Shown here one piece after another: positions 1 through 64,000 of a DNA stretch of 64,000 nt. A program made the translations under genes and the position numbers. Position 1 is the stretch's first letter. Each line of letters begins with the position of its first letter. A model generated the notes under the pieces. It did no database searches and was not told the origin of the DNA. It saw only the letters and a program-made list of their open reading frames with translations. This DNA is from an uncultured Lachnospira sp. (GTDB taxonomy: Bacteria; Bacillota; Clostridia; Lachnospirales; Lachnospiraceae): the NCBI GenBank assembly GCA_934359185.1, contig CAKRLE010000010.1:1-64000 (forward strand). Direction: 5' to 3'.

Positions 1-425
1 TCATTCTTTACATATGTTCCATCTGCATTCTGATATTTCTTGCCACTCGAATCCTGCTTCCAGCCTGGTGTTGCATGGCCACTATTTGAACCACTTCCTG
101 TTGTACTATTCGGTATCTTTCCTTTTACCCACGCACCATTCTCATCTACATAGTATCTGTTATTATCTACCCACTCTGACTTTGCCATTGTTCCATCACT
201 CTTTAGATAATAATTTCCTACCCAGACGCTCTTCTGCATCACTCCTGCTGCATCCATATAGTACCAGTTTCCGCTTATCTGTCTCCATCCTTTTACCATA
301 TATCCATTTGCGTCAAAGTAATATGTCTTTCCGTCTACTGTCTTTGTCTCATTCTTTACATATGTTCCATCTGCATTCTGATATTTCTTGCCACTCGAAT
401 CCTGCTTCCAGCCTGGTGTTGCATG
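1..425. repeat. 77-bp direct repeat inside lysozyme gene
   Basis: Bases 1-77 and 349-425 are identical by eye. They encode the same segment (GWKQDSSGKKYQNADG and flanks) before successive repeat blocks, 348 bp apart, which is 116 codons and therefore in frame. The first copy may extend beyond the window. Identity at silent sites suggests recent duplication or conversion, so the module number could vary by recombination. Confidence 0.85.
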
Positions 426-1187
426 TTCATTCCCTGAACCACCTCCAGAAGTACTACCCACAACAAAATCCTGTAACAGCATATCCATATCAACTCTAGC
501 ATTAATGCCACTAATTGAACCATTGCTGCTATACTGCCATATCAAAGCACCATTTTCTTCACTATATCCTTGATAATCGCCATAACCAGCAATCCATCTA
601 TACCCAGATAACTCATCTTTATATAAAACATGCTCATTATAATTAACATTTGCATAATAGCCCGCACTACATCCCATAGCACTTATTCCTCTAAGGATTA
701 TCTTTACATAATCCGTTATTCGACGTCGTCCCTCATCAGACATATATTCAAGTCCATTCTGCTCATAATATGAACTTGCCTCAACATCAATGTATACTCC
801 CATTGGAGGTTTTCTTCCATTAAGCATTCTCTTTATATGTTCAACCTCACTATACGCTTCTGCCTCTGATAAAGCATACGAAAACAAATATACACCATAT
901 GGAATATTAAGTCGCTCACATTCTCTCATATTATACTCTGCATATTCATCATCCTGACTCGTTTCATCATTTCCATATCCAACCCTTATTATTACAAATG
1001 AAGCTTGTCCTGATTTTTTTACTCTATCCCAATCTATACTTCCCTGATGTTTAGAAACATCAATTCCTATCATTCCCTTTTTTAATATTGTAGATGCATA
1101 CACATCATTCCCCATTGCTCCAAGTAATAATACAAACATCATTACTGTTATAATTATTTTACTAAATAGTGTTTTGCCCTTTTTCAT
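1..1187 (-). CDS. GH25 lysozyme with choline-binding-type repeats (C-terminus off window)
   Basis: Secreted muramidase-type cell-wall hydrolase. The frame is open from an ATG at 1187 through the left edge, so the C-terminus is missing. Residues about 1-32 form a signal peptide (MKKGK start, hydrophobic stretch, VYAS). A GH25 domain follows, with GIDVSKHQGSIDW, a YIDVEAS segment and a WQYSS segment near its end. After a Gly/Ser linker come aromatic repeats such as GWRQISGNWYYMDAAG and DNNRYYVDENGAW, typical of CW_binding_1 (choline-binding) modules. A GGGAGA sequence precedes the ATG. It is followed upstream by choline-incorporation genes, which suggests the repeats bind phosphocholine on the cell's own glycan. 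The family assignment is firm; the choline ligand is inferred, because related repeats in clostridia can bind other wall polymers. Confidence 0.9.
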   Translation of the reverse strand, partial: MKKGKTLFSKIIITVMMFVLLLGAMGNDVYASTILKKGMIGIDVSKHQGSIDWDRVKKSGQASFVIIRVGYGNDETSQDDEYAEYNMRECERLNIPYGVYLFSYALSEAEAYSEVEHIKRMLNGRKPPMGVYIDVEASSYYEQNGLEYMSDEGRRRITDYVKIILRGISAMGCSAGYYANVNYNEHVLYKDELSGYRWIAGYGDYQGYSEENGALIWQYSSNGSISGINARVDMDMLLQDFVVGSTSGGGSGNEHATPGWKQDSSGKKYQNADGTYVKNETKTVDGKTYYFDANGYMVKGWRQISGNWYYMDAAGVMQKSVWVGNYYLKSDGTMAKSEWVDNNRYYVDENGAWVKGKIPNSTTGSGSNSGHATPGWKQDSSGKKYQNADGTYVKN

Positions 1188-1227
1188 TTTATAGTTTCTC
1201 CCATATGTATTGTATATAATATATCAA

Positions 1228-1249
1228 AAGGCTGCCAAAAGGCAGCCTT
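1228..1249 (-). terminator. Hairpin terminator after BCCT transporter gene
   Basis: A perfect 9-bp stem (AAGGCTGCC / GGCAGCCTT) with a 4-base loop lies between the transporter stop codon at 1316 and the lysozyme start at 1187. On the minus strand it is followed by a short T-rich stretch. It probably ends the phosphocholine-glycan transcript before the lysozyme gene. Confidence 0.7.
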
Positions 1250-1315
1250 ACAAACCCAATATAGTATAATTCTATTAATTAAATTAAGCAATAATAATAT
1301 TGCATAAAATAAAAA

Positions 1316-2845
1316 TCATTTGTGCTCTAATTCTTTAATATATTTCTTGGCATCTTTCAAAAAACTAATTGCAATCATTACAATCACCACTCCTATTGGA
1401 AACGCAGCTATAATACTGACCGATTGAAGATTATTCATAGAACTTTCAGCAAAAAGCAGTGCCATAGGAAGCATTATCAATAAAATACACCACATAAACT
1501 GTATCATTTTATTGGGCTGTTCATCATTTGCAAGTTTTCGATAGCTATAACATGATACCGTAAGTGCTATTGAATCAAACGATGTAGCATAAAATGCAAT
1601 CATTGTAATAAGAACAATGCACATAATTAATGGTGCACATGGAAGTGATTTTATAATTGAAACTATAAGCGTATATAAATCTCCATCAGCATTATATTGT
1701 GATATAAAATCAGCTGCTCCTGTCATCTGTTTACCCATAGAATAATTACCTAATATTATAAAACTTGATAATGTTGAGCCAACGCCAAATACATAACCAC
1801 CTACAATAGTCTGTCGAATAGTTCTTCCTCTCGATATATTACCGATAAAAAACGGAGCAGCCACACACCACACCATCCAATATGCCCAGTAATAGATTGT
1901 CCATGTCTGCGGAAAATTAGTTGTTCGTAATGAATCCGTATATGTAGATAATCCTATAAAATTTTGAATCATTCTGCCCAATGAAGAAAAACCTGTTTCC
2001 AGTATATACCTCGTCTCACCACCAAATAAAAGTACAAAACCCATTAATCCAAAGAAAAGATATATACAAACTTTTGCAAGAATACTTATTCCCTTAAAAC
2101 CGTGTAAAAGAGAATATGTATACACGATACATGTAATAATTAAAATGATTATATTTATTACCGTACGGCTGACATGCATATGAAAAATATCCTCTATTAT
2201 TGCTGCCATAAGAGGCGTCGCCACACTAAATGTTGTAGCTGTGCCAGCTATCAATGCAAAAACAGCAAGTAAATCTATCAATCTTCCAGGTACTCCATCT
2301 GTATGCTTTCCTAAAATCGGTCTACATGCTTCAGAATACTTCTGGCGACTGCGCTTACGTACATGAAGCATAAAACCAAACGCAACTGCAAGAACAAGAT
2401 AAAATCCCCATGGGATAAAACTCCAATGAAATAAAGGATACACACCAGCCCAATCCTGAATACTCCCCATCTCAGCCATATGAGGATCCGTTGCATACAT
2501 AATCCATTCAGAAAATGAATAGAATAAAATATCTGCTGCGAGTCCACATGTAAACATCATACATCCCCACGAAAAAAATGAAAACTTTGGTTTTTCATCT
2601 GGCTCCCCCAATACTATATCACCATACTTAGAAGCAGCTATGTATATAGATAATATAAATATCCCCAAGCCAATTATTAAATAATAGACTCCAAAAGTAT
2701 CACCAAAAAAATATCTTATCTGTCCTAATATGATATTAGATTGTTCCGGCATTGCAAAAAACACCACACATAATCCAATAATAATTATCAATGGAACTAA
2801 TGTTATAATCCAATCAATCTGCTTTTTCTCTATATTCTCTCCCAT
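1316..2845 (-). CDS. BCCT family choline/betaine transporter
   Basis: Integral membrane protein of 509 residues, about 12 hydrophobic segments. It belongs to the betaine-choline-carnitine transporter family: the aromatic signature (YYWAYWMVWCVAAPFFIG, near residue 315) is followed by ISRGRTIR, as in BetT/OpuD/CaiT proteins. It would import a quaternary amine. Its position 21 bp downstream of the fused choline kinase / cytidylyltransferase gene, in the same direction, makes choline the likely substrate. It would then replace the DMT-type LicB permease of pneumococcal lic1 loci. Family is certain; substrate is inferred from context. Confidence 0.88.
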   Translation of the reverse strand: MGENIEKKQIDWIITLVPLIIIIGLCVVFFAMPEQSNIILGQIRYFFGDTFGVYYLIIGLGIFILSIYIAASKYGDIVLGEPDEKPKFSFFSWGCMMFTCGLAADILFYSFSEWIMYATDPHMAEMGSIQDWAGVYPLFHWSFIPWGFYLVLAVAFGFMLHVRKRSRQKYSEACRPILGKHTDGVPGRLIDLLAVFALIAGTATTFSVATPLMAAIIEDIFHMHVSRTVINIIILIITCIVYTYSLLHGFKGISILAKVCIYLFFGLMGFVLLFGGETRYILETGFSSLGRMIQNFIGLSTYTDSLRTTNFPQTWTIYYWAYWMVWCVAAPFFIGNISRGRTIRQTIVGGYVFGVGSTLSSFIILGNYSMGKQMTGAADFISQYNADGDLYTLIVSIIKSLPCAPLIMCIVLITMIAFYATSFDSIALTVSCYSYRKLANDEQPNKMIQFMWCILLIMLPMALLFAESSMNNLQSVSIIAAFPIGVVIVMIAISFLKDAKKYIKELEHK

Positions 2846-2866
2846 ATAAATCCCCCTTGTACAATA

Positions 2867-4618
2867 TCATAATTTCTCTTTTACGATTTTATAGTATTCT
2901 TTAGCATACCTATATTGACGAATTGAATATTCTCCGAAATCAACTCCCAAATTTCTTTTATATTCGCACCAATTACTCCATAAAAGACCGCACACAGCAA
3001 TATAGCAATAAATCTTTATTCTTATATTATCTGGACAATTATATTCAAAATATATATCAATTAATTTATCAACCTGACTTCTATCATATAGTGAATATAT
3101 GCAAAACATTGCAATATCGACATGGGGATCCTGCATACCTGCATATTCCCAATCGATTAATCTTATATCTTCATTTCCATTACTATCTATTGTAAATAGA
3201 AAATTGTCTGGAACTGCATCTATATGTGTTAAACATTTCTTACCAACATGTTTTTCTACATATGGTCTTAACGACAATACATTTGTTTTAGTTAATTCAT
3301 AATCTTTATAGACTGATTTCACTCCATTCCACAATGATTCATAAAACTCAATCTGACCAAATATATCAAAAGCATGATCAACTTTTAAATTCATTTCATG
3401 GAATGTTTTTAAACATTTCATACACTTCTTTAAATCATCAACATTGTCGGGATCACATACCCTTGCACCTTCTAAAAATTCAGTAATTTTATAGCCATTA
3501 TCTGAATTAATATATTTAATATCATCACATAAATGCTTATCAGATATAACATTATATACTTGAGCTTCCTGTTTTCTATTAATTAACTGTTCTGTCCCCT
3601 CCCCCGGAATTCGCATTATGTATTTTTTTCTATTACACGAAAACAAAAAAGATCTATTAGTCATTCCCTTTTTTAACACATTAATTTCTGTTATATCATT
3701 TTCATTTACATTTAATGCATTACATATTATATCAATTGCATCAGATTTAAGATGGTCAGACTCACTATCCAATTCCCTTAATTGTTCATATGTATTTATC
3801 TCTATAACATCAGATGAATTAACAATCTTTGCTGCTACTGCCATCTTTCCATCATTATATAATGCCTCTTCCCAGAATCTATCGTCATAAATAGCATTCT
3901 TACACAATTCTTCTATACGCCCTCTGACTAACCTGGAATCTTCATCATCCAAATAACTTATTCCAATCATTTTATTTCCATCTGATAATCTAGGAACTGT
4001 CACCAATTCAAGCTTTCGATTAACATGTACAATACTATCATCGTCATATGTATCAGTTACCATATACCACGAATACAGTTCATTTCTTGAAAAAGGATTT
4101 TTCTTACACCATATATCACATGGAATAATATATGAATTACCTATATATCTAACTGCTTTTGCTAATGAATGTAAGTTATTCTTTGTTTTATATTCTGAAT
4201 TAATAATTAATTCAACCCCATAATCATCAATAAGATACTCATATCGCTCTTTCATAAATCCAACAATGACATATATCTTATTAATCCCAACTTCATGGAG
4301 CTGCCTTATAATTCTTTCTATTAGGACTTCTCCCTTAACCTCTATAAGCCCCTTAGGAACTTCAGTATTAATCGGAACCATACGCATACCATATCCTGCT
4401 GCAAGAATTATTGCATTTTGAGGCATTTCCTTTTTTATCATATCAATAGTTTTTTTAGTAATATCTAAATTACTAGAAAGATATCCATTATTAACTAATG
4501 CTTTTATTGTTTTATTCACCATTCCAAGTGAATAGCCTGATAGCTCAGCTATAGTTCTTTGATTTATTTTAGATGTTCTATAAATAGTGTTCAAAATATC
4601 CTTTTCTTGTATGTTCAT
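2867..4618 (-). CDS. HTH-LicC-LicA fusion: choline-phosphate cytidylyltransferase and choline kinase
   Basis: Trifunctional protein of about 583 residues. Residues 1-60 form a winged helix-turn-helix (ILNTIYRTSKINQRTIAEL...). Next comes a LicC-type nucleotidyltransferase with the LAAGYGMRM...PKGL signature around residues 69-90. The C-terminal part is a LicA/APH-type kinase with the HIDAVPDNFL catalytic motif near residue 468 and IDWEYAGMQDP near 490. It should phosphorylate choline and convert phosphocholine to CDP-choline, and may sense or regulate the pathway through its HTH. An in-frame TTG at 4648 exists, but the ATG at 4618 has AAAGG nine bases upstream and is preferred. It lies between licD and the BCCT transporter. 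Domain calls are strong; autoregulation is inferred. Confidence 0.88.
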   Translation of the reverse strand: MNIQEKDILNTIYRTSKINQRTIAELSGYSLGMVNKTIKALVNNGYLSSNLDITKKTIDMIKKEMPQNAIILAAGYGMRMVPINTEVPKGLIEVKGEVLIERIIRQLHEVGINKIYVIVGFMKERYEYLIDDYGVELIINSEYKTKNNLHSLAKAVRYIGNSYIIPCDIWCKKNPFSRNELYSWYMVTDTYDDDSIVHVNRKLELVTVPRLSDGNKMIGISYLDDEDSRLVRGRIEELCKNAIYDDRFWEEALYNDGKMAVAAKIVNSSDVIEINTYEQLRELDSESDHLKSDAIDIICNALNVNENDITEINVLKKGMTNRSFLFSCNRKKYIMRIPGEGTEQLINRKQEAQVYNVISDKHLCDDIKYINSDNGYKITEFLEGARVCDPDNVDDLKKCMKCLKTFHEMNLKVDHAFDIFGQIEFYESLWNGVKSVYKDYELTKTNVLSLRPYVEKHVGKKCLTHIDAVPDNFLFTIDSNGNEDIRLIDWEYAGMQDPHVDIAMFCIYSLYDRSQVDKLIDIYFEYNCPDNIRIKIYCYIAVCGLLWSNWCEYKRNLGVDFGEYSIRQYRYAKEYYKIVKEKL

Positions 4619-4667
4619 GTACATTAACCTTTCGTATTTTGTGAACAATTAGAGTATATGATATTAT

Positions 4668-4695
4668 AGGAATATTTTCAACTATAAATATTCCT
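4668..4695. promoter_or_regulatory. Inverted repeat upstream of HTH-licCA, candidate operator
   Basis: Two perfect 10-base arms (AGGAATATTT / AAATATTCCT) are separated by 8 bases. They overlap the licD stop codon and directly abut a TATAAT sequence (minus strand, 4663-4668), about 50 bases before the HTH-licCA start. The geometry suits a dimeric regulator, plausibly the HTH domain of the downstream protein. A weak hairpin is the alternative. Confidence 0.5.
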
Positions 4696-5518
4696 ATAAT
4701 AAATATTGTCCCATATCTAATTTTATTATTTGATGCGTTTTTCTATCCTCTTCAGGTGGAAGCTGCATATAATCTCCATATGCTTGTGTCAAAAATGCAT
4801 CATAATCCTCTGGAATTTTAAATAAATCATTCTCAAATTTAATATCAATCATCTTATCAAATATCGCTTTAGGAAAATACCAATAATTATAACAAGAACC
4901 CGAGTGAACACATATATTATGTGTATTCTCATGCTTATCATATAATTTTTCCATTTTAGCCTTTATGTATCTGGATGAAAATACATGTGATAAAATCTGA
5001 ACAGGAAGGAATTTAAAATATTTCAGATTTGATTCCCCTTTCCACACCTTAAAACCACCTTTTATAAGCAGCATATGTGCCAAAAGCTGCATCCTAAACG
5101 CTTCAATTTTTCTTATAATATTATTGTCTGATATATAATAGTACGGAAAAACATCTACAAAAATCTCATTATGTTTTGCCATTGCATTTGACTTATTTTC
5201 TATATACTGTGTTCCTAAAAGTCTTATTTTGGTGAATACTAATGGATTTTCATCATTAGTATTATAATTGTCAACAAAATATTTATCACCGAGTTCCTTC
5301 TGTGCGACTTCTAAAAATCTTCTATAATCTTCCTTAGGCATTCCTATATCCATATCATCGTCCCATGGTATAAATCCTCCATGCCTAACTGCACCCAACA
5401 TTGAACCTGCATCAAGAAAATAATTAATATCATATTTTTTACATATTCTCTTAATTTCTCTTGCAATCATTAACTGAGCCTTGCGTAATTGCTCATGCTC
5501 GTTAGTTTTTTCCATCAA
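4694..5518 (-). CDS. licD: LicD family phosphotransferase
   Basis: Cytoplasmic protein of 274 residues of the LicD/FKTN nucleotidyltransferase-fold family. The hallmark LGAVRHGGFIPWDDDMDIGM spans about residues 40-60, where the Asp cluster coordinates metal. LicD enzymes move phosphocholine from CDP-choline to sugars of surface polymers. The gene immediately precedes the fused choline kinase / cytidylyltransferase gene, which supplies CDP-choline. The start ATG at 5518 is preceded by GGGAGAT. An earlier ATG is absent. Confidence 0.88.
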   Translation of the reverse strand: MMEKTNEHEQLRKAQLMIAREIKRICKKYDINYFLDAGSMLGAVRHGGFIPWDDDMDIGMPKEDYRRFLEVAQKELGDKYFVDNYNTNDENPLVFTKIRLLGTQYIENKSNAMAKHNEIFVDVFPYYYISDNNIIRKIEAFRMQLLAHMLLIKGGFKVWKGESNLKYFKFLPVQILSHVFSSRYIKAKMEKLYDKHENTHNICVHSGSCYNYWYFPKAIFDKMIDIKFENDLFKIPEDYDAFLTQAYGDYMQLPPEEDRKTHQIIKLDMGQYLL

Positions 5519-5541
5519 TATCTCCCTCTTCGTAAATATCC

Positions 5542-6639
5542 CTATAATTTAACCAAGTTGTTCTCAATGTTTTCACAAGTATCACATATTGAAAACTTCT
5601 GAGCCTTCTCTTTGGCATTCATATATATACTCATAATAGTTCCATCATTATACTTCTCTATTATAAGCTCTATCAGCCTCTCAATCTCATCTGACGAATT
5701 CTCTGTTGTCAAAAAGCCATTTATTTTATCATCAATAACTTCTGGTATTCCTCCAACATTATTAGCTATACATGGAATACCATATGCCATAGCTTCAACC
5801 AATGCTATTCCAAATACTTCCTGACATGTTGATGGATACACAAATATATCTGCCTCACTTAGATACTGTGATACATCTGTCTTCTGACCATAAAATATTA
5901 TATCGTTATTAATATTAAGATTCTGAGCCTGATTCTTTAATTCACCTATCTGTACTCCATCTCCAACAATAGATAACTTTACATTATACTTTTTCTTTAC
6001 TTTGGCAAATGCATCAAGTAACAATCCAATGCCCTTTTCTGGTGCTAATCTTCCTATGTATACTATGTTATATATAGGCTTTGATTCTATTGTATTTTTT
6101 TCTGCTTTCTTTAATAGTTGTGGCGATATTCCATTGTAAATTACTTTACATTTATTATTGCTAATTTTATATCTTCTTTCACAACTTTTTCTTCCTGCCT
6201 TTGATACGAACCATACTTCATCTGATACATCAAAACATTTTTGAAATATCATATCCATTATTTTCAATTTAATACCATGATAGTCTATCTGTGACATATC
6301 ATCATAACACGAATGTACCATTGTAACCCCATGTTTATGTGTTATTTTTTTAGCAAATATATAGTATAGTTTCAAAATCGGGTCACCATGATGGACTATT
6401 ATTACATCTGAATCCACACAGTAGTTTATGAGCATTCGTAATTTTTTTATATTGAATCCTTTACCATTGCCCGACAGATTAACAACATTAATGCCATCTG
6501 CTGACATCTTGTCATATATGCACCCACCTCTTGAAACAAAGCAAAATATGTGATCAAGTCTTCCATATTTCCCAATATCCCTGCATAAACTTTCTATACC
6601 ACCTGTCTCACCACTTGTTAATAAATGTAATACCTTCAA
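5542..6639 (-). CDS. GT4 family glycosyltransferase
   Basis: Retaining glycosyltransferase of 365 residues with a GT-B fold. The N-terminus has HLLTSGETGGIESLCRD, and the nucleotide-sugar domain has YIGRLAPEKGIGLLLDAF (about residues 194-211) and VYPSTCQEVFGIALVEAMA (about 270-290), the E-x7-E motif of GT4. It probably adds one sugar to the lipid-linked repeat unit in the cytoplasm. Donor and acceptor cannot be read from the sequence. It lies in the same transcription direction as its neighbours with gaps of about 20 bases. Confidence 0.88.
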   Translation of the reverse strand: MKVLHLLTSGETGGIESLCRDIGKYGRLDHIFCFVSRGGCIYDKMSADGINVVNLSGNGKGFNIKKLRMLINYCVDSDVIIVHHGDPILKLYYIFAKKITHKHGVTMVHSCYDDMSQIDYHGIKLKIMDMIFQKCFDVSDEVWFVSKAGRKSCERRYKISNNKCKVIYNGISPQLLKKAEKNTIESKPIYNIVYIGRLAPEKGIGLLLDAFAKVKKKYNVKLSIVGDGVQIGELKNQAQNLNINNDIIFYGQKTDVSQYLSEADIFVYPSTCQEVFGIALVEAMAYGIPCIANNVGGIPEVIDDKINGFLTTENSSDEIERLIELIIEKYNDGTIMSIYMNAKEKAQKFSICDTCENIENNLVKL

Positions 6640-6658
6640 ATTTTCTCCTCTATAAAAC

Positions 6659-7612
6659 TTATTTACTTTGCAATCTAATTCTTATAGCTTTTGCGATTGT
6701 TTTAATTTTTTCAGATTTATAATTTTTTAAAATCATCCATAATTCATAAATAAATTTTTTTGTTCCATTTTGACACTTATAATTATTTATTTCACGACAA
6801 TCAGACTTATTATATAATGATATTATTTTACGGCTTACTAAAAATACATTTAGTTCTTTTATGAGCTTCATCCTTTTTGCAGTTAGTGCAATATGCTCTA
6901 TTGAATCATTATATTCACGCTCTTTATTATTATAGTCAAAATGCGTTAATGATGTTTCTATTTGCCGATAATTATATAATTTCGAATTTATGAATATAAC
7001 CCTTTTGCAATAAGATATGGCATCAAATAAGATTGCCATATCCTCGTAAGCAGTTTTGTTTTCTTCAAATAATATGTTATTGTTTATAAAAACATCCCTT
7101 TTAAACACTTTATTCCATCCAAATCCTTCTATATCTTTGGATTGCAAAAAAATCGCCGCCGTTTCTTTACCCGTGTAAACCTTTTTTTTCATGTTGTACT
7201 TTGATAATCTAGGCGTATACCATTTTATTATATCCTTATTTTCGTCTACATAATTAAAGGAATAACAAGCCAAATCTGAATTATAGACATTCATTTTTCC
7301 TATTATAATTTCATATGCTTGTCTCTCTAAAAAATCATCACTATCTACAAAAGTAATATACTCTCCCGTTGCGTTTTTTATGCCACAATTCCTTGCAGCA
7401 GCTGCCCCTGGTTTATTTTCTATAAAAAGTTTAACTCTGTCATCTTTTCTTGTATATTCTTTACAAATTTCCATAGATAAATCTGTTGATAAATTTTCTA
7501 TCAAAATCACTTCAATATTGCTATATGTTTGTGATAAAACACTATCCAGACATTCAGCTAAATATTTTTCTGAATTGTGTATTGGTATAACCACAGATAT
7601 TTTATCTTTCAT
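6659..7612 (-). CDS. GT2 family glycosyltransferase
   Basis: GT-A type glycosyltransferase of 317 residues. The N-terminus ISVVIPIHNSEKYLAECLDS and the FVDSDDF metal-binding motif near residue 90 identify GT2. The second half (SLTHFDYNNKERE...) resembles capsule side-chain or backbone transferases. It sits two bases downstream of the second LicD-like gene and is probably translated with it. Sugar specificity is unknown. Confidence 0.87.
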   Translation of the reverse strand: MKDKISVVIPIHNSEKYLAECLDSVLSQTYSNIEVILIENLSTDLSMEICKEYTRKDDRVKLFIENKPGAAAARNCGIKNATGEYITFVDSDDFLERQAYEIIIGKMNVYNSDLACYSFNYVDENKDIIKWYTPRLSKYNMKKKVYTGKETAAIFLQSKDIEGFGWNKVFKRDVFINNNILFEENKTAYEDMAILFDAISYCKRVIFINSKLYNYRQIETSLTHFDYNNKEREYNDSIEHIALTAKRMKLIKELNVFLVSRKIISLYNKSDCREINNYKCQNGTKKFIYELWMILKNYKSEKIKTIAKAIRIRLQSK

Positions 7613-7614
7613 AT

Positions 7615-8304
7615 TTAATAATATATTGCCTTCCTACTTATAATTACTTCTTTTAAATTTGACTTATAATTTTTATCTGGTATTTTCCATCCATCTCCAT
7701 ATAGCGAAGATAAAACTTCTTCATAATTCTGTGGTATCTTAACATGGATTCCATTAAATTCTTTAACTATAATTGTTTTTATGCAACTGACATCTTTGTA
7801 AACAGCCCTATAATCCATATACTCATTGTTAATATATTCTTTATTTTCTACTTGAACACAATTGTACAATATTGATGACGAAGCTTCATTTGGTTTCATT
7901 TTCCACAACGAAAAATCGCACAAAACATTTTTCCATTTATACCCCTGCCCTGTTATTACATCATTTTCCTCAAACTGTCTATATTTTTTAAATCCAGCTT
8001 TTTTCATATTATTTTCAAACTCATTCCAAGCAAATTCTTCATTTTCAATAATTGCAAAATCAAGATCATCATCCCAAGGAATAAGCTGCCCATCTCGTAT
8101 AAGCCCTAATAAAGTCCCTGAAACCGCTATACAATTATAATCATATGCAATAACAAGATTCATCAACTTTTTTAATGTATCATTGCCATGCTTTTGATAT
8201 GCTTTTATTTTCTTTTCTTCTTTTCTTTCATTATGCTTTATTCTAAACAAATGCCATAATGGATATAATACTTTTGTTTTCTTTAACATCATTTTAAAAT
8301 TCAT
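7615..8304 (-). CDS. Second LicD-like phosphotransferase
   Basis: Protein of about 229 residues with the LicD signature GTLLGLIRDGQLIPWDDDLDFAI around residues 60-82 and a C-terminal ALYGDGW-like segment (SSLYGDGWKIPD), both typical of the family. It may attach phosphocholine, or a similar phosphoalcohol, at a second position, as LicD1/LicD2 do in pneumococcus. An in-frame reading starts at 8373, but that overlaps the upstream GT-D gene by 68 bases. The ATG at 8304, one base after that gene's TAA, allows termination-reinitiation and is preferred. The ATG at 8319 has GGGAGG 15 bases upstream and is also possible. Confidence 0.8.
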   Translation of the reverse strand: MNFKMMLKKTKVLYPLWHLFRIKHNERKEEKKIKAYQKHGNDTLKKLMNLVIAYDYNCIAVSGTLLGLIRDGQLIPWDDDLDFAIIENEEFAWNEFENNMKKAGFKKYRQFEENDVITGQGYKWKNVLCDFSLWKMKPNEASSSILYNCVQVENKEYINNEYMDYRAVYKDVSCIKTIIVKEFNGIHVKIPQNYEEVLSSLYGDGWKIPDKNYKSNLKEVIISRKAIYY

Positions 8305-8305
8305 A

Positions 8306-9193
8306 TTACTCTGGAGCATATAGTCGTGCTCTTTCCTCCCTTGAAAAAACTGTCTTTTTTTTATTTTCATCATAATATCTCGCTAAATGTCCTACATCCC
8401 AGCACATATATCCTGAGTCAGTCAGTTCAGGAATCATTGCTTTTCCTGCCATTCCCAAAATAAATACTATTATATATTCCTTTGAGACCATCTTATGTAT
8501 TGTTTTAATTATATTTTCATGTTCATCCCATGCGTTAATTTTAGGTGCATCTATTCTAATAATATCGTCTGCTTCTGAAAAAATATTGTATTGAAGTGAT
8601 TCTATTATTCCTTTTCCTGAAACAATTGCTAATTTTTTGTTGTTAAATAACGATTTTAATTTCCCAAAATAATTATCTGATTCTTCAGTTCCATTATACT
8701 CTAAATCAACAGATGTAAAAGTAGCATCTATGTAAGTTGTATTCTTATTACAATATGAGTAATAAAATTTTCTATAATCATATGCCATTCTTCTATAAAA
8801 TCTTTTATCATTGTCTGATTTATTATATAATGGTATGAAATATCCACTATTAATTCCGACATATAAATCATCTCTAGACTCTGTCAAAGTTCTCTTTAAT
8901 ATTTCAGCTATTTCCTTCTCGTATTTTTGAAATGGTTGATCATATCCCATCATTAATTTTATTTCACCATCACCAGTTCTAATAAAACTTTTCGGAGATG
9001 ATTTTATCAATTGTAATGTTTGCATTTTAGAAAGAATGTTCAATTTGTCATCTCTATTTAATAATTCATATTCATAAAACCCATCATCTAAAATTTTATC
9101 AGTTAGGTATACTATATCCTCTTCCCTTTGATCCCATAAACTATGTTTTGTTAAATAATTAATATTTCTTATTAGATTTTTTATTCTTCCCAT
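8306..9193 (-). CDS. GT-D fold glycosyltransferase (DUF1792 type)
   Basis: Protein of about 295 residues resembling the streptococcal DUF1792/dGT1 family, a glycosyltransferase fold distinct from GT-A and GT-B. The SFIRTGDGEIKLM segment near residues 68-80 carries the D-x-E motif that binds metal and nucleotide sugar. A central KKLAIVSGKG strand and VFILGMAGKAM near the end fit the Rossmann-like fold. The ATG at 9193 has AAGGTGG eight bases upstream and is preferred over GTG at 9205. In streptococci this family extends glycan chains on surface glycoproteins; here it is embedded in a polysaccharide locus. Confidence 0.8.
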   Translation of the reverse strand: MGRIKNLIRNINYLTKHSLWDQREEDIVYLTDKILDDGFYEYELLNRDDKLNILSKMQTLQLIKSSPKSFIRTGDGEIKLMMGYDQPFQKYEKEIAEILKRTLTESRDDLYVGINSGYFIPLYNKSDNDKRFYRRMAYDYRKFYYSYCNKNTTYIDATFTSVDLEYNGTEESDNYFGKLKSLFNNKKLAIVSGKGIIESLQYNIFSEADDIIRIDAPKINAWDEHENIIKTIHKMVSKEYIIVFILGMAGKAMIPELTDSGYMCWDVGHLARYYDENKKKTVFSREERARLYAPE

Positions 9194-9214
9194 ATAACTA
9201 ACCACCTTAAAATT

Positions 9215-10156
9215 TTATCTAGGCGATATACAGATCCAATTATCTTCATATATGTCTCTGTACACTTCACTATTTTCATTTCTCCATCTATCAGGAGCAA
9301 TTACAAGTTTATCTTTATCATTATTAAGATACTGTCCCCACCAAAAGAAACTACTATTTGATATAACATGATAACGACATTTTGAAATAATATATACCAT
9401 CTCCCAAGGTTTCAACTGACCCGATATTGACGATGTAATATACTCTTTAGGTAAATCACATTTTATATTTTCTTTTGTCCACTCTATATCATCGGTAAAA
9501 AAATAAACTTTTATATTTGAATTTTTTTTATACTTTAATTTGTCATATAATATTTTTATTCCATCTTCATAATATAATGGAGAACATACATCACAAAAAT
9601 TTTTATTTTCCTTTGATGTGAAATCCCCTCTTCTGACACCAACAGCTATGGCTGTATAATTTAAAATATCTTTAATTATATTTTCTGCATAATCATTTTT
9701 TATTTCTACTTGAAAATCATCAATAATAGTATCCTTTATTTCATCAAAATATTTTGATGATTCATAAAAACCCATAACAATTTTATTCTTAAACATACTT
9801 TTATAACGAACTCTATGATATCCAACAGAATATATATATATACCAAAAATCTGCAAAAAATCTGTATATTTATCTTCAAATCTTCTTAAATCAGACCAAT
9901 TATTTATTTTATTTCTCTTCTTGTAAAATATATGCAGTAACGCTTTTTGTAAAATATTTAGTTTTCTTTTCTCTTCACATACATTATATGAGCACTTAAA
10001 TTTAAATATATAATTCATCCAAGTATCATCTTTATATTCAAAATTAGAAAAATCAAATGCTATTTTTTGATTCATATTCTTACTCTGCAACATTCTTGCC
10101 ATTGCATATGAAAACATCTGATTTCCCATTCTCCCCAATATCTCAACATATATCAT
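9215..10156 (-). CDS. GT11 alpha-1,2-fucosyltransferase-like protein
   Basis: Protein of 313 residues of the GT11 family. Visible motifs are GRMGNQMFSYAMAR (residues 8-21), VGVRRGDF (about 170, the donor-binding HxRRxD-type motif, here with V-G-V-R-R-G-D) and ISNSSFFWWGQYL (about 262-274). These enzymes add fucose from GDP-fucose in alpha-1,2 linkage, although other deoxyhexoses are possible. GAGGAA lies upstream of the ATG. No GDP-fucose synthesis genes are in the window. A (TA)6 tract lies within the gene at about 9830-9842. Confidence 0.85.
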   Translation of the reverse strand: MIYVEILGRMGNQMFSYAMARMLQSKNMNQKIAFDFSNFEYKDDTWMNYIFKFKCSYNVCEEKRKLNILQKALLHIFYKKRNKINNWSDLRRFEDKYTDFLQIFGIYIYSVGYHRVRYKSMFKNKIVMGFYESSKYFDEIKDTIIDDFQVEIKNDYAENIIKDILNYTAIAVGVRRGDFTSKENKNFCDVCSPLYYEDGIKILYDKLKYKKNSNIKVYFFTDDIEWTKENIKCDLPKEYITSSISGQLKPWEMVYIISKCRYHVISNSSFFWWGQYLNNDKDKLVIAPDRWRNENSEVYRDIYEDNWICISPR

Positions 10157-10174
10157 TATTTATATTCCTCGTAT

Positions 10175-11053
10175 TTATTTCCAAATATCTATCGGAAAAG
10201 ATTCTATCAAATTTTTTTGAATGCCTGCCACATCTGGAACTTTTATATTGTTTACATTATATTCCAACGCCTCTTGTATTGTATCAGCCATTGGAATATC
10301 CTCTTGTTTTCTTCCAGTTCCCAAATAATAGTCCTTATATTTAAATAAATCTCCTTCCATATTGGGTTTTAACAAAATAGCTGGAACTCCATAGCTCTCT
10401 GCAAGAACAATTCCATGCAGGGAACTACTAATAATAAGTTTTGATGATGTAATCAAATCCACTTTACTTTTCCAATCATTTGTAATCATATCCGTATAAA
10501 CTATATTTGATGATAGCTTTTCTGCCTCAATGTTCTTATCCTTTAAATGAGTTATCACAAGTACTTTATTATCAATTTGTTTATGCGATTGATATATAAG
10601 AGGCATTAACATCGCTGGATCTCCATATATTTTCGGACATTTTATCCCTAACTTCATCAAGACCTTTCTAGTGTATGGACCTCTTACGGCTCTAACGTCT
10701 AATTTTCTCATATATTTTTGATGCATAACATTATATAAATTCTTTTCCAAATCATGCATACATCCTGTTCCCCATACTACAGCATCTTGATTTTCAAAGA
10801 ACAAAATAGAACCTATTGCATACAAATGTTTTGTTTTAGCCACAGTTGCACTAGGTTTTATCCCATAATATTTACACATATATTCATACACAACTTCAGA
10901 TAACATATCTCCAAGATTTTGATTATCTTGTCCATACCTTATATGCCACCAATTTAAATTAACAATATTGTCAATTACGAATTCCCGTTTTCCATCGCCA
11001 TCAGCTAATAATCTTTTGTTTCTTGAAAAATATTCTATATTCATATAACTCAT
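10175..11053 (-). CDS. Polysaccharide pyruvyl transferase family protein
   Basis: Protein of 292 residues of the CsaB/WcaK family. It has WWHIRYGQDNQNLGDMLS near residues 35-52, YAIGSILFF, WGTGCMHD, RAVRGPYTRK and SSSLHGIVLAESYGVP near 210-226, the usual order for pyruvyl transferases that form ketal pyruvate on surface glycans from phosphoenolpyruvate. Some members transfer other groups. Its gene begins four bases after the stop of the split acyltransferase and an ATG at 11044 is an alternative start. Confidence 0.8.
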   Translation of the reverse strand: MSYMNIEYFSRNKRLLADGDGKREFVIDNIVNLNWWHIRYGQDNQNLGDMLSEVVYEYMCKYYGIKPSATVAKTKHLYAIGSILFFENQDAVVWGTGCMHDLEKNLYNVMHQKYMRKLDVRAVRGPYTRKVLMKLGIKCPKIYGDPAMLMPLIYQSHKQIDNKVLVITHLKDKNIEAEKLSSNIVYTDMITNDWKSKVDLITSSKLIISSSLHGIVLAESYGVPAILLKPNMEGDLFKYKDYYLGTGRKQEDIPMADTIQEALEYNVNNIKVPDVAGIQKNLIESFPIDIWK

Positions 11054-11056
11054 ATC

Positions 11057-12045
11057 CTATCTAAATTTCACTTTTATTTGAGAGCAACAATATACTGAAT
11101 AAGCATATGAAATTAAATTTATTATACACACTCCTATAATCATACATATTGTTTTTTTTATAATTCCAGAATTCCATATCATAGGATCCAACACTAATGG
11201 TCTTTGTAGAAAATAAATCATTAGGGACATACCACCTAATATATTTGTATATCCTGATACTATTTTGCTATGTTTTATAATTGCCCCACATATTTCAATT
11301 ATAGCTAACGCACTACATCCAAATACAATATTAGAAATTAGCATAAACCCATAAAAATTAATTGGTTTATTAAAAACAATTCCATTATTGTAATCAACAT
11401 AATTCATAAAAATAATAGCGCCAACAAATGCAATTGCAAATATTGTTCTTTTCATCATTACTACACATTTTTGCGATATACTAATATGTCTTTGAATCTC
11501 TGCATATAAAACGCCTACCGCAAATGACATACTATACAAATTAGCCATTCCGTATGTTTCTGGAATCATGTAACACATTAATAGCATTACCCCCCCATCA
11601 ATATGATTCGCCTTTTATATTCATGTACATAACTATACACAATAAAAAATAGTATATACCACACTAACAACAATTTCAAAAACCATAATTCACTATTAAT
11701 AGCAGGTAATCTATTCAGCATAAATATTTCAATAAATATATTACCCCTATCGTATTCTATCTTATGCAAAACAAGCAATATTGTAGCAGCTAATATATTA
11801 ACTACAACCGCAGGTATATATATCTTTTTAAATTTTTTCTCCCAATAATTACATAAACCATTTTTATAATATGACATTACAAGTCCGTATCCCGATAAAA
11901 ACAAAAATCCAAACATACACGTTGAACGAATAAAAGTAAGCCATCCCCCTCCTATATCATATCCCCATATACATATATGATAAAATAATATTCCAATAGC
12001 AAAAACAAATTTTGTCAAATTAGATTCATCAACTTTAATATTCAT
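11057..12045 (-). CDS. AT3 family O-acyltransferase, split by a G7 tract (OFF as read)
   Basis: Two consecutive frames make up one membrane acyltransferase. The first (12045 down to 11587) begins MNIKVDESNLTKFVFAIG and holds the N-terminal membrane helices; the second (down to 11057) holds the remaining helices (VGVLYAEIQ...). The first frame stops right after a run of seven G (minus strand, 11590-11596) with GGG GGG TAA. One additional G gives GGG GGG GTA ATG CTA and joins the halves into about 330 residues, normal for this family. AT3 proteins move acetyl or other acyl groups across the membrane onto glycans. As read the product would be truncated at about 152 residues; slippage is the likely switch. 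Confidence 0.85.
11590..11596. repeat. Poly-G/C homopolymer (7) in acyltransferase gene
   Basis: A run of seven C on the plus strand (G on the coding strand) in a strongly AT-rich gene, exactly at the frame break. It is one of only two such runs of seven that I noticed in the window. Confidence 0.9.
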
Positions 12046-12053
12046 ACTTACCT

Positions 12054-13388
12054 CTAACGAAAATCATATAAATTATTTTCTGCCCCACTATTATAATCAT
12101 ATGCAGAATAAATAGTAAGAACTATATTGGGCTTTGTCGTTTCAATATATGTTTCAAGACTGCCATCAAAACATCTAAGGTCTATCTCCTCTATATCAGA
12201 ATAAGTACATGCTAAAAAAGGAGAAACAACATCTGAATAACTCTCTGTTAATAACAAAATTTTAAATTTGTTATCTTTTTCGTTGTTTTTATATGTTTTT
12301 TCAGGTTGGATACCATGATTCCAGATATTATATGTAGGCCAACTACTCATATCATATATAACATCTTCAAATTTTCCATTCAAATTCAATCCATATTTAG
12401 GTACAGTTTTCGATATATTAGTACTAAATAATGGTAACCATACCTCCATGTCATCTTTAGAGGTATATACTGTTGTTAATGATTTTCCAAATCCACCCAT
12501 ATATATATTATCTGTTTTTTCAATTATATAATTACCCTTGTCAAATACACTTTTATCCGATTCTATCCCCTGTAATTCATCTATAACATCTGATATTTTT
12601 TCTGCACCCCATATGCCATACTCTGGTCTCCAGTGATGATCTGTCTTAAAAAACACATCGCTCCAGCTAATATTTGCTGCTTTTAAATCCTGCCTTAAAT
12701 CATGAGTATATATATTATTTGCTTTTAATTTATCAAGTACTTCATCCATCATTACATTACTGTATTCTTTATAACCTCTTGTAATAATATTATCAGCTTC
12801 ATCTGGATCTACTGGCGATGGTACAGCAATGTATGCATAATTAATCCCAGATTCTTTTAAATATGATGCAAATGATATAATGTTATTTGCTTCTGCATCA
12901 TTATTTTTATAAGCTCTTTCTGCTGAATATCTTCCATCAGACATTTTATATACAATATTTCCATATGAATCAGAAACAATATTCATTCCTATACTCTTAT
13001 TGAATGATTTAGATACTTTTTCGCACATATTCGTAAATGTAAAATAATCAGATGAATACTTTTCAAATTGAGAATATATTTGAGCAATTTTACCACTCTT
13101 AGTATTAGATGTTGTATTTGAACCTTCTATTACCTCCTGATTATATGCTTTTTCAGATTTGTATGGATATAATTTTTTCCAATTAATATCAACAACATCT
13201 GGTGAATATATACTTCCACCTTCCATCGATGTTATAGTTTTATCAATCCATTCAGCCTTCATATTCAGCATATCCACGCATATATTTTTCAGCCCTATCT
13301 GATAACATATACTAATTAATCCTATAATCATAACTATAACGATTACAGATGAGGAACCATTAAGTTTATATTTTTTATCTCTTTTCAT
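12054..13388 (-). CDS. DHHW family / AlgX-AlgJ-like O-acetylation protein
   Basis: Protein of 444 residues with one N-terminal membrane segment (about residues 13-31) and a long extracytoplasmic domain. The FFKTDHHWRPEYG segment near residue 249 gives the DHHW family its name, and LLLTESYSDVVSPFLA near 385 matches the SGNH-like nucleophile region of AlgJ/AlgX, with Thr-Glu-Ser-Tyr replacing the usual GDS(F/Y). Such proteins take acetyl groups delivered by an MBOAT partner and place them on polysaccharide outside the membrane. The MBOAT gene lies 16 bases upstream. If that gene is out of frame, this protein would have no acyl supply. Confidence 0.82.
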   Translation of the reverse strand: MKRDKKYKLNGSSSVIVIVMIIGLISICYQIGLKNICVDMLNMKAEWIDKTITSMEGGSIYSPDVVDINWKKLYPYKSEKAYNQEVIEGSNTTSNTKSGKIAQIYSQFEKYSSDYFTFTNMCEKVSKSFNKSIGMNIVSDSYGNIVYKMSDGRYSAERAYKNNDAEANNIISFASYLKESGINYAYIAVPSPVDPDEADNIITRGYKEYSNVMMDEVLDKLKANNIYTHDLRQDLKAANISWSDVFFKTDHHWRPEYGIWGAEKISDVIDELQGIESDKSVFDKGNYIIEKTDNIYMGGFGKSLTTVYTSKDDMEVWLPLFSTNISKTVPKYGLNLNGKFEDVIYDMSSWPTYNIWNHGIQPEKTYKNNEKDNKFKILLLTESYSDVVSPFLACTYSDIEEIDLRCFDGSLETYIETTKPNIVLTIYSAYDYNSGAENNLYDFR

Positions 13389-13404
13389 TATTACCTCTTC
13401 CTAC

Positions 13405-14819
13405 TTAGAAATTAAAGTATATAAATGGGTTATAATTGCTATCAATTGTTACACAACATGCTAATATAAACAATATAACAACTCCAACCTGAGTTGTTAC
13501 ACTTTTTGCTTTTTCATTAAACGATATCTTGTTATTTAATACTTTCAACCATGGCATACATCCTACTATAGCAATAATTACATATCCAATATAATTCTTA
13601 ATATATAATTTTGTAACCCCTAATGCATATGAGCCAGAAGCTCCTCCTGTAAACATAATTCCTATATAATTAACTGCATCTGATATATTATCAGCTCTGA
13701 ATAGTACCCATAACAAAAGAACGACTAATAACGTATAAGCATGTCTCAATATCACAATTATTATATTTTTCTTTCTATCATATAGCTTTAACTGTTTCTC
13801 GATTATCAAAAATACAAAATAACAAAATCCCCATAACCAGAAAGTATAATTTGCTCCATGCCATATACCCGTTAACATCCATACAATAAATAAATTGAAA
13901 AACATTCTAGGCTTACTGCATCTATTCCCTCCAAGAGGTATATATACATAATCTCTAAACCAACTGCTTAATGATATATGCCATCTTCTCCAAAATTCTG
14001 TTATACTTCCTGATATATATGGATAATTAAAGTTCTCTGGAAATTTAAATCCAAATATCGCACCAAGTCCTATTGCCATATCAGAATATCCAGAAAAATC
14101 AAAATATATCTGTAACATATATCCAACAGCCCCTATCCAAGCAAAACCTACGCTTAATTCATTTTGCCCAAGTAGCCCGAAAGCTTTATCAGCTAAAACA
14201 GCCATTTGGTTAGCTATTAGAACTTTCTTTGATAAGCCTATTGTAAATCTGGTTAATCCATAATTCACCCCCCCTTTTGAGGATTTCTAAGATTGTCTCT
14301 TATTGAGTCCCATCTTACAATTGGACCAGCTACAAGCTGGGGGAAAAAACTTATATACAATGCAACATTTAATATATTATGCTCTACCATGTCAGCATCT
14401 CTATATACATCTATCACATATGACATTGCCTGAAATGTGTAAAACGATATACCCAAAGGCAATGCAATTGACATTGTTAATTTTGCTTGAGGTATCAATT
14501 GACCAATCTGACTTGATACAAAAATTAAATATTTAAATACAAATAACATTCCAATATTATATATAAGCGTAATTATGAAAAACACTTTTTTTAATTTTGT
14601 TTCATTATATTTAGCAATTAAAAATGCCATTATGTAATTGACAATAACCGACATAAGAAGCAGAATCAGTTCTTTCCATCCACTTTCAAGATAAAATCCA
14701 ATACTCATAATAAGCAGGAACAAGTTTCTCGTTTGAACAGATTTGTTTCTTAAAAGCCAATATCCAATCAATGTTACAGGTAAAAACATAAACAAAAATA
14801 TACCAGATGCAAATACCAT
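13405..14819 (-). CDS. MBOAT O-acyltransferase (AlgI/DltB-like), split by a G7 tract (OFF as read)
   Basis: Membrane-bound O-acyltransferase of about 472 residues when joined. The first frame (14819 to 14265) starts MVFASGIFLFMFLPVTLIGY and includes SFYTFQAMSYVIDVYR. The second (14268 to 13405) contains GYSDMAIGLG, EFWRRWHISLSSWFRDY and TGIWHGANYTF with the catalytic-site His. The first frame stops after seven G (14268-14274) with GGG GGG TGA; an eighth G would give GGG GGG GTG AAT TAT and restore a seamless AlgI-like sequence (KGGVNYGLTRFTIGLSKK). AlgI-like proteins carry acetyl groups outward for transfer by the neighbouring DHHW protein. A sequencing error at a homopolymer is the alternative. 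Confidence 0.87.
14268..14274. repeat. Poly-G/C homopolymer (7) in MBOAT gene
   Basis: Seven C on the plus strand (seven G in the coding strand) exactly at the frame break of the MBOAT gene. Same length and same missing-one-base state as the tract at 11590. Confidence 0.9.
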
Positions 14820-14834
14820 AATTATTATCCTTTC

Positions 14835-16253
14835 TCAACCTAATTTTGACATAATCATATCTTTCACTTTATAAACCATATGTTTTGCATTATCTCGACA
14901 TGCTATTATAATAATCATTGGAATCACTCCTGATATCCAATAATATCTACAAAACAACACTATTATAGATTCAATTACCAATAGAACATACATAAATATG
15001 TGTTTTTTCCAGTTAATATAGAAATGGCACAATCTTCTTGCTTGTATTGTATTGTATAACCACGACACAAAATAACTAATCGCTGTCGCTATAGCTGCAC
15101 CTTGAATCCCAATAAATCTTATAAGCACAAAATTCAAAACAACATTTACAATAGCACTATATATACTTCCTCTAGCAGATAATTTTGATTTCTTATATGC
15201 TCCTAATAATGGTGATGCACAAGAGCCTACTCCAATAAACACTACCGATATTAATAACGCCGGTACATATCTCCACGCTTGATAAAACTCATTAGAGTAT
15301 AAAAATTTAGCCAATGGTATATTCAAAAAAATTAATCCACTACACGAAAAAACCATTATAAAATTAAACATATCATATATTTTGCCTATATATTCTTTTC
15401 CATCTCTCTGAGTATATACTTCGTACACCGACAGCGTCCATGCCGGTCCAAAAATTGATTGAACCATGCTTAAAATTGTTGGGATCTTATAAGCCACAGA
15501 ATATATTCCATTGGCAGCAACACCCATCATCCATGTTACAATATATCTATCTGACACCGAGTTAATCCACCATGACAATCCAGAGAAAACAAGTGGAAAA
15601 CTATATGAAATCATTTCTCTTATATAGCTGATTTGATCTTGCAATCTAAAACTAACACTATATATACCATCTTTCCTCATGTATATAGTTGTAATAATGT
15701 CAACAATTAAATATCCTGATATACTTGATAATACAAATCCATACAACCCCCACTTAAAAATCGTTATAAACACAATATTACAACTAAGTGAAACAAAGCT
15801 ACTAATAATGCTGCATAATGTTAAAAAAGATATTTTATCCATACCTCTTAAATATGCAACTTTTATCTGATACAGAGCAGAAACTGCAAATAACAAAAAT
15901 ACGCATATCAAATATGTAACATCTATCTTCCAAAATATAGATACAACTCCCAAAATAATTGCTAACGCAATACTCCCAATCAAAAATATATCAATAGCAA
16001 TTCTATACGCTCTTTTATCTTGTTTATTTTCAATCGTAAAGCGTATAACTGCATTATCTATTGAAACTGTAAATATTGGAACAACTAGGGATGCTGTCGT
16101 TATAATAAGATCAGATGTTCCATAATCCTGCGTTGTAAGATATGATGTATACACCGGAACTAAAAGAAAACTTAAAACTTTGGGAACAAAGTTACTAAGC
16201 GCAAACAACAACACATTTTTTACTAATTTCTTATTATTATCCGAATTTGACAT
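14835..16253 (-). CDS. wzx: Wzx-type polysaccharide flippase
   Basis: Membrane protein of 472 residues with about 12-14 helices, of the MOP/PST exporter superfamily. The N-terminus LVKNVLLFALSNFVPKVLSFLLVPVYTSYL and the LGTSDLI-like segment (QDYGTSDLIITTASLVVP) are characteristic of O-antigen/capsule unit flippases. It should move undecaprenyl-linked repeat units to the outer face for the Wzy polymerase at 20151-21389. AGAAAGG precedes the ATG. Confidence 0.87.
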   Translation of the reverse strand: MSNSDNNKKLVKNVLLFALSNFVPKVLSFLLVPVYTSYLTTQDYGTSDLIITTASLVVPIFTVSIDNAVIRFTIENKQDKRAYRIAIDIFLIGSIALAIILGVVSIFWKIDVTYLICVFLLFAVSALYQIKVAYLRGMDKISFLTLCSIISSFVSLSCNIVFITIFKWGLYGFVLSSISGYLIVDIITTIYMRKDGIYSVSFRLQDQISYIREMISYSFPLVFSGLSWWINSVSDRYIVTWMMGVAANGIYSVAYKIPTILSMVQSIFGPAWTLSVYEVYTQRDGKEYIGKIYDMFNFIMVFSCSGLIFLNIPLAKFLYSNEFYQAWRYVPALLISVVFIGVGSCASPLLGAYKKSKLSARGSIYSAIVNVVLNFVLIRFIGIQGAAIATAISYFVSWLYNTIQARRLCHFYINWKKHIFMYVLLVIESIIVLFCRYYWISGVIPMIIIIACRDNAKHMVYKVKDMIMSKLG

Positions 16254-16271
16254 ACACTATGTACCTTTCTA

Positions 16272-17345
16272 TTAATTGATGCCACATTTTGAACTTATCA
16301 TATTACTTATTTTGTCAAATTTAATTAATTTATCAATTGTTTTATCAATTAGTATACACACAGCCATCACCAGTAATGATGTTACAATTGCGACAATAAT
16401 ATATAATAAAAGTATATTGATTAATAACTCTATTTTTATAAACTTACTCCATATATTATATAGCATATCCGGATGTGCAGATATTAAATATATAACCAAC
16501 ACAGATGATGCAACATAATTCACAAATTTATTGCATATATCCTTTTTACCAATCCTAATAAATACGCAAAACAAACATACACTTTGTAAAAATACTGTTA
16601 TGGAGTTATATGCATAAAAATTAGCTCTGCTTGTTACCCCTTGAGCAATTCCATATTTCACAATAAGATAATTAAAAATAAACATTATACATGCAATAAC
16701 TATGTATCCAAATACAAAATATCGTGTTCTTATTTTGTCAATAAAATCATTACCATATTTTTTTAGATAATTTCCAACTATCACTAATGTTATCGCCCAT
16801 ATAATTCCATATCCTTGTGTTGTATCTAACGTGTAACGAACTGGTATAAATGTCTGATGAAGCGAAAACAGTATTAAACTTATCGCAATCAATGTTATAT
16901 GCTGTTTTTGATTCAATGTATTTAACATTCTTGCAACGTATGGCATAATAGCAGACAACGCTATATATACCTGCATAAACCAATATTTTCTAAATACATC
17001 TGGCAACGCATATGTAATTATTCCTCTTATACTTAATGTATCCCAACCTATAATTACACATATTATATAAATTGTAAATGAATAAAAAATAGTTTTAAGT
17101 AATATCTTAATTATTCTTTTTAAATTAGCATTCTCACTTGCAAAATATCCCGATATTAAAAAAAACTCATTGACAGCACATACCGTTAACGCTTCTAATG
17201 ACCAAGCAATATTATCTATCGCAGATAGTACATTACCTGTGTGTAATGAAGTAGCTAATAGACAATGCTCAAACACTATCATAAACATAGCCATCAAACG
17301 TAAAATCTCAAAGGATGAATTTCTTTGCTTATATCTCATTATCAT
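16272..17345 (-). CDS. AT3 family membrane acyltransferase (intact)
   Basis: Protein of about 357 residues with around ten membrane helices. The N-terminal EILRLMAMFMIVFEHCLLA segment with the conserved His and the Arg-rich context (RQRNSSFEILR-like) places it in acyltransferase family 3. It probably O-acylates the glycan. An upstream in-frame start at 17399 would overlap GtrA by 70 bases; AGGAGG four bases before the ATG at 17345 decides the start, giving a 17-base overlap. The ATG at 17339 is equally plausible. The frame is intact and has no G or C run. Confidence 0.83.
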   Translation of the reverse strand: MIMRYKQRNSSFEILRLMAMFMIVFEHCLLATSLHTGNVLSAIDNIAWSLEALTVCAVNEFFLISGYFASENANLKRIIKILLKTIFYSFTIYIICVIIGWDTLSIRGIITYALPDVFRKYWFMQVYIALSAIMPYVARMLNTLNQKQHITLIAISLILFSLHQTFIPVRYTLDTTQGYGIIWAITLVIVGNYLKKYGNDFIDKIRTRYFVFGYIVIACIMFIFNYLIVKYGIAQGVTSRANFYAYNSITVFLQSVCLFCVFIRIGKKDICNKFVNYVASSVLVIYLISAHPDMLYNIWSKFIKIELLINILLLYIIVAIVTSLLVMAVCILIDKTIDKLIKFDKISNMISSKCGIN

Positions 17346-17757
17346 TTTTCCTCCTAAATATAAGCAACTTACTAGCAACATAATTAAGTACAATAACAAT
17401 TATATTTGCAACAAATTTAATCAACACACCATTTGCATGTAACACATCAACAAATATATACATACATAACCAATCGATAATTCCCGTTGCAAGCCTACAG
17501 CTAAAAAAAGAGACAATTTCCTTCATAATGCTCACAACACCATATGCCTGACTATGAAATACCCATTTTCTATTGGTAATATAAGCAAATAACACTGCAG
17601 CAATCCATGCTATTATTGTACTCAACATCGTCGCCTGCATTAAAACATATGCAAAAAACCAATATACGACTACGTTAACAATTGTAGTGCAAACACCGAA
17701 AAAAACATATGGTACAATATCTTTATATTTTTTATATAAGCTCCTTATCTTATCCAC
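17329..17757 (-). CDS. GtrA-like membrane protein
   Basis: Small protein of 142 residues with four hydrophobic helices. The sequences VPYVFFGVCTTIVNVVVYW and WIAAVLFAYITNRKWVF (N-R-K-W-V-F) are typical of the GtrA family, thought to flip polyprenyl-phosphate-linked glucose or similar. The start is GTG, with GGAG upstream, two bases after the GtrB-like gene's stop. Together with the next two genes it forms a GtrA-GtrB-GT-C set for decorating the polymer outside the cytoplasm. Confidence 0.87.
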   Translation of the reverse strand: MDKIRSLYKKYKDIVPYVFFGVCTTIVNVVVYWFFAYVLMQATMLSTIIAWIAAVLFAYITNRKWVFHSQAYGVVSIMKEIVSFFSCRLATGIIDWLCMYIFVDVLHANGVLIKFVANIIVIVLNYVASKLLIFRRKNDNEI

Positions 17758-17759
17758 AA

Positions 17760-18464
17760 TTACATCTCCATTTTAAGTTTATGAAAGTCGCCTAAAGCTT
17801 TCCAACCTATTCCAATAATCCTACGGATATTTATTGAGTTCTTCCCAGCTTGTCTTGGTTTAAATGTTATCTTCTTAAATGCAACTTTTTCTTTATAGTG
17901 AACGTAATATGTGACAACCATAATATTAGGCAAATTATAGTTATCGTCTAATTTATAAATATACTTTTTCAATACATCACATTTCATTAATCTGAATGGT
18001 GCATTTGCATCAGGAACTTTTACCCCAAAATATAGTTTCAACAGCATGCAAACAACTTTTTCAACAAATGCTCTAGATTTACCATCACCTCTATCATTTC
18101 TGTGTCCAAATATGCCATCATATTGCAATCTTTCTTTCCAAAAATCATCGAATTCTTCAGGATTAGTCTGACCATCTGAATCAGTTTGAAACACATAATC
18201 TGCCCCATTTTCTATAGCATATTTATATAATGCAATTACTTTGGGACCATGCTTTTTACCTGTCTTATTTAATATTTCTATTCTTGGATATTCTTTCTTT
18301 AATTCAATTAATATGTCATGTGTATCATCTGTACTGCCACTATCTGCTATGACAAGTTTAGAATTACTTCCTATTTTATCAACTATTGGATACCATTGAT
18401 TTACAACACCTTTAATATTATCTTGCTCGTTATAAGCGGGCATAACTATATATATTGAATCCAT
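17760..18464 (-). CDS. GtrB-like polyprenyl-phosphate sugar synthase (GT2)
   Basis: Protein of 234 residues resembling dolichol-phosphate mannose synthase. It has YIVMPAYNEQDNI at the N-terminus, IADSGSTDDT and QTDSDGQTNPEEF near residue 93 (DxD). The C-terminal membrane helices of many GtrB proteins are missing. It would load a sugar onto undecaprenyl phosphate. Flanked by GtrA-like and GT-C-like genes with 2-base gaps on each side, so co-translation is likely. Confidence 0.85.
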   Translation of the reverse strand: MDSIYIVMPAYNEQDNIKGVVNQWYPIVDKIGSNSKLVIADSGSTDDTHDILIELKKEYPRIEILNKTGKKHGPKVIALYKYAIENGADYVFQTDSDGQTNPEEFDDFWKERLQYDGIFGHRNDRGDGKSRAFVEKVVCMLLKLYFGVKVPDANAPFRLMKCDVLKKYIYKLDDNYNLPNIMVVTYYVHYKEKVAFKKITFKPRQAGKNSINIRRIIGIGWKALGDFHKLKMEM

Positions 18465-18466
18465 TT

Positions 18467-20179
18467 TTATTCCCTCCTAAGTATATATCCATATTTTTTT
18501 CTTTCTACGTTCATTCCAAGTGTTTTAGCTAAATCTTCACAAATATTATATTTTTCATAATTATCATCAACATATATTATATCTGGTATTTTATCTTCAT
18601 GTTGTTCATAATAATCATATAAAGTCTTTCTACTGTCTGATATTCCATAACAAAGCGAAGAGTATGTAGCATATCGCTGAATTCCCGTTAAATATAATGA
18701 CTGGTCACTCACATACAACGCATTATTATTTGTTTCAACTCTTATATCTTCTGTATCATCCATTATTGAATTATAGTAGTCCGCTTTCTCACGACTTACC
18801 ATTAATCCCGCTTGTGGTCCACAATTTAATAATTCAGTCTGTTTATTAATTCCTTCTTCCCAAAATATATATGTCATTCTGAAAAATAACAAAATCGCAA
18901 TCATACAACATATATATCCCCACATGACCATTCTACATTCTTTTACGTTAATCAAATCATTACATGTAATATATATAATCATAATACTTGCAATTGTTGA
19001 TACCGATGAAGCAGATGCTATGCCAACGAACCCTGTATTTGAGGCAACATGCTCAACAAACGAAAATATTATTCCCGGCACATATATACTCCAAAACATT
19101 GTCTTAGTTATATCATTTTTCCTAATCAACATAAGACAAGCTGCCAAAATATTTGGAGCAAATATTATGTAATTAATATATCCATCATCTATTGCATAAC
19201 TAATTAATAACATAAAAGTTAATATAAAAAAGATACACATATATATTTTTTCCCTTTTATGTTTTAATTTATCTAATAGATATATTATGCAGGCAATTAT
19301 AAATACTACATATATAATAAAAGTACTCTTGCAAAAAGTATTTCGCATTAAAATTCTTTTTATGTAACTAGGTATTAATTTCCATATAGATTTAGCAGGA
19401 TGTGCTGCATCACTATTCAATATATACGGAATTGTTTGTATTAACTCATTTAATGACGTATGAGTCAACACATATATAACAAATACAATAACCATTATTA
19501 AAATTCCAATTGTACACATCCCTAAAGTTTTAAACGAAAACATGTCTTTTATGTATGGCATATCATCACATTTCTTTCTTATAGAAATACTACAAGCAGC
19601 AATAATATAAGCAAAATAAAGTATTGCCAGATATGGTATTCCTAATACAGCAATCGAGAGCATTATTCCACTTAACACATAACAAATATTACTATACTTT
19701 TTTTCTGGTTTAACAATCAATAATAATAATGATAGACTCAAACCGCCTATTGCTAAAGAATTATATGACAACACCATTAAACCATATCCACTATATATTA
19801 AGATAGCAATCGATGTAATCATTGCACCTACATTGCTAAATTTTCTTAAAATAACATAAATCATAATAGATACAATACATTTTAATATTGTATATAAATA
19901 TCTTATAAACAAATATATTCCCGTTGTTCCGCCTGTAATTCTGATATATAGCTTAAGAATTGGTATTAATGGAACTGCCGATAGCTGGGTATTGTTCCAC
20001 TCATCAAACAATATTTTATCGCCTAATATAAATCGATATGGTATAGTAAGATAAAATGCCTCATCTAAATCAGCATATCCAAATTTAGCTTTCCAAAATA
20101 TCAAACCAACAATTATTACAAAAAAAATACACCATATAATAAACACTATTTTATTTTTTTCTTGTGTTATCACTTTCAT
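18467..20179 (-). CDS. GT-C type membrane glycosyltransferase
   Basis: Protein of 570 residues with about 11 membrane helices and a soluble C-terminal part of about 130 residues. The first outer loop has GYADLDEAFYL (about residues 33-43), with acidic residues in the position used by GT-C enzymes fed by polyprenyl-phosphate sugars. It has little other recognisable sequence. Its place directly upstream of GtrB and GtrA-like genes suggests it is the serotype-specific transferase of a Gtr-like trio. The 29-base overlap with the preceding polymerase gene and the GGGAGATG before the ATG support the start. Confidence 0.72.
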   Translation of the reverse strand: MKVITQEKNKIVFIIWCIFFVIIVGLIFWKAKFGYADLDEAFYLTIPYRFILGDKILFDEWNNTQLSAVPLIPILKLYIRITGGTTGIYLFIRYLYTILKCIVSIMIYVILRKFSNVGAMITSIAILIYSGYGLMVLSYNSLAIGGLSLSLLLLIVKPEKKYSNICYVLSGIMLSIAVLGIPYLAILYFAYIIAACSISIRKKCDDMPYIKDMFSFKTLGMCTIGILIMVIVFVIYVLTHTSLNELIQTIPYILNSDAAHPAKSIWKLIPSYIKRILMRNTFCKSTFIIYVVFIIACIIYLLDKLKHKREKIYMCIFFILTFMLLISYAIDDGYINYIIFAPNILAACLMLIRKNDITKTMFWSIYVPGIIFSFVEHVASNTGFVGIASASSVSTIASIMIIYITCNDLINVKECRMVMWGYICCMIAILLFFRMTYIFWEEGINKQTELLNCGPQAGLMVSREKADYYNSIMDDTEDIRVETNNNALYVSDQSLYLTGIQRYATYSSLCYGISDSRKTLYDYYEQHEDKIPDIIYVDDNYEKYNICEDLAKTLGMNVERKKYGYILRRE

Positions 20180-21389
20180 TAGTCATCTCCCATTTTGATA
20201 CAATCATCCCCATAACAATTGCTAATCCTATCAAAGCAGGGTTAGCAAATCCAGTTTCCTCAACAAATGTTATACATAAATATGAAATACATAAAAGTCC
20301 CGCTGCATATATACGTAAATCTTTCCGGAATAATTTATTTACAATAATAAATATCGCAATCGTAAATATAAATATAATTAACACGCCTATAAATCCTGAC
20401 TCTCCCATAACACTTGCCAAATAACTATCCATCATATATTTTTGATTTTCTATTCCAAGTTCATGATGATTTTCCAATCCGTATATATAATATACGGGCG
20501 AATAGCTAACAGATGAATAGTAGGATCCCCACGTTCCCCAGCCAGTGCCAATAGGGAAATAATCTTTTAATATTTGAAAGCCTGTAGCCATTAAACGATA
20601 TCTTGCATAATCATGATCCGGTGCACTAGCATATACATAATAAAAATAAACTTTTTCCCATACCAGCATTATACTTAAAAGCGCCATTACCAATAGTTCA
20701 TATATCTTTATTTTTCTATTCTTTTTTATAACCCATACAAATATAACTACTGTTAACAATGCGGCTGCATATCCTTTAGCCTTCGTTGAAAATATCAAAT
20801 TTTCTAATAGCAAAATCAAGCATACCCAATCCAATCTAGTGTCTCGCCATTGCATAAATAAAATTGCGACTAACATTACATTTACAGCACACAAATATAT
20901 TGGTGACAATGCATTATAATACATCCTTGCATTAAAAACATTCTGTATATTATTAATCCAATACCAATTTTCAACAATTGCAAATACAATAATAACTTTA
21001 TGTATAACCTTATCTGAATTATTGAAAATACTGTTATATTTTGACTTACACAAATATTTAACGCTCCAAAATACTATGAACCATTTAATTCCTAAAAAAG
21101 ATGCCATAACAGATGTCTTAAAAGATTGATATTCAAAAAAAAATGATGAAAAAGTAGTAACAAGCCAATAAATAATAACGCTTGTCCCTATATATATATC
21201 AAACTTACTAAACTTATAATTCGCACAATATGTCCTGCTAATACAAACCAGTATTAATAGAAACAACGTAAAAATTTCATCAAACAACGACCATGCATTA
21301 ATTTTTTGGGAAATCCAATTCTGAAAAACAATCAACATAAGAACCACAAAACATGCAATATTTCCTTTTGATGTATATACCCTTTTCAT
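20151..21389 (-). CDS. wzy: O-antigen/capsule polymerase, Wzy-like
   Basis: Membrane protein of about 412 residues with around 12 helices and one long outer loop containing YRLMATGFQILKDYFPIGTGWGTWGS and a downstream GESGFIG, a pattern common to O-antigen ligase/polymerase (Wzy_C-like) proteins. It should polymerise the repeat units flipped by Wzx. Three in-frame starts lie at 21407, 21398 and 21389; GGTGG nine bases before the ATG at 21389 favours the last. Overlaps the next gene by 29 bases. Confidence 0.8.
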   Translation of the reverse strand: MKRVYTSKGNIACFVVLMLIVFQNWISQKINAWSLFDEIFTLFLLILVCISRTYCANYKFSKFDIYIGTSVIIYWLVTTFSSFFFEYQSFKTSVMASFLGIKWFIVFWSVKYLCKSKYNSIFNNSDKVIHKVIIVFAIVENWYWINNIQNVFNARMYYNALSPIYLCAVNVMLVAILFMQWRDTRLDWVCLILLLENLIFSTKAKGYAAALLTVVIFVWVIKKNRKIKIYELLVMALLSIMLVWEKVYFYYVYASAPDHDYARYRLMATGFQILKDYFPIGTGWGTWGSYYSSVSYSPVYYIYGLENHHELGIENQKYMMDSYLASVMGESGFIGVLIIFIFTIAIFIIVNKLFRKDLRIYAAGLLCISYLCITFVEETGFANPALIGLAIVMGMIVSKWEMTNESDNTRKK

Positions 21390-21425
21390 TATGTACATCC
21401 ACCCCATTCAAAACACACTTTTATA

Positions 21426-22598
21426 TTATTTATTCATCTGCTTCCTGATGTCTGCATCAACTATCTCTTCACCGCTTCTACCTTTTAGCTGCTCTTTTGA
21501 TGCCTCACTAAGTCCGTTATTAACGGTAGCACACATATCACATGTGCTGCATTTATCCAGTTCTTCTTTCGTAACTTTACCATCTCTCAAATCTCTGACA
21601 ATCTTATTTTCATACATACTGTATTTATTCTTTGTCCAGAATTTAAGCTTATGTCTTATTACCCACCACGCTGGTTTCCAGATATATTTATGCATAGCTG
21701 GACTTACTGAACCTATCATCCAGCAGTCTCTGTCACAACAGCGAACTTTCTTACGGACTTCCTCTGCCTCTTTGCTATTCCATAATTCATCCCATGTCTG
21801 AACATTAAGGTTACCCATAACTTCTTTATCCTTAGTTCCATTACAAGGCATGACATCACCATAAGGATCTATAAAGAATGTATCAAAACTCATATCACAT
21901 GGAAGCAGTCTCTTCTGTCCATAAATATAATTAATTAATCCATGATTGAAATATGCCCTAAACCACTTTTTAGGGCTTTTAGATGTCAACAGTTCATTAA
22001 CAAGCTTTTCAAAATTCTTTGCAACCATTGGTCTGTCATGAATTATATTCTTAGCCTCCACAAAATAAAAACTATTATGAAGTGAAGCTGTTGCAAACTC
22101 CATTCCCATTTCATCAGATATCTTGTAAAGTGGAACAAGGTCTGGCGCATTCTTATCCTGAACGGTCATTCCAAAGCCAACATCTTTCATTCCCATTTCT
22201 CTTAATGTTTTAAGAGTCTGATATCCCTTCTGATATCCGTCATCTAGACCTCTTATCTCATTGTTGGTCTGCTCCAGTCCCTCTATAGATATCCTGATTC
22301 CTATATCTGGAAACTCTTTACACAAATCAACTATTCTATCTGTAAAGAATCCGTTAGTTGATATAACAATTCTATCACTCTTTTTGTATAATTCTCTCAC
22401 TATATCCTTAAGGTCTGTTCGTATAAATGGCTCTCCACCTGTTATATTGGTAAAATACATCTGTGGTAATTTTTTTATTGTCTCTACAGATATCTCTTCT
22501 TCTGGTTTAGAAGGTGCCTTATATCTATTACACATAGTACATCTTGCATTGCAACGATATGTCACAATAACTGTTCCGTTTAATTTTTTATCTGCCAT
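21426..22598 (-). CDS. Radical SAM/SPASM domain protein
   Basis: Protein of about 390 residues. The radical SAM cluster motif is CNARCTMC near residue 15, followed by NITGGEPFIR. A SPASM-type C-terminal region has cysteines in CDMSFDTFFIDPYGDVMPC and CCDRDCW, and another CSTCDMC motif lies near the end. It probably performs a radical modification with auxiliary iron-sulphur clusters. No precursor peptide gene is visible nearby, so the substrate may be a sugar or lipid intermediate of the glycan. AGGTGGAG before the ATG at 22598 decides the start. The substrate is unknown. Confidence 0.82.
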   Translation of the reverse strand: MADKKLNGTVIVTYRCNARCTMCNRYKAPSKPEEEISVETIKKLPQMYFTNITGGEPFIRTDLKDIVRELYKKSDRIVISTNGFFTDRIVDLCKEFPDIGIRISIEGLEQTNNEIRGLDDGYQKGYQTLKTLREMGMKDVGFGMTVQDKNAPDLVPLYKISDEMGMEFATASLHNSFYFVEAKNIIHDRPMVAKNFEKLVNELLTSKSPKKWFRAYFNHGLINYIYGQKRLLPCDMSFDTFFIDPYGDVMPCNGTKDKEVMGNLNVQTWDELWNSKEAEEVRKKVRCCDRDCWMIGSVSPAMHKYIWKPAWWVIRHKLKFWTKNKYSMYENKIVRDLRDGKVTKEELDKCSTCDMCATVNNGLSEASKEQLKGRSGEEIVDADIRKQMNK

Positions 22599-23616
22599 TA
22601 CATTCTCCACCTAACTTTTTATTCCAAACAATTTTATTCATGTATTTCAATATATGCTTTACCACAACTGCAAACGCTGTTGTTCCAATTAAGACTAATA
22701 CAACAGTACTTATATATCCTCCCCAGCTATATCCAAATATATAATTCAGCTTAATCTTTTCAATTATTCTAAATATAAACATATGTGAAAGATATATTTC
22801 CATACTTATTCCACTAAAAAATGCAGCCACTTTATTGTCTAGCAATCCCCCATTCGATAACATTGCATACATAACCAATGTGGCAGATACAATCAAGCAT
22901 CCTGCTACATTTCGATTAAGAATATAATATAATATAATATAATACAATACAATTGATACGGCTGTCACAGCCAGCATAATCCATATGTTAATGTGAGCTA
23001 TCTGTTCTCTATACAAATACAAAAGACCACCAGCTATGAAAAAGCATGCGCTGAATAATATATTATTTCGTCCAACATTAAAGTAATGCAGACACGCATA
23101 GTTATACATAAGACTTATTGCAAATGCAGTCCACGCCTTTTTCTTACTTGTAAGCAATGTACAAAAAAATGGAAATGCTATATAGAACACAAATATAAGT
23201 CCTATAAACCATCCAACTCCAATAACCGATATGTCACCACAATCTGGCAAAAATCCAAATAATAATGTAATATCCGCAAACGTTTCATATAACGCATCAA
23301 CCGATGGCGATACAATAAAATCAATTAAAACTAATATTGTAAAGAATGGTAATATTTTTCTAAATCTTTTAGCATAGAAATCTGTTATAGAAATTTTATT
23401 ATTTATTATCTTATCATAATATCCACAACACATGCCAAATGATGATATTACCATAAAAAGGAATACAAAATTAGTAAATGAATCTATACATGTGTTATAT
23501 ATCCATCCGCTAATATTGTACACACTATTTGCCTTAACATGCATCATTACAATTCCAAATGCAGCAAGCATTCTCAATCCATTCAATGCATTATAACGAT
23601 TATTTTCTTCACTCAT
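22588..23616 (-). CDS. AT3 family acyltransferase with pentanucleotide repeat
   Basis: Protein of about 342 residues, ten helices, starting near ALNGLRMLAAFGIVMMHV, the N-terminal AT3 signature with Arg and His. It would add an acyl group to the glycan. Overlaps the radical SAM gene by 11 bases. TTG at 23628 with GGAG three bases upstream is an alternative start. The coding strand contains ATTGT-ATTGT-ATTAT repeats around residues 221-232 (VLYYIILYYIL); because the unit is five bases, any gain or loss shifts the frame. As read, the frame is open. Confidence 0.82.
   Translation of the reverse strand: MSEENNRYNALNGLRMLAAFGIVMMHVKANSVYNISGWIYNTCIDSFTNFVFLFMVISSFGMCCGYYDKIINNKISITDFYAKRFRKILPFFTILVLIDFIVSPSVDALYETFADITLLFGFLPDCGDISVIGVGWFIGLIFVFYIAFPFFCTLLTSKKKAWTAFAISLMYNYACLHYFNVGRNNILFSACFFIAGGLLYLYREQIAHINIWIMLAVTAVSIVLYYIILYYILNRNVAGCLIVSATLVMYAMLSNGGLLDNKVAAFFSGISMEIYLSHMFIFRIIEKIKLNYIFGYSWGGYISTVVLVLIGTTAFAVVVKHILKYMNKIVWNKKLGGECNGR
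22921..22953. repeat. Pentanucleotide microsatellite in AT3 gene
   Basis: Four AATAT units followed by two AATAC units (plus strand), within a coding region. Units of five bases are classic contingency-locus repeats because copy change alters the frame. Confidence 0.75.
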
Positions 23617-23650
23617 AGTAATTACCAATGTCTCCTTGATACAGCATTAA

Positions 23651-24880
23651 TTAGCTCTCGTATATCCTTATCAGCTTGTCATAGTACTGTTCAATCGTAT
23701 CAAACTCTACACCTGCACAATTTTCTGACATCGCTTTGATTTTATCTTCATCATTCCATAATCCTCGAATCGCACTAATAAGCTTATTCGTGTTACCGCT
23801 TTCAAACAAAACACCAGTTTTATTATTCTGTATTAATTCTGGAATTCCGCCAATATCCGCTCCTATAACAGGTGTACCATACATCTGGCTTTCCATAACT
23901 GAAAACGGACAATTTTCATACCATTCGGATGGGTATATTGTAAATCGTGCATTTCTTATTAGTTCTTCCAATTCAATTCCCGTTTTAAATCCTACATTTT
24001 CAATATTAGCAGCACTGTCTAATTCATGTTCTAACGGACCTGTTCCTGCAAATATAAATCTGACTTCAGGAAGACTTTTGCACGCATTAATAAGAGTATT
24101 TATGCCCTTTTCTTCTGAAAATCTTCCAAAATACAGGCAATACTTATCAACTGTATTACTATTATGATTAATATCTTCCAACAGATCTTTATTGGCATCT
24201 GAATCTATGAAATTATGTAATGCAATGGTTCTGCCTCGCAAAGCATCACTTGAATCCATCTTTCTCTTTATGAACTCAGAGCAACAAATTATCGTATCAA
24301 TATACTTATAAACACCTTTCCATTTCCAAAACCCAGCTTCCATCATTCCAATAACAGACTTCGCACTAGAGCCATGAATGCACTTACCTTTAACGCAATT
24401 CGTGAAATGACCCCCGAGACACTTTTCACAATTCTGATGCGTATTAGGATTATTCATCATATGATTCGGACATACTAACTGATAATCATGCGCTGTATAA
24501 ACAATCCTGCACGCATGCCCTGTCTGCTTGCTCCACTTCTTTATCTCTAAAATTATACTAGGTGTAAGCTGATAATTAAAATTATTAAGATGACACACAT
24601 CTGGTTCAAAATCATCAAGTACAGCTCTTATCTTTTTTCTAGCCTCAGATGAATATATTGTTTTTAATGGATAAGTTAATTTAGCAAGCTTTGAACCACC
24701 ATGAAAATCCATATCGGAAGTATATGCATTAACTCTATTACCAACGCACCTTCCCTCATGTTCCATTCCAAAATACTGTACTTCATGTCCATGTGCCTCA
24801 AGAGCTTTTCCCAATTTGAATATATATGTCTCTGAGCCTCCATTAGGATAGAGGAACTTATTAATCATTAATATTTTCAT
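23651..24880 (-). CDS. GT4 family glycosyltransferase
   Basis: Protein of 409 residues. The N-terminus MINKFLYPNGGSETYIFKLG and the donor domain with YFGRFSEEKGINTLI and PSEWYENCPFSVMESQMYG show a GT4 enzyme. The cysteine cluster CEKCLGGHFTNCVKGKC in the middle is a feature of a subgroup of capsule GT4 proteins. AAGGAT precedes the ATG. Sugar specificity unknown. Confidence 0.87.
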   Translation of the reverse strand: MKILMINKFLYPNGGSETYIFKLGKALEAHGHEVQYFGMEHEGRCVGNRVNAYTSDMDFHGGSKLAKLTYPLKTIYSSEARKKIRAVLDDFEPDVCHLNNFNYQLTPSIILEIKKWSKQTGHACRIVYTAHDYQLVCPNHMMNNPNTHQNCEKCLGGHFTNCVKGKCIHGSSAKSVIGMMEAGFWKWKGVYKYIDTIICCSEFIKRKMDSSDALRGRTIALHNFIDSDANKDLLEDINHNSNTVDKYCLYFGRFSEEKGINTLINACKSLPEVRFIFAGTGPLEHELDSAANIENVGFKTGIELEELIRNARFTIYPSEWYENCPFSVMESQMYGTPVIGADIGGIPELIQNNKTGVLFESGNTNKLISAIRGLWNDEDKIKAMSENCAGVEFDTIEQYYDKLIRIYES

Positions 24881-24955
24881 CGCTTAATATCCTTTTAATA
24901 CAATTCAATAACACAGATAATTATTCGTATCTGTTATATCATTACATGTGCGCAT

Positions 24956-26104
24956 TTAGCTTTGATAAATTTTAACTGTCTCTCTGGCTACATCATCCCA
25001 GTTATATTTATTACATATATAATCTGCTGCCTGTGACTTTAAATTTTCTACCATATCTTTTTTATCGCATAATTCTTTGAGCTTGTCCGTCAAATCATCA
25101 ACATCATTTTTCTTAAATGATACAGCATTGTTGCCAACAACGTCCACACATTCTGCTATATCTGATGTAAGACAGCAGTTTCCATAACTCATGGCTTCCA
25201 GAAGGCTTAACGGCATTCCTTCAAGTTCACTTGGGAGAACATATATGTACGCATTACTGTATAACTCCTCAAGCACTTTTCCCTGAACAAAATCTGTAAA
25301 TATTATCCTATCATCATCTGCCGCCATTTCATGAAGTTTTTCAACATACTCATTAGAATCACTGCTGCCACCAGCTATAACAAGCTTCTTATCTGTTTTA
25401 ATATGCTTATACGCTTCTATTAACAAATGTATCTTCTTCTCATCTGTAAGCCTTGCAACTGTGAGAATATAGGAATCTTTTGTAATTCCCCATTTATCTG
25501 TGATCTCGCTGGCCTCGACTATCTGTGGTCTGTTAACGCCATTAGGTATAAATTCTGTCTCGCGATTATATGTTTCCTTAAAATAATCTTTAACGCCTTT
25601 ACTTAATACTATTATTGAGTCCGCATGCTTTACCGCCATGCGCTCACCATATTTGATGAATTTCCCACCAAATGAGTTTCTCCATCTCGGACGCGCCCAA
25701 TCTAATCCATGACATGTTACAACGACTTTCTTGCCGAACATTTTAGGTATATAACAAAAAGCCGCTGGTCCCTCTGCATGGATATGAACAACATCATATC
25801 TGCCAAATGCTGCTTTAACTGCTGCAAAAAATGCAGATGATGTCGCCGCCAATCCCTTTTTATCAATCGTTGGTACAGATGTAATCTTAATTCCATCCAT
25901 TATATTATTACGTTTTTTATGTCCATCTGGTTGATTAATCTGGTTATTATCGTATTGTGCCCCACTTACATGATGTCCACGCCTGTTAATGCATGTAACA
26001 TTATGTCCCATATCAGCCATTCTTGTTGCAAGTTCCCACACAACGATTTCAACTCCCCCTTCGCGTGACGGAACTCTTTTTTGTCCATACATTGCAATTT
26101 TCAC
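24956..26104 (-). CDS. GT4 family glycosyltransferase (DUF1972-type N-terminus)
   Basis: Protein of 382 residues. The N-terminus KIAMYGQKRVPSREGGVEI matches the group that includes streptococcal rhamnosyltransferases such as Cps2T. The donor domain has TVARLTDEKKIHLLIEAYK and PSELEGMPLSLLEAMSYG. The start is GTG at 26104 with AAGGG upstream. It is the first gene of the long minus-strand glycan transcript and might add the second sugar of the repeat unit, which is an inference from position and family. Confidence 0.85.
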   Translation of the reverse strand: MKIAMYGQKRVPSREGGVEIVVWELATRMADMGHNVTCINRRGHHVSGAQYDNNQINQPDGHKKRNNIMDGIKITSVPTIDKKGLAATSSAFFAAVKAAFGRYDVVHIHAEGPAAFCYIPKMFGKKVVVTCHGLDWARPRWRNSFGGKFIKYGERMAVKHADSIIVLSKGVKDYFKETYNRETEFIPNGVNRPQIVEASEITDKWGITKDSYILTVARLTDEKKIHLLIEAYKHIKTDKKLVIAGGSSDSNEYVEKLHEMAADDDRIIFTDFVQGKVLEELYSNAYIYVLPSELEGMPLSLLEAMSYGNCCLTSDIAECVDVVGNNAVSFKKNDVDDLTDKLKELCDKKDMVENLKSQAADYICNKYNWDDVARETVKIYQS

Positions 26105-26181
26105 AATACGTTAATCCCTTCTAAGCAAATCTTTTTCTAATATGACAACTTGATATATAATAAAAATACATAATCTAAATT

Positions 26182-26211
26182 ATTATACACCCCTAACCTA
26201 TGCTCTTTCAA
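26182..26211 (-). promoter_or_regulatory. Putative sigma-A promoter of the glycan operon
   Basis: On the minus strand, TTGAAA (26211-26206), an 18-base spacer and TATAAT (26187-26182), about 80 bases upstream of the GTG start at 26104. No terminator is obvious between here and the genes to the left. Confidence 0.55.
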
Positions 26212-26290
26212 CCCATAATCCAGTTGATTTCGCATTTTCTCTGCCATTTACTGCATTTTCCCTCCTCAACCTCAAATCAACCACAAAACT

Positions 26291-27157
26291 CTACTCATCT
26301 TCCATATCATTATCCTCACTCTGCTCCATTTCCTCCTCAATCACCTTCAGATTCTTCTTCGCCACGTATCCTTCCCGCTCCACGCCATTCTCATCTGTAA
26401 ATTTGACCTTATAATAGTAATTCGTATTCTCCATGATAATCGCCTGCACGCCGTCTTTGAGCCTGTATATTATCCCTGCACCCTTTTTCGGAGCTTCCTT
26501 CACAATGCTTACAACCTTTGTCATAACTGGCTTGCCCACATTTTCTTCAAGATATGGCAGAATAAAAACATTTATTATAAATAATCCTATAAACTTGTAT
26601 ATATTATACTTCTTTATCTTCTCCTTCGCCCAGCTCTTGATTCTTTTAGCAAATTTATTCTCGTCTGTGAATTCCTCTTCCAATGCATCCTGTAGCTCCT
26701 GCTCATCGGCAAAATCTGTCTCCAGTTCCGCTATATTTTCTTCTTCGTCATCAAAATCCAATGATGAGTATACACTGTCGATTACATCTTTAACTGAACT
26801 ATATGAATTTAATACTTCAGCAATGTTCTTATAACCATTAAATTGATTAATTTGTTCAGCTATACCTGAATAACCAGACATCGCACTCTTTATTGCTTCT
26901 GCTGCTGTCGGATTATAAAAATCATGCATCTTGTCAATCTGCGACATAAAAGTTTCTATTTTTCCACCACTATAACTCTGGATAACGGACTGCAGCTGAT
27001 TATCAAACAACTTACTGACACTAGAGGCGGCTGTCCATGCAGACATGTTGGATACAAGAGTATTCTGATAACCAGCCATAGGCTCTAACGCATCCCGCAA
27101 ACCTTTTACAATCTCGCCATATCCTTTGTATTGTTCTAACATTTCTGAATATCTCAT
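26291..27157 (-). CDS. Membrane protein of unknown function with SH3-like C-terminus
   Basis: Protein of 288 residues that I do not recognise. Residues 1-130 look helical and polar, about 125-155 are strongly acidic, about 183-200 form one hydrophobic segment (GLFIINVFILPYL), and the C-terminus (YYKVKFTDENGVEREGYV) resembles a small SH3-like barrel. GGGGGAAAG precedes the ATG. It lies between the glycan operon and decayed Abi and ATPase genes, so it may be accessory cargo. No function can be assigned. Confidence 0.7.
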   Translation of the reverse strand: MRYSEMLEQYKGYGEIVKGLRDALEPMAGYQNTLVSNMSAWTAASSVSKLFDNQLQSVIQSYSGGKIETFMSQIDKMHDFYNPTAAEAIKSAMSGYSGIAEQINQFNGYKNIAEVLNSYSSVKDVIDSVYSSLDFDDEEENIAELETDFADEQELQDALEEEFTDENKFAKRIKSWAKEKIKKYNIYKFIGLFIINVFILPYLEENVGKPVMTKVVSIVKEAPKKGAGIIYRLKDGVQAIIMENTNYYYKVKFTDENGVEREGYVAKKNLKVIEEEMEQSEDNDMEDE

Positions 27158-27226
27158 ACAATCTTTCCCCCTCTTATATTCTAATGTTATATAGAAAATA
27201 TTATACTATCCGCGTGGTGGAATAAC

Positions 27227-27263
27227 AACATAGGGCGGCCGCCTGACGGCGCCGCCCTATGTT
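27227..27263. terminator. GC-rich hairpin after Abi_2 remnant
   Basis: Perfect 13-bp stem (AACATAGGGCGGC / GCCGCCCTATGTT) with an 11-base loop, overlapping the stop codon of the Abi_2 remnant. Very GC-rich for this region. No T-run follows on either strand, so termination is uncertain. Confidence 0.55.
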
Positions 27264-27891
27264 AATCTGCTTTTCGTAATTCTGCCACCCAATTTTCTGG
27301 AAATCCCATATATGATAATAACTCGTTTTCTTTTATGACATGCATTTGTGGTCTAAATCTATCAACAGCATTGTTAATCTCTTTTATAAATCTCTTAAAA
27401 TTAGTATCTGATAATAATATTTTCATGCCTAAAACTGCAGCAAATAAATCGCGCTTACCATATGAATATTCTCCATTAGCAGCATTTTTAGGAATGCCAA
27501 GCTTATCATGAATAGGCATATCCGTTAAAGGCCGCTTAGTTCTATAACAATATAATCTATTATTGTGTGCACAGAAGTTTCTGACTGGTGTTATATACAT
27601 TAAAATATTATTCAACACCCATAATGGAATATATCCATGTTGCTTTAAATAATGCGCTATGCATGGATCAGATACTCTACCGCTTATCTGGCGTTGAATA
27701 TCTGAAATTAAGTGCCTGCGAAAATGAATATGCAATTAAATTTTTTATATTTGTTTCGATTAATAATATGTATTTAAAAACGATCTACGTATACATGTGT
27801 CAAAATCATATAAAGCAACAATCTCTTTTATTTTTGTCCCATCTTTATACTTATCATCTGATAGCTCATTATTTATCTCTAGAAAAGGCAT
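27262..27891 (-). pseudogene. Decayed Abi_2 (AbiD/AbiF-like) abortive infection gene
   Basis: An N-terminal piece starting at ATG 27891 (MPFLEINNELSDDKYKDGTK, then ALYDFDTCIRRSFLNTYY) ends at TAA. A different frame carries on with IETNIKNLIAYSFSQA, and a third frame (27735-27262) holds HYLKQHGYIPLWVLNNILMY joined directly to TPVRNFCAHNNRLY. Abi_2 proteins are about 300 residues and have extra sequence between those last two segments, so there are at least two frameshifts and an internal deletion. The R-N-x3-H HEPN-type motif is still visible. Not functional as read. Confidence 0.8.
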
Positions 27892-27903
27892 TTTATATTA
27901 ATC

Positions 27904-27950
27904 AGTGCGCCGCTAGTGATACCCAACACATATCACCAGCGCCGCCCACT
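27904..27950. other. Imperfect GC-rich hairpin
   Basis: AGTGCGCCGCTAGTGATA pairs with TATCACCAGCGCCGCCCACT with small bulges. It lies between the secreted protein at 28022 and the Abi_2 remnant and may terminate the former. No clear T-run. Confidence 0.45.
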
Positions 27951-28021
27951 ATAACCATCAGTCTTTAGTCTTAGTCAATTAGTTACATTTTTCTATCTTG
28001 GCATATCCAGATGTCCCATTC

Positions 28022-28915
28022 TTAATCCATATCCAACCTGCCTCTAAAGCTTAATTCTCCTGTCTTAGGCGATAAATCTTCCTCTGATTCATCCGTTGAT
28101 TCTTCTAACTCCGCTCCCTGTTCGTATTCCGGCTCAAACATCCTTTCGCTTTCTGTTGCAATTTCATGAACTACAGTTGTGCTTTCTTGGCTCTTCGTTG
28201 TCATCTGCTGTGTTGGTTTTATTGGTGATGCTGCTGTAGTTGCTGATGTAGTCTTGACTTGGGTTGGAATTATCTGTGAAGATGTTGTCTCCCGTTCCAC
28301 TGTTGTTTCTTCCCTGTCGCCATCATTTTTGCTGTCAAATACCAGTACTGTAACTGCTGATGGAAGCTTTATTGTCACAAGCTCATCTGCCACATTTGAC
28401 GGATTTGGTGATACAGTGAACGCAAGGCTTTTAAGTATATAAATCGTCTCTGTTTCTGCGTGCTTTACTGTATACACCGCAAATCTCTCTGCACTTTCCA
28501 CGCCACAATCTATGAATGTGCTGACTGGCAGGGTAATGCTGTAGGTCACATTTCCATCCTGCATCTGTGAATCCACAGTGTTTGATGTCGTCTGTACGAC
28601 TGCTGCCAGATTAGTCAACTGCTCACGTTCAAGAGCCGCGGCTACAACATTTATTACGTCCGTACGGCTGACCTCTGGTGTCTGCATGCTATCGCTATAT
28701 GCTGGAACAAGTGCATTTCCTGAAAATACTGCCATAAACATTCCATTTTTCAGCGTATCCTCTGCTGCCTGCCTGAAATCCGTCTGCGCAGATATAGGTG
28801 TTGTCGTAAACTGCATTGATGTTACCAGCAGTACAAGTGCGATGATTGAGGTTAATATCGCCGCAGTTACTGCTTTAATCATTTTTCTGGTTTGTGATAA
28901 ATTTTTATTTGTCAT
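28022..28915 (-). CDS. Secreted protein with SPKTG motif but no membrane anchor
   Basis: Protein of 297 residues with an N-terminal hydrophobic signal (about residues 13-36, ending near ISAQ), a folded region of about 160 residues that I do not recognise, and a Thr/Ser/Glu-rich linker (about 200-280). It ends LSPKTGELSFRGRLDMD. SPKTG is the motif seen in the three sortase-type proteins at 34549-41970, but the hydrophobic helix and basic tail that must follow are absent, so it is probably truncated at the 3' end and released. AAGGAG precedes the ATG. Confidence 0.75.
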   Translation of the reverse strand: MTNKNLSQTRKMIKAVTAAILTSIIALVLLVTSMQFTTTPISAQTDFRQAAEDTLKNGMFMAVFSGNALVPAYSDSMQTPEVSRTDVINVVAAALEREQLTNLAAVVQTTSNTVDSQMQDGNVTYSITLPVSTFIDCGVESAERFAVYTVKHAETETIYILKSLAFTVSPNPSNVADELVTIKLPSAVTVLVFDSKNDGDREETTVERETTSSQIIPTQVKTTSATTAASPIKPTQQMTTKSQESTTVVHEIATESERMFEPEYEQGAELEESTDESEEDLSPKTGELSFRGRLDMD

Positions 28916-28975
28916 GTATTATCTCCTTTGCTGATGGTTATAAACAGATAATACATGTAATGCATGAAAAAAGAT

Positions 28976-29008
28976 GGTGCCAGGTGATATCAGATATCAC
29001 CCGGCACC
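28976..29008 (-). terminator. Strong hairpin terminator
   Basis: GGTGCCAGGTGATAT pairs with ATATCACCCGGCACC around a 3-base loop with a single mismatch. On the minus strand it is followed by ATCTTTTTTC, a standard intrinsic terminator for transcription arriving from the 29046-29255 remnant. Confidence 0.75.
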
Positions 29009-29045
29009 GCCATATTTTAATCAATATATAATTATTCTATCTTCC

Positions 29046-29255
29046 TCATAACAGCAACCTTGCACCTCTTCTTGCAGAATGTGATTCCATAAAGCAATAT
29101 ATTCTGTCGGTCATCATTTTGCAGATATTCGTAATAGCTTCTGCATTCGACTTTACAAGCCAATCTGCATTTCCAAATCGATACCCATCATACCATTCTT
29201 TTCCTTCATCAAACCTGGTATCAGTAATTGATAATATTTTAAAATAATTGCTCAT
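29046..29255 (-). pseudogene. Fragment of AAA-ATPase-like/DUF1703 protein
   Basis: A frame of 69 residues. FDEGKEWYDGYRFGNAD matches the conserved W-Y-D-G-Y-R-F-G segment that sits in the middle of large AAA-ATPase-like proteins common in Lachnospiraceae. The N-terminal ATPase and C-terminal nuclease-like parts are missing and the sequence after GNAD does not match. A gene remnant. Confidence 0.65.
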
Positions 29256-29293
29256 TAAATTTCGCCTATCACTTCAATAAATAATTAAATTTC

Positions 29294-29322
29294 TTGCCCC
29301 GCTCTGCGCAGTACTGTATAAT
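29294..29322 (+). promoter_or_regulatory. Putative sigma-A promoter of co-polymerase gene
   Basis: TTGCCC (29294-29299), a 17-base spacer and TATAAT (29317-29322) on the plus strand, leaving an untranslated leader of about 100 bases before the AAGGAGG and ATG at 29431. Confidence 0.65.
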
Positions 29323-29430
29323 ATTAATAAGTATGCGTATCTCACGCAATAAATAATAACATAATGAGCTGGACATTCAATCATTTATCCACAAAATTGC
29401 AGTTCAAACTCATATAAACAAGGAGGACAT

Positions 29431-30768
29431 ATGAATCAGGAAGAAGAGATTATTTTCTCATGGAATAAGATTAAGCGAATCTTTCTAAAATATTGGTACA
29501 TTATTTTGATAACATTTGCACTTGGTGCTGCATTTGTTGGTTTCAAAGCTTACAAAACTGTTGCCGCATCTAAGGCTGTTGTTAATAAGACTGCAGCAGG
29601 CAGCCAGGACACATCAGGTAACAACACTGCTAATACCAACAAATCATCATCTGAAAATATGCTCGCTGAGGACAATCTTTCTCCAACTGGAACAACATAT
29701 TTTAACATCACAAGATATGTAAAGGTTGACTGGAGTGAGATTTATCCTGAGGTTAATGTCTCTAATGATAATTCGGCAGAGGATAATTATTATATACTCA
29801 GCAGAATCAACAATCAAAGCAATTATGAAAAAGAGATTTTAGCTGACTGCACTAATATAGCGAATTTCCAGTCATTTAAGGATGACATTAATATTGCACT
29901 TAGTGCTGGAAGCTTTACAGCATTAACTGATACTGACAGCATTACATTTTCCACTTCTGGCAATGACATCATTATTATTAATGTATACAGCCAGTGTTCT
30001 GTTGAAAGAATCCGATGTATTATCAATGCTGCCATGGACTCATATATTTCGCATGGACAAAAGCTCTTTAAACTGGGTCCATGTTCAACTATTGTAACTA
30101 ATGATGTTATAGCGCAGACTAAGGGTAAAGATGGCAAATTCACTTCACTTAATATGACTGCTGCTAAATGGCTTGAGAGTGAACTCGCCAAGGGAAGTTC
30201 ATCTTCTGTAGCTGCTACAGATAGCGTTACTTCTGGCTCAACAGGCTCAACAACTGTTAATGTTTCTCTCAAATCAGCAATACTTACCAAGAAAAACATC
30301 GTTGTGCTTCTTGGTTCAATTATTATAGGACTTGGTATTCTCTGCGTGATTGCTGTATTTGACCACATACTTGATGTTCCGGAAGAGGCTTCATTTACAG
30401 GGCTCGATAAGCTCGGCGAGGTATCTCTTAAAGATGCTACATCAAGAGTATTTACAGAAAGAATCGCCACTATCGCCAAGGACAACAGCTACAACAAGAT
30501 TGCTCTTGTATCAATGAAGGCAAATCCTATGATTGATGCGATGTGTTCAGGCTCCGCAGCGGCTGGTTCTGCTGACAGCTATGCAGGCATGGCTTCATAT
30601 GTTTATCCACAGGAATATCTTTCTAATATCGCAGATATCCACAACTGTGACGCTACTATCATCGCTGTTCAGGGCGGATGCGACAAAAAGACTACTCTCA
30701 GACAGTGCGTTGAGAACTTACAAATAGACAGCTCTAAGGTGCTAGGATTTGTGTGGATAGCACAGTAA
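29431..30768 (+). CDS. CpsC/Wzz-like polysaccharide co-polymerase with degenerate BY-kinase domain
   Basis: Protein of 445 residues and the only plus-strand gene of the glycan region. Two membrane helices (about residues 22-41 and 287-309) enclose a large outer domain, as in Wzz/CpsC chain-length regulators. After the second helix, about 130 residues resemble a bacterial tyrosine kinase (NKIALVS..., CDATIIAVQGGCDKKTTLRQ, SSKVLGFVWIAQ), but no Walker A lysine motif or C-terminal Tyr cluster is present. It therefore probably controls chain length without kinase activity. No intact CpsD or CpsB is in the window. Confidence 0.8.
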   Translation: MNQEEEIIFSWNKIKRIFLKYWYIILITFALGAAFVGFKAYKTVAASKAVVNKTAAGSQDTSGNNTANTNKSSSENMLAEDNLSPTGTTYFNITRYVKVDWSEIYPEVNVSNDNSAEDNYYILSRINNQSNYEKEILADCTNIANFQSFKDDINIALSAGSFTALTDTDSITFSTSGNDIIIINVYSQCSVERIRCIINAAMDSYISHGQKLFKLGPCSTIVTNDVIAQTKGKDGKFTSLNMTAAKWLESELAKGSSSSVAATDSVTSGSTGSTTVNVSLKSAILTKKNIVVLLGSIIIGLGILCVIAVFDHILDVPEEASFTGLDKLGEVSLKDATSRVFTERIATIAKDNSYNKIALVSMKANPMIDAMCSGSAAAGSADSYAGMASYVYPQEYLSNIADIHNCDATIIAVQGGCDKKTTLRQCVENLQIDSSKVLGFVWIAQ

Positions 30769-30985
30769 ATAGAGTGATTCAGAATAAAACAACGATTTAC
30801 AGATATCTGTCGGAACTCGAAAATCAAAATATAATAAACAAAAAAGGCATAGGCAAATCGGTCAGGCATTTGCACATGAATTATTTGTCAAATTTGCATC
30901 TAATCATCCAGAAGTAAAACTTAATGTTGTCAACTCTAATGAAAAAATAGATGCAATGATTAATCATGTAAGAAACACCAAATAA
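30769..30985 (+). pseudogene. Remnant of HTH-DUF4325 protein
   Basis: Immediately after the co-polymerase stop, one frame reads NRVIQNKTTIYRYLSELENQ, a helix-turn-helix segment. A shifted frame then reads QIGQAFAHELFVKF and HPEVKLNVVNSNEKIDAM to a TAA at 30985, which matches the STAS-like DUF4325 domain. The ATPase region that normally lies nearby is missing and the frames do not join, so this is a deleted and frameshifted remnant. Confidence 0.6.
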
Positions 30986-30995
30986 ACAAACTTAT

Positions 30996-31057
30996 AAACC
31001 CCAGCAAAGATTGATATATACTGTCATCCACATATATATCAGCTTTTGCTGGGGTTT
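30996..31057. terminator. Bidirectional terminator between convergent genes
   Basis: AAACCCCAGCAAA pairs with TTTGCTGGGGTTT; the loop contains a second weak pairing (GATATATA / TATATATC). A-rich on one side and T-rich on the other, it serves the plus-strand co-polymerase and the minus-strand sugar transferase, whose stop is at 31066. Confidence 0.75.
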
Positions 31058-31065
31058 AACTATTT

Positions 31066-32496
31066 CTATTTTCCACCCTCTGTAAACACAGTCACAACCG
31101 TCTTACAAAGTATCTTGATATCAAGTCCCAGACTCCAGTTATCGATATAGTCAAGATCCATCTTAACAACATCCTCGAAATCCTTGACTGAATTTCTTCC
31201 ATACGCCTGCCACATACCAGTTATTCCTGGCTTCATAGAAAGTCTTCTCTTATGGTGGCCTTCATACTGCTTGAACTCATTAACTGTTGGCGGTCTTGTT
31301 CCAACAAGGCTCATGTCACCTTTAAGCACATTGATAAATTGTGGAAGCTCATCTATGCTTGTCTTTCGGATAAATTTACCAACTTTTGTTATACGTGGGT
31401 CATCATCCATCTTAAACATAAGTCCATTCATCTCATTTTGCGCCATCAGAGCTGCCTTGCGCTCCTCGGCATCTACATACATTGACCTGAACTTATATAT
31501 GTAGAAATATCTTCCGTTCTTGCCAACTCTCTTCTGCTTAAAAAACAATGGTCCCGGCGACTCCAATTTAATTAATGGTCCAACGAATATCATGGCAATG
31601 AACATAATTATAACGCCCACAAAACCGCCAACCATATCAAACAGCCTTTTAATAGTCATATCCTTTGCATCAAATTCTCTATTAGAAAATGTCACAACCG
31701 GAATTGAATTAAATGTTCCCATTGTTGTGTTGAAATCTTTGAATCCATCCAGCACATCAAGCCTTAAATGGACTGTGATTCCCATATCCTCGAACTGAAG
31801 CACCATTGGTCTTAATTCTTCACGCATTCTTGAATCGACATCTATGTATATCTCATCAACAATTTCGCGCTTAATGTAATCCATCATGGTATCTTTGTCC
31901 GCAACAACGCTGTATTTGCTGATAGCGCGCCCTGTCTGGTCTTCATCCATGACAATCACACCAGCTATCGTAACTGACCAGTCCTCGCCATCGCGTAGTT
32001 CTTTAACTATTCTCCTGGCACGGTTCTTCATCGTGATGACGATGACATTAGTTGAATGCATAAAGCTTCTGCTTCTGGATATAAGATAAAACTTTACCAG
32101 AAATCTTGTCGCATACATAAGAATTATTCCGCCTACAACTGTAAGCACATACACGCCTCTTGGAATCGTGTCTGTTCTTCTGATAAGCTCGTATATAGCC
32201 ACAATCGCACCGAAAATAAGTCCTTTTTTTACAACTGACTTAAATTCAATAAATTTACCACGCTGCACAAAATCTGGTGGCACATTTACAAATAAAGCGG
32301 TTATCAGCACAGCAATAATAACTGTTATCAAGCTTCCTGACAACTGTCCCATTGTGATTGACATGCTGAGCTTTTTATATGTTGCCAGCCATATCATGCC
32401 AGACAGATAATATGCAGCCATTATACATGCCGCATCTGTAAAGAATAGTATTACATTCTGTATACCATCCCGGCTTTTGTTAACGTAGTTACGCAA
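31066..32496 (-). CDS. Initiating undecaprenyl-phosphate sugar-phosphate transferase
   Basis: Protein of 476 residues of the WbaP/CpsE type (polyprenyl glycosylphosphotransferase). About four N-terminal membrane helices are followed by a CoA-binding-like domain, another helix near residue 280, and the catalytic domain with KFRSMYVDAEERK, DDDPRITKVGKFIRKTSIDELPQ and MSLVGTRPP. It should start each repeat unit by moving a sugar phosphate to undecaprenyl phosphate. The start appears to be TTG with GAGGGG upstream. Lies downstream of the LCP gene in the same direction. Confidence 0.9.
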   Translation of the reverse strand: MRNYVNKSRDGIQNVILFFTDAACIMAAYYLSGMIWLATYKKLSMSITMGQLSGSLITVIIAVLITALFVNVPPDFVQRGKFIEFKSVVKKGLIFGAIVAIYELIRRTDTIPRGVYVLTVVGGIILMYATRFLVKFYLISRSRSFMHSTNVIVITMKNRARRIVKELRDGEDWSVTIAGVIVMDEDQTGRAISKYSVVADKDTMMDYIKREIVDEIYIDVDSRMREELRPMVLQFEDMGITVHLRLDVLDGFKDFNTTMGTFNSIPVVTFSNREFDAKDMTIKRLFDMVGGFVGVIIMFIAMIFVGPLIKLESPGPLFFKQKRVGKNGRYFYIYKFRSMYVDAEERKAALMAQNEMNGLMFKMDDDPRITKVGKFIRKTSIDELPQFINVLKGDMSLVGTRPPTVNEFKQYEGHHKRRLSMKPGITGMWQAYGRNSVKDFEDVVKMDLDYIDNWSLGLDIKILCKTVVTVFTEGGK

Positions 32497-32574
32497 GTTA
32501 CTCGTCCCCTCATCTAATTAATATTTTCTCATGTAATGATTACCTGATATATCAATCCATTTTACTAATGATAA

Positions 32575-33828
32575 TTACTTAGTCTCTACATAATAGTTAT
32601 TAACAAGGTATTCTTTCAGCTTATCCTGGTCTAAATCGTAATGTTCTGTTTCACCAGCCTGCTGTCCGGCTCTTACGCTTCCCTCAAGCATATAAATTCC
32701 CTCGTAAGAACATCCAGCTGCCTCTGATACAAGTGTTACCATCTCGCTTGTTGTAAGGTCTGTGATTATATAATCCATAGCTGTATTATAGATATCTACT
32801 ATCTTAGTTGGATTATGTGCTATTGAACTCCATGCCTGATTGAAGAAACAGTTAAGATACTGCTTCTGTCTTGCAAGTCGCTCTGATGATGTATTCATTC
32901 TTGTTATATCACGGAAATGTACATAATTGTAAGCTGATGTTCCCATAAGCTTATATGTCTGGCCCTGCACAAATGTCTCGTTAGTGCCATAATCATTACC
33001 ATAAGTAGTAAATGTATAGAGTGACTCCACTGTTACGCCGCCTATTGAATCATTTACAGCAATAACACCACCCATGTTGGCTGATGTAACTGAGTGGATT
33101 GGAAGTCCATAGAACATTCTCGATACTGATTTACCTGAGCGGTAATTACTTTCCTCAAGACCATTACCAGTTCCATGCTGTACTGTTATCTGGGCTTCTA
33201 TTGTATCTGTAATATTACCATCCGCATCATAAAGATCTATAAGTGCCACTGCATCTCTTGGAACCTGTACTATCCAGAACTTCTTATTCTTAGTATCCAA
33301 AGACAGCATCATTATCGCATCTGACTGTCCACCATTATACAAACCTTCTTTCTCAGTAACAGCGCCAAGGTCATCTATTCCAAGCACAAGAAGGTTGATT
33401 ATACCATCATTGTAGCTATATTTCTTATGGTTGTAGATGATATCAAAATTCTTATTATTCGCTACATTGGCAATGATATCTGTATCGTCTGCATTGGCAG
33501 CCTGATAAAGATTATCAACATCTATGCTGTCATGTATGCTGCAATCTATCTTGGTTACGTATCTGCTATCGTATTCCTGTATTACATCTGATGTAAGAAG
33601 TGACTTCTTTCCATTACTTCTGATTATCTCATATGCTCCAAATATACCAACAGCAAGTATCGCAATGACTGCCACAACTATTATCGCTATTGTTGCACCT
33701 CTATGCTGTGCAAACCAGCTTGTTCCAGCACCACCATTAATATCTTTGATGATGTCGTTATCTTTCTTACTATTCCTGACACCTCTTGATTCTTTAACAG
33801 TATCATTTTTCTTTATCTTGTTACTCAT
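32575..33828 (-). CDS. LytR-CpsA-Psr (LCP) family ligase
   Basis: Protein of 417 residues with a cytoplasmic N-terminus, one membrane helix (about 47-68) and an outer LCP domain: NLLVLGIDDLG near residue 147, QSDAIMMLSLDTKNKKFWIVQVPRD (Asp and Arg that bind pyrophosphate), and HFRDITRMNTSSERLARQKQYL near 290. LCP enzymes attach completed polysaccharide to peptidoglycan. It is the first gene of the minus-strand pair with the initiating transferase and probably anchors the glycan made here. Confidence 0.9.
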   Translation of the reverse strand: MSNKIKKNDTVKESRGVRNSKKDNDIIKDINGGAGTSWFAQHRGATIAIIVVAVIAILAVGIFGAYEIIRSNGKKSLLTSDVIQEYDSRYVTKIDCSIHDSIDVDNLYQAANADDTDIIANVANNKNFDIIYNHKKYSYNDGIINLLVLGIDDLGAVTEKEGLYNGGQSDAIMMLSLDTKNKKFWIVQVPRDAVALIDLYDADGNITDTIEAQITVQHGTGNGLEESNYRSGKSVSRMFYGLPIHSVTSANMGGVIAVNDSIGGVTVESLYTFTTYGNDYGTNETFVQGQTYKLMGTSAYNYVHFRDITRMNTSSERLARQKQYLNCFFNQAWSSIAHNPTKIVDIYNTAMDYIITDLTTSEMVTLVSEAAGCSYEGIYMLEGSVRAGQQAGETEHYDLDQDKLKEYLVNNYYVETK

Positions 33829-34548
33829 CTTTACATTATCTCCTATTAGATTATATATCTCATTTTAACATTTTCATCTTCTGAAACTCTATATTCTGAA
33901 TAAGTATATCATAATATATGAGGTAATAAAAGTTTTTGTTTGTGGACAATAGAGATTTATGTTGAAATATTTGCAGGCTTTGTCTTTTTCATACATCCGG
34001 CGGTTTATCTCATACATCCGGTGGTTTATTTGCATTTTTACATAATCTGCTTGTAAAATGAGCATGTTTAGACTTTAGCACGTAATATTTTCTCCTTTGT
34101 TAAAATTATTACTTGTTAATTTACTAATATCACATTCTTGCAAGTAGTTTTTGTGGGATTTTGATATCATTTTGATATTGTTTTAATATTGTCTTATTTT
34201 TTTACTTACTAAATGTAAATCATTAGTTATATAGAAGTAATTTTTGATTGTAATCATGTTTATATTACTTCTAAATTCATGTTGGTTCATATTTAGTAAG
34301 TAATTTTTCTGATACACTCTAGTTATCAAATCACAATTTGGTAAATTATGATTTGATAACTAGAGTGCTATTACATATTATTTTCCTATTTGATTAGTTT
34401 TGTAGGTATTCTTTTTCGTTCTTATGTTATTCTCTGATTTTACGTAAAAAAATGGCATTATTTGATTCCATTTTCTACCTTTCCCACAAGCGTAGCTCCT
34501 ACACAAATCTGCAACATCCACATGTCGGCTGATTTCAAGGAAAGTATA
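33829..34548. other. Long AT-rich intergenic region with repeats
   Basis: About 720 bases between divergent genes. It holds two near-identical 19-base direct repeats (33990-34008 and 34011-34029, CATACATCCGGYGGTTTAT), the 19-bp stem listed separately, and a leader (about 34368-34548) shared with the gene at 36836. No coding frame is convincing. Confidence 0.7.
34315..34367. promoter_or_regulatory. 19-bp perfect inverted repeat
   Basis: CACTCTAGTTATCAAATCA (34315-34333) and its exact reverse complement (34349-34367) flank a 15-base loop. It lies about 180 bases upstream of the surface-protein start and has no T-run. It could be an operator, an RNA structure or a recombination site. Confidence 0.6.
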
Positions 34549-35790
34549 ATGAGAAAAAAGTTACTTGCACTTATGATGTGCGCAACAATGGTTCTTGGTT
34601 CTTCAGCAGTTGCATTCGCTAGCCCATCAACAGATGACTATGATAATGCTGCAAAGATCTTCAAGAAGGGCGAGAAGGTTATCACAGAAATCGACTCTAC
34701 AAAGAACGTTACAACACCTGTATATGTATCAGGTGAGGGTGGTGTTACTTATGGTTTCATTGCAGATGATAATAATGTACCTAATGGTAGTGCTGCTAGA
34801 CTTAACTCAAACAACAAGGCTCTTAAGTACATTGGAGAAGTTTCTGATGATAACACTGGTAAAGGTGCATCTGTAGTTAATGCTTCTGTATTAACATCAA
34901 CAGTTGCTGCTGATGCAAAGACTGTATATGGTACAGATGCTAAGCTTGCTGGTAAGACAGCATCTTATGTTGTTAACCTCAGCACAGTTGCTAGTGCACC
35001 TGTTTACAAGGTAGCAGTTGTTACATTTGGTGAAAATGACACAACAGCAGCTATTGCAAATTCAACAACAGAGTACTATTCAATCAAGGATGCTCTTACA
35101 TTTGATGAGACAACTGGTAACCTTAAAAAGGCTGCAAACTATAAGACAGCTGATGGATATTCATATGACGAGTCAGGTGCAAATCTTTTCAAGGCTGATT
35201 TAAGAGCTGCTTCTGCTAATGGTAACTATGTATACAACTTCTCAAAGGCTAGCGGTACAGCTGCTCAGAAGCTTTCTGTAGCTAAGGCTCTTGAGGATAA
35301 GGTTCTTACAAAGAACGCTGCTGCTGTAACACTTGATGTATATCAGTACGGTGTATCTAACAAGGTTCCTTTCATCAAGGCTGTTAAGACTCCAGAGTCT
35401 GCTGTTACATTAACAATCTCTACAGATGAGCTTTCACAGACATCTATCAAGAACGCTACTAGCGTATATCGTATCAGCGATACAGTAGCTACAGATGTTG
35501 AAGCTGGTCAGTACAATCTTGTAGCTAACGTTGCTTCAGATATCGATGTTTCTACACCTTATGGTAAGTTTGATGTAACACTTAACTTTGTTGATGGTCA
35601 GGCAATCCTCATCTTCGATCAGGGTGCTGAGGCTTCAAACAACGATGGTGTTGCTGATACAACAACAGCTGCTGCAGCATCTACAACAAACTCACCAAAG
35701 ACAGGTGATGTTGCTCCAATCGCAGCTCTTGCAGTTGTTATGATGGGCGCTTGTGGTGCTATGGTTGTTGCTTCTAAGAAGAGAGCTTAA
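34549..35790 (+). CDS. Secreted SPKTG-anchored surface protein, paralogue 1
   Basis: Protein of 413 residues. Signal peptide MRKKLLALMMCATMVLGSS...AFA, then a Thr/Ala/Asp-rich body without known domains, and the C-terminal sorting signal SPKTGD, a hydrophobic helix and KKRA. In C. difficile the class B sortase uses such (S/P)PxTG motifs, so covalent wall attachment is likely. An in-frame ATG at 34462 lacks a ribosome site; AAGGAAAG before the ATG at 34549, and alignment with the paralogues' signal peptides, support this start. The last 50 residues and the 3' flank are nearly identical to paralogue 2, the body much less so. Confidence 0.85.
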   Translation: MRKKLLALMMCATMVLGSSAVAFASPSTDDYDNAAKIFKKGEKVITEIDSTKNVTTPVYVSGEGGVTYGFIADDNNVPNGSAARLNSNNKALKYIGEVSDDNTGKGASVVNASVLTSTVAADAKTVYGTDAKLAGKTASYVVNLSTVASAPVYKVAVVTFGENDTTAAIANSTTEYYSIKDALTFDETTGNLKKAANYKTADGYSYDESGANLFKADLRAASANGNYVYNFSKASGTAAQKLSVAKALEDKVLTKNAAAVTLDVYQYGVSNKVPFIKAVKTPESAVTLTISTDELSQTSIKNATSVYRISDTVATDVEAGQYNLVANVASDIDVSTPYGKFDVTLNFVDGQAILIFDQGAEASNNDGVADTTTAAAASTTNSPKTGDVAPIAALAVVMMGACGAMVVASKKRA

Positions 35791-35893
35791 TCAGTCTTTG
35801 ATTGACTAACTTGATTCATAGACAATAAACATTGTTGCAAACATGAGAAAGTAAAGTTTTCCCCGACAGAACTTCGGTTCTGCCGGGGTTTTC
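35632..35893 (+). repeat. Near-identical 3' block shared with 37907-38168
   Basis: About 262 bases covering the last 53 codons, stop and terminator of paralogue 1 match 37907-38168 with one visible difference (in the terminator loop). Recent duplication or gene conversion. Confidence 0.85.
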
Positions 35894-35896
35894 TTT
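35861..35896 (+). terminator. Intrinsic terminator with UUCG-type loop
   Basis: CCCCGACAGAAC / GTTCTGCCGGGG stem closed by TTCG (one mismatch), followed by TTTTCTTTT, 70 bases after the stop codon of paralogue 1. Confidence 0.9.
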
Positions 35897-35947
35897 TAAC
35901 ATAAAATACTTGCTGATACACATATATACCAGCAAGTATTTTAATTA

Positions 35948-36229
35948 TTACATATCAAACAAATCCGCATGTGTTCCTGTATCAACCAATGTTAAAGTTA
36001 AAACATTATCTTGTTTTAGATAAATCAATAACCAATCTGGCTGAATATGACACTCCCGAAATCCATGATACTTTCCCTTCAAATCATGATCTCTATACTT
36101 ATCATCAAGCACTACATTATTCTGCAGCTTGGTAACAATATTTTCAAGTAAGGAAATATCCAATCCACGTTTTTTAGCAAGCTTCAGACTTTTCTTAAAT
36201 TTATTGGTTAATATCAACTCATATGGCAT
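35948..36229 (-). CDS. yafQ: YafQ-type mRNA interferase toxin
   Basis: Protein of 93 residues of the RelE superfamily. The N-terminus KFKKSLKLAKKRGLD and the core DHDLKGKYHGFRECHIQPDW, followed by LLIYLKQ, match YafQ, with the catalytic-type His residues visible. It would cleave mRNA on the ribosome unless bound by DinJ. The start overlaps the antitoxin stop by one base (TAATG). It sits between two surface-protein paralogues. Confidence 0.92.
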   Translation of the reverse strand: MPYELILTNKFKKSLKLAKKRGLDISLLENIVTKLQNNVVLDDKYRDHDLKGKYHGFRECHIQPDWLLIYLKQDNVLTLTLVDTGTHADLFDM

Positions 36230-36498
36230 TAATCAATATCCTCCATTGCCTGTGAAAATGTGGCATATCTTTTTGTATCAGGGTCACTGCTGATTTTTTT
36301 AGCTTCTTCCATAGCCTCCAAAACCTCTGGTTTATATTTGGGAATTGTCACTTCAAATGGAAGTCCACCCCTAAGTACGCACTGTTTCAAAAATATATTC
36401 ATTGCGCTAGACATATCCATTCCCAGCTGTGAAAATAATTCCGTCGCCTGTTTCTTTAAATTGGCATCTATTCTTACTTGTGTAGGTACTGTAGCCAT
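36229..36498 (-). CDS. dinJ: DinJ-type antitoxin
   Basis: Protein of 89 residues of the RelB/DinJ family. ATVPTQVRIDANLKKQATELF is the ribbon-helix-helix DNA-binding part and FLKQCVLRGGLPFEV is the conserved DinJ segment. It neutralises YafQ and usually represses the operon. The frame extends to 36552, but GGAGG eight bases before the ATG at 36498 sets the start. Confidence 0.92.
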   Translation of the reverse strand: MATVPTQVRIDANLKKQATELFSQLGMDMSSAMNIFLKQCVLRGGLPFEVTIPKYKPEVLEAMEEAKKISSDPDTKRYATFSQAMEDID

Positions 36499-36835
36499 AT
36501 CAACACCTCCAATATGCATATATATGTTCTTTTTTATATAATATCTCTGCAAAATGCATTTGTCAACTTTTTAATTTACATCGTAATGCAGTTGTATAAA
36601 TCTAACGCATTTGCATTTTAATATCATCATTGATTAAATGAAATGATATTATATGCTATTACATATTATTTTCCTATTTGTTCAGTTTAGTAGGTATTCT
36701 TTTACACACGCTGTTATTTATCGATTATACAGGTAAAAATCATTTTATATAGCTTCATATTCTACCTTTCCCGTAAGTGCAGCTCCTACACAAATCCGCA
36801 ACATCCGCATGTCGGCTGATTTCAAGAAAAGTATA
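36499..36835. other. Intergenic region with leader shared by two surface-protein genes
   Basis: The half next to the plus-strand gene (about 36655-36835) closely matches 34370-34548: both contain GCTATTACATATTATTTTCC and AGCTCCTACACAAATC, and keep the same spacing to the start codon. The other half is the dinJ promoter region. I cannot match the leader to a known riboswitch class. Confidence 0.6.
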
Positions 36836-38065
36836 ATGAGAAAAAAGTTACTTGCACTTCTTATGTGCGCAACAATGGTTCTTGGTTCTTCAGCAGTTGC
36901 ATTCGCAGTTCCATCTGAAGATAACTACAAGGACGCAAAGAAGATTTACGACAACAGTAAGAACTTCACAGCAGAACTTTACAAGGAGAATGAGTTAGTT
37001 AAGGAAACTGTTTGGGTAAAGTCAGTACAGTCAAATGTTACATTTGGTTTCAACTCAGCTAATGATTTAAAGGCTGTAAAGCTTAACTCTGACAACAAGG
37101 CTCTTCTTTATGTTGGTGATGCAGTAGATGTAACAGCCACAACTGTTACTAATGCTTCTGTAACAGCAGCTATCTTAGCTGATGCTCAGGCAAAGAACCT
37201 TGACACAACAAAGTCTCTTTCAGATCTTGGTTATAACAAGGTTATCTACAAGGTAACAGATAATGTTGGTCTTGAGCATGTTATTTATGCTGATGTAACT
37301 GGTACAATGGCAGCTGCTACAGCTGATACAACTAAGGCTGTTGAGTTAACATCTTCAAAGGTTACAGTAAATGGTGCTGAGCAGACAGTTTACTACACAG
37401 CTGACAAATATTCATTTGTTGTTGATGATGCAGCTACAAAGGCTCTTTTCAAGGCTGACGTTAAGGATGTAACAGGTTCAGGTATCAAGTGTGTTAAGTA
37501 TGACGTAGCTAAGCTTGATACAGATCATAATTATATCCCTACATTAGCTAAGGCTCTTGAGAATGGTACATTAACAAAGAACGCTATCGCAGTTGAGTTA
37601 ACAGCTTACTCTGTAATAGGTGACAAGGATGTTTATGGTAGTTACAAACTTAACAAGGTTACAACACCTACAGCTGGTTACACAGTAACATCTTTATCAG
37701 ATCTTCTTTCAAGAACAAGCCTTAAGAACTCTGTAAACATCTACAAGTTCAACGAGGAGTCTCCTGTAACAGATTACGAGATGGGCGCTTCAATCTACCC
37801 AATCAGCACAGTAGCTACAGATGTTGCTATTTCTGATACAAAGTTCACATTTGATGTAACTTTCACAGGTGATTCAGACGTTATCATCTTCGATCAGGCT
37901 GGTGATGCTTCAAACAACGATGGTGTTGCTGATACAACAACAGCTGCTGCAGCATCTACAACAAACTCACCAAAGACAGGTGATGTTGCTCCAATCGCAG
38001 CTCTTGCAGTTGTTATGATGGGCGCTTGTGGTGCTATGGTTGTTGCTTCTAAGAAGAGAGCTTAA
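36836..38065 (+). CDS. Secreted SPKTG-anchored surface protein, paralogue 2
   Basis: Protein of 409 residues with the same layout as paralogue 1: signal peptide MRKKLLALLMCATMVLGSS, a body beginning PSEDNYKDAKKIYDNSKN, and SPKTGD plus helix plus KKRA. It is closest to the inverted paralogue 3; from about residue 270 to the end the two are identical in protein and DNA. The upstream in-frame ATG at 36809 is conserved with paralogue 1 but has no ribosome site. Function of the body is unknown; high expression is suggested by the strong terminator and Lys/Ala-biased codons. Confidence 0.85.
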   Translation: MRKKLLALLMCATMVLGSSAVAFAVPSEDNYKDAKKIYDNSKNFTAELYKENELVKETVWVKSVQSNVTFGFNSANDLKAVKLNSDNKALLYVGDAVDVTATTVTNASVTAAILADAQAKNLDTTKSLSDLGYNKVIYKVTDNVGLEHVIYADVTGTMAAATADTTKAVELTSSKVTVNGAEQTVYYTADKYSFVVDDAATKALFKADVKDVTGSGIKCVKYDVAKLDTDHNYIPTLAKALENGTLTKNAIAVELTAYSVIGDKDVYGSYKLNKVTTPTAGYTVTSLSDLLSRTSLKNSVNIYKFNEESPVTDYEMGASIYPISTVATDVAISDTKFTFDVTFTGDSDVIIFDQAGDASNNDGVADTTTAAAASTTNSPKTGDVAPIAALAVVMMGACGAMVVASKKRA

Positions 38066-38068
38066 TCA
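37648..38068 (+). repeat. 421-bp perfect inverted repeat, left arm
   Basis: Compared base by base by eye with the reverse complement of 40747-41167 and identical throughout, including silent sites. It covers the 3' third of paralogue 2 and its stop codon. Confidence 0.9.
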
Positions 38069-38135
38069 GTCTTTGATTGACTAACTTGATTCATAGACAA
38101 TAAACATTGTTGCAAACATGAGAAAGTAAAGTTTT

Positions 38136-38171
38136 CCCCGACAGAACTTCAGTTCTGCCGGGGTTTTCTTA
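38136..38171 (+). terminator. Intrinsic terminator of paralogue 2
   Basis: Same stem as at 35861 with loop TTCA, followed by TTTTCTTA. Confidence 0.88.
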
Positions 38172-38268
38172 TGCCGTTTTCTATTAATCTATAATAAAAA
38201 GCTTATACTGTATATGCTTTTAATCATTATACAGTATAAGCTTATATTAATATCTATTATCTACATTT

Positions 38269-39096
38269 CTAACCAGCCAGATCCATAAACCATACATATC
38301 CGCAGCTGCCAACCCCAACACGTGTATATGCAGGGTTAACCATATTATTGTAATGAATTGATGAATTTTTCCATCCATCAAACATCTGTTGTGCAGTCTT
38401 ATATGCTGGACCCTTGGCAAGATTTTCAGCTCTTGCTGATGCTGCTATGTTGAAATCCTCAAATAATGCCTGCCAACGCCTTCCATCAATCATTGTATGA
38501 TTAGGTCCATCATAGTAACCAGATACATAATAGTCAACCGCTTTTTTACAAGACGCTATACTGATATTTTCCTCCATTGTAAGTGGTGCTACACCAAGGC
38601 TTGCACGAAGTTCATTAGTAAGTCTTACCAGTTCTGCATACACGGCATAATTAGCTGAGTATTGTAACCGTGCAGAATCAATACCATATGTGTCAACAAC
38701 TGTGACAACCTCATCATCAGAACCAGCTGCCTGATTAGCAACCTTTGCTGCAGCCTCCTGCATAGCTTCTGCCTGTGATTGTGCTTCCGCCTGTGCCACA
38801 GCAGCTTTTGACTCTGACTCTGCCTGTGCTTTAGAATCAGCTTCCTGTGCCGCTTTAGCAACAGCAGCTGCCATTGATGCTTTAGCTTCTTCAGCTTTTT
38901 TGGAAAGTTCTTCAGCTGCAGCCTTTTCTGATGCCTCATGTTCTGCAGATTTTGTAGTTTGTTGTTGACTTGATTCTACTGATGCAACAGATGTCTCTTC
39001 ACTACCAACTGTATTGGTACCTTTATCTCCACACGCTGTAAATGATGCAGCAAGTACTGTAACCATCATAAGTGCAACTAATTTCTTACGAAACAT
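38269..39096 (-). CDS. CAP/SCP domain lipoprotein
   Basis: Protein of about 275 residues. MFRKKLVALMMVTVLAASFTACG is a lipoprotein signal with Cys at the lipobox. An Ala/Glu/Lys/Gln-rich coiled-coil stretch follows (about residues 45-125). The C-terminal CAP domain has LTNELRASLGVAPL, the AENLAKG segment and SSIHYNNMVNPAYTRVGVG with the usual His/Glu cavity residues. CAP proteins of bacteria are extracellular and of varied, mostly unknown role. AAGGAAG precedes the ATG at 39096. It lies between the arms of the inverted repeat. Confidence 0.85.
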   Translation of the reverse strand: MFRKKLVALMMVTVLAASFTACGDKGTNTVGSEETSVASVESSQQQTTKSAEHEASEKAAAEELSKKAEEAKASMAAAVAKAAQEADSKAQAESESKAAVAQAEAQSQAEAMQEAAAKVANQAAGSDDEVVTVVDTYGIDSARLQYSANYAVYAELVRLTNELRASLGVAPLTMEENISIASCKKAVDYYVSGYYDGPNHTMIDGRRWQALFEDFNIAASARAENLAKGPAYKTAQQMFDGWKNSSIHYNNMVNPAYTRVGVGSCGYVWFMDLAG

Positions 39097-39315
39097 ATAA
39101 TCTTCCTTTCTTGCAATCAATATTTACATTGTAATAACATTCCGAAAAATTATAACACATCTACATTAATTGTTAAATGTGTAATATTAAAAAGATTAAT
39201 ACATCACAATTGATAAATAATACTTGCATATTTTTATTTCATATGGTATAGTTCAAATATAGTAATGCATAACTAAATATATTAAGGAGATTTTCATCGG
39301 TGAATTAAATAATGA

Positions 39316-40605
39316 ATGAATACTTTTTATGATAATTCCGCAGATAAAGATACAGATATGTTCATGTCGGCTATGAAACGTATACATGAAGATTCATCTT
39401 TATATCAGCAGTACGTAAAATTATCATCAAATCCTGTATGGAAAGAGCGATTTGATGATTTTCTAAGAGGCACAAAAACATTACCTCTTCTTTATGATCC
39501 ATTTTTCAAAGCTATATTCAATGCAGATACGCACAGGGACAGACTTTCTGAACTGATAAGTGCAATCCTGGGGCAGGAGGTTGAAGTTGTTGAAGTGATA
39601 CCTAATGAGGACAGCACTTTTACTGGAGCACTTATCATTATGGATATTGTCGTAAAAATGTCTGATGGAAGCTTTGCCAACATTGAGGTTCAGAAAGTTC
39701 CATATTTATTTCCAGCAGAACGGATATCATGCTATTCTTCTGATTTGCTTATGCGACAATACACAAGGCTTAAAAATACGAGATCTGTTAATGGAGATAA
39801 TATATTCTCATATAAGGATTTACATCATATCCACACAATTATTTTTTACGAAAAAAGCAGTGAAAAACTGCAAAGCCGAACTGATGAAAAATTATATTTT
39901 CATGTGGGCCGGACAGTATTTAATACTAATATAGATGTGGAACTCTTACAGGATTTTCACCTTATAAGCCTTGACACATTCATCAAATACAGATATTCTG
40001 ATATTATAAATGGTGATACTACTGTTACGGAATATGATTATGATGGCTCTGTATATAATTCAGGATTAAGCGAAGAATTGAAACAGAAACGTCTTATGTA
40101 TCTGATGCTTTTATCTACAAGTAATGTATCTGATATGAGTAAGCTTCTCAATCTATATCCCGAACTTTCAGGTATCATCAATGATATTAATGAATATCTT
40201 GTCAGACCTTGGGAGGTGTTGAATATGTTTTCAGAGGCATTGAGGATACTGGATAAAAATTCAATGGATTTACTTATAGACGAAATGAAGCAGGATGCTG
40301 ATAAAGCACGTGCTGAATTGAATGAGATTCAGAATGAATTAAGTCACGCCCATACGGAGTTGAACCAGACACAGTCAGAACTTAATCAGACGCAGTCAGA
40401 ACTTAATCAGACGCAGTCAGAACTTAATCAGACACAATCAGAACTTAATCAGACGCAATCAGAACTTAATCAGACGCAATCAGAACTTAATCAGGCACAA
40501 ATAAAACTAAAACAGGCTGAATCAGATTTACAATCAGAAAGAGAAGCATCACAAGCTGAAATAATGCGACTTAAATCAGAGCTCGCGAAATTTAAAAATA
40601 TATAG
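39316..40605 (+). CDS. Rpn/PD-(D/E)XK nuclease family protein with heptad repeat tail
   Basis: Protein of 429 residues of the Rpn (YhgA-like, PDDEXK_2) family. The N-terminal DPFFKAIFNADTHRDRL, the MDIVVKMSDGSFANIEVQ core (Asp and E-x-Q of the nuclease active site, about residues 108-125) and RISCYSSDLL are visible. The C-terminal third is a coiled coil made of repeated ELNQTQS heptads. Rpn proteins promote RecA-independent recombination in E. coli. AAGGAG lies upstream but about 25 bases from the ATG, so the ribosome site is weak. It lies between the arms of the inverted repeat. Confidence 0.85.
   Translation: MNTFYDNSADKDTDMFMSAMKRIHEDSSLYQQYVKLSSNPVWKERFDDFLRGTKTLPLLYDPFFKAIFNADTHRDRLSELISAILGQEVEVVEVIPNEDSTFTGALIIMDIVVKMSDGSFANIEVQKVPYLFPAERISCYSSDLLMRQYTRLKNTRSVNGDNIFSYKDLHHIHTIIFYEKSSEKLQSRTDEKLYFHVGRTVFNTNIDVELLQDFHLISLDTFIKYRYSDIINGDTTVTEYDYDGSVYNSGLSEELKQKRLMYLMLLSTSNVSDMSKLLNLYPELSGIINDINEYLVRPWEVLNMFSEALRILDKNSMDLLIDEMKQDADKARAELNEIQNELSHAHTELNQTQSELNQTQSELNQTQSELNQTQSELNQTQSELNQTQSELNQAQIKLKQAESDLQSEREASQAEIMRLKSELAKFKNI
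40357..40503 (+). repeat. Seven tandem 21-bp units in rpn-like gene
   Basis: Six ELNQTQS units and a seventh, ELNQAQI, with only a few silent differences. The unit is 7 codons, so copy-number change lengthens the coiled coil without shifting frame. Confidence 0.9.
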
Positions 40606-40646
40606 TATTGTGTATACTCAAGTCTATTATATTTAATCCATTAAGA

Positions 40647-40677
40647 AAACCCCGACAGAACCGAAGTTCTGTCGGGG
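40647..40677. terminator. Bidirectional terminator between rpn-like gene and paralogue 3
   Basis: Perfect 12-bp stem CCCCGACAGAAC / GTTCTGTCGGGG (40650-40677) with a 4-base loop; flanked by AAAA and GGAAAACTTTACTTTTTT, so it has T-runs on both strands. It is the inverted counterpart of those at 35861 and 38136. Confidence 0.88.
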
Positions 40678-40746
40678 AAAACTTTACTTTTTTCTGTTTG
40701 CAACAATGTTATTGTCTAAAAGTTGATTATTTAGTCAATCAAGGAT

Positions 40747-41167
40747 TGATTAAGCTCTCTTCTTAGAAGCAACAACCATAGCACCACAAGCGCCCATCAT
40801 AACAACTGCAAGAGCTGCGATTGGAGCAACATCACCTGTCTTTGGTGAGTTTGTTGTAGATGCTGCAGCAGCTGTTGTTGTATCAGCAACACCATCGTTG
40901 TTTGAAGCATCACCAGCCTGATCGAAGATGATAACGTCTGAATCACCTGTGAAAGTTACATCAAATGTGAACTTTGTATCAGAAATAGCAACATCTGTAG
41001 CTACTGTGCTGATTGGGTAGATTGAAGCGCCCATCTCGTAATCTGTTACAGGAGACTCCTCGTTGAACTTGTAGATGTTTACAGAGTTCTTAAGGCTTGT
41101 TCTTGAAAGAAGATCTGATAAAGATGTTACTGTGTAACCAGCTGTAGGTGTTGTAACCTTGTTAAGT
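40747..41167 (-). repeat. 421-bp perfect inverted repeat, right arm
   Basis: Reverse complement of 37648-38068. The 2.7-kb segment between the arms holds the CAP lipoprotein and the Rpn-like gene. Confidence 0.9.
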
Positions 41168-41970
41168 CTGTAATCACCATAAACATCCTTGTCACCTACT
41201 ACAGAGTAAGCTGTTAACTGAACTGCGATAGCGTTCTTTGTTAATGTACCATTCTCAAGAGCCTTAGCTAATGTAGGGATATACTTTGACTCAAGCTTAG
41301 CTGTGTCATACTTAACACACTTGATACCTGAACCTGTTACATCCTTAACGTCAGCTTCGAAAAGCTTAGCGCCAGACTCAACGAATGAATAACCATCAGC
41401 TGTGTAGTAAACTGTCTGCTTAGCACCATTGAATGTGATCTCTGAAGATGTTAACTCTTTAACTGTTGTGTATGTTGCAGCACCTGGTGTTACTGTAGCA
41501 TCATCAACTGAAGCATAGATTACATGGCTAAGACCCATGTTATCCTTTGCAGCGTAGATAACCTTGTCAAGACCTAAATCAGCAACTGTCTTAGTTGTGT
41601 CAAGGTTCTTAGAAGCAGCATACTTCTCAACTACTGTACCGATTGTTGTTGAAGCGTTAACTGTAGCAGTAGCTGTAACGTCTTTAGCATCACCAACGTA
41701 AAGAAGAGCCTTTCCGTCATCGTTAAGCTTTACAGCCTGTAATGTATCAGCGTCAAAACCAAATGTAACATTTGACTGTACTGACTTTACCCAAACTGTT
41801 TCCTTAACCTTTTCGTTCTCTTTGTAGAGCTCGTTTGTGAAATTCTTGCTGTTGTCATAAATCTTCTTTGCATTTGTGTAGTCATCCTGTGAAGGAGCTG
41901 CGAATGCAACTGCTGAAGAACCAAGAACCATTGTTGCGCACATAACAAGTGCAAGTAACTTTTTTCTCAT
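40750..41970 (-). CDS. Secreted SPKTG-anchored surface protein, paralogue 3
   Basis: Protein of 406 residues with signal peptide MRKKLLALVMCATMVLGSS, a body similar to paralogue 2 throughout, and the same SPKTGD sorting signal. AAGGAGG eight bases before the ATG at 41970 sets the start; the frame runs back to 42057 but has no ribosome site there. Unlike paralogues 1 and 2 it has a strong ribosome site and a different promoter region, so regulation has diverged while the 3' end was kept identical. Confidence 0.87.
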   Translation of the reverse strand: MRKKLLALVMCATMVLGSSAVAFAAPSQDDYTNAKKIYDNSKNFTNELYKENEKVKETVWVKSVQSNVTFGFDADTLQAVKLNDDGKALLYVGDAKDVTATATVNASTTIGTVVEKYAASKNLDTTKTVADLGLDKVIYAAKDNMGLSHVIYASVDDATVTPGAATYTTVKELTSSEITFNGAKQTVYYTADGYSFVESGAKLFEADVKDVTGSGIKCVKYDTAKLESKYIPTLAKALENGTLTKNAIAVQLTAYSVVGDKDVYGDYRLNKVTTPTAGYTVTSLSDLLSRTSLKNSVNIYKFNEESPVTDYEMGASIYPISTVATDVAISDTKFTFDVTFTGDSDVIIFDQAGDASNNDGVADTTTAAAASTTNSPKTGDVAPIAALAVVMMGACGAMVVASKKRA

Positions 41971-42036
41971 TATAAATTCCTCCTTAAATTTTTCCGAAGA
42001 GCTTTTTGCTCTCCGTTTGTAATTATTACAGTGCTT

Positions 42037-42065
42037 ACTATAAACTACTCTAAGCAATCTGTCAA
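42037..42065 (-). promoter_or_regulatory. Near-consensus sigma-A promoter of paralogue 3
   Basis: On the minus strand TTGACA (42065-42060), 17 bases, TATAGT (42042-42037), about 65 bases before the start codon. The best promoter in the surface-protein region. Confidence 0.85.
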
Positions 42066-42405
42066 CAACTTTTTTAATATTTTTTTAAATAAATTTGAAC
42101 AAATTATGAACAAGTTTTGCAAATCCAGCATTTATGCGTGTTTGCGTTGTTCATATTTTATCACAAAATGTGTCAAATGTGAATAATCCGACCTCATTCT
42201 GTACATATTTTGAACATTTTTGTTAATAGAGACTGCTGCATTCATTCTGTTCATAAATCCGTTCAGATTTACATTTCCATAATAAATCATGCCAGAAATG
42301 CGCCAAAATGATACCATGAGTTACATATTTCTTCTATTCGTGCCACCTAAATGTTACATTCCTACATTATTCGCATACTATTCATACATTGACATTCCTA
42401 CACAA
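42066..42405. other. AT-rich intergenic region
   Basis: Between the paralogue 3 promoter and the integrase stop. One small minus-strand frame (42317-42132) has no homologous features or ribosome site. Repeated GAACA/TGTTC-like words occur, but I see no attachment site or gene. Confidence 0.5.
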
Positions 42406-43653
42406 CTATTTTATCTTTTCAATCTCCTTTGCTAGCCAGCTTGTCTCCCTCGCAGTGTAGACTTTTTCTGTAATATCAAGAATTTTATGTCCGACAATAT
42501 ATTTGATAGCATACTCATCAACGCCGTATTCCTTCGCCTTCGTCACAAAATGTTTCCGTCCATCGTGTGGTCTGTGATTAAGGTTAAGCCCGATTTCTTC
42601 CTTTATGCGGTTAAATATCTTCGTGTAACGGTTATATGTCAGCTTAATGCTGTTGTCATGCCTGTCCAGGTCAGCATAGTTGAAAATATACCTGCTGCCA
42701 AGTTCTTTTGCTTCATTATATCTTTTCAGGACGAGCGGACGGATTTTTGAATGAATCGGCACAATTCGGTTAGTTCCCGCCTCCGTCTTCATTCCGCCGA
42801 CAAATGTCCACTGCACTATATCAACATTTTCAAGCTCAATAAGCCCCAGCTCCTGCGGACGCCAGCCTGAATAACACTGAATAAGCACAAGGTCAACACT
42901 GTACTTGTCATCTACATGCTCCCACAGAATATCAATTTCTTCATTAGTAAATGGAATGTGCTCTTTTTTAACTGTCTGGATTTCCTTGATTGTCTCGTCA
43001 TTAAGCTTAAATGTTCTTGCATAATTGCGCTCTACCATCTCATATTCATACGCATAATCAAGCATAAGGTTAAACAGCGACTTTATTTTATTCTTCATCG
43101 CAGCACTCGGTGTCTTTGGCTTGCCGCCTATTATAATCGTGCCAATTTCCATGCATGCCTTTATATGCCTTGCGCGCAGATCTACGATACGCATATTGTA
43201 TACAGATGAGCAGTACGACCACGCCGTCTCAACTGCCCTTACGCTCGAATAATTTTTAAGCTTCAGATAATATTTCTCACTCCACTCCTCAAATACATCT
43301 TTTACTGTCTTTCCCGGCTCCAAATCATATGGATTACGGTTGTACTCAAGCAATGCAGCATATGCGTCATTATAAGTCGGAAAATATGCCTGTGGCTTTA
43401 ACAATTTGCATACAGGACGTCCTGTGTCGGTTTTTCCAACTGAAACCATTGCTCTGTAAGGATTTCGCAGATTTCTGTCTTTTATCATGCTTATCTGTCC
43501 AAATCCATTTGGAAGCCTCATTCTGTCGCTTGTCCTTATTCCTTTTTTCTTTCTCTTCTTTTTTTGTCTGCTTGTTACAGGGCATCCACAGTGTGGACAG
43601 AATGCTGCTATATCACTTACCTGTAACTCACATTCTCTGCATTTGATTAACAT
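42406..43653 (-). CDS. Tyrosine site-specific integrase with zinc-ribbon N-terminus
   Basis: Protein of 415 residues. Residues 1-28 form a zinc ribbon (CREC and CPHCGCP) followed by a Lys-rich stretch. Next come a SAM-like core-binding domain and the catalytic domain with Arg in CYSGWRPQEL (about 262), HRPHDGRKHF (about 365), GHK and the nucleophile Tyr in TEKVYTARE (about 397). It would integrate or invert DNA. No excisionase, relaxase or phage genes are adjacent, so it may be an orphan or act on local repeats. AGAGGAG before the ATG is part of a hairpin. Confidence 0.9.
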   Translation of the reverse strand: MLIKCRECELQVSDIAAFCPHCGCPVTSRQKKKRKKKGIRTSDRMRLPNGFGQISMIKDRNLRNPYRAMVSVGKTDTGRPVCKLLKPQAYFPTYNDAYAALLEYNRNPYDLEPGKTVKDVFEEWSEKYYLKLKNYSSVRAVETAWSYCSSVYNMRIVDLRARHIKACMEIGTIIIGGKPKTPSAAMKNKIKSLFNLMLDYAYEYEMVERNYARTFKLNDETIKEIQTVKKEHIPFTNEEIDILWEHVDDKYSVDLVLIQCYSGWRPQELGLIELENVDIVQWTFVGGMKTEAGTNRIVPIHSKIRPLVLKRYNEAKELGSRYIFNYADLDRHDNSIKLTYNRYTKIFNRIKEEIGLNLNHRPHDGRKHFVTKAKEYGVDEYAIKYIVGHKILDITEKVYTARETSWLAKEIEKIK

Positions 43654-43660
43654 AAATAAT

Positions 43661-43724
43661 CAACTCCTCTTTTAGTTTATTATTGCTATCGTATAATAGC
43701 AGTAACTTTCCAAAAGAGGAGTTG
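43661..43724 (-). promoter_or_regulatory. Hairpin occluding the integrase ribosome binding site
   Basis: CAACTCCTCTTTT (43661-43673) and AAAAGAGGAGTTG (43712-43724) are exact reverse complements (13 bp), and an inner 6-bp stem (43684-43689 / 43696-43701) stacks inside. In integrase mRNA the right-hand side of the stem contains AGAGGAG, the ribosome site eight bases before the ATG. Translation would need this stem opened. It may also terminate transcription from 43755. Confidence 0.75.
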
Positions 43725-43754
43725 TTAACTTATTCAATATCATTTTATTAAGTA

Positions 43755-44873
43755 TTAATTGGCAAATGCCTGTACATAATACCTGCTGTCTTCATGTGAC
43801 AATCCCTTAGAGTCTGGCTCTGTTACCTCTCCGCTTTCAGGACAGTCTACTCTTACAAATACACCGATGCCTATTGTCCTGAATCTTTCATTAACCATAT
43901 TCTCATTGTGATCTGGCGACTCTATCCAGCCCGTTGTTACTTCCTGCGCATCTGCCTGCCCTGAAGCTATATTTTCTCCACAGAAATCATCTTCTGGATA
44001 TGCTGTGCGCCATCTCTCATTTGTTGGTCTTGAATGGTTATGTCTGTACGAATACGCTATTTCTTTTGCACGTGTGTGTGCTGTCTCTATCATGGTTCTT
44101 GTTGTTGACACCGGCTTTAATCCCTGAGATGCCCTGTAATTGTTAAGCAGTTCCAATATCTCCTGCTCACAGACTGTATCCCAGTATCCGTATACCGTCT
44201 GTGTCCCATTATACGCTTTTACCTTGTGTGCATATCCATATGCAATGTCTTTGCTTTCCCCACATCTTGTACATGAAAATCTTCTTGTTCCCGGTGAATA
44301 TTCAGTTGCTGTCACAACTATTGTATTTGAAGAAAAATCATGTCCTAATGCTGGATTATCAGCATCATCCTCTGTATATGAATCTCCGCACACACTGCAT
44401 GTATATATATTTTTACCCCCCTGCACGCATGTAGGTGCCTGCTTAGTCAGCAAATAACTATGTCCCTTGGCTGGTGCCGATGCATCCGTCTCTGAATATG
44501 TCTCTCCACACACTTTACAGGTATATGTGATTACACCTGCTTCTGTACATGTCGCATCCTTGCGGACTTCATTGTATACATGCTCTGTATGGTTTGCCTG
44601 TGAATCACTGTTATTCTGTTCGCTCTGCCCATTTTTCTTATCCTGGTCTATCCTGCTTTCAGATGTATCTGAATCTGCTGTCCTCGCATCTGATGCTGCC
44701 TGTGCAGCTGAATTAATAACCGAATCTGATATATCCGCACTGCTATGTAAATGGCCACAGCCTGCTAATGTGGCTGCCATTAAAACCGCCATAACTATCG
44801 TAGTTCTTTTTACTGCCTTTTTTGGCATTCTGCCATTTTCATTGTAATCTATTGTATCCATGTACTTTTTCAT
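43755..44873 (-). CDS. CAP-domain lipoprotein with cysteine repeats
   Basis: Protein of about 372 residues. A basic N-terminus and AVLMAATLAGCG give a lipobox near residue 40, after a somewhat long leader. Three repeats follow with paired cysteines (DATCTEAGVITYTCKVCGE, PTCVQGGKNIYTCSVCGD, FSCTRCGE), then a CAP domain with ELLNNYRASQGLKPV, RHNHSRP, FCGENIASG and DHNENMVNERFRTIGIG. A six-G run lies at 44416-44421. TTG at 44879 is an alternative start. Role outside the cell unknown. Confidence 0.82.
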   Translation of the reverse strand: MKKYMDTIDYNENGRMPKKAVKRTTIVMAVLMAATLAGCGHLHSSADISDSVINSAAQAASDARTADSDTSESRIDQDKKNGQSEQNNSDSQANHTEHVYNEVRKDATCTEAGVITYTCKVCGETYSETDASAPAKGHSYLLTKQAPTCVQGGKNIYTCSVCGDSYTEDDADNPALGHDFSSNTIVVTATEYSPGTRRFSCTRCGESKDIAYGYAHKVKAYNGTQTVYGYWDTVCEQEILELLNNYRASQGLKPVSTTRTMIETAHTRAKEIAYSYRHNHSRPTNERWRTAYPEDDFCGENIASGQADAQEVTTGWIESPDHNENMVNERFRTIGIGVFVRVDCPESGEVTEPDSKGLSHEDSRYYVQAFAN

Positions 44874-44915
44874 TCCCAATCTCTTTTCTACTGCTTAAAA
44901 TATAAATTAGAATAT

Positions 44916-45302
44916 CTATTTATTCATGTACGCCCTTCTCTCCCTCTCCATCTCAAACATTAATCTGTGTATATTCCAAGCCCTGTTAGTCTCTGTCATA
45001 ACCGCCTTGTAGTCAACTGCTATCTGCCGGCTTTTCATTTCAAATAAAATCTTATCCATATGCTTATCTGTCACTCCTGCAAAAACCAGAAGGCTTTTTC
45101 CTGCTGCATTCCCAGATGCCCCTGAAGCCATTGCCGAAGGTCCCGAAGCTTCTGCCTTGCCATCGCATATATCTCCAAGTGTATAATCATACTTATCTGC
45201 CGACACATCAACCACGCGCAGCCTCATATTATCTGCCAGCCGCTTAATCGCCGCAGTCTGCACATTTCCTACATTAAAAAGCAATAAACTCTCTCTAGCC
45301 AT
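44916..45302 (-). CDS. DUF3783 family protein
   Basis: Protein of 128 residues. ESLLLFNVGNVQTAAIKRLAD at the N-terminus and LLVFAGVTDKHMDKILFEMKS in the second half match a small clostridial family of unknown function. A Gly/Ala/Ser-rich insertion separates them. It ends RERRAYMNK. Probably cytoplasmic. Lies 43 bases upstream of the CAP gene on the same strand. Confidence 0.75.
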   Translation of the reverse strand: MARESLLLFNVGNVQTAAIKRLADNMRLRVVDVSADKYDYTLGDICDGKAEASGPSAMASGASGNAAGKSLLVFAGVTDKHMDKILFEMKSRQIAVDYKAVMTETNRAWNIHRLMFEMERERRAYMNK

Positions 45303-45403
45303 TATAGTGTCAAATCCTCCACGTTAATTCCCATAAATTATACTATCATTATATTTATTAATATAATAGCGGATTGTATTCATATTGTAAATGAAATAAA
45401 AAA

Positions 45404-45444
45404 AATACAGAGCCACACACCTTACGGATATGTAACTCTGTATT
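45404..45444 (-). terminator. Terminator of alcohol dehydrogenase gene
   Basis: AATACAGAG / CTCTGTATT arms (9 bp) around a loop of 23 bases, with a long T-run on the minus strand immediately after (45389-45405). Confidence 0.8.
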
Positions 45445-45485
45445 ATGTATTACTTCTATATTAATATACTACATATAGTCTTTGA

Positions 45486-46703
45486 TTAGAAATCAACCTC
45501 TGTATCATAGTAGCAGCACTTAAGAAGCTTCTCCATCTCTTCCTGACTTGGCTGTCTTGGGTTAGAGCCTGTGCAGGCATCTAAGATAGCATTAGCTGCA
45601 ATCTCTGGAAGTCTCTCAAGGAATACGTTCTCTGGAACAAATCCCTGCTCTGCTGGGAAACTATCTGGACCATACTTGCCAATGCAGTGAGGAATGTTGA
45701 GCTGGTCATTCATGCCTCTTAAGTATTCAATAAGGAGTTTAACCTTCTCATCATCATTAGCTCCACCGAGTTTCATGAAATCAGCAATCTCTCCATATCT
45801 CTTCTTAGCTGTTGGATCTTTAGCATTGAATGCGATAACCTTAGGAAGATACATTGCGTTAGCAGCACCATGAATGATGTGTGCACCATAATCGGCAAAT
45901 GCAGCACCTGTCTTATGTGCCATTGAATGTACGATACCAAGTAAAGCGTTAGAGAATGCCATACCTGCAAGACACTGTGCATTATGCATGCTGTCTCTCT
46001 TAGCCATATCTCCGTTATAAGAATCAACAAGGTCTGCCTGAATCATCTTGATTGCATGTAATGCAAGTGGGTCTGTGAAATCACAGTTAGCTGTAGATAC
46101 ATATGCCTCAATAGCATGTGTCATGGCATCCATACCTGTATGTGCAACCAGCTTCTTAGGCATTGTCTCAGCAAGGTCTGGGTCTACGATTGCAACATCT
46201 GGTGTAATCTCAAAGTCTGCGATAGGATACTTAATACCCTTCTCATAATCTGTGATAATTGAGAAAGCTGTAACCTCTGTAGCTGTACCTGATGTAGAAG
46301 ATATAGCACAGAAATGAGCTTTTCTACGAAGCTTTGGAAGACCAAATACCTTACACATATCCTCAAATGTTACATCTGGATATTCATATTTAATCCACAT
46401 AGCTTTAGCTGCATCGATAGGTGAGCCACCGCCCATAGCAACGATCCAGTCAGGCTGGAATTCCTGCATCTTAGCTGCACCTTTCATAACTGTCTCTACT
46501 GATGGGTCTGATTCAATACCTTCAATAAGTTCAACTTCCATACCAGCTTCCTTCAGGTAATCAACCGCACGGTCAAGGAAACCAAATCTCTTCATTGAAC
46601 CACCACCAACACAGACAATGGCTTTCTTTCCCTCAAATGTCTTAAGAGCTTCTAATGCTCCTTTTCCATGATAAAGATCTCTTGGTAAAGTAAATCTTGC
46701 CAT
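45486..46703 (-). CDS. Iron-containing alcohol dehydrogenase
   Basis: Group III dehydrogenase of 405 residues, reducing an aldehyde (such as butyraldehyde or acetaldehyde) with NAD(P)H. AIVCVGGGSMKRFG and VAMGGGSPIDAAKAM bind the cofactor; MDAMTHAIEAY, HSMAHKTGAAF and HGAANAMYLP supply the iron-binding residues. GGAGG precedes the ATG. A Rex-like operator upstream suggests induction when NADH/NAD+ is high. The exact substrate cannot be told. Confidence 0.92.
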   Translation of the reverse strand: MARFTLPRDLYHGKGALEALKTFEGKKAIVCVGGGSMKRFGFLDRAVDYLKEAGMEVELIEGIESDPSVETVMKGAAKMQEFQPDWIVAMGGGSPIDAAKAMWIKYEYPDVTFEDMCKVFGLPKLRRKAHFCAISSTSGTATEVTAFSIITDYEKGIKYPIADFEITPDVAIVDPDLAETMPKKLVAHTGMDAMTHAIEAYVSTANCDFTDPLALHAIKMIQADLVDSYNGDMAKRDSMHNAQCLAGMAFSNALLGIVHSMAHKTGAAFADYGAHIIHGAANAMYLPKVIAFNAKDPTAKKRYGEIADFMKLGGANDDEKVKLLIEYLRGMNDQLNIPHCIGKYGPDSFPAEQGFVPENVFLERLPEIAANAILDACTGSNPRQPSQEEMEKLLKCCYYDTEVDF

Positions 46704-46726
46704 AATAGCACCTCCATAAAATTTGT

Positions 46727-46744
46727 TTGTTAATTAACTAACAA
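46727..46744. promoter_or_regulatory. Rex-like operator
   Basis: TTGTTA-N6-TAACAA, a perfect match of both arms to the redox repressor Rex site, 24 bases before the alcohol dehydrogenase start codon. Rex controls fermentation dehydrogenases in clostridia. Confidence 0.75.
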
Positions 46745-46884
46745 TCTTAAACATATTATAATATCATTTATTAAATTATTCAAGAGGTTATTACACTTAT
46801 TTTTGAAACATTATGTGTTTTTTCATCATTTCAACCTTTGGCGCAAAATACCTATTTTCTTCCCAGAAAACCCAAATCTGGCGA

Positions 46885-46947
46885 TTTTACACTTCGCTAA
46901 ACCTGAGACTTGGCTTAAATCAACATTACATGCTGATTTAAGCCAAG
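46885..46947. repeat. Dispersed intergenic repeat, copy A, with 14-bp stem
   Basis: TTTTACACTTCGCTAAACC then TTGGCTTAA (46885-46918) recurs at 48567-48600. Here it runs into a perfect inverted repeat, CTTGGCTTAAATCA (46909-46922) with TGATTTAAGCCAAG (46934-46947). It lies in the 291-base gap downstream of the MATE gene. Confidence 0.7.
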
Positions 46948-46994
46948 ATTCATTAATTTTCTGGATTTTCATGCAATACAACGCCATCCACTCA

Positions 46995-48356
46995 CTAAGC
47001 AGCATCCTCCGGCAGCTTCCTCAAAAAGTTAACTATAACCGGCAATGCCGTCATAAATGCCATTACATCTGCAATCGGCTGTGCCAGCTGGATTCCCATT
47101 GAATCACATGTGGCAACAAGTATGTAAAGCATCGGTATAAAATATAATCCGCTTCTTGTCATTGCAAGAAATGTCGCCCATCCCTTCTGACCTGTGCTCT
47201 GCAATGTCATATTTGACAAAACAATCAAAGGATTAAGGAATAATGCGATACACTGGTATCTCAACGCTGGTGTTCCAAATGCAATAACCTCAGCATCATC
47301 CCTGAATATGGCAATCGCCTCATTAGAGAATATTAGTCCAGCAATTGCAAATGTTCCAAGAAGCACCTCCGCTGTAATAAGTGTGAATCTAAACGCTTTC
47401 TTAACTCTGCCAAACTTACCTGCACCATAATTAAAACCGCACACAGGCTGGAATCCCTGTCCAATTCCAAGCCCTACAGCAAATATAAAGAAGCTTATTC
47501 TTGATACGATACTCATAGCTGCGACTGCAGCATCCCCATACATTCCTGCCTGCTGATTCAGTACCATAGTTGCAACCGCCTGAAGTCCCTGCCTTACAAG
47601 ACTTGGAAATCCAGTTCCAACTATATCTGACATCACGCTGAATTCTTTCGTAAATTTTCTGATTGACAATTTGCTCTGTGTTCTACCTGAAAGGAACATA
47701 TACAACAAAATCAGAAAGCTTACAAGTTGTGATAATGCAGTTGACAGTCCTGCTCCTGCAATCCCCATATTAAATCCAAACATGAATATAGGGTCACCCA
47801 CAATATTAAGGACAGCTCCTGACATAAGTCCCACCATCGCCAGTGAAGCTTTACCCTCGAATCTCAAGATATTATTGAGTGTAAATGTACTTGTCATAAA
47901 TGGAGCCGCCACCAGTATGAACATGCTGTAAGTCTTAGCATATGGCAGAATTGTTTCTGTGCTTCCCATCATATATATCATCTGCGTATTAAAGATAATT
48001 CCGAAAATGCCTATCAATGCACCCATAAATAAGGATGAGAAAAATGATGTTGACGCAACAATTGATGCTGACTCTTCATCTTTAGTACCGAGTCTTCTTG
48101 ATATAATACTTCCCGCTCCCTGTCCGAACAAGAATCCAAATGCCTGCAATATTGACATAAATCCAAATATAATGCCTACTGCCGCACTCGCACTTGTTCC
48201 CAGCTTTCCTACAAACATGGTATCAACCATGTTATATATATTAGTGACAAGCATGCTTATTGTCGTTGGAATTCCCAGCGTAATAACAAGCCTGCCAACT
48301 GGCTCTTTCGTCATCTTGTCGTACTGAGTTTGATATTTTTCTCGTTTCTGTCTCAT
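46995..48356 (-). CDS. MATE family efflux transporter
   Basis: Membrane protein of 453 residues, 12 helices. TLGIPTTISMLVTNIYNMVDTMFVGKLG is the N-terminal MATE signature and FGYNFGA-like CGFNYGAGKFGRVKKAFR is found mid-protein. It would export cationic drugs or metabolites using Na+ or H+. AGGAGG nine bases before the ATG at 48356 sets the start, although the frame begins at 48386. Confidence 0.9.
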   Translation of the reverse strand: MRQKREKYQTQYDKMTKEPVGRLVITLGIPTTISMLVTNIYNMVDTMFVGKLGTSASAAVGIIFGFMSILQAFGFLFGQGAGSIISRRLGTKDEESASIVASTSFFSSLFMGALIGIFGIIFNTQMIYMMGSTETILPYAKTYSMFILVAAPFMTSTFTLNNILRFEGKASLAMVGLMSGAVLNIVGDPIFMFGFNMGIAGAGLSTALSQLVSFLILLYMFLSGRTQSKLSIRKFTKEFSVMSDIVGTGFPSLVRQGLQAVATMVLNQQAGMYGDAAVAAMSIVSRISFFIFAVGLGIGQGFQPVCGFNYGAGKFGRVKKAFRFTLITAEVLLGTFAIAGLIFSNEAIAIFRDDAEVIAFGTPALRYQCIALFLNPLIVLSNMTLQSTGQKGWATFLAMTRSGLYFIPMLYILVATCDSMGIQLAQPIADVMAFMTALPVIVNFLRKLPEDAA

Positions 48357-48845
48357 TATCCAAGCCTCCTGACATTTTACATTCATTTTATATTACAAAA
48401 CACCAATATTATAATAATATCATATTAATAGTTTAGTGTCCTAACATTCCACTATTTTCTTTCATTTTGTCTCCATTTGACTTCTATTCAGCTTCCATTT
48501 TTCTTCTATTTCCCCTCCATTTGGCTCTCCAAGCTGATTTCCGCCTAAAAAATCCAAAACCTCCCGTTTTACACTTCGCTAAACCCCACCTTTGGCTTAA
48601 GCACAAAAAAAGATGCAGAAAAATCCAGCTTTCCACAAAATTTTGGATTTTTCTGCACCTATTCTTCTATAGAGAAAATCTCCGATTTTCACTACACATT
48701 TTTAACCTATTTCTGCTATATTTTGGATTTTTCTGTGTTAATTCCTCACAAAAATCCAAAACCCACATCAAACTTATTATCACGCCACAACGCAGCATTC
48801 ATATTACCAGCCGCGCCACACATCAACGCCACGCTGCCGCGCCTG
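48357..48845. repeat. Intergenic repeat cluster with three hairpins, copy B
   Basis: About 490 bases without a convincing gene. The shared motif lies at 48567-48600. A 14-bp stem (TGCAGAAAAATCCA at 48614-48627 with its complement at 48644-48657) and a 12-bp stem (TTTTGGATTTTT at 48721-48732 with 48750-48761) repeat the word GGATTTTTCTG. A mobile or REP-like element, or the tkt terminator, are possible explanations. Confidence 0.6.
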
Positions 48846-50834
48846 CTACATCACACTCTTAACAGCCTCTACAACCGCCTCAGTTGTGAATCCAAACTTC
48901 TTGAACAGCTCTGCAGCCGGTCCTGAAGCACCAAATCCCTTCATAGCTACAACAGTTCCATCAAGGCCTACATATCTGTACCAGCCAAAATCAGAAAGTG
49001 CCTCAACTGCAACTCTCTTTCTTACAGCATTTGGAAGAACTGACTCCTTGTATTCTGCACTCTGCTCCTCGAATAAGTCCATGCTTGGCATGCTGACAAC
49101 TCTTACGTCAACGCCTTCCTTTGCAAGCTCTGCCTTCGCATCAACTGCAAGAGAAACCTCTGAACCACTTGCAATAATAATTGCATCAGGAACAGCCTTT
49201 GAAGAATCATCAATTATATAACCACCCTTTAAAGCATCCTTAGATGAGCCTGGCATCTGTGGAAGATTCTGTCTTGTAAGAACAAGAGCTGTTGGAGTCT
49301 CCTTAGATGTCACAGCATACATCCATGCTGCACTTGTCTCTACCTTATCACATGGTCTGAATACTGTGAAGTTAGGTAATGATCTGAATGCTGCAAGCTG
49401 CTCAATTGGCTCATGAGTTGGACCATCTTCTCCAACACCAATTGAATCATGTGTGAATACATATGTTACAGGTAACTTCATAAGTGATGAAAGTCTTGCC
49501 ATTGGCTTAGTATAATCACTGAATACAAAGAATGTCGCAGCAAATGGCTTAAGTCCTCCATGAAGTGCAAGTCCGTTAGTAATTGCTGTCATAGCCTGCT
49601 CTCTTACACCAAAATGAAGATTGCTTCCTGCATAATTATCCTTAGAGAAATCACCTGCATCCTTCATATTAGTCTTGTTAGAAGGTGCAAGGTCAGCAGA
49701 ACCACCTATCATGTTAGGCATATGCTGCTTGATAAGGTTAAGCACTGTTCCAGATGTGCTTCTTGTTGCCTCTGGCTTATCGCCCTTAGCCCAGTACTCA
49801 TCTGAATTAAATAAAGCTGAGAGGTCATAACCATTATAATAGTTATCCCACATTTCCTTCATATCTGGGTACTTGCTGCAATACTCATCAAATAACTTGT
49901 TCCACTCGTCTTCCGCTTTAGCTCTATCTGCTGCAATAGTCTTGTAATTAGCATATACCTCTTCAGGTACCTCAAATGCCTCTTTGCATGGCCAGCCAAT
50001 ATTTTCCTTGAGAGCAGCCACATTTTCTTCACCAAGTGGCTCGCCATGTGCGCTTGCCTTACCCTGCTTAGCTGGACAGCCATATCCGATAAGAGTATCA
50101 ATCTTGATAAGAGATGGTCTGTTCTTGTCAGCCTTAGCCTCCTCGATTGCAGCACCGATAGCTGCAAGGTCATTACCATCCTTAACCTCTATAGTCTGGA
50201 AGCCAAATGCCTCAAATCTCTTCATTACATCCTCAGTAAATGCAATATCTGTGCTTCCTTCAATTGAAATGTTATTAGAATCATATAATACAATAAGCTT
50301 AGATAAACCAAGTGTTCCAGCAAGTGAAAATGCCTCAGATGAAATTCCTTCCATCATACAGCCGTCTCCACCTAACACATATGTGTAATGGTCAACTACA
50401 TTGTAACCATCCTTATTAAATACAGCCGCAAGGTGAGCTTCTGCCATAGCCATACCAACTGCCATAGCCATACCCTGTCCAAGAGGACCAGTTGTAGCCT
50501 CAATACCTACTGTGTGGCCATATTCAGGATGTCCTGGTGTCTTAGACCCAAGCTGTCTGAAATTCTTGATATCGTCTATGCTTAAATCACCATATCCGAA
50601 TAAATGTAATAATGAATATAAAAGCATTGAACCATGTCCACCTGACAGAACAAATCTGTCTCTGTTCTTCCACTCTGGATCTGCTGGATTGTGGTTCATA
50701 TGTCTGCTCCATAACTCGTATGCAGCTGGTGCTGCACCAAGTGGAAGTCCCGGATGACCAGACTTTGCCTTCTGAATTGCATCTGCTGATAATACTCTTA
50801 TGGCATTAACAGACATTTCATCAATATTACTCAT
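48846..50834 (-). CDS. tkt: Transketolase
   Basis: Thiamine-diphosphate enzyme of 662 residues, full length, moving two-carbon units between sugar phosphates in the pentose phosphate pathway. It has [19 protein letters not shown], the cofactor motif GGDGCMMEG...SNNIS (about 155-185), [18 protein letters not shown] and [20 protein letters not shown]. It is the last gene in the long minus-strand series that begins with dnaX, 111 bases after the TPR/AAA gene. Confidence 0.96.
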
Positions 50835-50945
50835 ATTCTATTTCCTCCATTTCGCCTGATGGCTATTATTTAGTACACTTGTGATACATCTAAACTACAA
50901 TCATTGCAGATATGTTTTCCATTCTGTCTGCAGCTGTAATCCACA

Positions 50946-53699
50946 CTACTCCCTGAAATCTGACTCAGTAAGATAAATCAGGTCTCCATTTTCAGTATGC
51001 TTCTTTTTAATTCCTTTAAACAGCTTTCTGGATGCTCTCTTTTCTGAATGTTCGATTGCCTGATTGATAATCTCCTTGACATCATCAAGCTTGATATTAT
51101 CTGTTACCGCGTGAAGCTTGTCGATTCTTAAATATAATTCAAGAAGTGCATCATCATCAACCTCGTATGAACGTCTTCTCGCAAATTTTCTTGCCATCTC
51201 AACAAGTTCATTGACAGTATACTGCTTAAGAATGATTCTGTGATTAAACATATTCGCAAGATCAGGATTAAAATTAAGCAGTACATTAATCTCTGTATCT
51301 GAATCTTCCAGGATAACTATCATCCTGCCTGTATCCTGCTCCATACATTCCATAAGCTCCTGTACTCTCTTAGGCTGGATTACACCAGCTCCTTCAATTA
51401 CAAGCACAGTTCCCTTGAGCCTTCCCATAGACTTGGTAATTCCTCTGTAATTAATACTTTCGCCTGTGGTTCTGGCAATCTTCTTAGGATTATCTGGGTA
51501 TAATGAATTAATTGCTCTTACAATCGCCTTCGCAAGATCGTACTTATCAGAACTTGAATTACCCGATATAAGGATGTTTCCTGTTCTTGAAGTTGTATCA
51601 AGTATCTCCGATGGAAGAGCATTAAAATACTCTGCAAGCTGATTCTCTAAACCTGGCATCTCACGATATTTCTTAAAATATCGTGCCAGATTAGAATCTA
51701 ATTTAAGATCCTTTACTTCCTTAACCGGATTGGCTGCCTCTATCTTCTCTGCTGCCGCCTTAGGAGAAACCTTTCTTGTGACAGGACTGGCTGCTGCCAT
51801 CTCCTTCTCAACATACTGCGCTATAACCTGGTCTGGAACAACGTCAAGTCTGGCTGTATCAAGAGAAACTTTCTCAACAGAAGCTGTAAGCTCTCTCTGA
51901 ACTGTCTCATATGACACATTTTCCTCCTGTGACATATTATTAATCTCATCTGCAACAGCAGCTGCCTCTTTAAGATTCTCGACAGCTTCCTCCAGCTTCT
52001 GTGTTGCCTTACCAGTCCTGATTGCCAAATCAGTCTTTGCCTCAATAATCATTCCTGGCGCAATACTGCCTGTGTTTGATAAATTCATCTGCTTATTGAG
52101 CTTTTTCTCTTCAAGAAGCTTCTCATATGCAGCGCTGTTTTCTTCCTTCTGGTCAAGAAGCCTGTCTAACTCACTCTTAGAATACTCCTTAGTGTTCTGG
52201 CTTCCGTATTTTTCCTCGCGCACAGTCTCCATCCAGTCAGCTATGCTCATCTGACCTTCAATCTGCTCATCCTCTGTGTTAACCTCTTCATTCTGGTTAA
52301 CTACCACAGGAGCTGGCACTGGATTAGGTCTGAACATTTCAACATCCTGATCAGTGTCATCATCAAGTACTGCGCTGAGGTTCTTGGCAATCTCCGCCTG
52401 AAGATTCTGTGTGTCATATATATTGTTACCTGGGACTGCTACTTCTTCTATCTGCATAGCATCTTCCCTTGCACGTATCTGTCTTGCAGCTTCTGCTCTC
52501 TCCTGTTCGAGCTTTTCCTGCTCACTTTCCTTAGTTATCTTATCATAGCTTGACTCAATCTTTTTCTTTGCATTAGCAATAAGATCTTTAAGAGACTCAG
52601 GCATCTCGCCTATCTTGGCAGGTTCTTCAGGTTCTTCTTCAGATCCTTCCTCTGCAGACATGCCATTCTCAGCTGCCGCTGCTGTTTCGCTGTCCACATC
52701 AGCATAATCAGCTTCTGCATCACTATCAGACTGTTCATTTTCTGTGTTCACAGCAGTTTCACTGACAGCGTCAACTGTCTGTTCATCTTCCGCTTTCTTT
52801 GCGTCCTCAGCCTCCTGAACCTTGGCAAGAATAAATCTTTTAAGCTTTCTGTTAACACCATTCTCATCCAGTTCAGTCTCAAATTCCGTATAATCAACGT
52901 CATCATCCATAGCTGCCTGATTACTTGCTTCTTTTAACATGCTTCCAACATCAACTGTATCTCTTGACACAGAAGTGCCATCTATCATTTCGTTAATTTC
53001 AGCTTCCTGATTCTCTGTAAATCTCGTAGTATCCATCTGCTGCTGGAAAAGGATTTCCCTTGTTATCTCCATGTCAGCCCTGCGTGCTTTAGCTTCTTCA
53101 AGCTTCTGCTGCTGAACCTCTGTAAGAGGTGCCCCGTGGAACTGCTTCATCTTAAGAGCTTTAACGACATACGTTCCATCCTGGAAAAGAAGTGCTATCT
53201 CATCACATGCCTTAACACACTCTTTCTTTCTTCCCGTCTTAGAATAGAGCTTTGCCAGCTCGTACATGTATTTCTCGTCTATTTCTTCTTTTTTATAATC
53301 CTCAAGAATCTCAACCAGCTCATTACTTGGTGCGCCTTCTGCTTTTCTCAATTCATAGTAAAGAATATATCTGTTGACATCTCTCGATGCCATCTTCTCG
53401 TATTCAAGGAAAAGCTCATCTGCCTCTTCGAACTGCTTTAACTTCATCATAAGAGTTGTAAGCTCATATACAAGCTTCTTGCCACCAAGATTACGATTAT
53501 AAGCCAGTATCGCCATATCCCTTGCCTCTTCAAGTTCCCCGGCTTTCTCATGTGCAGTTATAGCTGCAGAAAGTGCAGACCAGTCCTTTACCTTCTGCCA
53601 GTTAAGCGTCATTGCAAGATCAGATGCCTCCTTGAACTTCTTTCTGTCAACCAGGTTCTTAATCTCTTCTATGCTAAGTTTCATTTCGTATTTATCCAA
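50946..53699 (-). CDS. TPR protein with degenerate AAA+ domain
   Basis: Protein of about 917 residues. The first 220 residues are TPR-like helical repeats (KFKEASDLAM, EEARDMAILAYNR, EEADELFLEYEK). The middle is acidic and low complexity. The last 280 resemble a CbxX/SpoVK-type AAA+ module, but Walker A reads GNSSSDKY instead of GxxxxGKT and Walker B reads LVIEGAG, so ATP hydrolysis is doubtful. MARKFARRRSYEVDDDALLEL is a typical lid helix. A TTG at 53699 with AGGTGG upstream is the best start; ATGs at 53720 and 53687 are options. It follows the JetC-like gene by 160 bases. Function unknown; it may be a scaffold. Confidence 0.7.
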   Translation of the reverse strand: MDKYEMKLSIEEIKNLVDRKKFKEASDLAMTLNWQKVKDWSALSAAITAHEKAGELEEARDMAILAYNRNLGGKKLVYELTTLMMKLKQFEEADELFLEYEKMASRDVNRYILYYELRKAEGAPSNELVEILEDYKKEEIDEKYMYELAKLYSKTGRKKECVKACDEIALLFQDGTYVVKALKMKQFHGAPLTEVQQQKLEEAKARRADMEITREILFQQQMDTTRFTENQEAEINEMIDGTSVSRDTVDVGSMLKEASNQAAMDDDVDYTEFETELDENGVNRKLKRFILAKVQEAEDAKKAEDEQTVDAVSETAVNTENEQSDSDAEADYADVDSETAAAAENGMSAEEGSEEEPEEPAKIGEMPESLKDLIANAKKKIESSYDKITKESEQEKLEQERAEAARQIRAREDAMQIEEVAVPGNNIYDTQNLQAEIAKNLSAVLDDDTDQDVEMFRPNPVPAPVVVNQNEEVNTEDEQIEGQMSIADWMETVREEKYGSQNTKEYSKSELDRLLDQKEENSAAYEKLLEEKKLNKQMNLSNTGSIAPGMIIEAKTDLAIRTGKATQKLEEAVENLKEAAAVADEINNMSQEENVSYETVQRELTASVEKVSLDTARLDVVPDQVIAQYVEKEMAAASPVTRKVSPKAAAEKIEAANPVKEVKDLKLDSNLARYFKKYREMPGLENQLAEYFNALPSEILDTTSRTGNILISGNSSSDKYDLAKAIVRAINSLYPDNPKKIARTTGESINYRGITKSMGRLKGTVLVIEGAGVIQPKRVQELMECMEQDTGRMIVILEDSDTEINVLLNFNPDLANMFNHRIILKQYTVNELVEMARKFARRRSYEVDDDALLELYLRIDKLHAVTDNIKLDDVKEIINQAIEHSEKRASRKLFKGIKKKHTENGDLIYLTESDFRE

Positions 53700-53858
53700 A
53701 ATACGACACCACCTTTTCATAATTTATATATACAACCTCTGCATTTAATCCATGCAGACTGTCACAACATTTCGTATGCATAATTCCAGTTCAATAAAAA
53801 TGTGCCTAAACATACATAGTGAGTGTAACATACCATTTTTCCATTGTAAACCCTGCTT

Positions 53859-56800
53859 TTATTCAAAGAACAAGCTGGTCTGCTCGTAATCCATCCGCGT
53901 GTACTCCATCTGCGTCGTATCTGTCTTGCTGTAATAATCCACAACAACTGTTGTCTGCCTTCCATCTGTAAGCTTCTGTCCCAGGATATAATTGACATCA
54001 AATCTTCCAGTAATTGCCGGTGTTGCACCGCGGGCTGGAACAATAAGCTGTACATGGTTAGTTTTAAGCAGTGTAAATATAGGCTCCCAGATGTATATAT
54101 CTTTTGCGGCACCAAATGGGTTATCTATGAATATTGTCTTGCCAATAACACCTGTGCTGCCAGCAGCTGCATTAATACTTGATATGTAATTGATAATCGC
54201 AATAAGAAACTGGATGTAAATACCCTGTGACTGGCCTGTTGAACCAACAGCTTCCTCGTATCTGAGATACCTGCTCTGATCCTTTATACGCTCTCTCTTG
54301 TACAGATTAACTCTCACTGAATTCATATCAGTTACTATTACAGAGAATAATCTCTTCCATGTAAGTCTGTTTCTGATATAACGGAGTCTCTCCTCCTGAG
54401 TCTGGAAACTTTCTGCCATATCAATTGTCTCATCTATATAAGAAGACATTCTTTCCTTAAAACTGTCCTCTGGAACATATGGTATAGACAGTCCGACTAT
54501 CGAGATAGTCTCATCATCCATCCGTATGGTTGACAGCTTTGGAAGTCTGTCAAGGTCAGTCTTGATATTACAGCATGTCTGGATACATCTGTTCTCAAAA
54601 TTATCCTTAATCCGCTCCATATCCTCAATTCCCTTAGATACTCTGTCCTTTTCAAGCTGGATAAGGCCTGTAGTCTCATTAAGCCTGTCAGCAAGACTCT
54701 CAGTTTCTTTACTGTCAGATGGCATAACAAGTGAATTTCTTATCTCATCTGCAAGACGTCCTGCACCATAGCCTTCAAGAAGATTAGAAAGTACTCCCTT
54801 ACGCTTCTCAAATTCATCCTTTTTCCTGCCGATAAGCTTCATCTGCTTGTCATATTCCTTTGACACAGATTCATATCCTGATATATCAACATCAGCACTG
54901 ACACCTTCTGCCTCATCATCTGAAGCATCATGTTCCATAAGCCTTGCAATCTCATTTTCATCTGGAATAGCAAGCCCTGCATTGCCTATAATTCTTTCAA
55001 GATCTTTGTTCCATACATATATATCTTTCTGATCTTTGTCAATCCTTACAAGCTCACTCTTGACCAATTTAATCTCAGCCTCTATAGCCTCTGCCTGTGC
55101 CTTATGCTGTCTGATATAGTTTTCAGGATTATCGCATGTTACTTTTTCATATTCACCATATTCCTCGCATATCCTGCCTATTCCATGCTCGATACTTCCC
55201 TCAAGTCTGTTCATCATGGCGTTGAGGGAGTCAAGCTCGCTTCGCTTGGAAGCTGTTGATTCAAGGTCTTTGTTGATAGAATCCTTTATCTCATACATGG
55301 CTGGTTCGCCAAGATTTTCAAGAACGCCGCTCTCAACCTTAGACTTAATCTCCTCAAAATCACTTCCACGATATTCAATTGCCCTGACACATTTGTCCAT
55401 TGAATTGCGGTAATGCCTAAGTAATGCCTCTTTATCGCTTATATCAGAATTTTCTTTATCAATAAGCTCTTTAAGTCCAAGAAATTTTCCTTCCATGTCA
55501 AGAATCTGTTCCTGGGTAAACCCGCCGCCAGCACTCTCCGAACCTTCTATATAGTACTGTCTGTATAAGTCATTCCAGCTCGTACTAAGTTTATCAAGTT
55601 CACGCTCAACACTCTCACATCTTAATGCTGCCTCAGAATACTTATCCTTAACCTGTTCCTTTGTCTCAAGCGCACTGCCAAGAACAGCATCTGCATCATC
55701 AAGCTGCTTTCTCATATCCTCAAGAAGTTTAACTTTGTCATTGAAAGAATCTGACAATTCTACAATCCTTACAAGAGCTGACGCAGTCTGTTCCTGCTTC
55801 TGCTTCATATTCTTAAGCTCTGTAAGTCTGTTCACTGCCGCTGATTTTTCTCTTTCAATGTCTCCCGCCTCGAGATTAAGCCTGTTAATCTCACTCTCGT
55901 TCTGGTTTTTTCTATGCGTAAGCTCATCTATATTGATGATAAATGCGGATGTCTCAAACATTTTCAGACGTTCCACATATGAATAATCATCCCGCACAAT
56001 AGCTCTTCTGTCATTCAGCTTGTCAAGCTGTGCATTAAGCTCGGCAAGTTCCTCCTCTGCAGTCTCTATCTCCACCATCAAAGATGCATCGTCCCGCAAA
56101 AAATTCATATCTTTCATTGCAAATGCGACAAGCTCTGTATTAACCTCTAACTTAGTGTCGTAGAGAACATTTTCACTGATAACAGGTATGACATATGCTC
56201 CTCGCTGGAAATTCGTAAGCGTTACATCTTCTTTTATTCTGTCGAAATCATTCTTAATTATAAATCCGTACTCTACGAAAGGAACACGCTTGAACACATC
56301 CCTCTTTTGACCCGGATTAAGATTTCTGAACCACTCATGTCCCTCGACAACATCATCACCATATGTATCTGTAAGATACTGCGCAAGTCTGTCACGTTCC
56401 TCGCTGTGACATTCGTAAGTTCCCTTACGTGCATTTTCAATAAATGCATCAAGCTTATCTGCTTCTTTCTGTGTCTCTATAATCTGCCTTCCCATTTTGT
56501 CGTATATTCCATACAACACACTACCAAGCTCATCCTTAGATGACACATTATATATAGCAATAAGTTTGTCTATTCTTGACTCGTCAGCTTCCATATCATC
56601 TATCTTCTTAGAAGTCTCTTCAAGCTGCTCATCAAGCATCTTATTGTTAAGTTCCAGCACTTCTTTTCTGTTATTGCACAGTGCATATCTGTCTGATATG
56701 TCCGAAATCTTCAATTCAAGAGTGTCAATATTATTATTAATAACAGCAAGCTTACCCTCTATATCTGCAAGCTGGCTTTCCGCATTCTCCGCAACAATAA

Positions 56801-58337
56801 CGCCGGCATCTTCCATGGCTTGTGTAAGATTCTTCTGAATCATGCCAGTATCATTTTCTATATACTCAATCTGTGCTTTTACAGCCGCCTGTCTTTTAAG
56901 ATTATCCGTATATGACCTGTCAGCATCATCCATATTCTGCTTTAAATGCTTAATCTCATCAGATATCCTCTCATGCTCCTGCTTTAATGCAGATGTTTCC
57001 GCATCAATCACACTCTTCATATCTGTCGCAATCTGATGAAGCTTGTCTGTTATATCTTTATTCCCAAGATTTCTGTTGTTAATAGTCTCTGTTATCTGCC
57101 TTACAGATACACTATACTCAAGATAATCCCTGTAATCCTTTGCCGATTCAAGGTCTGTAAGTCTATGTCTCTTTTCTTCAATCTGCTTATCTTGTTTCTC
57201 AACAACCCTTAATGCTTCATCAATCAACTGCTTCATGTCATGAAGTGATGCCTCTTGTGCTGCTATCTCACCTGTCGCAGCACATTTACATTCAAGCTTC
57301 TTATTTTCCGTTAAAGATTCCAGCTTATCCTCAACATTTTTCTTCCGCACACCGCTGTCAGCAAATGATTTCTTGCAGGCAACCATGAGCTTATAAAGCC
57401 TGTCCTCTAACATCATTTTCTCATCATACAGAACCTTAAAGCCTTTAACATACTCAGCAAAGCCACTGATAGCTGCAATCTGGCTGTCATATCCACTTAT
57501 CTGGGCATGCTTTTTTGAAAGCTCCAACAGCTTATCCTTAATATCCATAAGTGTCTGCGCCATTGTACCCTCATCATTATCAACGCCAAGCGTGTTGTTG
57601 TATGATTTCTGTATAATCTCCTCTATCAGAAGATCCTCAACAACCTTTCTGCTTGTCTTATAGCTGTTCTCGAAATATGTCCTTACATGTCCTTCTGTCT
57701 TATTAATTCCTCTGACAATCTCCCACTGGCTCTCATATATGCCATATTTTGTCAGAAAGTTAAGATAATCACCCTTACCATCAAAAATCCTGACTGATAC
57801 GCCAAAATCCTTCTTTTCGAGATCTCTAAGATATGCTTTAAGCCCATTATATGTAATTCTCTCGCCATTACTCTCAAGCGGAAGATTTTTAATGTCGTTA
57901 TCTCCAAATTCTCTATAAAAAATACAATAATTAAAATATTCAACTGATGATGACAGACTATCTCCTGCCACATTAACTCCTGCCTCGGCATCATCCTCAT
58001 TTGCCCTGCCATTTGCCTTTCTTGCGCAGAAGCCCGTAGTCATGTATTTATAATTATCCTTCTGATAACATGGGTCAAGCTTCCACTCTATAAGCGAATG
58101 TATAACTGTATTGCCGCTTCCCTGTCTGAAAAGTTTCTCTATAGGCTGCTTGTCATCAAGAGTACAGTTAGGAATCATATTCTGCATAAGAAGCAGCATC
58201 AGAAGACTCTTACCGCCACCATTTGCAAGGTCGTAGAGAGTATTACTGCAATTGAAACGCATCATGAAATCATCATAGAACTGTGTGCCAAAGTTATATT
58301 TTACATTGTTAACCCTGATTCTGTTAATCTGTGGCAT
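53859..58337 (-). CDS. jetC: JetC/MukB-like SMC-type ATPase
   Basis: Very large coiled-coil ATPase of 1492 residues. Walker A is ANGGGKSLL at about residues 38-46, followed by over 1000 residues of coiled coil with a hinge-like break near the middle. The C-terminal head has the ABC signature STGQSQG (about 1366) and Walker B TIFIDNPFGAA (about 1400). This is the layout of MukB/MksB/JetC condensins that extrude DNA loops. It begins two bases after the JetB-like gene. With the JetA- and JetB-like genes it forms a three-part condensin; no JetD nuclease is adjacent. Confidence 0.85.
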   Translation of the reverse strand: MPQINRIRVNNVKYNFGTQFYDDFMMRFNCSNTLYDLANGGGKSLLMLLLMQNMIPNCTLDDKQPIEKLFRQGSGNTVIHSLIEWKLDPCYQKDNYKYMTTGFCARKANGRANEDDAEAGVNVAGDSLSSSVEYFNYCIFYREFGDNDIKNLPLESNGERITYNGLKAYLRDLEKKDFGVSVRIFDGKGDYLNFLTKYGIYESQWEIVRGINKTEGHVRTYFENSYKTSRKVVEDLLIEEIIQKSYNNTLGVDNDEGTMAQTLMDIKDKLLELSKKHAQISGYDSQIAAISGFAEYVKGFKVLYDEKMMLEDRLYKLMVACKKSFADSGVRKKNVEDKLESLTENKKLECKCAATGEIAAQEASLHDMKQLIDEALRVVEKQDKQIEEKRHRLTDLESAKDYRDYLEYSVSVRQITETINNRNLGNKDITDKLHQIATDMKSVIDAETSALKQEHERISDEIKHLKQNMDDADRSYTDNLKRQAAVKAQIEYIENDTGMIQKNLTQAMEDAGVIVAENAESQLADIEGKLAVINNNIDTLELKISDISDRYALCNNRKEVLELNNKMLDEQLEETSKKIDDMEADESRIDKLIAIYNVSSKDELGSVLYGIYDKMGRQIIETQKEADKLDAFIENARKGTYECHSEERDRLAQYLTDTYGDDVVEGHEWFRNLNPGQKRDVFKRVPFVEYGFIIKNDFDRIKEDVTLTNFQRGAYVIPVISENVLYDTKLEVNTELVAFAMKDMNFLRDDASLMVEIETAEEELAELNAQLDKLNDRRAIVRDDYSYVERLKMFETSAFIINIDELTHRKNQNESEINRLNLEAGDIEREKSAAVNRLTELKNMKQKQEQTASALVRIVELSDSFNDKVKLLEDMRKQLDDADAVLGSALETKEQVKDKYSEAALRCESVERELDKLSTSWNDLYRQYYIEGSESAGGGFTQEQILDMEGKFLGLKELIDKENSDISDKEALLRHYRNSMDKCVRAIEYRGSDFEEIKSKVESGVLENLGEPAMYEIKDSINKDLESTASKRSELDSLNAMMNRLEGSIEHGIGRICEEYGEYEKVTCDNPENYIRQHKAQAEAIEAEIKLVKSELVRIDKDQKDIYVWNKDLERIIGNAGLAIPDENEIARLMEHDASDDEAEGVSADVDISGYESVSKEYDKQMKLIGRKKDEFEKRKGVLSNLLEGYGAGRLADEIRNSLVMPSDSKETESLADRLNETTGLIQLEKDRVSKGIEDMERIKDNFENRCIQTCCNIKTDLDRLPKLSTIRMDDETISIVGLSIPYVPEDSFKERMSSYIDETIDMAESFQTQEERLRYIRNRLTWKRLFSVIVTDMNSVRVNLYKRERIKDQSRYLRYEEAVGSTGQSQGIYIQFLIAIINYISSINAAAGSTGVIGKTIFIDNPFGAAKDIYIWEPIFTLLKTNHVQLIVPARGATPAITGRFDVNYILGQKLTDGRQTTVVVDYYSKTDTTQMEYTRMDYEQTSLFFE

Positions 58338-58339
58338 AT

Positions 58340-59116
58340 CTACTCCTCATCTTTCTGAATACCATTATCCATACCTTTGTCTGCCGCTCTGCCAGCCGCC
58401 TTACTTGCATCATTTTTAATATCGCCAAGTATCGCTGCAAATCTTCCGTGATAATCGTCAAAATAATTCTCAATCAGTGCCTTGAATCTGTCTGTTGCAT
58501 AGAATCTTCCAGCATTTTCAATGAGAAGCCCCTGCATTATGCAGAAGTTGAATACCATCTTGACAAATCCCGTCTTGGAATTCTTTGCTGCCCTTATTCC
58601 AGCCTGCTCTGCACCTGATGTCGCAGGAAGCTCTTCCCAGCTTAGTGCTATCTGCCTGAAGCTGTTTTCCTCTATCTCATCAAGGATAATTCCGTTCTTC
58701 CTGTCAATAATTCCGTTAATTGAACTGTCTACATTTCTTATAATATCTTCCACCTGGACGCACTCGGCATATGTCGTTGTCACGGTATCATTATAAAATT
58801 CAATTATTATGTTATATATAACAAAATACACCAGATACAGCTCGCGGTTTAACCTGATTCCAAGAATCCTCTTCAATTCCTCATTGCTGTATCCAAATGC
58901 TGTGTTATTCTCGCCTGCACTGATATAAAGCCCATTATTATACTCATACAGATTAATATTCATCCTGCCAAATGCCATATGGACAAAATCATATACCTGT
59001 GCGTTATTATTGTATTCCTGATAATAAGAAATGTTTGCGCCTGTCTCCGAAACCTCTTCCCCTGCAAGAAGTCTGGAAACAATCTCCATTCCTTTTTCAA
59101 TATTTTTAGTTTCCAT
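58340..59116 (-). CDS. jetB: JetB/MukE-like condensin accessory protein (DUF6063 type)
   Basis: Protein of 258 residues, the middle gene of the trio. No catalytic motif is visible; the sequence (ELYLVYFVIYNIIIEFY, GFVKMVFNFCIMQGLLIENAGRFYATDRFK) suits a winged-helix protein like MukE/MksE/JetB that binds the kleisin. Position between the kleisin-like and ATPase genes with gaps of 2 and 15 bases is the main evidence. It ends with a charged tail. Confidence 0.72.
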   Translation of the reverse strand: METKNIEKGMEIVSRLLAGEEVSETGANISYYQEYNNNAQVYDFVHMAFGRMNINLYEYNNGLYISAGENNTAFGYSNEELKRILGIRLNRELYLVYFVIYNIIIEFYNDTVTTTYAECVQVEDIIRNVDSSINGIIDRKNGIILDEIEENSFRQIALSWEELPATSGAEQAGIRAAKNSKTGFVKMVFNFCIMQGLLIENAGRFYATDRFKALIENYFDDYHGRFAAILGDIKNDASKAAGRAADKGMDNGIQKDEE

Positions 59117-59131
59117 CCGGCTGCTCCTTTA

Positions 59132-60634
59132 TCAACATTTTACAAATCGGACATCAAGCACCTCGCAGTCTGGAAACAGCTCCAGCTTTCCCCCATCAGA
59201 CTGCTCTATATCAAACTCTAATCTGTCTGCATCAGCAAATGTCCCACCAACATACTCATCAAGAAAGCTCTCATTGTTCACATTCCCGCCACCGATAACG
59301 TAATGCTTCTTCTGGCACAGATTAACAAAAAATGAATAATAATCTCCATTCTTAACTATATCCTCAGAATAATGTTTCTTCATCAACTTGTTAAACTCTT
59401 TTAGTGTAAATGTATCCCTCTCGTTAAGCGCCATGTAAAGATTGCCCATAATGAATACGTAGTTGTCTCTTATCCTCTTCTCCTCAACTTCATCATCAAA
59501 CACGATGTCGGCTGGGACTTCTCTTACAACTTTCTCGGCTTCCTGATATCGCGGCGGTTTGTTATTAAGCGCATTATCAATATTTATCACATCAAATGTC
59601 TTATGCACATTAGGTCTGAACAGTGGCGACAAAACTACCGCAAGAATATCTGCCCTGTCTGTCTTAATCATATCCTTTAACATACCGGCAAATTCAACAT
59701 GGCTTCTTATCTTTCCAAGCTTGGCTTTCATTATCGCCTCATCTGTCAGTTTCTGCATCTGCGTACACGCTTTCAGAAGCTCACCATGCCTGTTCATGGC
59801 AACCTTCAACTGGCTTTCCAGCTCATGAATCTCTCCAGCAATCTTAAAATATGTCTCGCCATGTCCTTTTTGTTCAATCTTTTCAAGTGCCACAGCTATG
59901 AGGTCACGGTTCTTCTTAAACAGCTTCTCCTCATCCTCAAACCACTTCATTCCAGTATCGACAAAATCCTCATATGCCTCGATTCCTGCATAGACATCCG
60001 ATGCAATTATAGACAGCACCTCATTTTTTCTAAGCTGAAGCCTGTTTACTTCCTCATTAATCCTCTCAACAACTTCTGTTCCACCTTTGAAGTTGTTAGC
60101 ACGGATCATTTTCTCTAAAAGAAGCTGCTGCACATTAATTCTGCTCTCATCTTTAATTTCCTTGGTATCCAGATAAAACTCAACTGCATCAGGACTTATC
60201 GAATACCACACTGTACTGTTGCGCACTGTACTTTCCAACATTTTTACTCTCGATACACGTTTCTTTTTATCAATCGGGTCAAAATACTGGAAATCAAATG
60301 GCTTTCCGTCATTCTTAATCTTATCAAAAATGTAATCTGCGACCTCCTTGCTCTCATCTTCACTGAGCGAAAGTCCGAAATCTCTTGTGAATACACCTCT
60401 GATAAAATCAAGATATTCTGGATATGTCACATCCTTTTCCTTGAAATTATTCTCCTCAATAAAAAACCTGAGGATAGCCATGACAATATATCCCATATCG
60501 AGAATCCTGTATCTGCCATCTTTAAACTGCGCAAAATTAATCTCTGTCAGTCTGAAAAACGGATAATACTTTTTCAGATTGAGCATACGCTCCCTATGAT
60601 CTGATATGATATCTCCATGCATAGTTACTGCCAT
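59132..60634 (-). CDS. jetA: JetA/MukF-like kleisin (DUF5716 type)
   Basis: Protein of 500 residues. The N-terminal part (YYPFFRLTEINFAQFKDGRY, DYLDFIRGVF-like) and the long helical middle (about residues 160-320) match the DUF5716/JetA group, which serves as the kleisin bridging the two ATPase heads. The C-terminal half contains a second winged-helix-like part (FTLKEFNKLMKKHY). AGGAGG precedes the ATG. The gene starts 39 bases after the recR stop, so it is likely transcribed with the dnaX operon. Confidence 0.78.
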   Translation of the reverse strand: MAVTMHGDIISDHRERMLNLKKYYPFFRLTEINFAQFKDGRYRILDMGYIVMAILRFFIEENNFKEKDVTYPEYLDFIRGVFTRDFGLSLSEDESKEVADYIFDKIKNDGKPFDFQYFDPIDKKKRVSRVKMLESTVRNSTVWYSISPDAVEFYLDTKEIKDESRINVQQLLLEKMIRANNFKGGTEVVERINEEVNRLQLRKNEVLSIIASDVYAGIEAYEDFVDTGMKWFEDEEKLFKKNRDLIAVALEKIEQKGHGETYFKIAGEIHELESQLKVAMNRHGELLKACTQMQKLTDEAIMKAKLGKIRSHVEFAGMLKDMIKTDRADILAVVLSPLFRPNVHKTFDVINIDNALNNKPPRYQEAEKVVREVPADIVFDDEVEEKRIRDNYVFIMGNLYMALNERDTFTLKEFNKLMKKHYSEDIVKNGDYYSFFVNLCQKKHYVIGGGNVNNESFLDEYVGGTFADADRLEFDIEQSDGGKLELFPDCEVLDVRFVKC

Positions 60635-60673
60635 GTCTATCCTCCTGATTATCTACTGCTATTAATATGTCTT

Positions 60674-61270
60674 CTATAACTGTGTCCTGCCCTCTAACGC
60701 ACGTAACAGGGTAACTTCATCTATGTATTCAAGATCACCGCCGACCGGAACACCACTGGCTATTCTTGTCACCTTGATTCCTGTTGGCTTGATAAGCCGG
60801 CTAAGATACATCGCTGTTGTCTCGCCCTCAAGACTTGAATTAGTAGCTATAATCACCTCATCAACATCTCCCTCAAGACGTTTAATAAGCTCTTTAATCT
60901 TTAAATCCCCAGGACCGATTCCAAGCATTGGACTGATTGCACCATGAAGGACATGGTATACACCATCGTACTTGCCAGTCTTCTCGTAAGCTGCCATATC
61001 TCTTGTATGCTCAACAACCATAATTGTCTTATGATCACGTGCCATATTTGAACAAATCGGACATAATTCGTCATCTGTAAGCGTAAAACATTCTTTGCAA
61101 TATTTAATATTCGCCTTGGCATCTGTTATGGCTTCTGTCAGATTCACAACATCCTGCTCAGGCATGTTAATAATATGAAATGCCAGGCGCTGGGCGCTCT
61201 TTGCCCCAACCCCTGGTAATCTCGATAACTGCTCAATTAGTCTGTTAATGTGGCCGCTATATATGTCCAT
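60674..61270 (-). CDS. recR: Recombination protein RecR
   Basis: Full-length protein of 198 residues that works with RecO/RecF to load RecA at gaps. HhH motif in LSRLPGVGAKSAQRLAFHI, four-cysteine zinc finger CKECFTLTDDELCPIC (about 57-72), Toprim domain with VVEHTRDMAAYE and the C-terminal GVPVGGDLEYID Walker-like segment. Its ATG overlaps the ybaB stop by one base. Confidence 0.97.
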   Translation of the reverse strand: MDIYSGHINRLIEQLSRLPGVGAKSAQRLAFHIINMPEQDVVNLTEAITDAKANIKYCKECFTLTDDELCPICSNMARDHKTIMVVEHTRDMAAYEKTGKYDGVYHVLHGAISPMLGIGPGDLKIKELIKRLEGDVDEVIIATNSSLEGETTAMYLSRLIKPTGIKVTRIASGVPVGGDLEYIDEVTLLRALEGRTQL

Positions 61271-61620
61271 TAGAAGAGGCCTCCGCCAAGTCCTGAAAGA
61301 CCACCTGTTATCTTAGACATCTGTGCTGCTGACTCCTCCTCGCACTTTCTTAACGCTTCGTTAGTTGCAGCCATGATAAGATCCTCAAGCATCTCTACAT
61401 CATCTGGATCTACAGCTTCCGGGTCAATCTTAACCTTGCTTACTTCCCTCTTACCTGTAACTGTAACCTCAACAACACCACCGCCTGCTGCTGCGCTGAA
61501 TTCCTTTGCTTCAAGCTCTGCCTGCTGTGTCTCCATCTGCTTCTGCATTCTCTGAGCCTGCTTCATGAGATTATTCATGTTGCCAGGCATTCCTCCTGGA
61601 AATCCACCTCTTTTTGCCAT
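61270..61620 (-). CDS. ybaB: YbaB/EbfC family nucleoid-associated protein
   Basis: Protein of 116 residues with the [22 protein letters not shown] helix and [22 protein letters not shown] strands typical of this DNA-binding family. In the conserved dnaX-ybaB-recR order, with one-base TAATG overlaps at both ends. Confidence 0.95.
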
Positions 61621-63302
61621 TATATAAATTCCTCCTTATCATCTACTTCAATATCCATATTAACCAGTTCTCTTATATCTGTGAAACGGTTCTGGAAATC
61701 CTCACCGTCAGACAGCTTTGTTATCATTATATCAACTTTAAGCCCTGTTCTTTCCTCTATTATATCGACAAGCTGCTGCTTCGTTTCTTCTCTCGATAAT
61801 GAATTATATGCAGACATTGAAGAAACCATTATCTCAAGGCTTGTATTATTCTCCGCAAGTGTAACATTTGCCTGTTGTAAAAATGTCACAAGAAGCGGTT
61901 CATTAATCGAATTAACTATATTATTCCAGCTCGCCGCAATCTGCCTTATATCATCTGGAAGTGCATCTATAACCCGCTTAGGTGCCGGCTTACTTTCTGT
62001 GCGCATATTTCCTGCGCCATAAGCTCCATTGCCCACTCCCGGCGCACTCATGCTTCCTGCACCATATGCTCCGGAACTTAACTGGCTTTTAGTGTTATCA
62101 AGCTCACTTTTTGTCTCTTTCAATGCCCTTACAGCCAGTTCAAGCTGACTTTCAAGCTGACCTACTCTTCCTGACAGCTCACCTATATCCTGTGCTGGCT
62201 CCATAGCCGGCCTGCACAATTTGATAAGCGCAACCTCAAGCTTAATTCGCTTCTGTGTCGCAGTCTTTAATTCATTGGATAAATCAGACATAACTCTTAT
62301 ATATCTCATAAGAGTATCTACATCTGCCATTCTGGCATCTTCTGATAACTGTGCCAGATTATCCTCTGATATATCTATTACATCCTGCAGCTTCGACAAA
62401 TCATCTGTTGATGCTGCAAGCAGCAGGTTTCTTAAATACCATACGAAATCAGCCGTAAACTGGCTTAAATCCCTGCCCTGCATAATTATATCTTCAACCA
62501 TTGCCAGGCATCCAGATACATCTGAATTCACAATACATTTTAATGTATCTGCAAATACTGTTGTATCCACTGCACCAAGCACATCCAGTACATTTTCATA
62601 TTTCAGATCCTGTCCAAGATAAAATGCGATACACTGGTCTATCAGGCTTAATGCATCTCGCATTGAACCATCTGCTGCCTTGGCAACATAGCGCAGCGCC
62701 CTGTCCTCGACATTGATATTCTCATACTTCATCAGCTCAGAAAGCCTTGCCGCTATCGTTTCTATGCTGATTCGGTGAAAATCGTATCTCTGGCATCTCG
62801 AAAGTATTGTTATCGGAATCTTACTTGCCTCTGTTGTCGCAAGTATGAATATAACATATTCTGGTGGTTCCTCAAGTGTCTTTAACAGTGCATTGAACGC
62901 ACCAATCGAGAGCATATGGACCTCATCTATGATATATACTTTTTTCTTTCCATCTGTCGGTCTGTACTGTACTTCTTCTCTTATCTGTCTTATATTATCT
63001 ACACCATTGTTGGATGCCGCATCTATCTCAACTACATTCATGGAAACGCCACTGGCTATAGCCTTACATGACGGACATTCACCACAAGGGCTTCCATCAA
63101 CGGGATGCTCGCAGTTAACTGCCTTTGCAAATATCTTTGCAATTGTTGTCTTACCTGTACCTCTTGTTCCACAGAAAAGATACGCATGTCCTATTCTGTC
63201 AAGCTTTATCTGATTCTTTAGTGTTGTAACAATATGATCCTGCCCCTTAACATCCTCAAATGTCGTTGGACGCCACTTTCTATACAGAGCCTGATAAGAC
63301 AT
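61620..63302 (-). CDS. dnaX: DNA polymerase III subunit gamma/tau
   Basis: Clamp-loader ATPase of 560 residues. Walker [10 protein letters not shown] (about residues 45-53), zinc-binding [16 protein letters not shown], Walker B IIDEVHML and sensor [10 protein letters not shown]. The C-terminal part carries the tau-like region with a Gly/Ala-rich stretch. No slippery A-AAA-AAG site was seen, so only the long form is predicted. ACATATG-like start has GAAAGGAAG upstream. Confidence 0.96.
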
Positions 63303-63379
63303 ACCACAAGCTTCCTTTCTTAAATCTTAAATCTGGCTGAATTTAGCTGATTGCTTCCTGTTAAAAATATGCATCAAAT

Positions 63380-63652
63380 CAAAAACCGTGCGTCCAGCTT
63401 CGAACAGTACTCCACAGACGTTACCGATACAGTTAGCTCGATCCAGGCTGCCTTTCGGCACACAGAAGGTTTCACTTAATGCTGCTTCATTCCTGACCTG
63501 ACATGGTTCATGAATTTCTGTTGCGAAAGACCCAAATGTCAACACCACTTATATCGGGCTGCTCCATAAACTACTGCCCTCTGCCAAACATCACCCCTGC
63601 TATAGCGGATTGCAGGTACAAGGTGCCGCTACTACCCCGGCTGCACGGTCTG
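63380..63652 (-). ncRNA. ffs: Signal recognition particle RNA (large, Bacillus type)
   Basis: About 270 nt, similar to B. subtilis scRNA. On the minus strand the 5' end has GACCGTGCAG with GGTAGTAGCGGCACCTTGTA, the middle has GGTGTTGACATTTGGGTC, and the domain IV signature reads ATGTCAGGTCAGGAATGAAG then CAGCATTAAGTGAAACC. The 3' end GCACGGTTTTT pairs with the 5' ACCGTGC. It sits between tadA and dnaX, as in many Firmicutes. Ends are approximate. Confidence 0.95.
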
Positions 63653-63656
63653 TTAT

Positions 63657-63685
63657 ATTATACCTAGGAATTGCGCCTATGTCAA
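63657..63685 (-). promoter_or_regulatory. Consensus sigma-A promoter of SRP RNA
   Basis: TTGACA (63685-63680), 17 bases, TATAAT (63662-63657) on the minus strand: a perfect consensus, ending about 5-7 bases before the SRP RNA start. Confidence 0.93.
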
Positions 63686-63761
63686 TTGTATTAAATATAT
63701 GTTATACTACTAAAGATATTTCATAGCAGCATTTCCCAATTCTAAATTCAGGAGAACTTTT

Positions 63762-64000
63762 ATGGTTAATGATACAGATGTTAATTATACAGATAAAGAG
63801 ATTACTTCTCTCGATGAAAAATATATGAAAGAGGCGCTAAAACAGGCAAAAAAAGCTGGAAAACTCATGGAAGTTCCAATTGGATGTGTTATTGTTCATA
63901 ACGGCAGAATTATTGGAAGAGGGTATAACCGTAGAAATACAGACAAAACCACACTTGGACATGCTGAGATAACCGCAATTAAAAAAGCCAGCAAAGCAAT
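63762..64000 (+). CDS. tadA: tRNA-specific adenosine deaminase TadA (C-terminus off window)
   Basis: Starts at the ATG at 63762 with AGGAGA upstream and runs off the right edge after about 79 codons. YMKEALKQAKKAGKLMEVPIGCVIV and the zinc-site GHAEITAI identify TadA, which makes inosine at the wobble position of tRNA-Arg. Divergent from the SRP RNA. The PCxxC zinc motif would lie beyond the window. Confidence 0.93.
   Translation, partial: MVNDTDVNYTDKEITSLDEKYMKEALKQAKKAGKLMEVPIGCVIVHNGRIIGRGYNRRNTDKTTLGHAEITAIKKASKA

Follow-up and report, generated by a model that had tools for sequence, protein, structure and literature searches.

A poly-G tract at the break of an MBOAT acyltransferase gene in a Lachnospiraceae polysaccharide locus looks like an on/off switch

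Introduction

Why should two acylation genes of one polysaccharide locus each be split in two at a run of seven guanines? The window analysed here, a single 64-kb stretch of DNA, holds a minus-strand locus encoding a BCCT transporter, a choline-kinase and nucleotidyltransferase protein, two proteins matching LicD (one of them short), glycosyltransferases, a flippase-like Polysacc_synt protein, Wzy_C, a polysaccharide pyruvyl transferase and several acyltransferases. Within it an MBOAT gene and an Acyl_transf_3 gene are both split, and a DHHW/AlgX-like gene sits between them. From its MBOAT domain and the neighbouring AlgX-like partner, the first of these is predicted to encode an AlgI-like glycan O-acyltransferase.

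For comparison, a nearest genus of 22 species, including an Acetatifactor muris MAG and Eubacterium oxidoreducens, was chosen by means of DnaX (79% identity within the genus) and transketolase (83% identity, in one genome among 387 sampled from the family). Acetatifactor muris belongs to Lachnospiraceae, and the nearest genus, together with names such as Lachnospiraceae bacterium, indicates that the host is presumably a gut-living commensal.

Two acylation genes split at G runs

A survey of homopolymers found just two G or C runs of at least 7 in the window, and each lies exactly at the break of an acylation gene (Table 1). The first-pass annotation had described the MBOAT gene as broken at a G7 tract in the same manner as another acylation gene, with no further such tract noticed in the 64 kb and with an intact DHHW partner in between, and all three observations are borne out. 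The codon phase of the run is identical in the two genes (G GGG GGG, with the stop directly after), and in both the repeat unit of one base, not a multiple of three, lies inside the reading frame. Intact relatives exist for each, namely P0001 for the MBOAT and P0121 for the Acyl_transf_3 protein.

Table 1 Features of the split genes and of a further repeat-bearing acyltransferase gene (positions in the window)
Feature	Position	Strand	Basis
G7 run on the coding strand, at which the MBOAT gene is split	14268..14274	-	run survey and ORF list
MBOAT O-acyltransferase, N-terminal ORF, 184 aa, stop immediately 3' of G7	14265..14819	-	ORF list
MBOAT O-acyltransferase, C-terminal ORF, 287 aa, PF03062, with conserved WHGANY motif	13405..14268	-	domain match and alignment
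Intact DHHW/AlgX-like ORF, PF16822, presumed MBOAT partner	12054..13388	-	domain match
Second G7 run, break point of the Acyl_transf_3 gene	11590..11596	-	run survey and ORF list
Acyl_transf_3 N-terminal ORF, 152 aa, PF01757	11587..12045	-	domain match
Acyl_transf_3 C-terminal ORF, 176 aa	11057..11587	-	ORF list and relatives
Intact Acyl_transf_3 ORF, 346 aa, PF01757 94.5 bits (cut-off 31), holds (ATATT)n	22588..23628	-	domain match
(ATATT)n pentanucleotide repeat, ~6.6 copies, possible further contingency repeat	22921..22953	-	TRF

The C-terminal piece of the MBOAT gene lies in a different frame from the N-terminal piece, reaches the C-terminus of the intact relatives and by itself scores 77.4 bits with PF03062 (cut-off 27). 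The PDB entries 6bug and 8jem match the intact P0001. The C-terminal part also carries the WHGANY motif, which we take to be the site of the catalytic histidine, so a truncated MBOAT that lacks this part should be inactive.

The first-pass annotation had further held that two tracts in 64 kb argue for selection over chance. This argument from tract number alone was rejected, because 68 of 300 simulated 64-kb windows of matching base composition held two or more runs of at least 7 (mean 0.90). Synonymous redraws of the coding sequences gave a G run of at least 7 in 59 of 20,000 cases for the MBOAT N-terminal piece and in 233 of 20,000 for that of the Acyl_transf_3 gene. Among the remaining pieces the same redraws gave 31 to 1722 per 20,000, a spread which means that the base rate depends on the protein. 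Taken together, 36 intact ORFs would be expected to contain 0.284 such runs and contain none; GGG accounts for 71 of their 899 glycine codons. Two runs of this length per 64 kb are ordinary by base composition and rarer by codon choice, and their number by itself is weak evidence for selection.

MBOAT relatives in three reading frames

Relatives of the MBOAT protein were taken from the best 120 of 7998 matches to the C-terminal piece and the best 120 of 4927 matches to the N-terminal piece, and the frame states of P0001, P0126-P0130 and P0137-P0140 were read from the proteins and not from tract DNA. Among the matches listed for the C-terminal piece are P0001, a 471-aa protein in frame, and P0002, a 287-aa C-terminal fragment that is 99.65% identical to P0001 across 287 residues; the frame state therefore differs between almost identical sequences. 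Those listed for the N-terminal piece include five 203-aa fragments (P0126-P0130) of 98-99% identity and P0131 (197 aa, 91%), while the 184-aa form of the window itself is absent from them. The tail of P0126-P0130, ELWINQIYNRLIKESSNS, corresponds to the third frame of the window's own DNA, with one residue changed in P0126 and one in P0128. At the protein level, then, near-identical MBOAT sequences cover all three frames: the window at 184 aa, P0001 at 471 aa and P0126-P0130 at 203 aa.

The longest contig of P0002 and of P0128 is one and the same (52216 bases), which suggests that these two fragments are the halves of one split gene. Where the run of the window meets TG, the corresponding codon of P0001 is one for methionine, so P0001 cannot be just the window allele with a changed run length. 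No close MBOAT relative appeared among the sampled genomes, where the best listed identity was 54% (397 genomes), 52% (392 genomes) and 47% (nearest genus), these samples being overlapping subsets of larger groups. A single relative, at 42% identity, came from IMG/VR.

One junction broken throughout an MBOAT clade

The position of the break in other lineages was measured as the length of the tail past the anchor AGPIVRW, with the clade taken as rows P0126-P0151 of the N-terminal search. This anchor is present in 25 of the 26 clade rows (P0151 is without it) and in 90 of 94 more distant listed rows. Tails of 14-35 residues were found in 22 of the 25 anchored clade fragments, one of them (P0149) being an in-frame sequence that just stops at that point, compared with tails of 10-39 residues in 20 of 90 more distant fragments among the matches listed (Fisher test, 2.6e-09, a guide only since the rows are related).

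Exact back-translation indicates that the length of the G run alone can separate P0001/P0127, P0001/P0128, P0019/P0148, P0020/P0135 and P0015/P0143, the fourth of these pairs also permitting a second solution with a much shorter run. The off forms P0137, P0138 and P0140 can likewise differ by run length alone, with possible runs of up to 8, 11 and 10. When longer segments were back-translated, P0149/P0144, P0149/P0150 and P0147/P0145 did not fit, their upstream residues being different, and the mismatch control for these segments (0/92) is weak for the same reason. Weight was placed instead on shortened segments that begin just before the run. With these, P0144 and P0145 fit (P0150 has the same tail as P0145), run length alone does not bring P0126 and P0130 into agreement with P0001, whose letters past the run are different, and 13 of 15 same-lineage on/off pairs, which are not independent of each other, fit a change in G-run length compared with 0 of 83 mismatched pairs. 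A control at the DNA level found a G run of at least 7 at this junction in none of 105 distinct MBOAT genes of about 53% identity or less, the maximum being 6, in a single gene. Because breaks recur at the junction within the clade and none of the 105 distant genes carries the run, the putative switch site seems to belong to a single MBOAT clade.

These results bear directly on an alternative that we consider quite unlikely, namely that a sequencing or assembly error at the two homopolymers has split genes which in the cell are whole. Such errors usually fall in homopolymers, and P0138 and P0140, which do not differ in protein sequence upstream and whose longest contigs measure 120266 and 120265 bases, may be one assembly in two versions that differ by a single base. 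Yet 7 of the 8 A/T runs of 8-9 bases in the window lie inside ORFs, none of which ends at its run, and off forms with the same junction are listed on 8 (P0128), 22 (P0137) and 31 (P0140) contigs. Random errors, moreover, would not cluster at one junction throughout a clade.

Recent gene death, in which slippage has mutated acylation genes that the cell can now do without, would fit the breakage of both genes in the window and the shortness of the run. It is very unlikely, however, given that the C-terminal pieces remain open to the C-terminus of the intact copies and 96-97% identical to them, that near-identical sequences show differing states and that the break site recurs in several lineages. 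Programmed minus-one ribosomal frameshifting, by which some full-length protein would be made from a split gene, deserves the least credence and is unlikely as the cause of a full-length product: the phase of the run and the stop directly after it would suit it in both genes, but the downstream RNA fold is not unusual (z -0.96 and +0.99), the 203-aa MBOAT alleles sit in the other off frame, and relatives already in frame need no shift.

The Acyl_transf_3 gene

The C-terminal piece of the Acyl_transf_3 gene runs on to the C-terminus of the intact relatives. P0121 (329 aa, intact) is 97% identical to this piece and 93% identical to the N-terminal piece, and P0122-P0125 are intact and more distant relatives. 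P0122 (73% identical to the query) and P0123 (61%) have alanine at the position of the G run, which leaves no room for it, so that the run is absent there. Scoring of 20 candidates gave five matches, among which no split copy was found besides that of the window; the frame states met are thus the intact P0121 and the split window only. The longest contig of P0122 and of P0001 is the same (35242 bases), which suggests that the MBOAT and Acyl_transf_3 genes are both in frame on that contig. A switch at the Acyl_transf_3 G run is plausible. The on/off switch proposed for both genes by the first-pass annotation is accordingly well supported for the MBOAT gene, by relatives in three frame states and junction breaks in other lineages, and more weakly for the Acyl_transf_3 gene, with its off state in the window only and its alanine-bearing relatives.

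Proposed mechanism

We consider it highly likely that the MBOAT gene acts as a contingency locus whose phase variation takes effect in translation, with the Acyl_transf_3 gene probably behaving likewise. Judged from the sequence, the MBOAT gene very probably varies in phase by strand slippage and is off in this assembly, and its G run has the look of a naturally occurring switch that turns on and off at random in a bacterium presumed to be a commensal. The switch reading is strongly supported for this gene because of the three frame states of its relatives and the junction breaks in other lineages. The run, which stands before the segment GLxRFxIGLxKK, would slip in replication and move a lineage, presumably reversibly, among one in-frame and two out-of-frame states, and this is the set of states that was observed for MBOAT. 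In the in-frame state the cell would produce the MBOAT protein, which would act together with its DHHW partner in acylating the surface polysaccharide made by this locus. Out of frame, as in the window, a truncated protein without WHGANY would be made and acylation would presumably be lost. The Acyl_transf_3 gene, its tract 2.7 kb from that of the MBOAT gene, would probably follow the same mechanism with its own G run. Switching of the MBOAT gene may confer some benefit. The first-pass annotation had also proposed an idle partner and several acylation states; the DHHW protein may indeed be idle when the MBOAT is off, since acylation systems such as AlgI with AlgX have two components (PMC9558356), and two tracts, were they to switch independently, could give up to four acylation states.

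Relation to known systems

A survey of phase-variable genes in Campylobacter (PhasomeIt) took runs of at least 7 as its poly-G cut-off, so that the run length of 7 in the window is the lowest that was counted as variable there, and its authors warn that some tracts mutate perhaps too rarely for true switching (PMC6321876). As in those genes, a coding poly-G run of at least 7 sets the frame of the gene here. In contrast to them, the present gene encodes an MBOAT and belongs to a Firmicute of the Lachnospiraceae type; the word 'acetyltransferase' is absent from the main text of that survey (PMC6321876). The oafA gene of Haemophilus influenzae confers phase-variable O-acetylation of lipooligosaccharide (PMC11868660), and thus resembles the MBOAT gene in a repeat-driven on/off state of glycan O-acetylation. 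It differs in its tetranucleotide repeats, which are known here from the entry of a reference listed in PMC9558356, where the name oafA is missing from the text displayed, and in its Gram-negative pathogenic host, whereas the present case combines a G run, an MBOAT and a presumed commensal. AlgI with AlgX and the DltB-type MBOAT systems share with this locus an MBOAT beside an AlgX-like/DHHW protein in a polysaccharide locus, but the available part of PMC9558356 makes no mention of a G-run switch such as the candidate present here.

Switching of glycan O-acetylation (oafA, PMC11868660) and poly-G switching (PMC6321876) are both already known. A literature search on titles and abstract openings found, among the entries listed, no poly-G switching of an MBOAT, nor any in Lachnospiraceae; the features that look new are the group to which the host belongs, the involvement of the MBOAT family and a switch site common to several lineages. 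A poly-G switch common to lineages of an acylation gene in presumed commensals, along with the repeat-bearing acylation genes and promoter-spacer runs described below, would be directly testable in metagenomes. Switching of glycan acylation could alter recognition by phages and antibodies.

Poly-G runs in the nearest genus and further repeats

Runs of at least 8 occur in 20 of the 22 genomes of the nearest genus. From these, 40 regions with 41 tracts were fetched, a selection that consists of runs of at least 9 plus some runs of 8 from G415, G416 and G417. In one species (G401) another MBOAT gene is split at the DNA level by a G9 run near its N-terminus (L133, 2517-2525), at a site different from that of the window. 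Comparison with 26 fetched of the 37 listed matches in the genus gave, for the 25 other genes, a longest G run of 3 at this site and, in 24 of them, both parts in one frame.

A G9-G10 run lies between a TTGACA-like -35 box and a TATAAT-like -10 box in 5 of the 37 tracts with clean 45-base flanks (L130, L134, L136, L141 and L160, with L130 and L141 near-identical), the counted spacers being 18-20. Shuffling of the flanks gave a mean of 0.67 such tracts, and 0 of 500 shuffles reached five. These promoter-spacer runs look like sites of transcriptional phase variation, and we read the ORFs downstream of all five as starting like those of secreted proteins. The five G7-G8 runs of L002 were set aside, four of them lying within open ORFs that they leave unbroken and one lying outside ORFs.

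The locus also holds a third frame-sensitive repeat, absent from the first-pass annotation, namely the (ATATT)n stretch in the intact acyltransferase ORF at 22588-23628. As its unit is five bases, gaining or losing a single unit would throw this ORF out of frame. A period-5 stretch at least as long arose in 239 of 20,000 synonymous redraws. Homologues of this acyltransferase at E 1e-40 were found in 0 of 22 genomes of the nearest genus, an empty result that carries no weight.

A multi-locus surface phasome in uncultured Lachnospiraceae is a wider and more tentative proposal, about which we are close to undecided. It would comprise MBOAT poly-G runs at two sites, the Acyl_transf_3 poly-G run, the pentanucleotide repeat of another Acyl_transf_3 gene and the promoter-spacer runs before secreted proteins, with the acylation pattern and the surface proteins drawn randomly in each lineage.

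Two minor observations concern the remainder of the window. At 3-5518 there is a choline theme, comprising a glycosyl hydrolase 25 protein with choline-binding repeats, the BCCT transporter, the choline-kinase/nucleotidyltransferase protein and LicD, which suggests that the glycan may be decorated with phosphocholine. A 21-base tandem repeat of about six copies (40366-40494) lies in ORF 39316-40605, which matches the PDDEXK_2 transposase family and ends in a coiled-coil-like stretch; as the repeat unit is a multiple of three, a change in length would leave the frame of this ORF unbroken.
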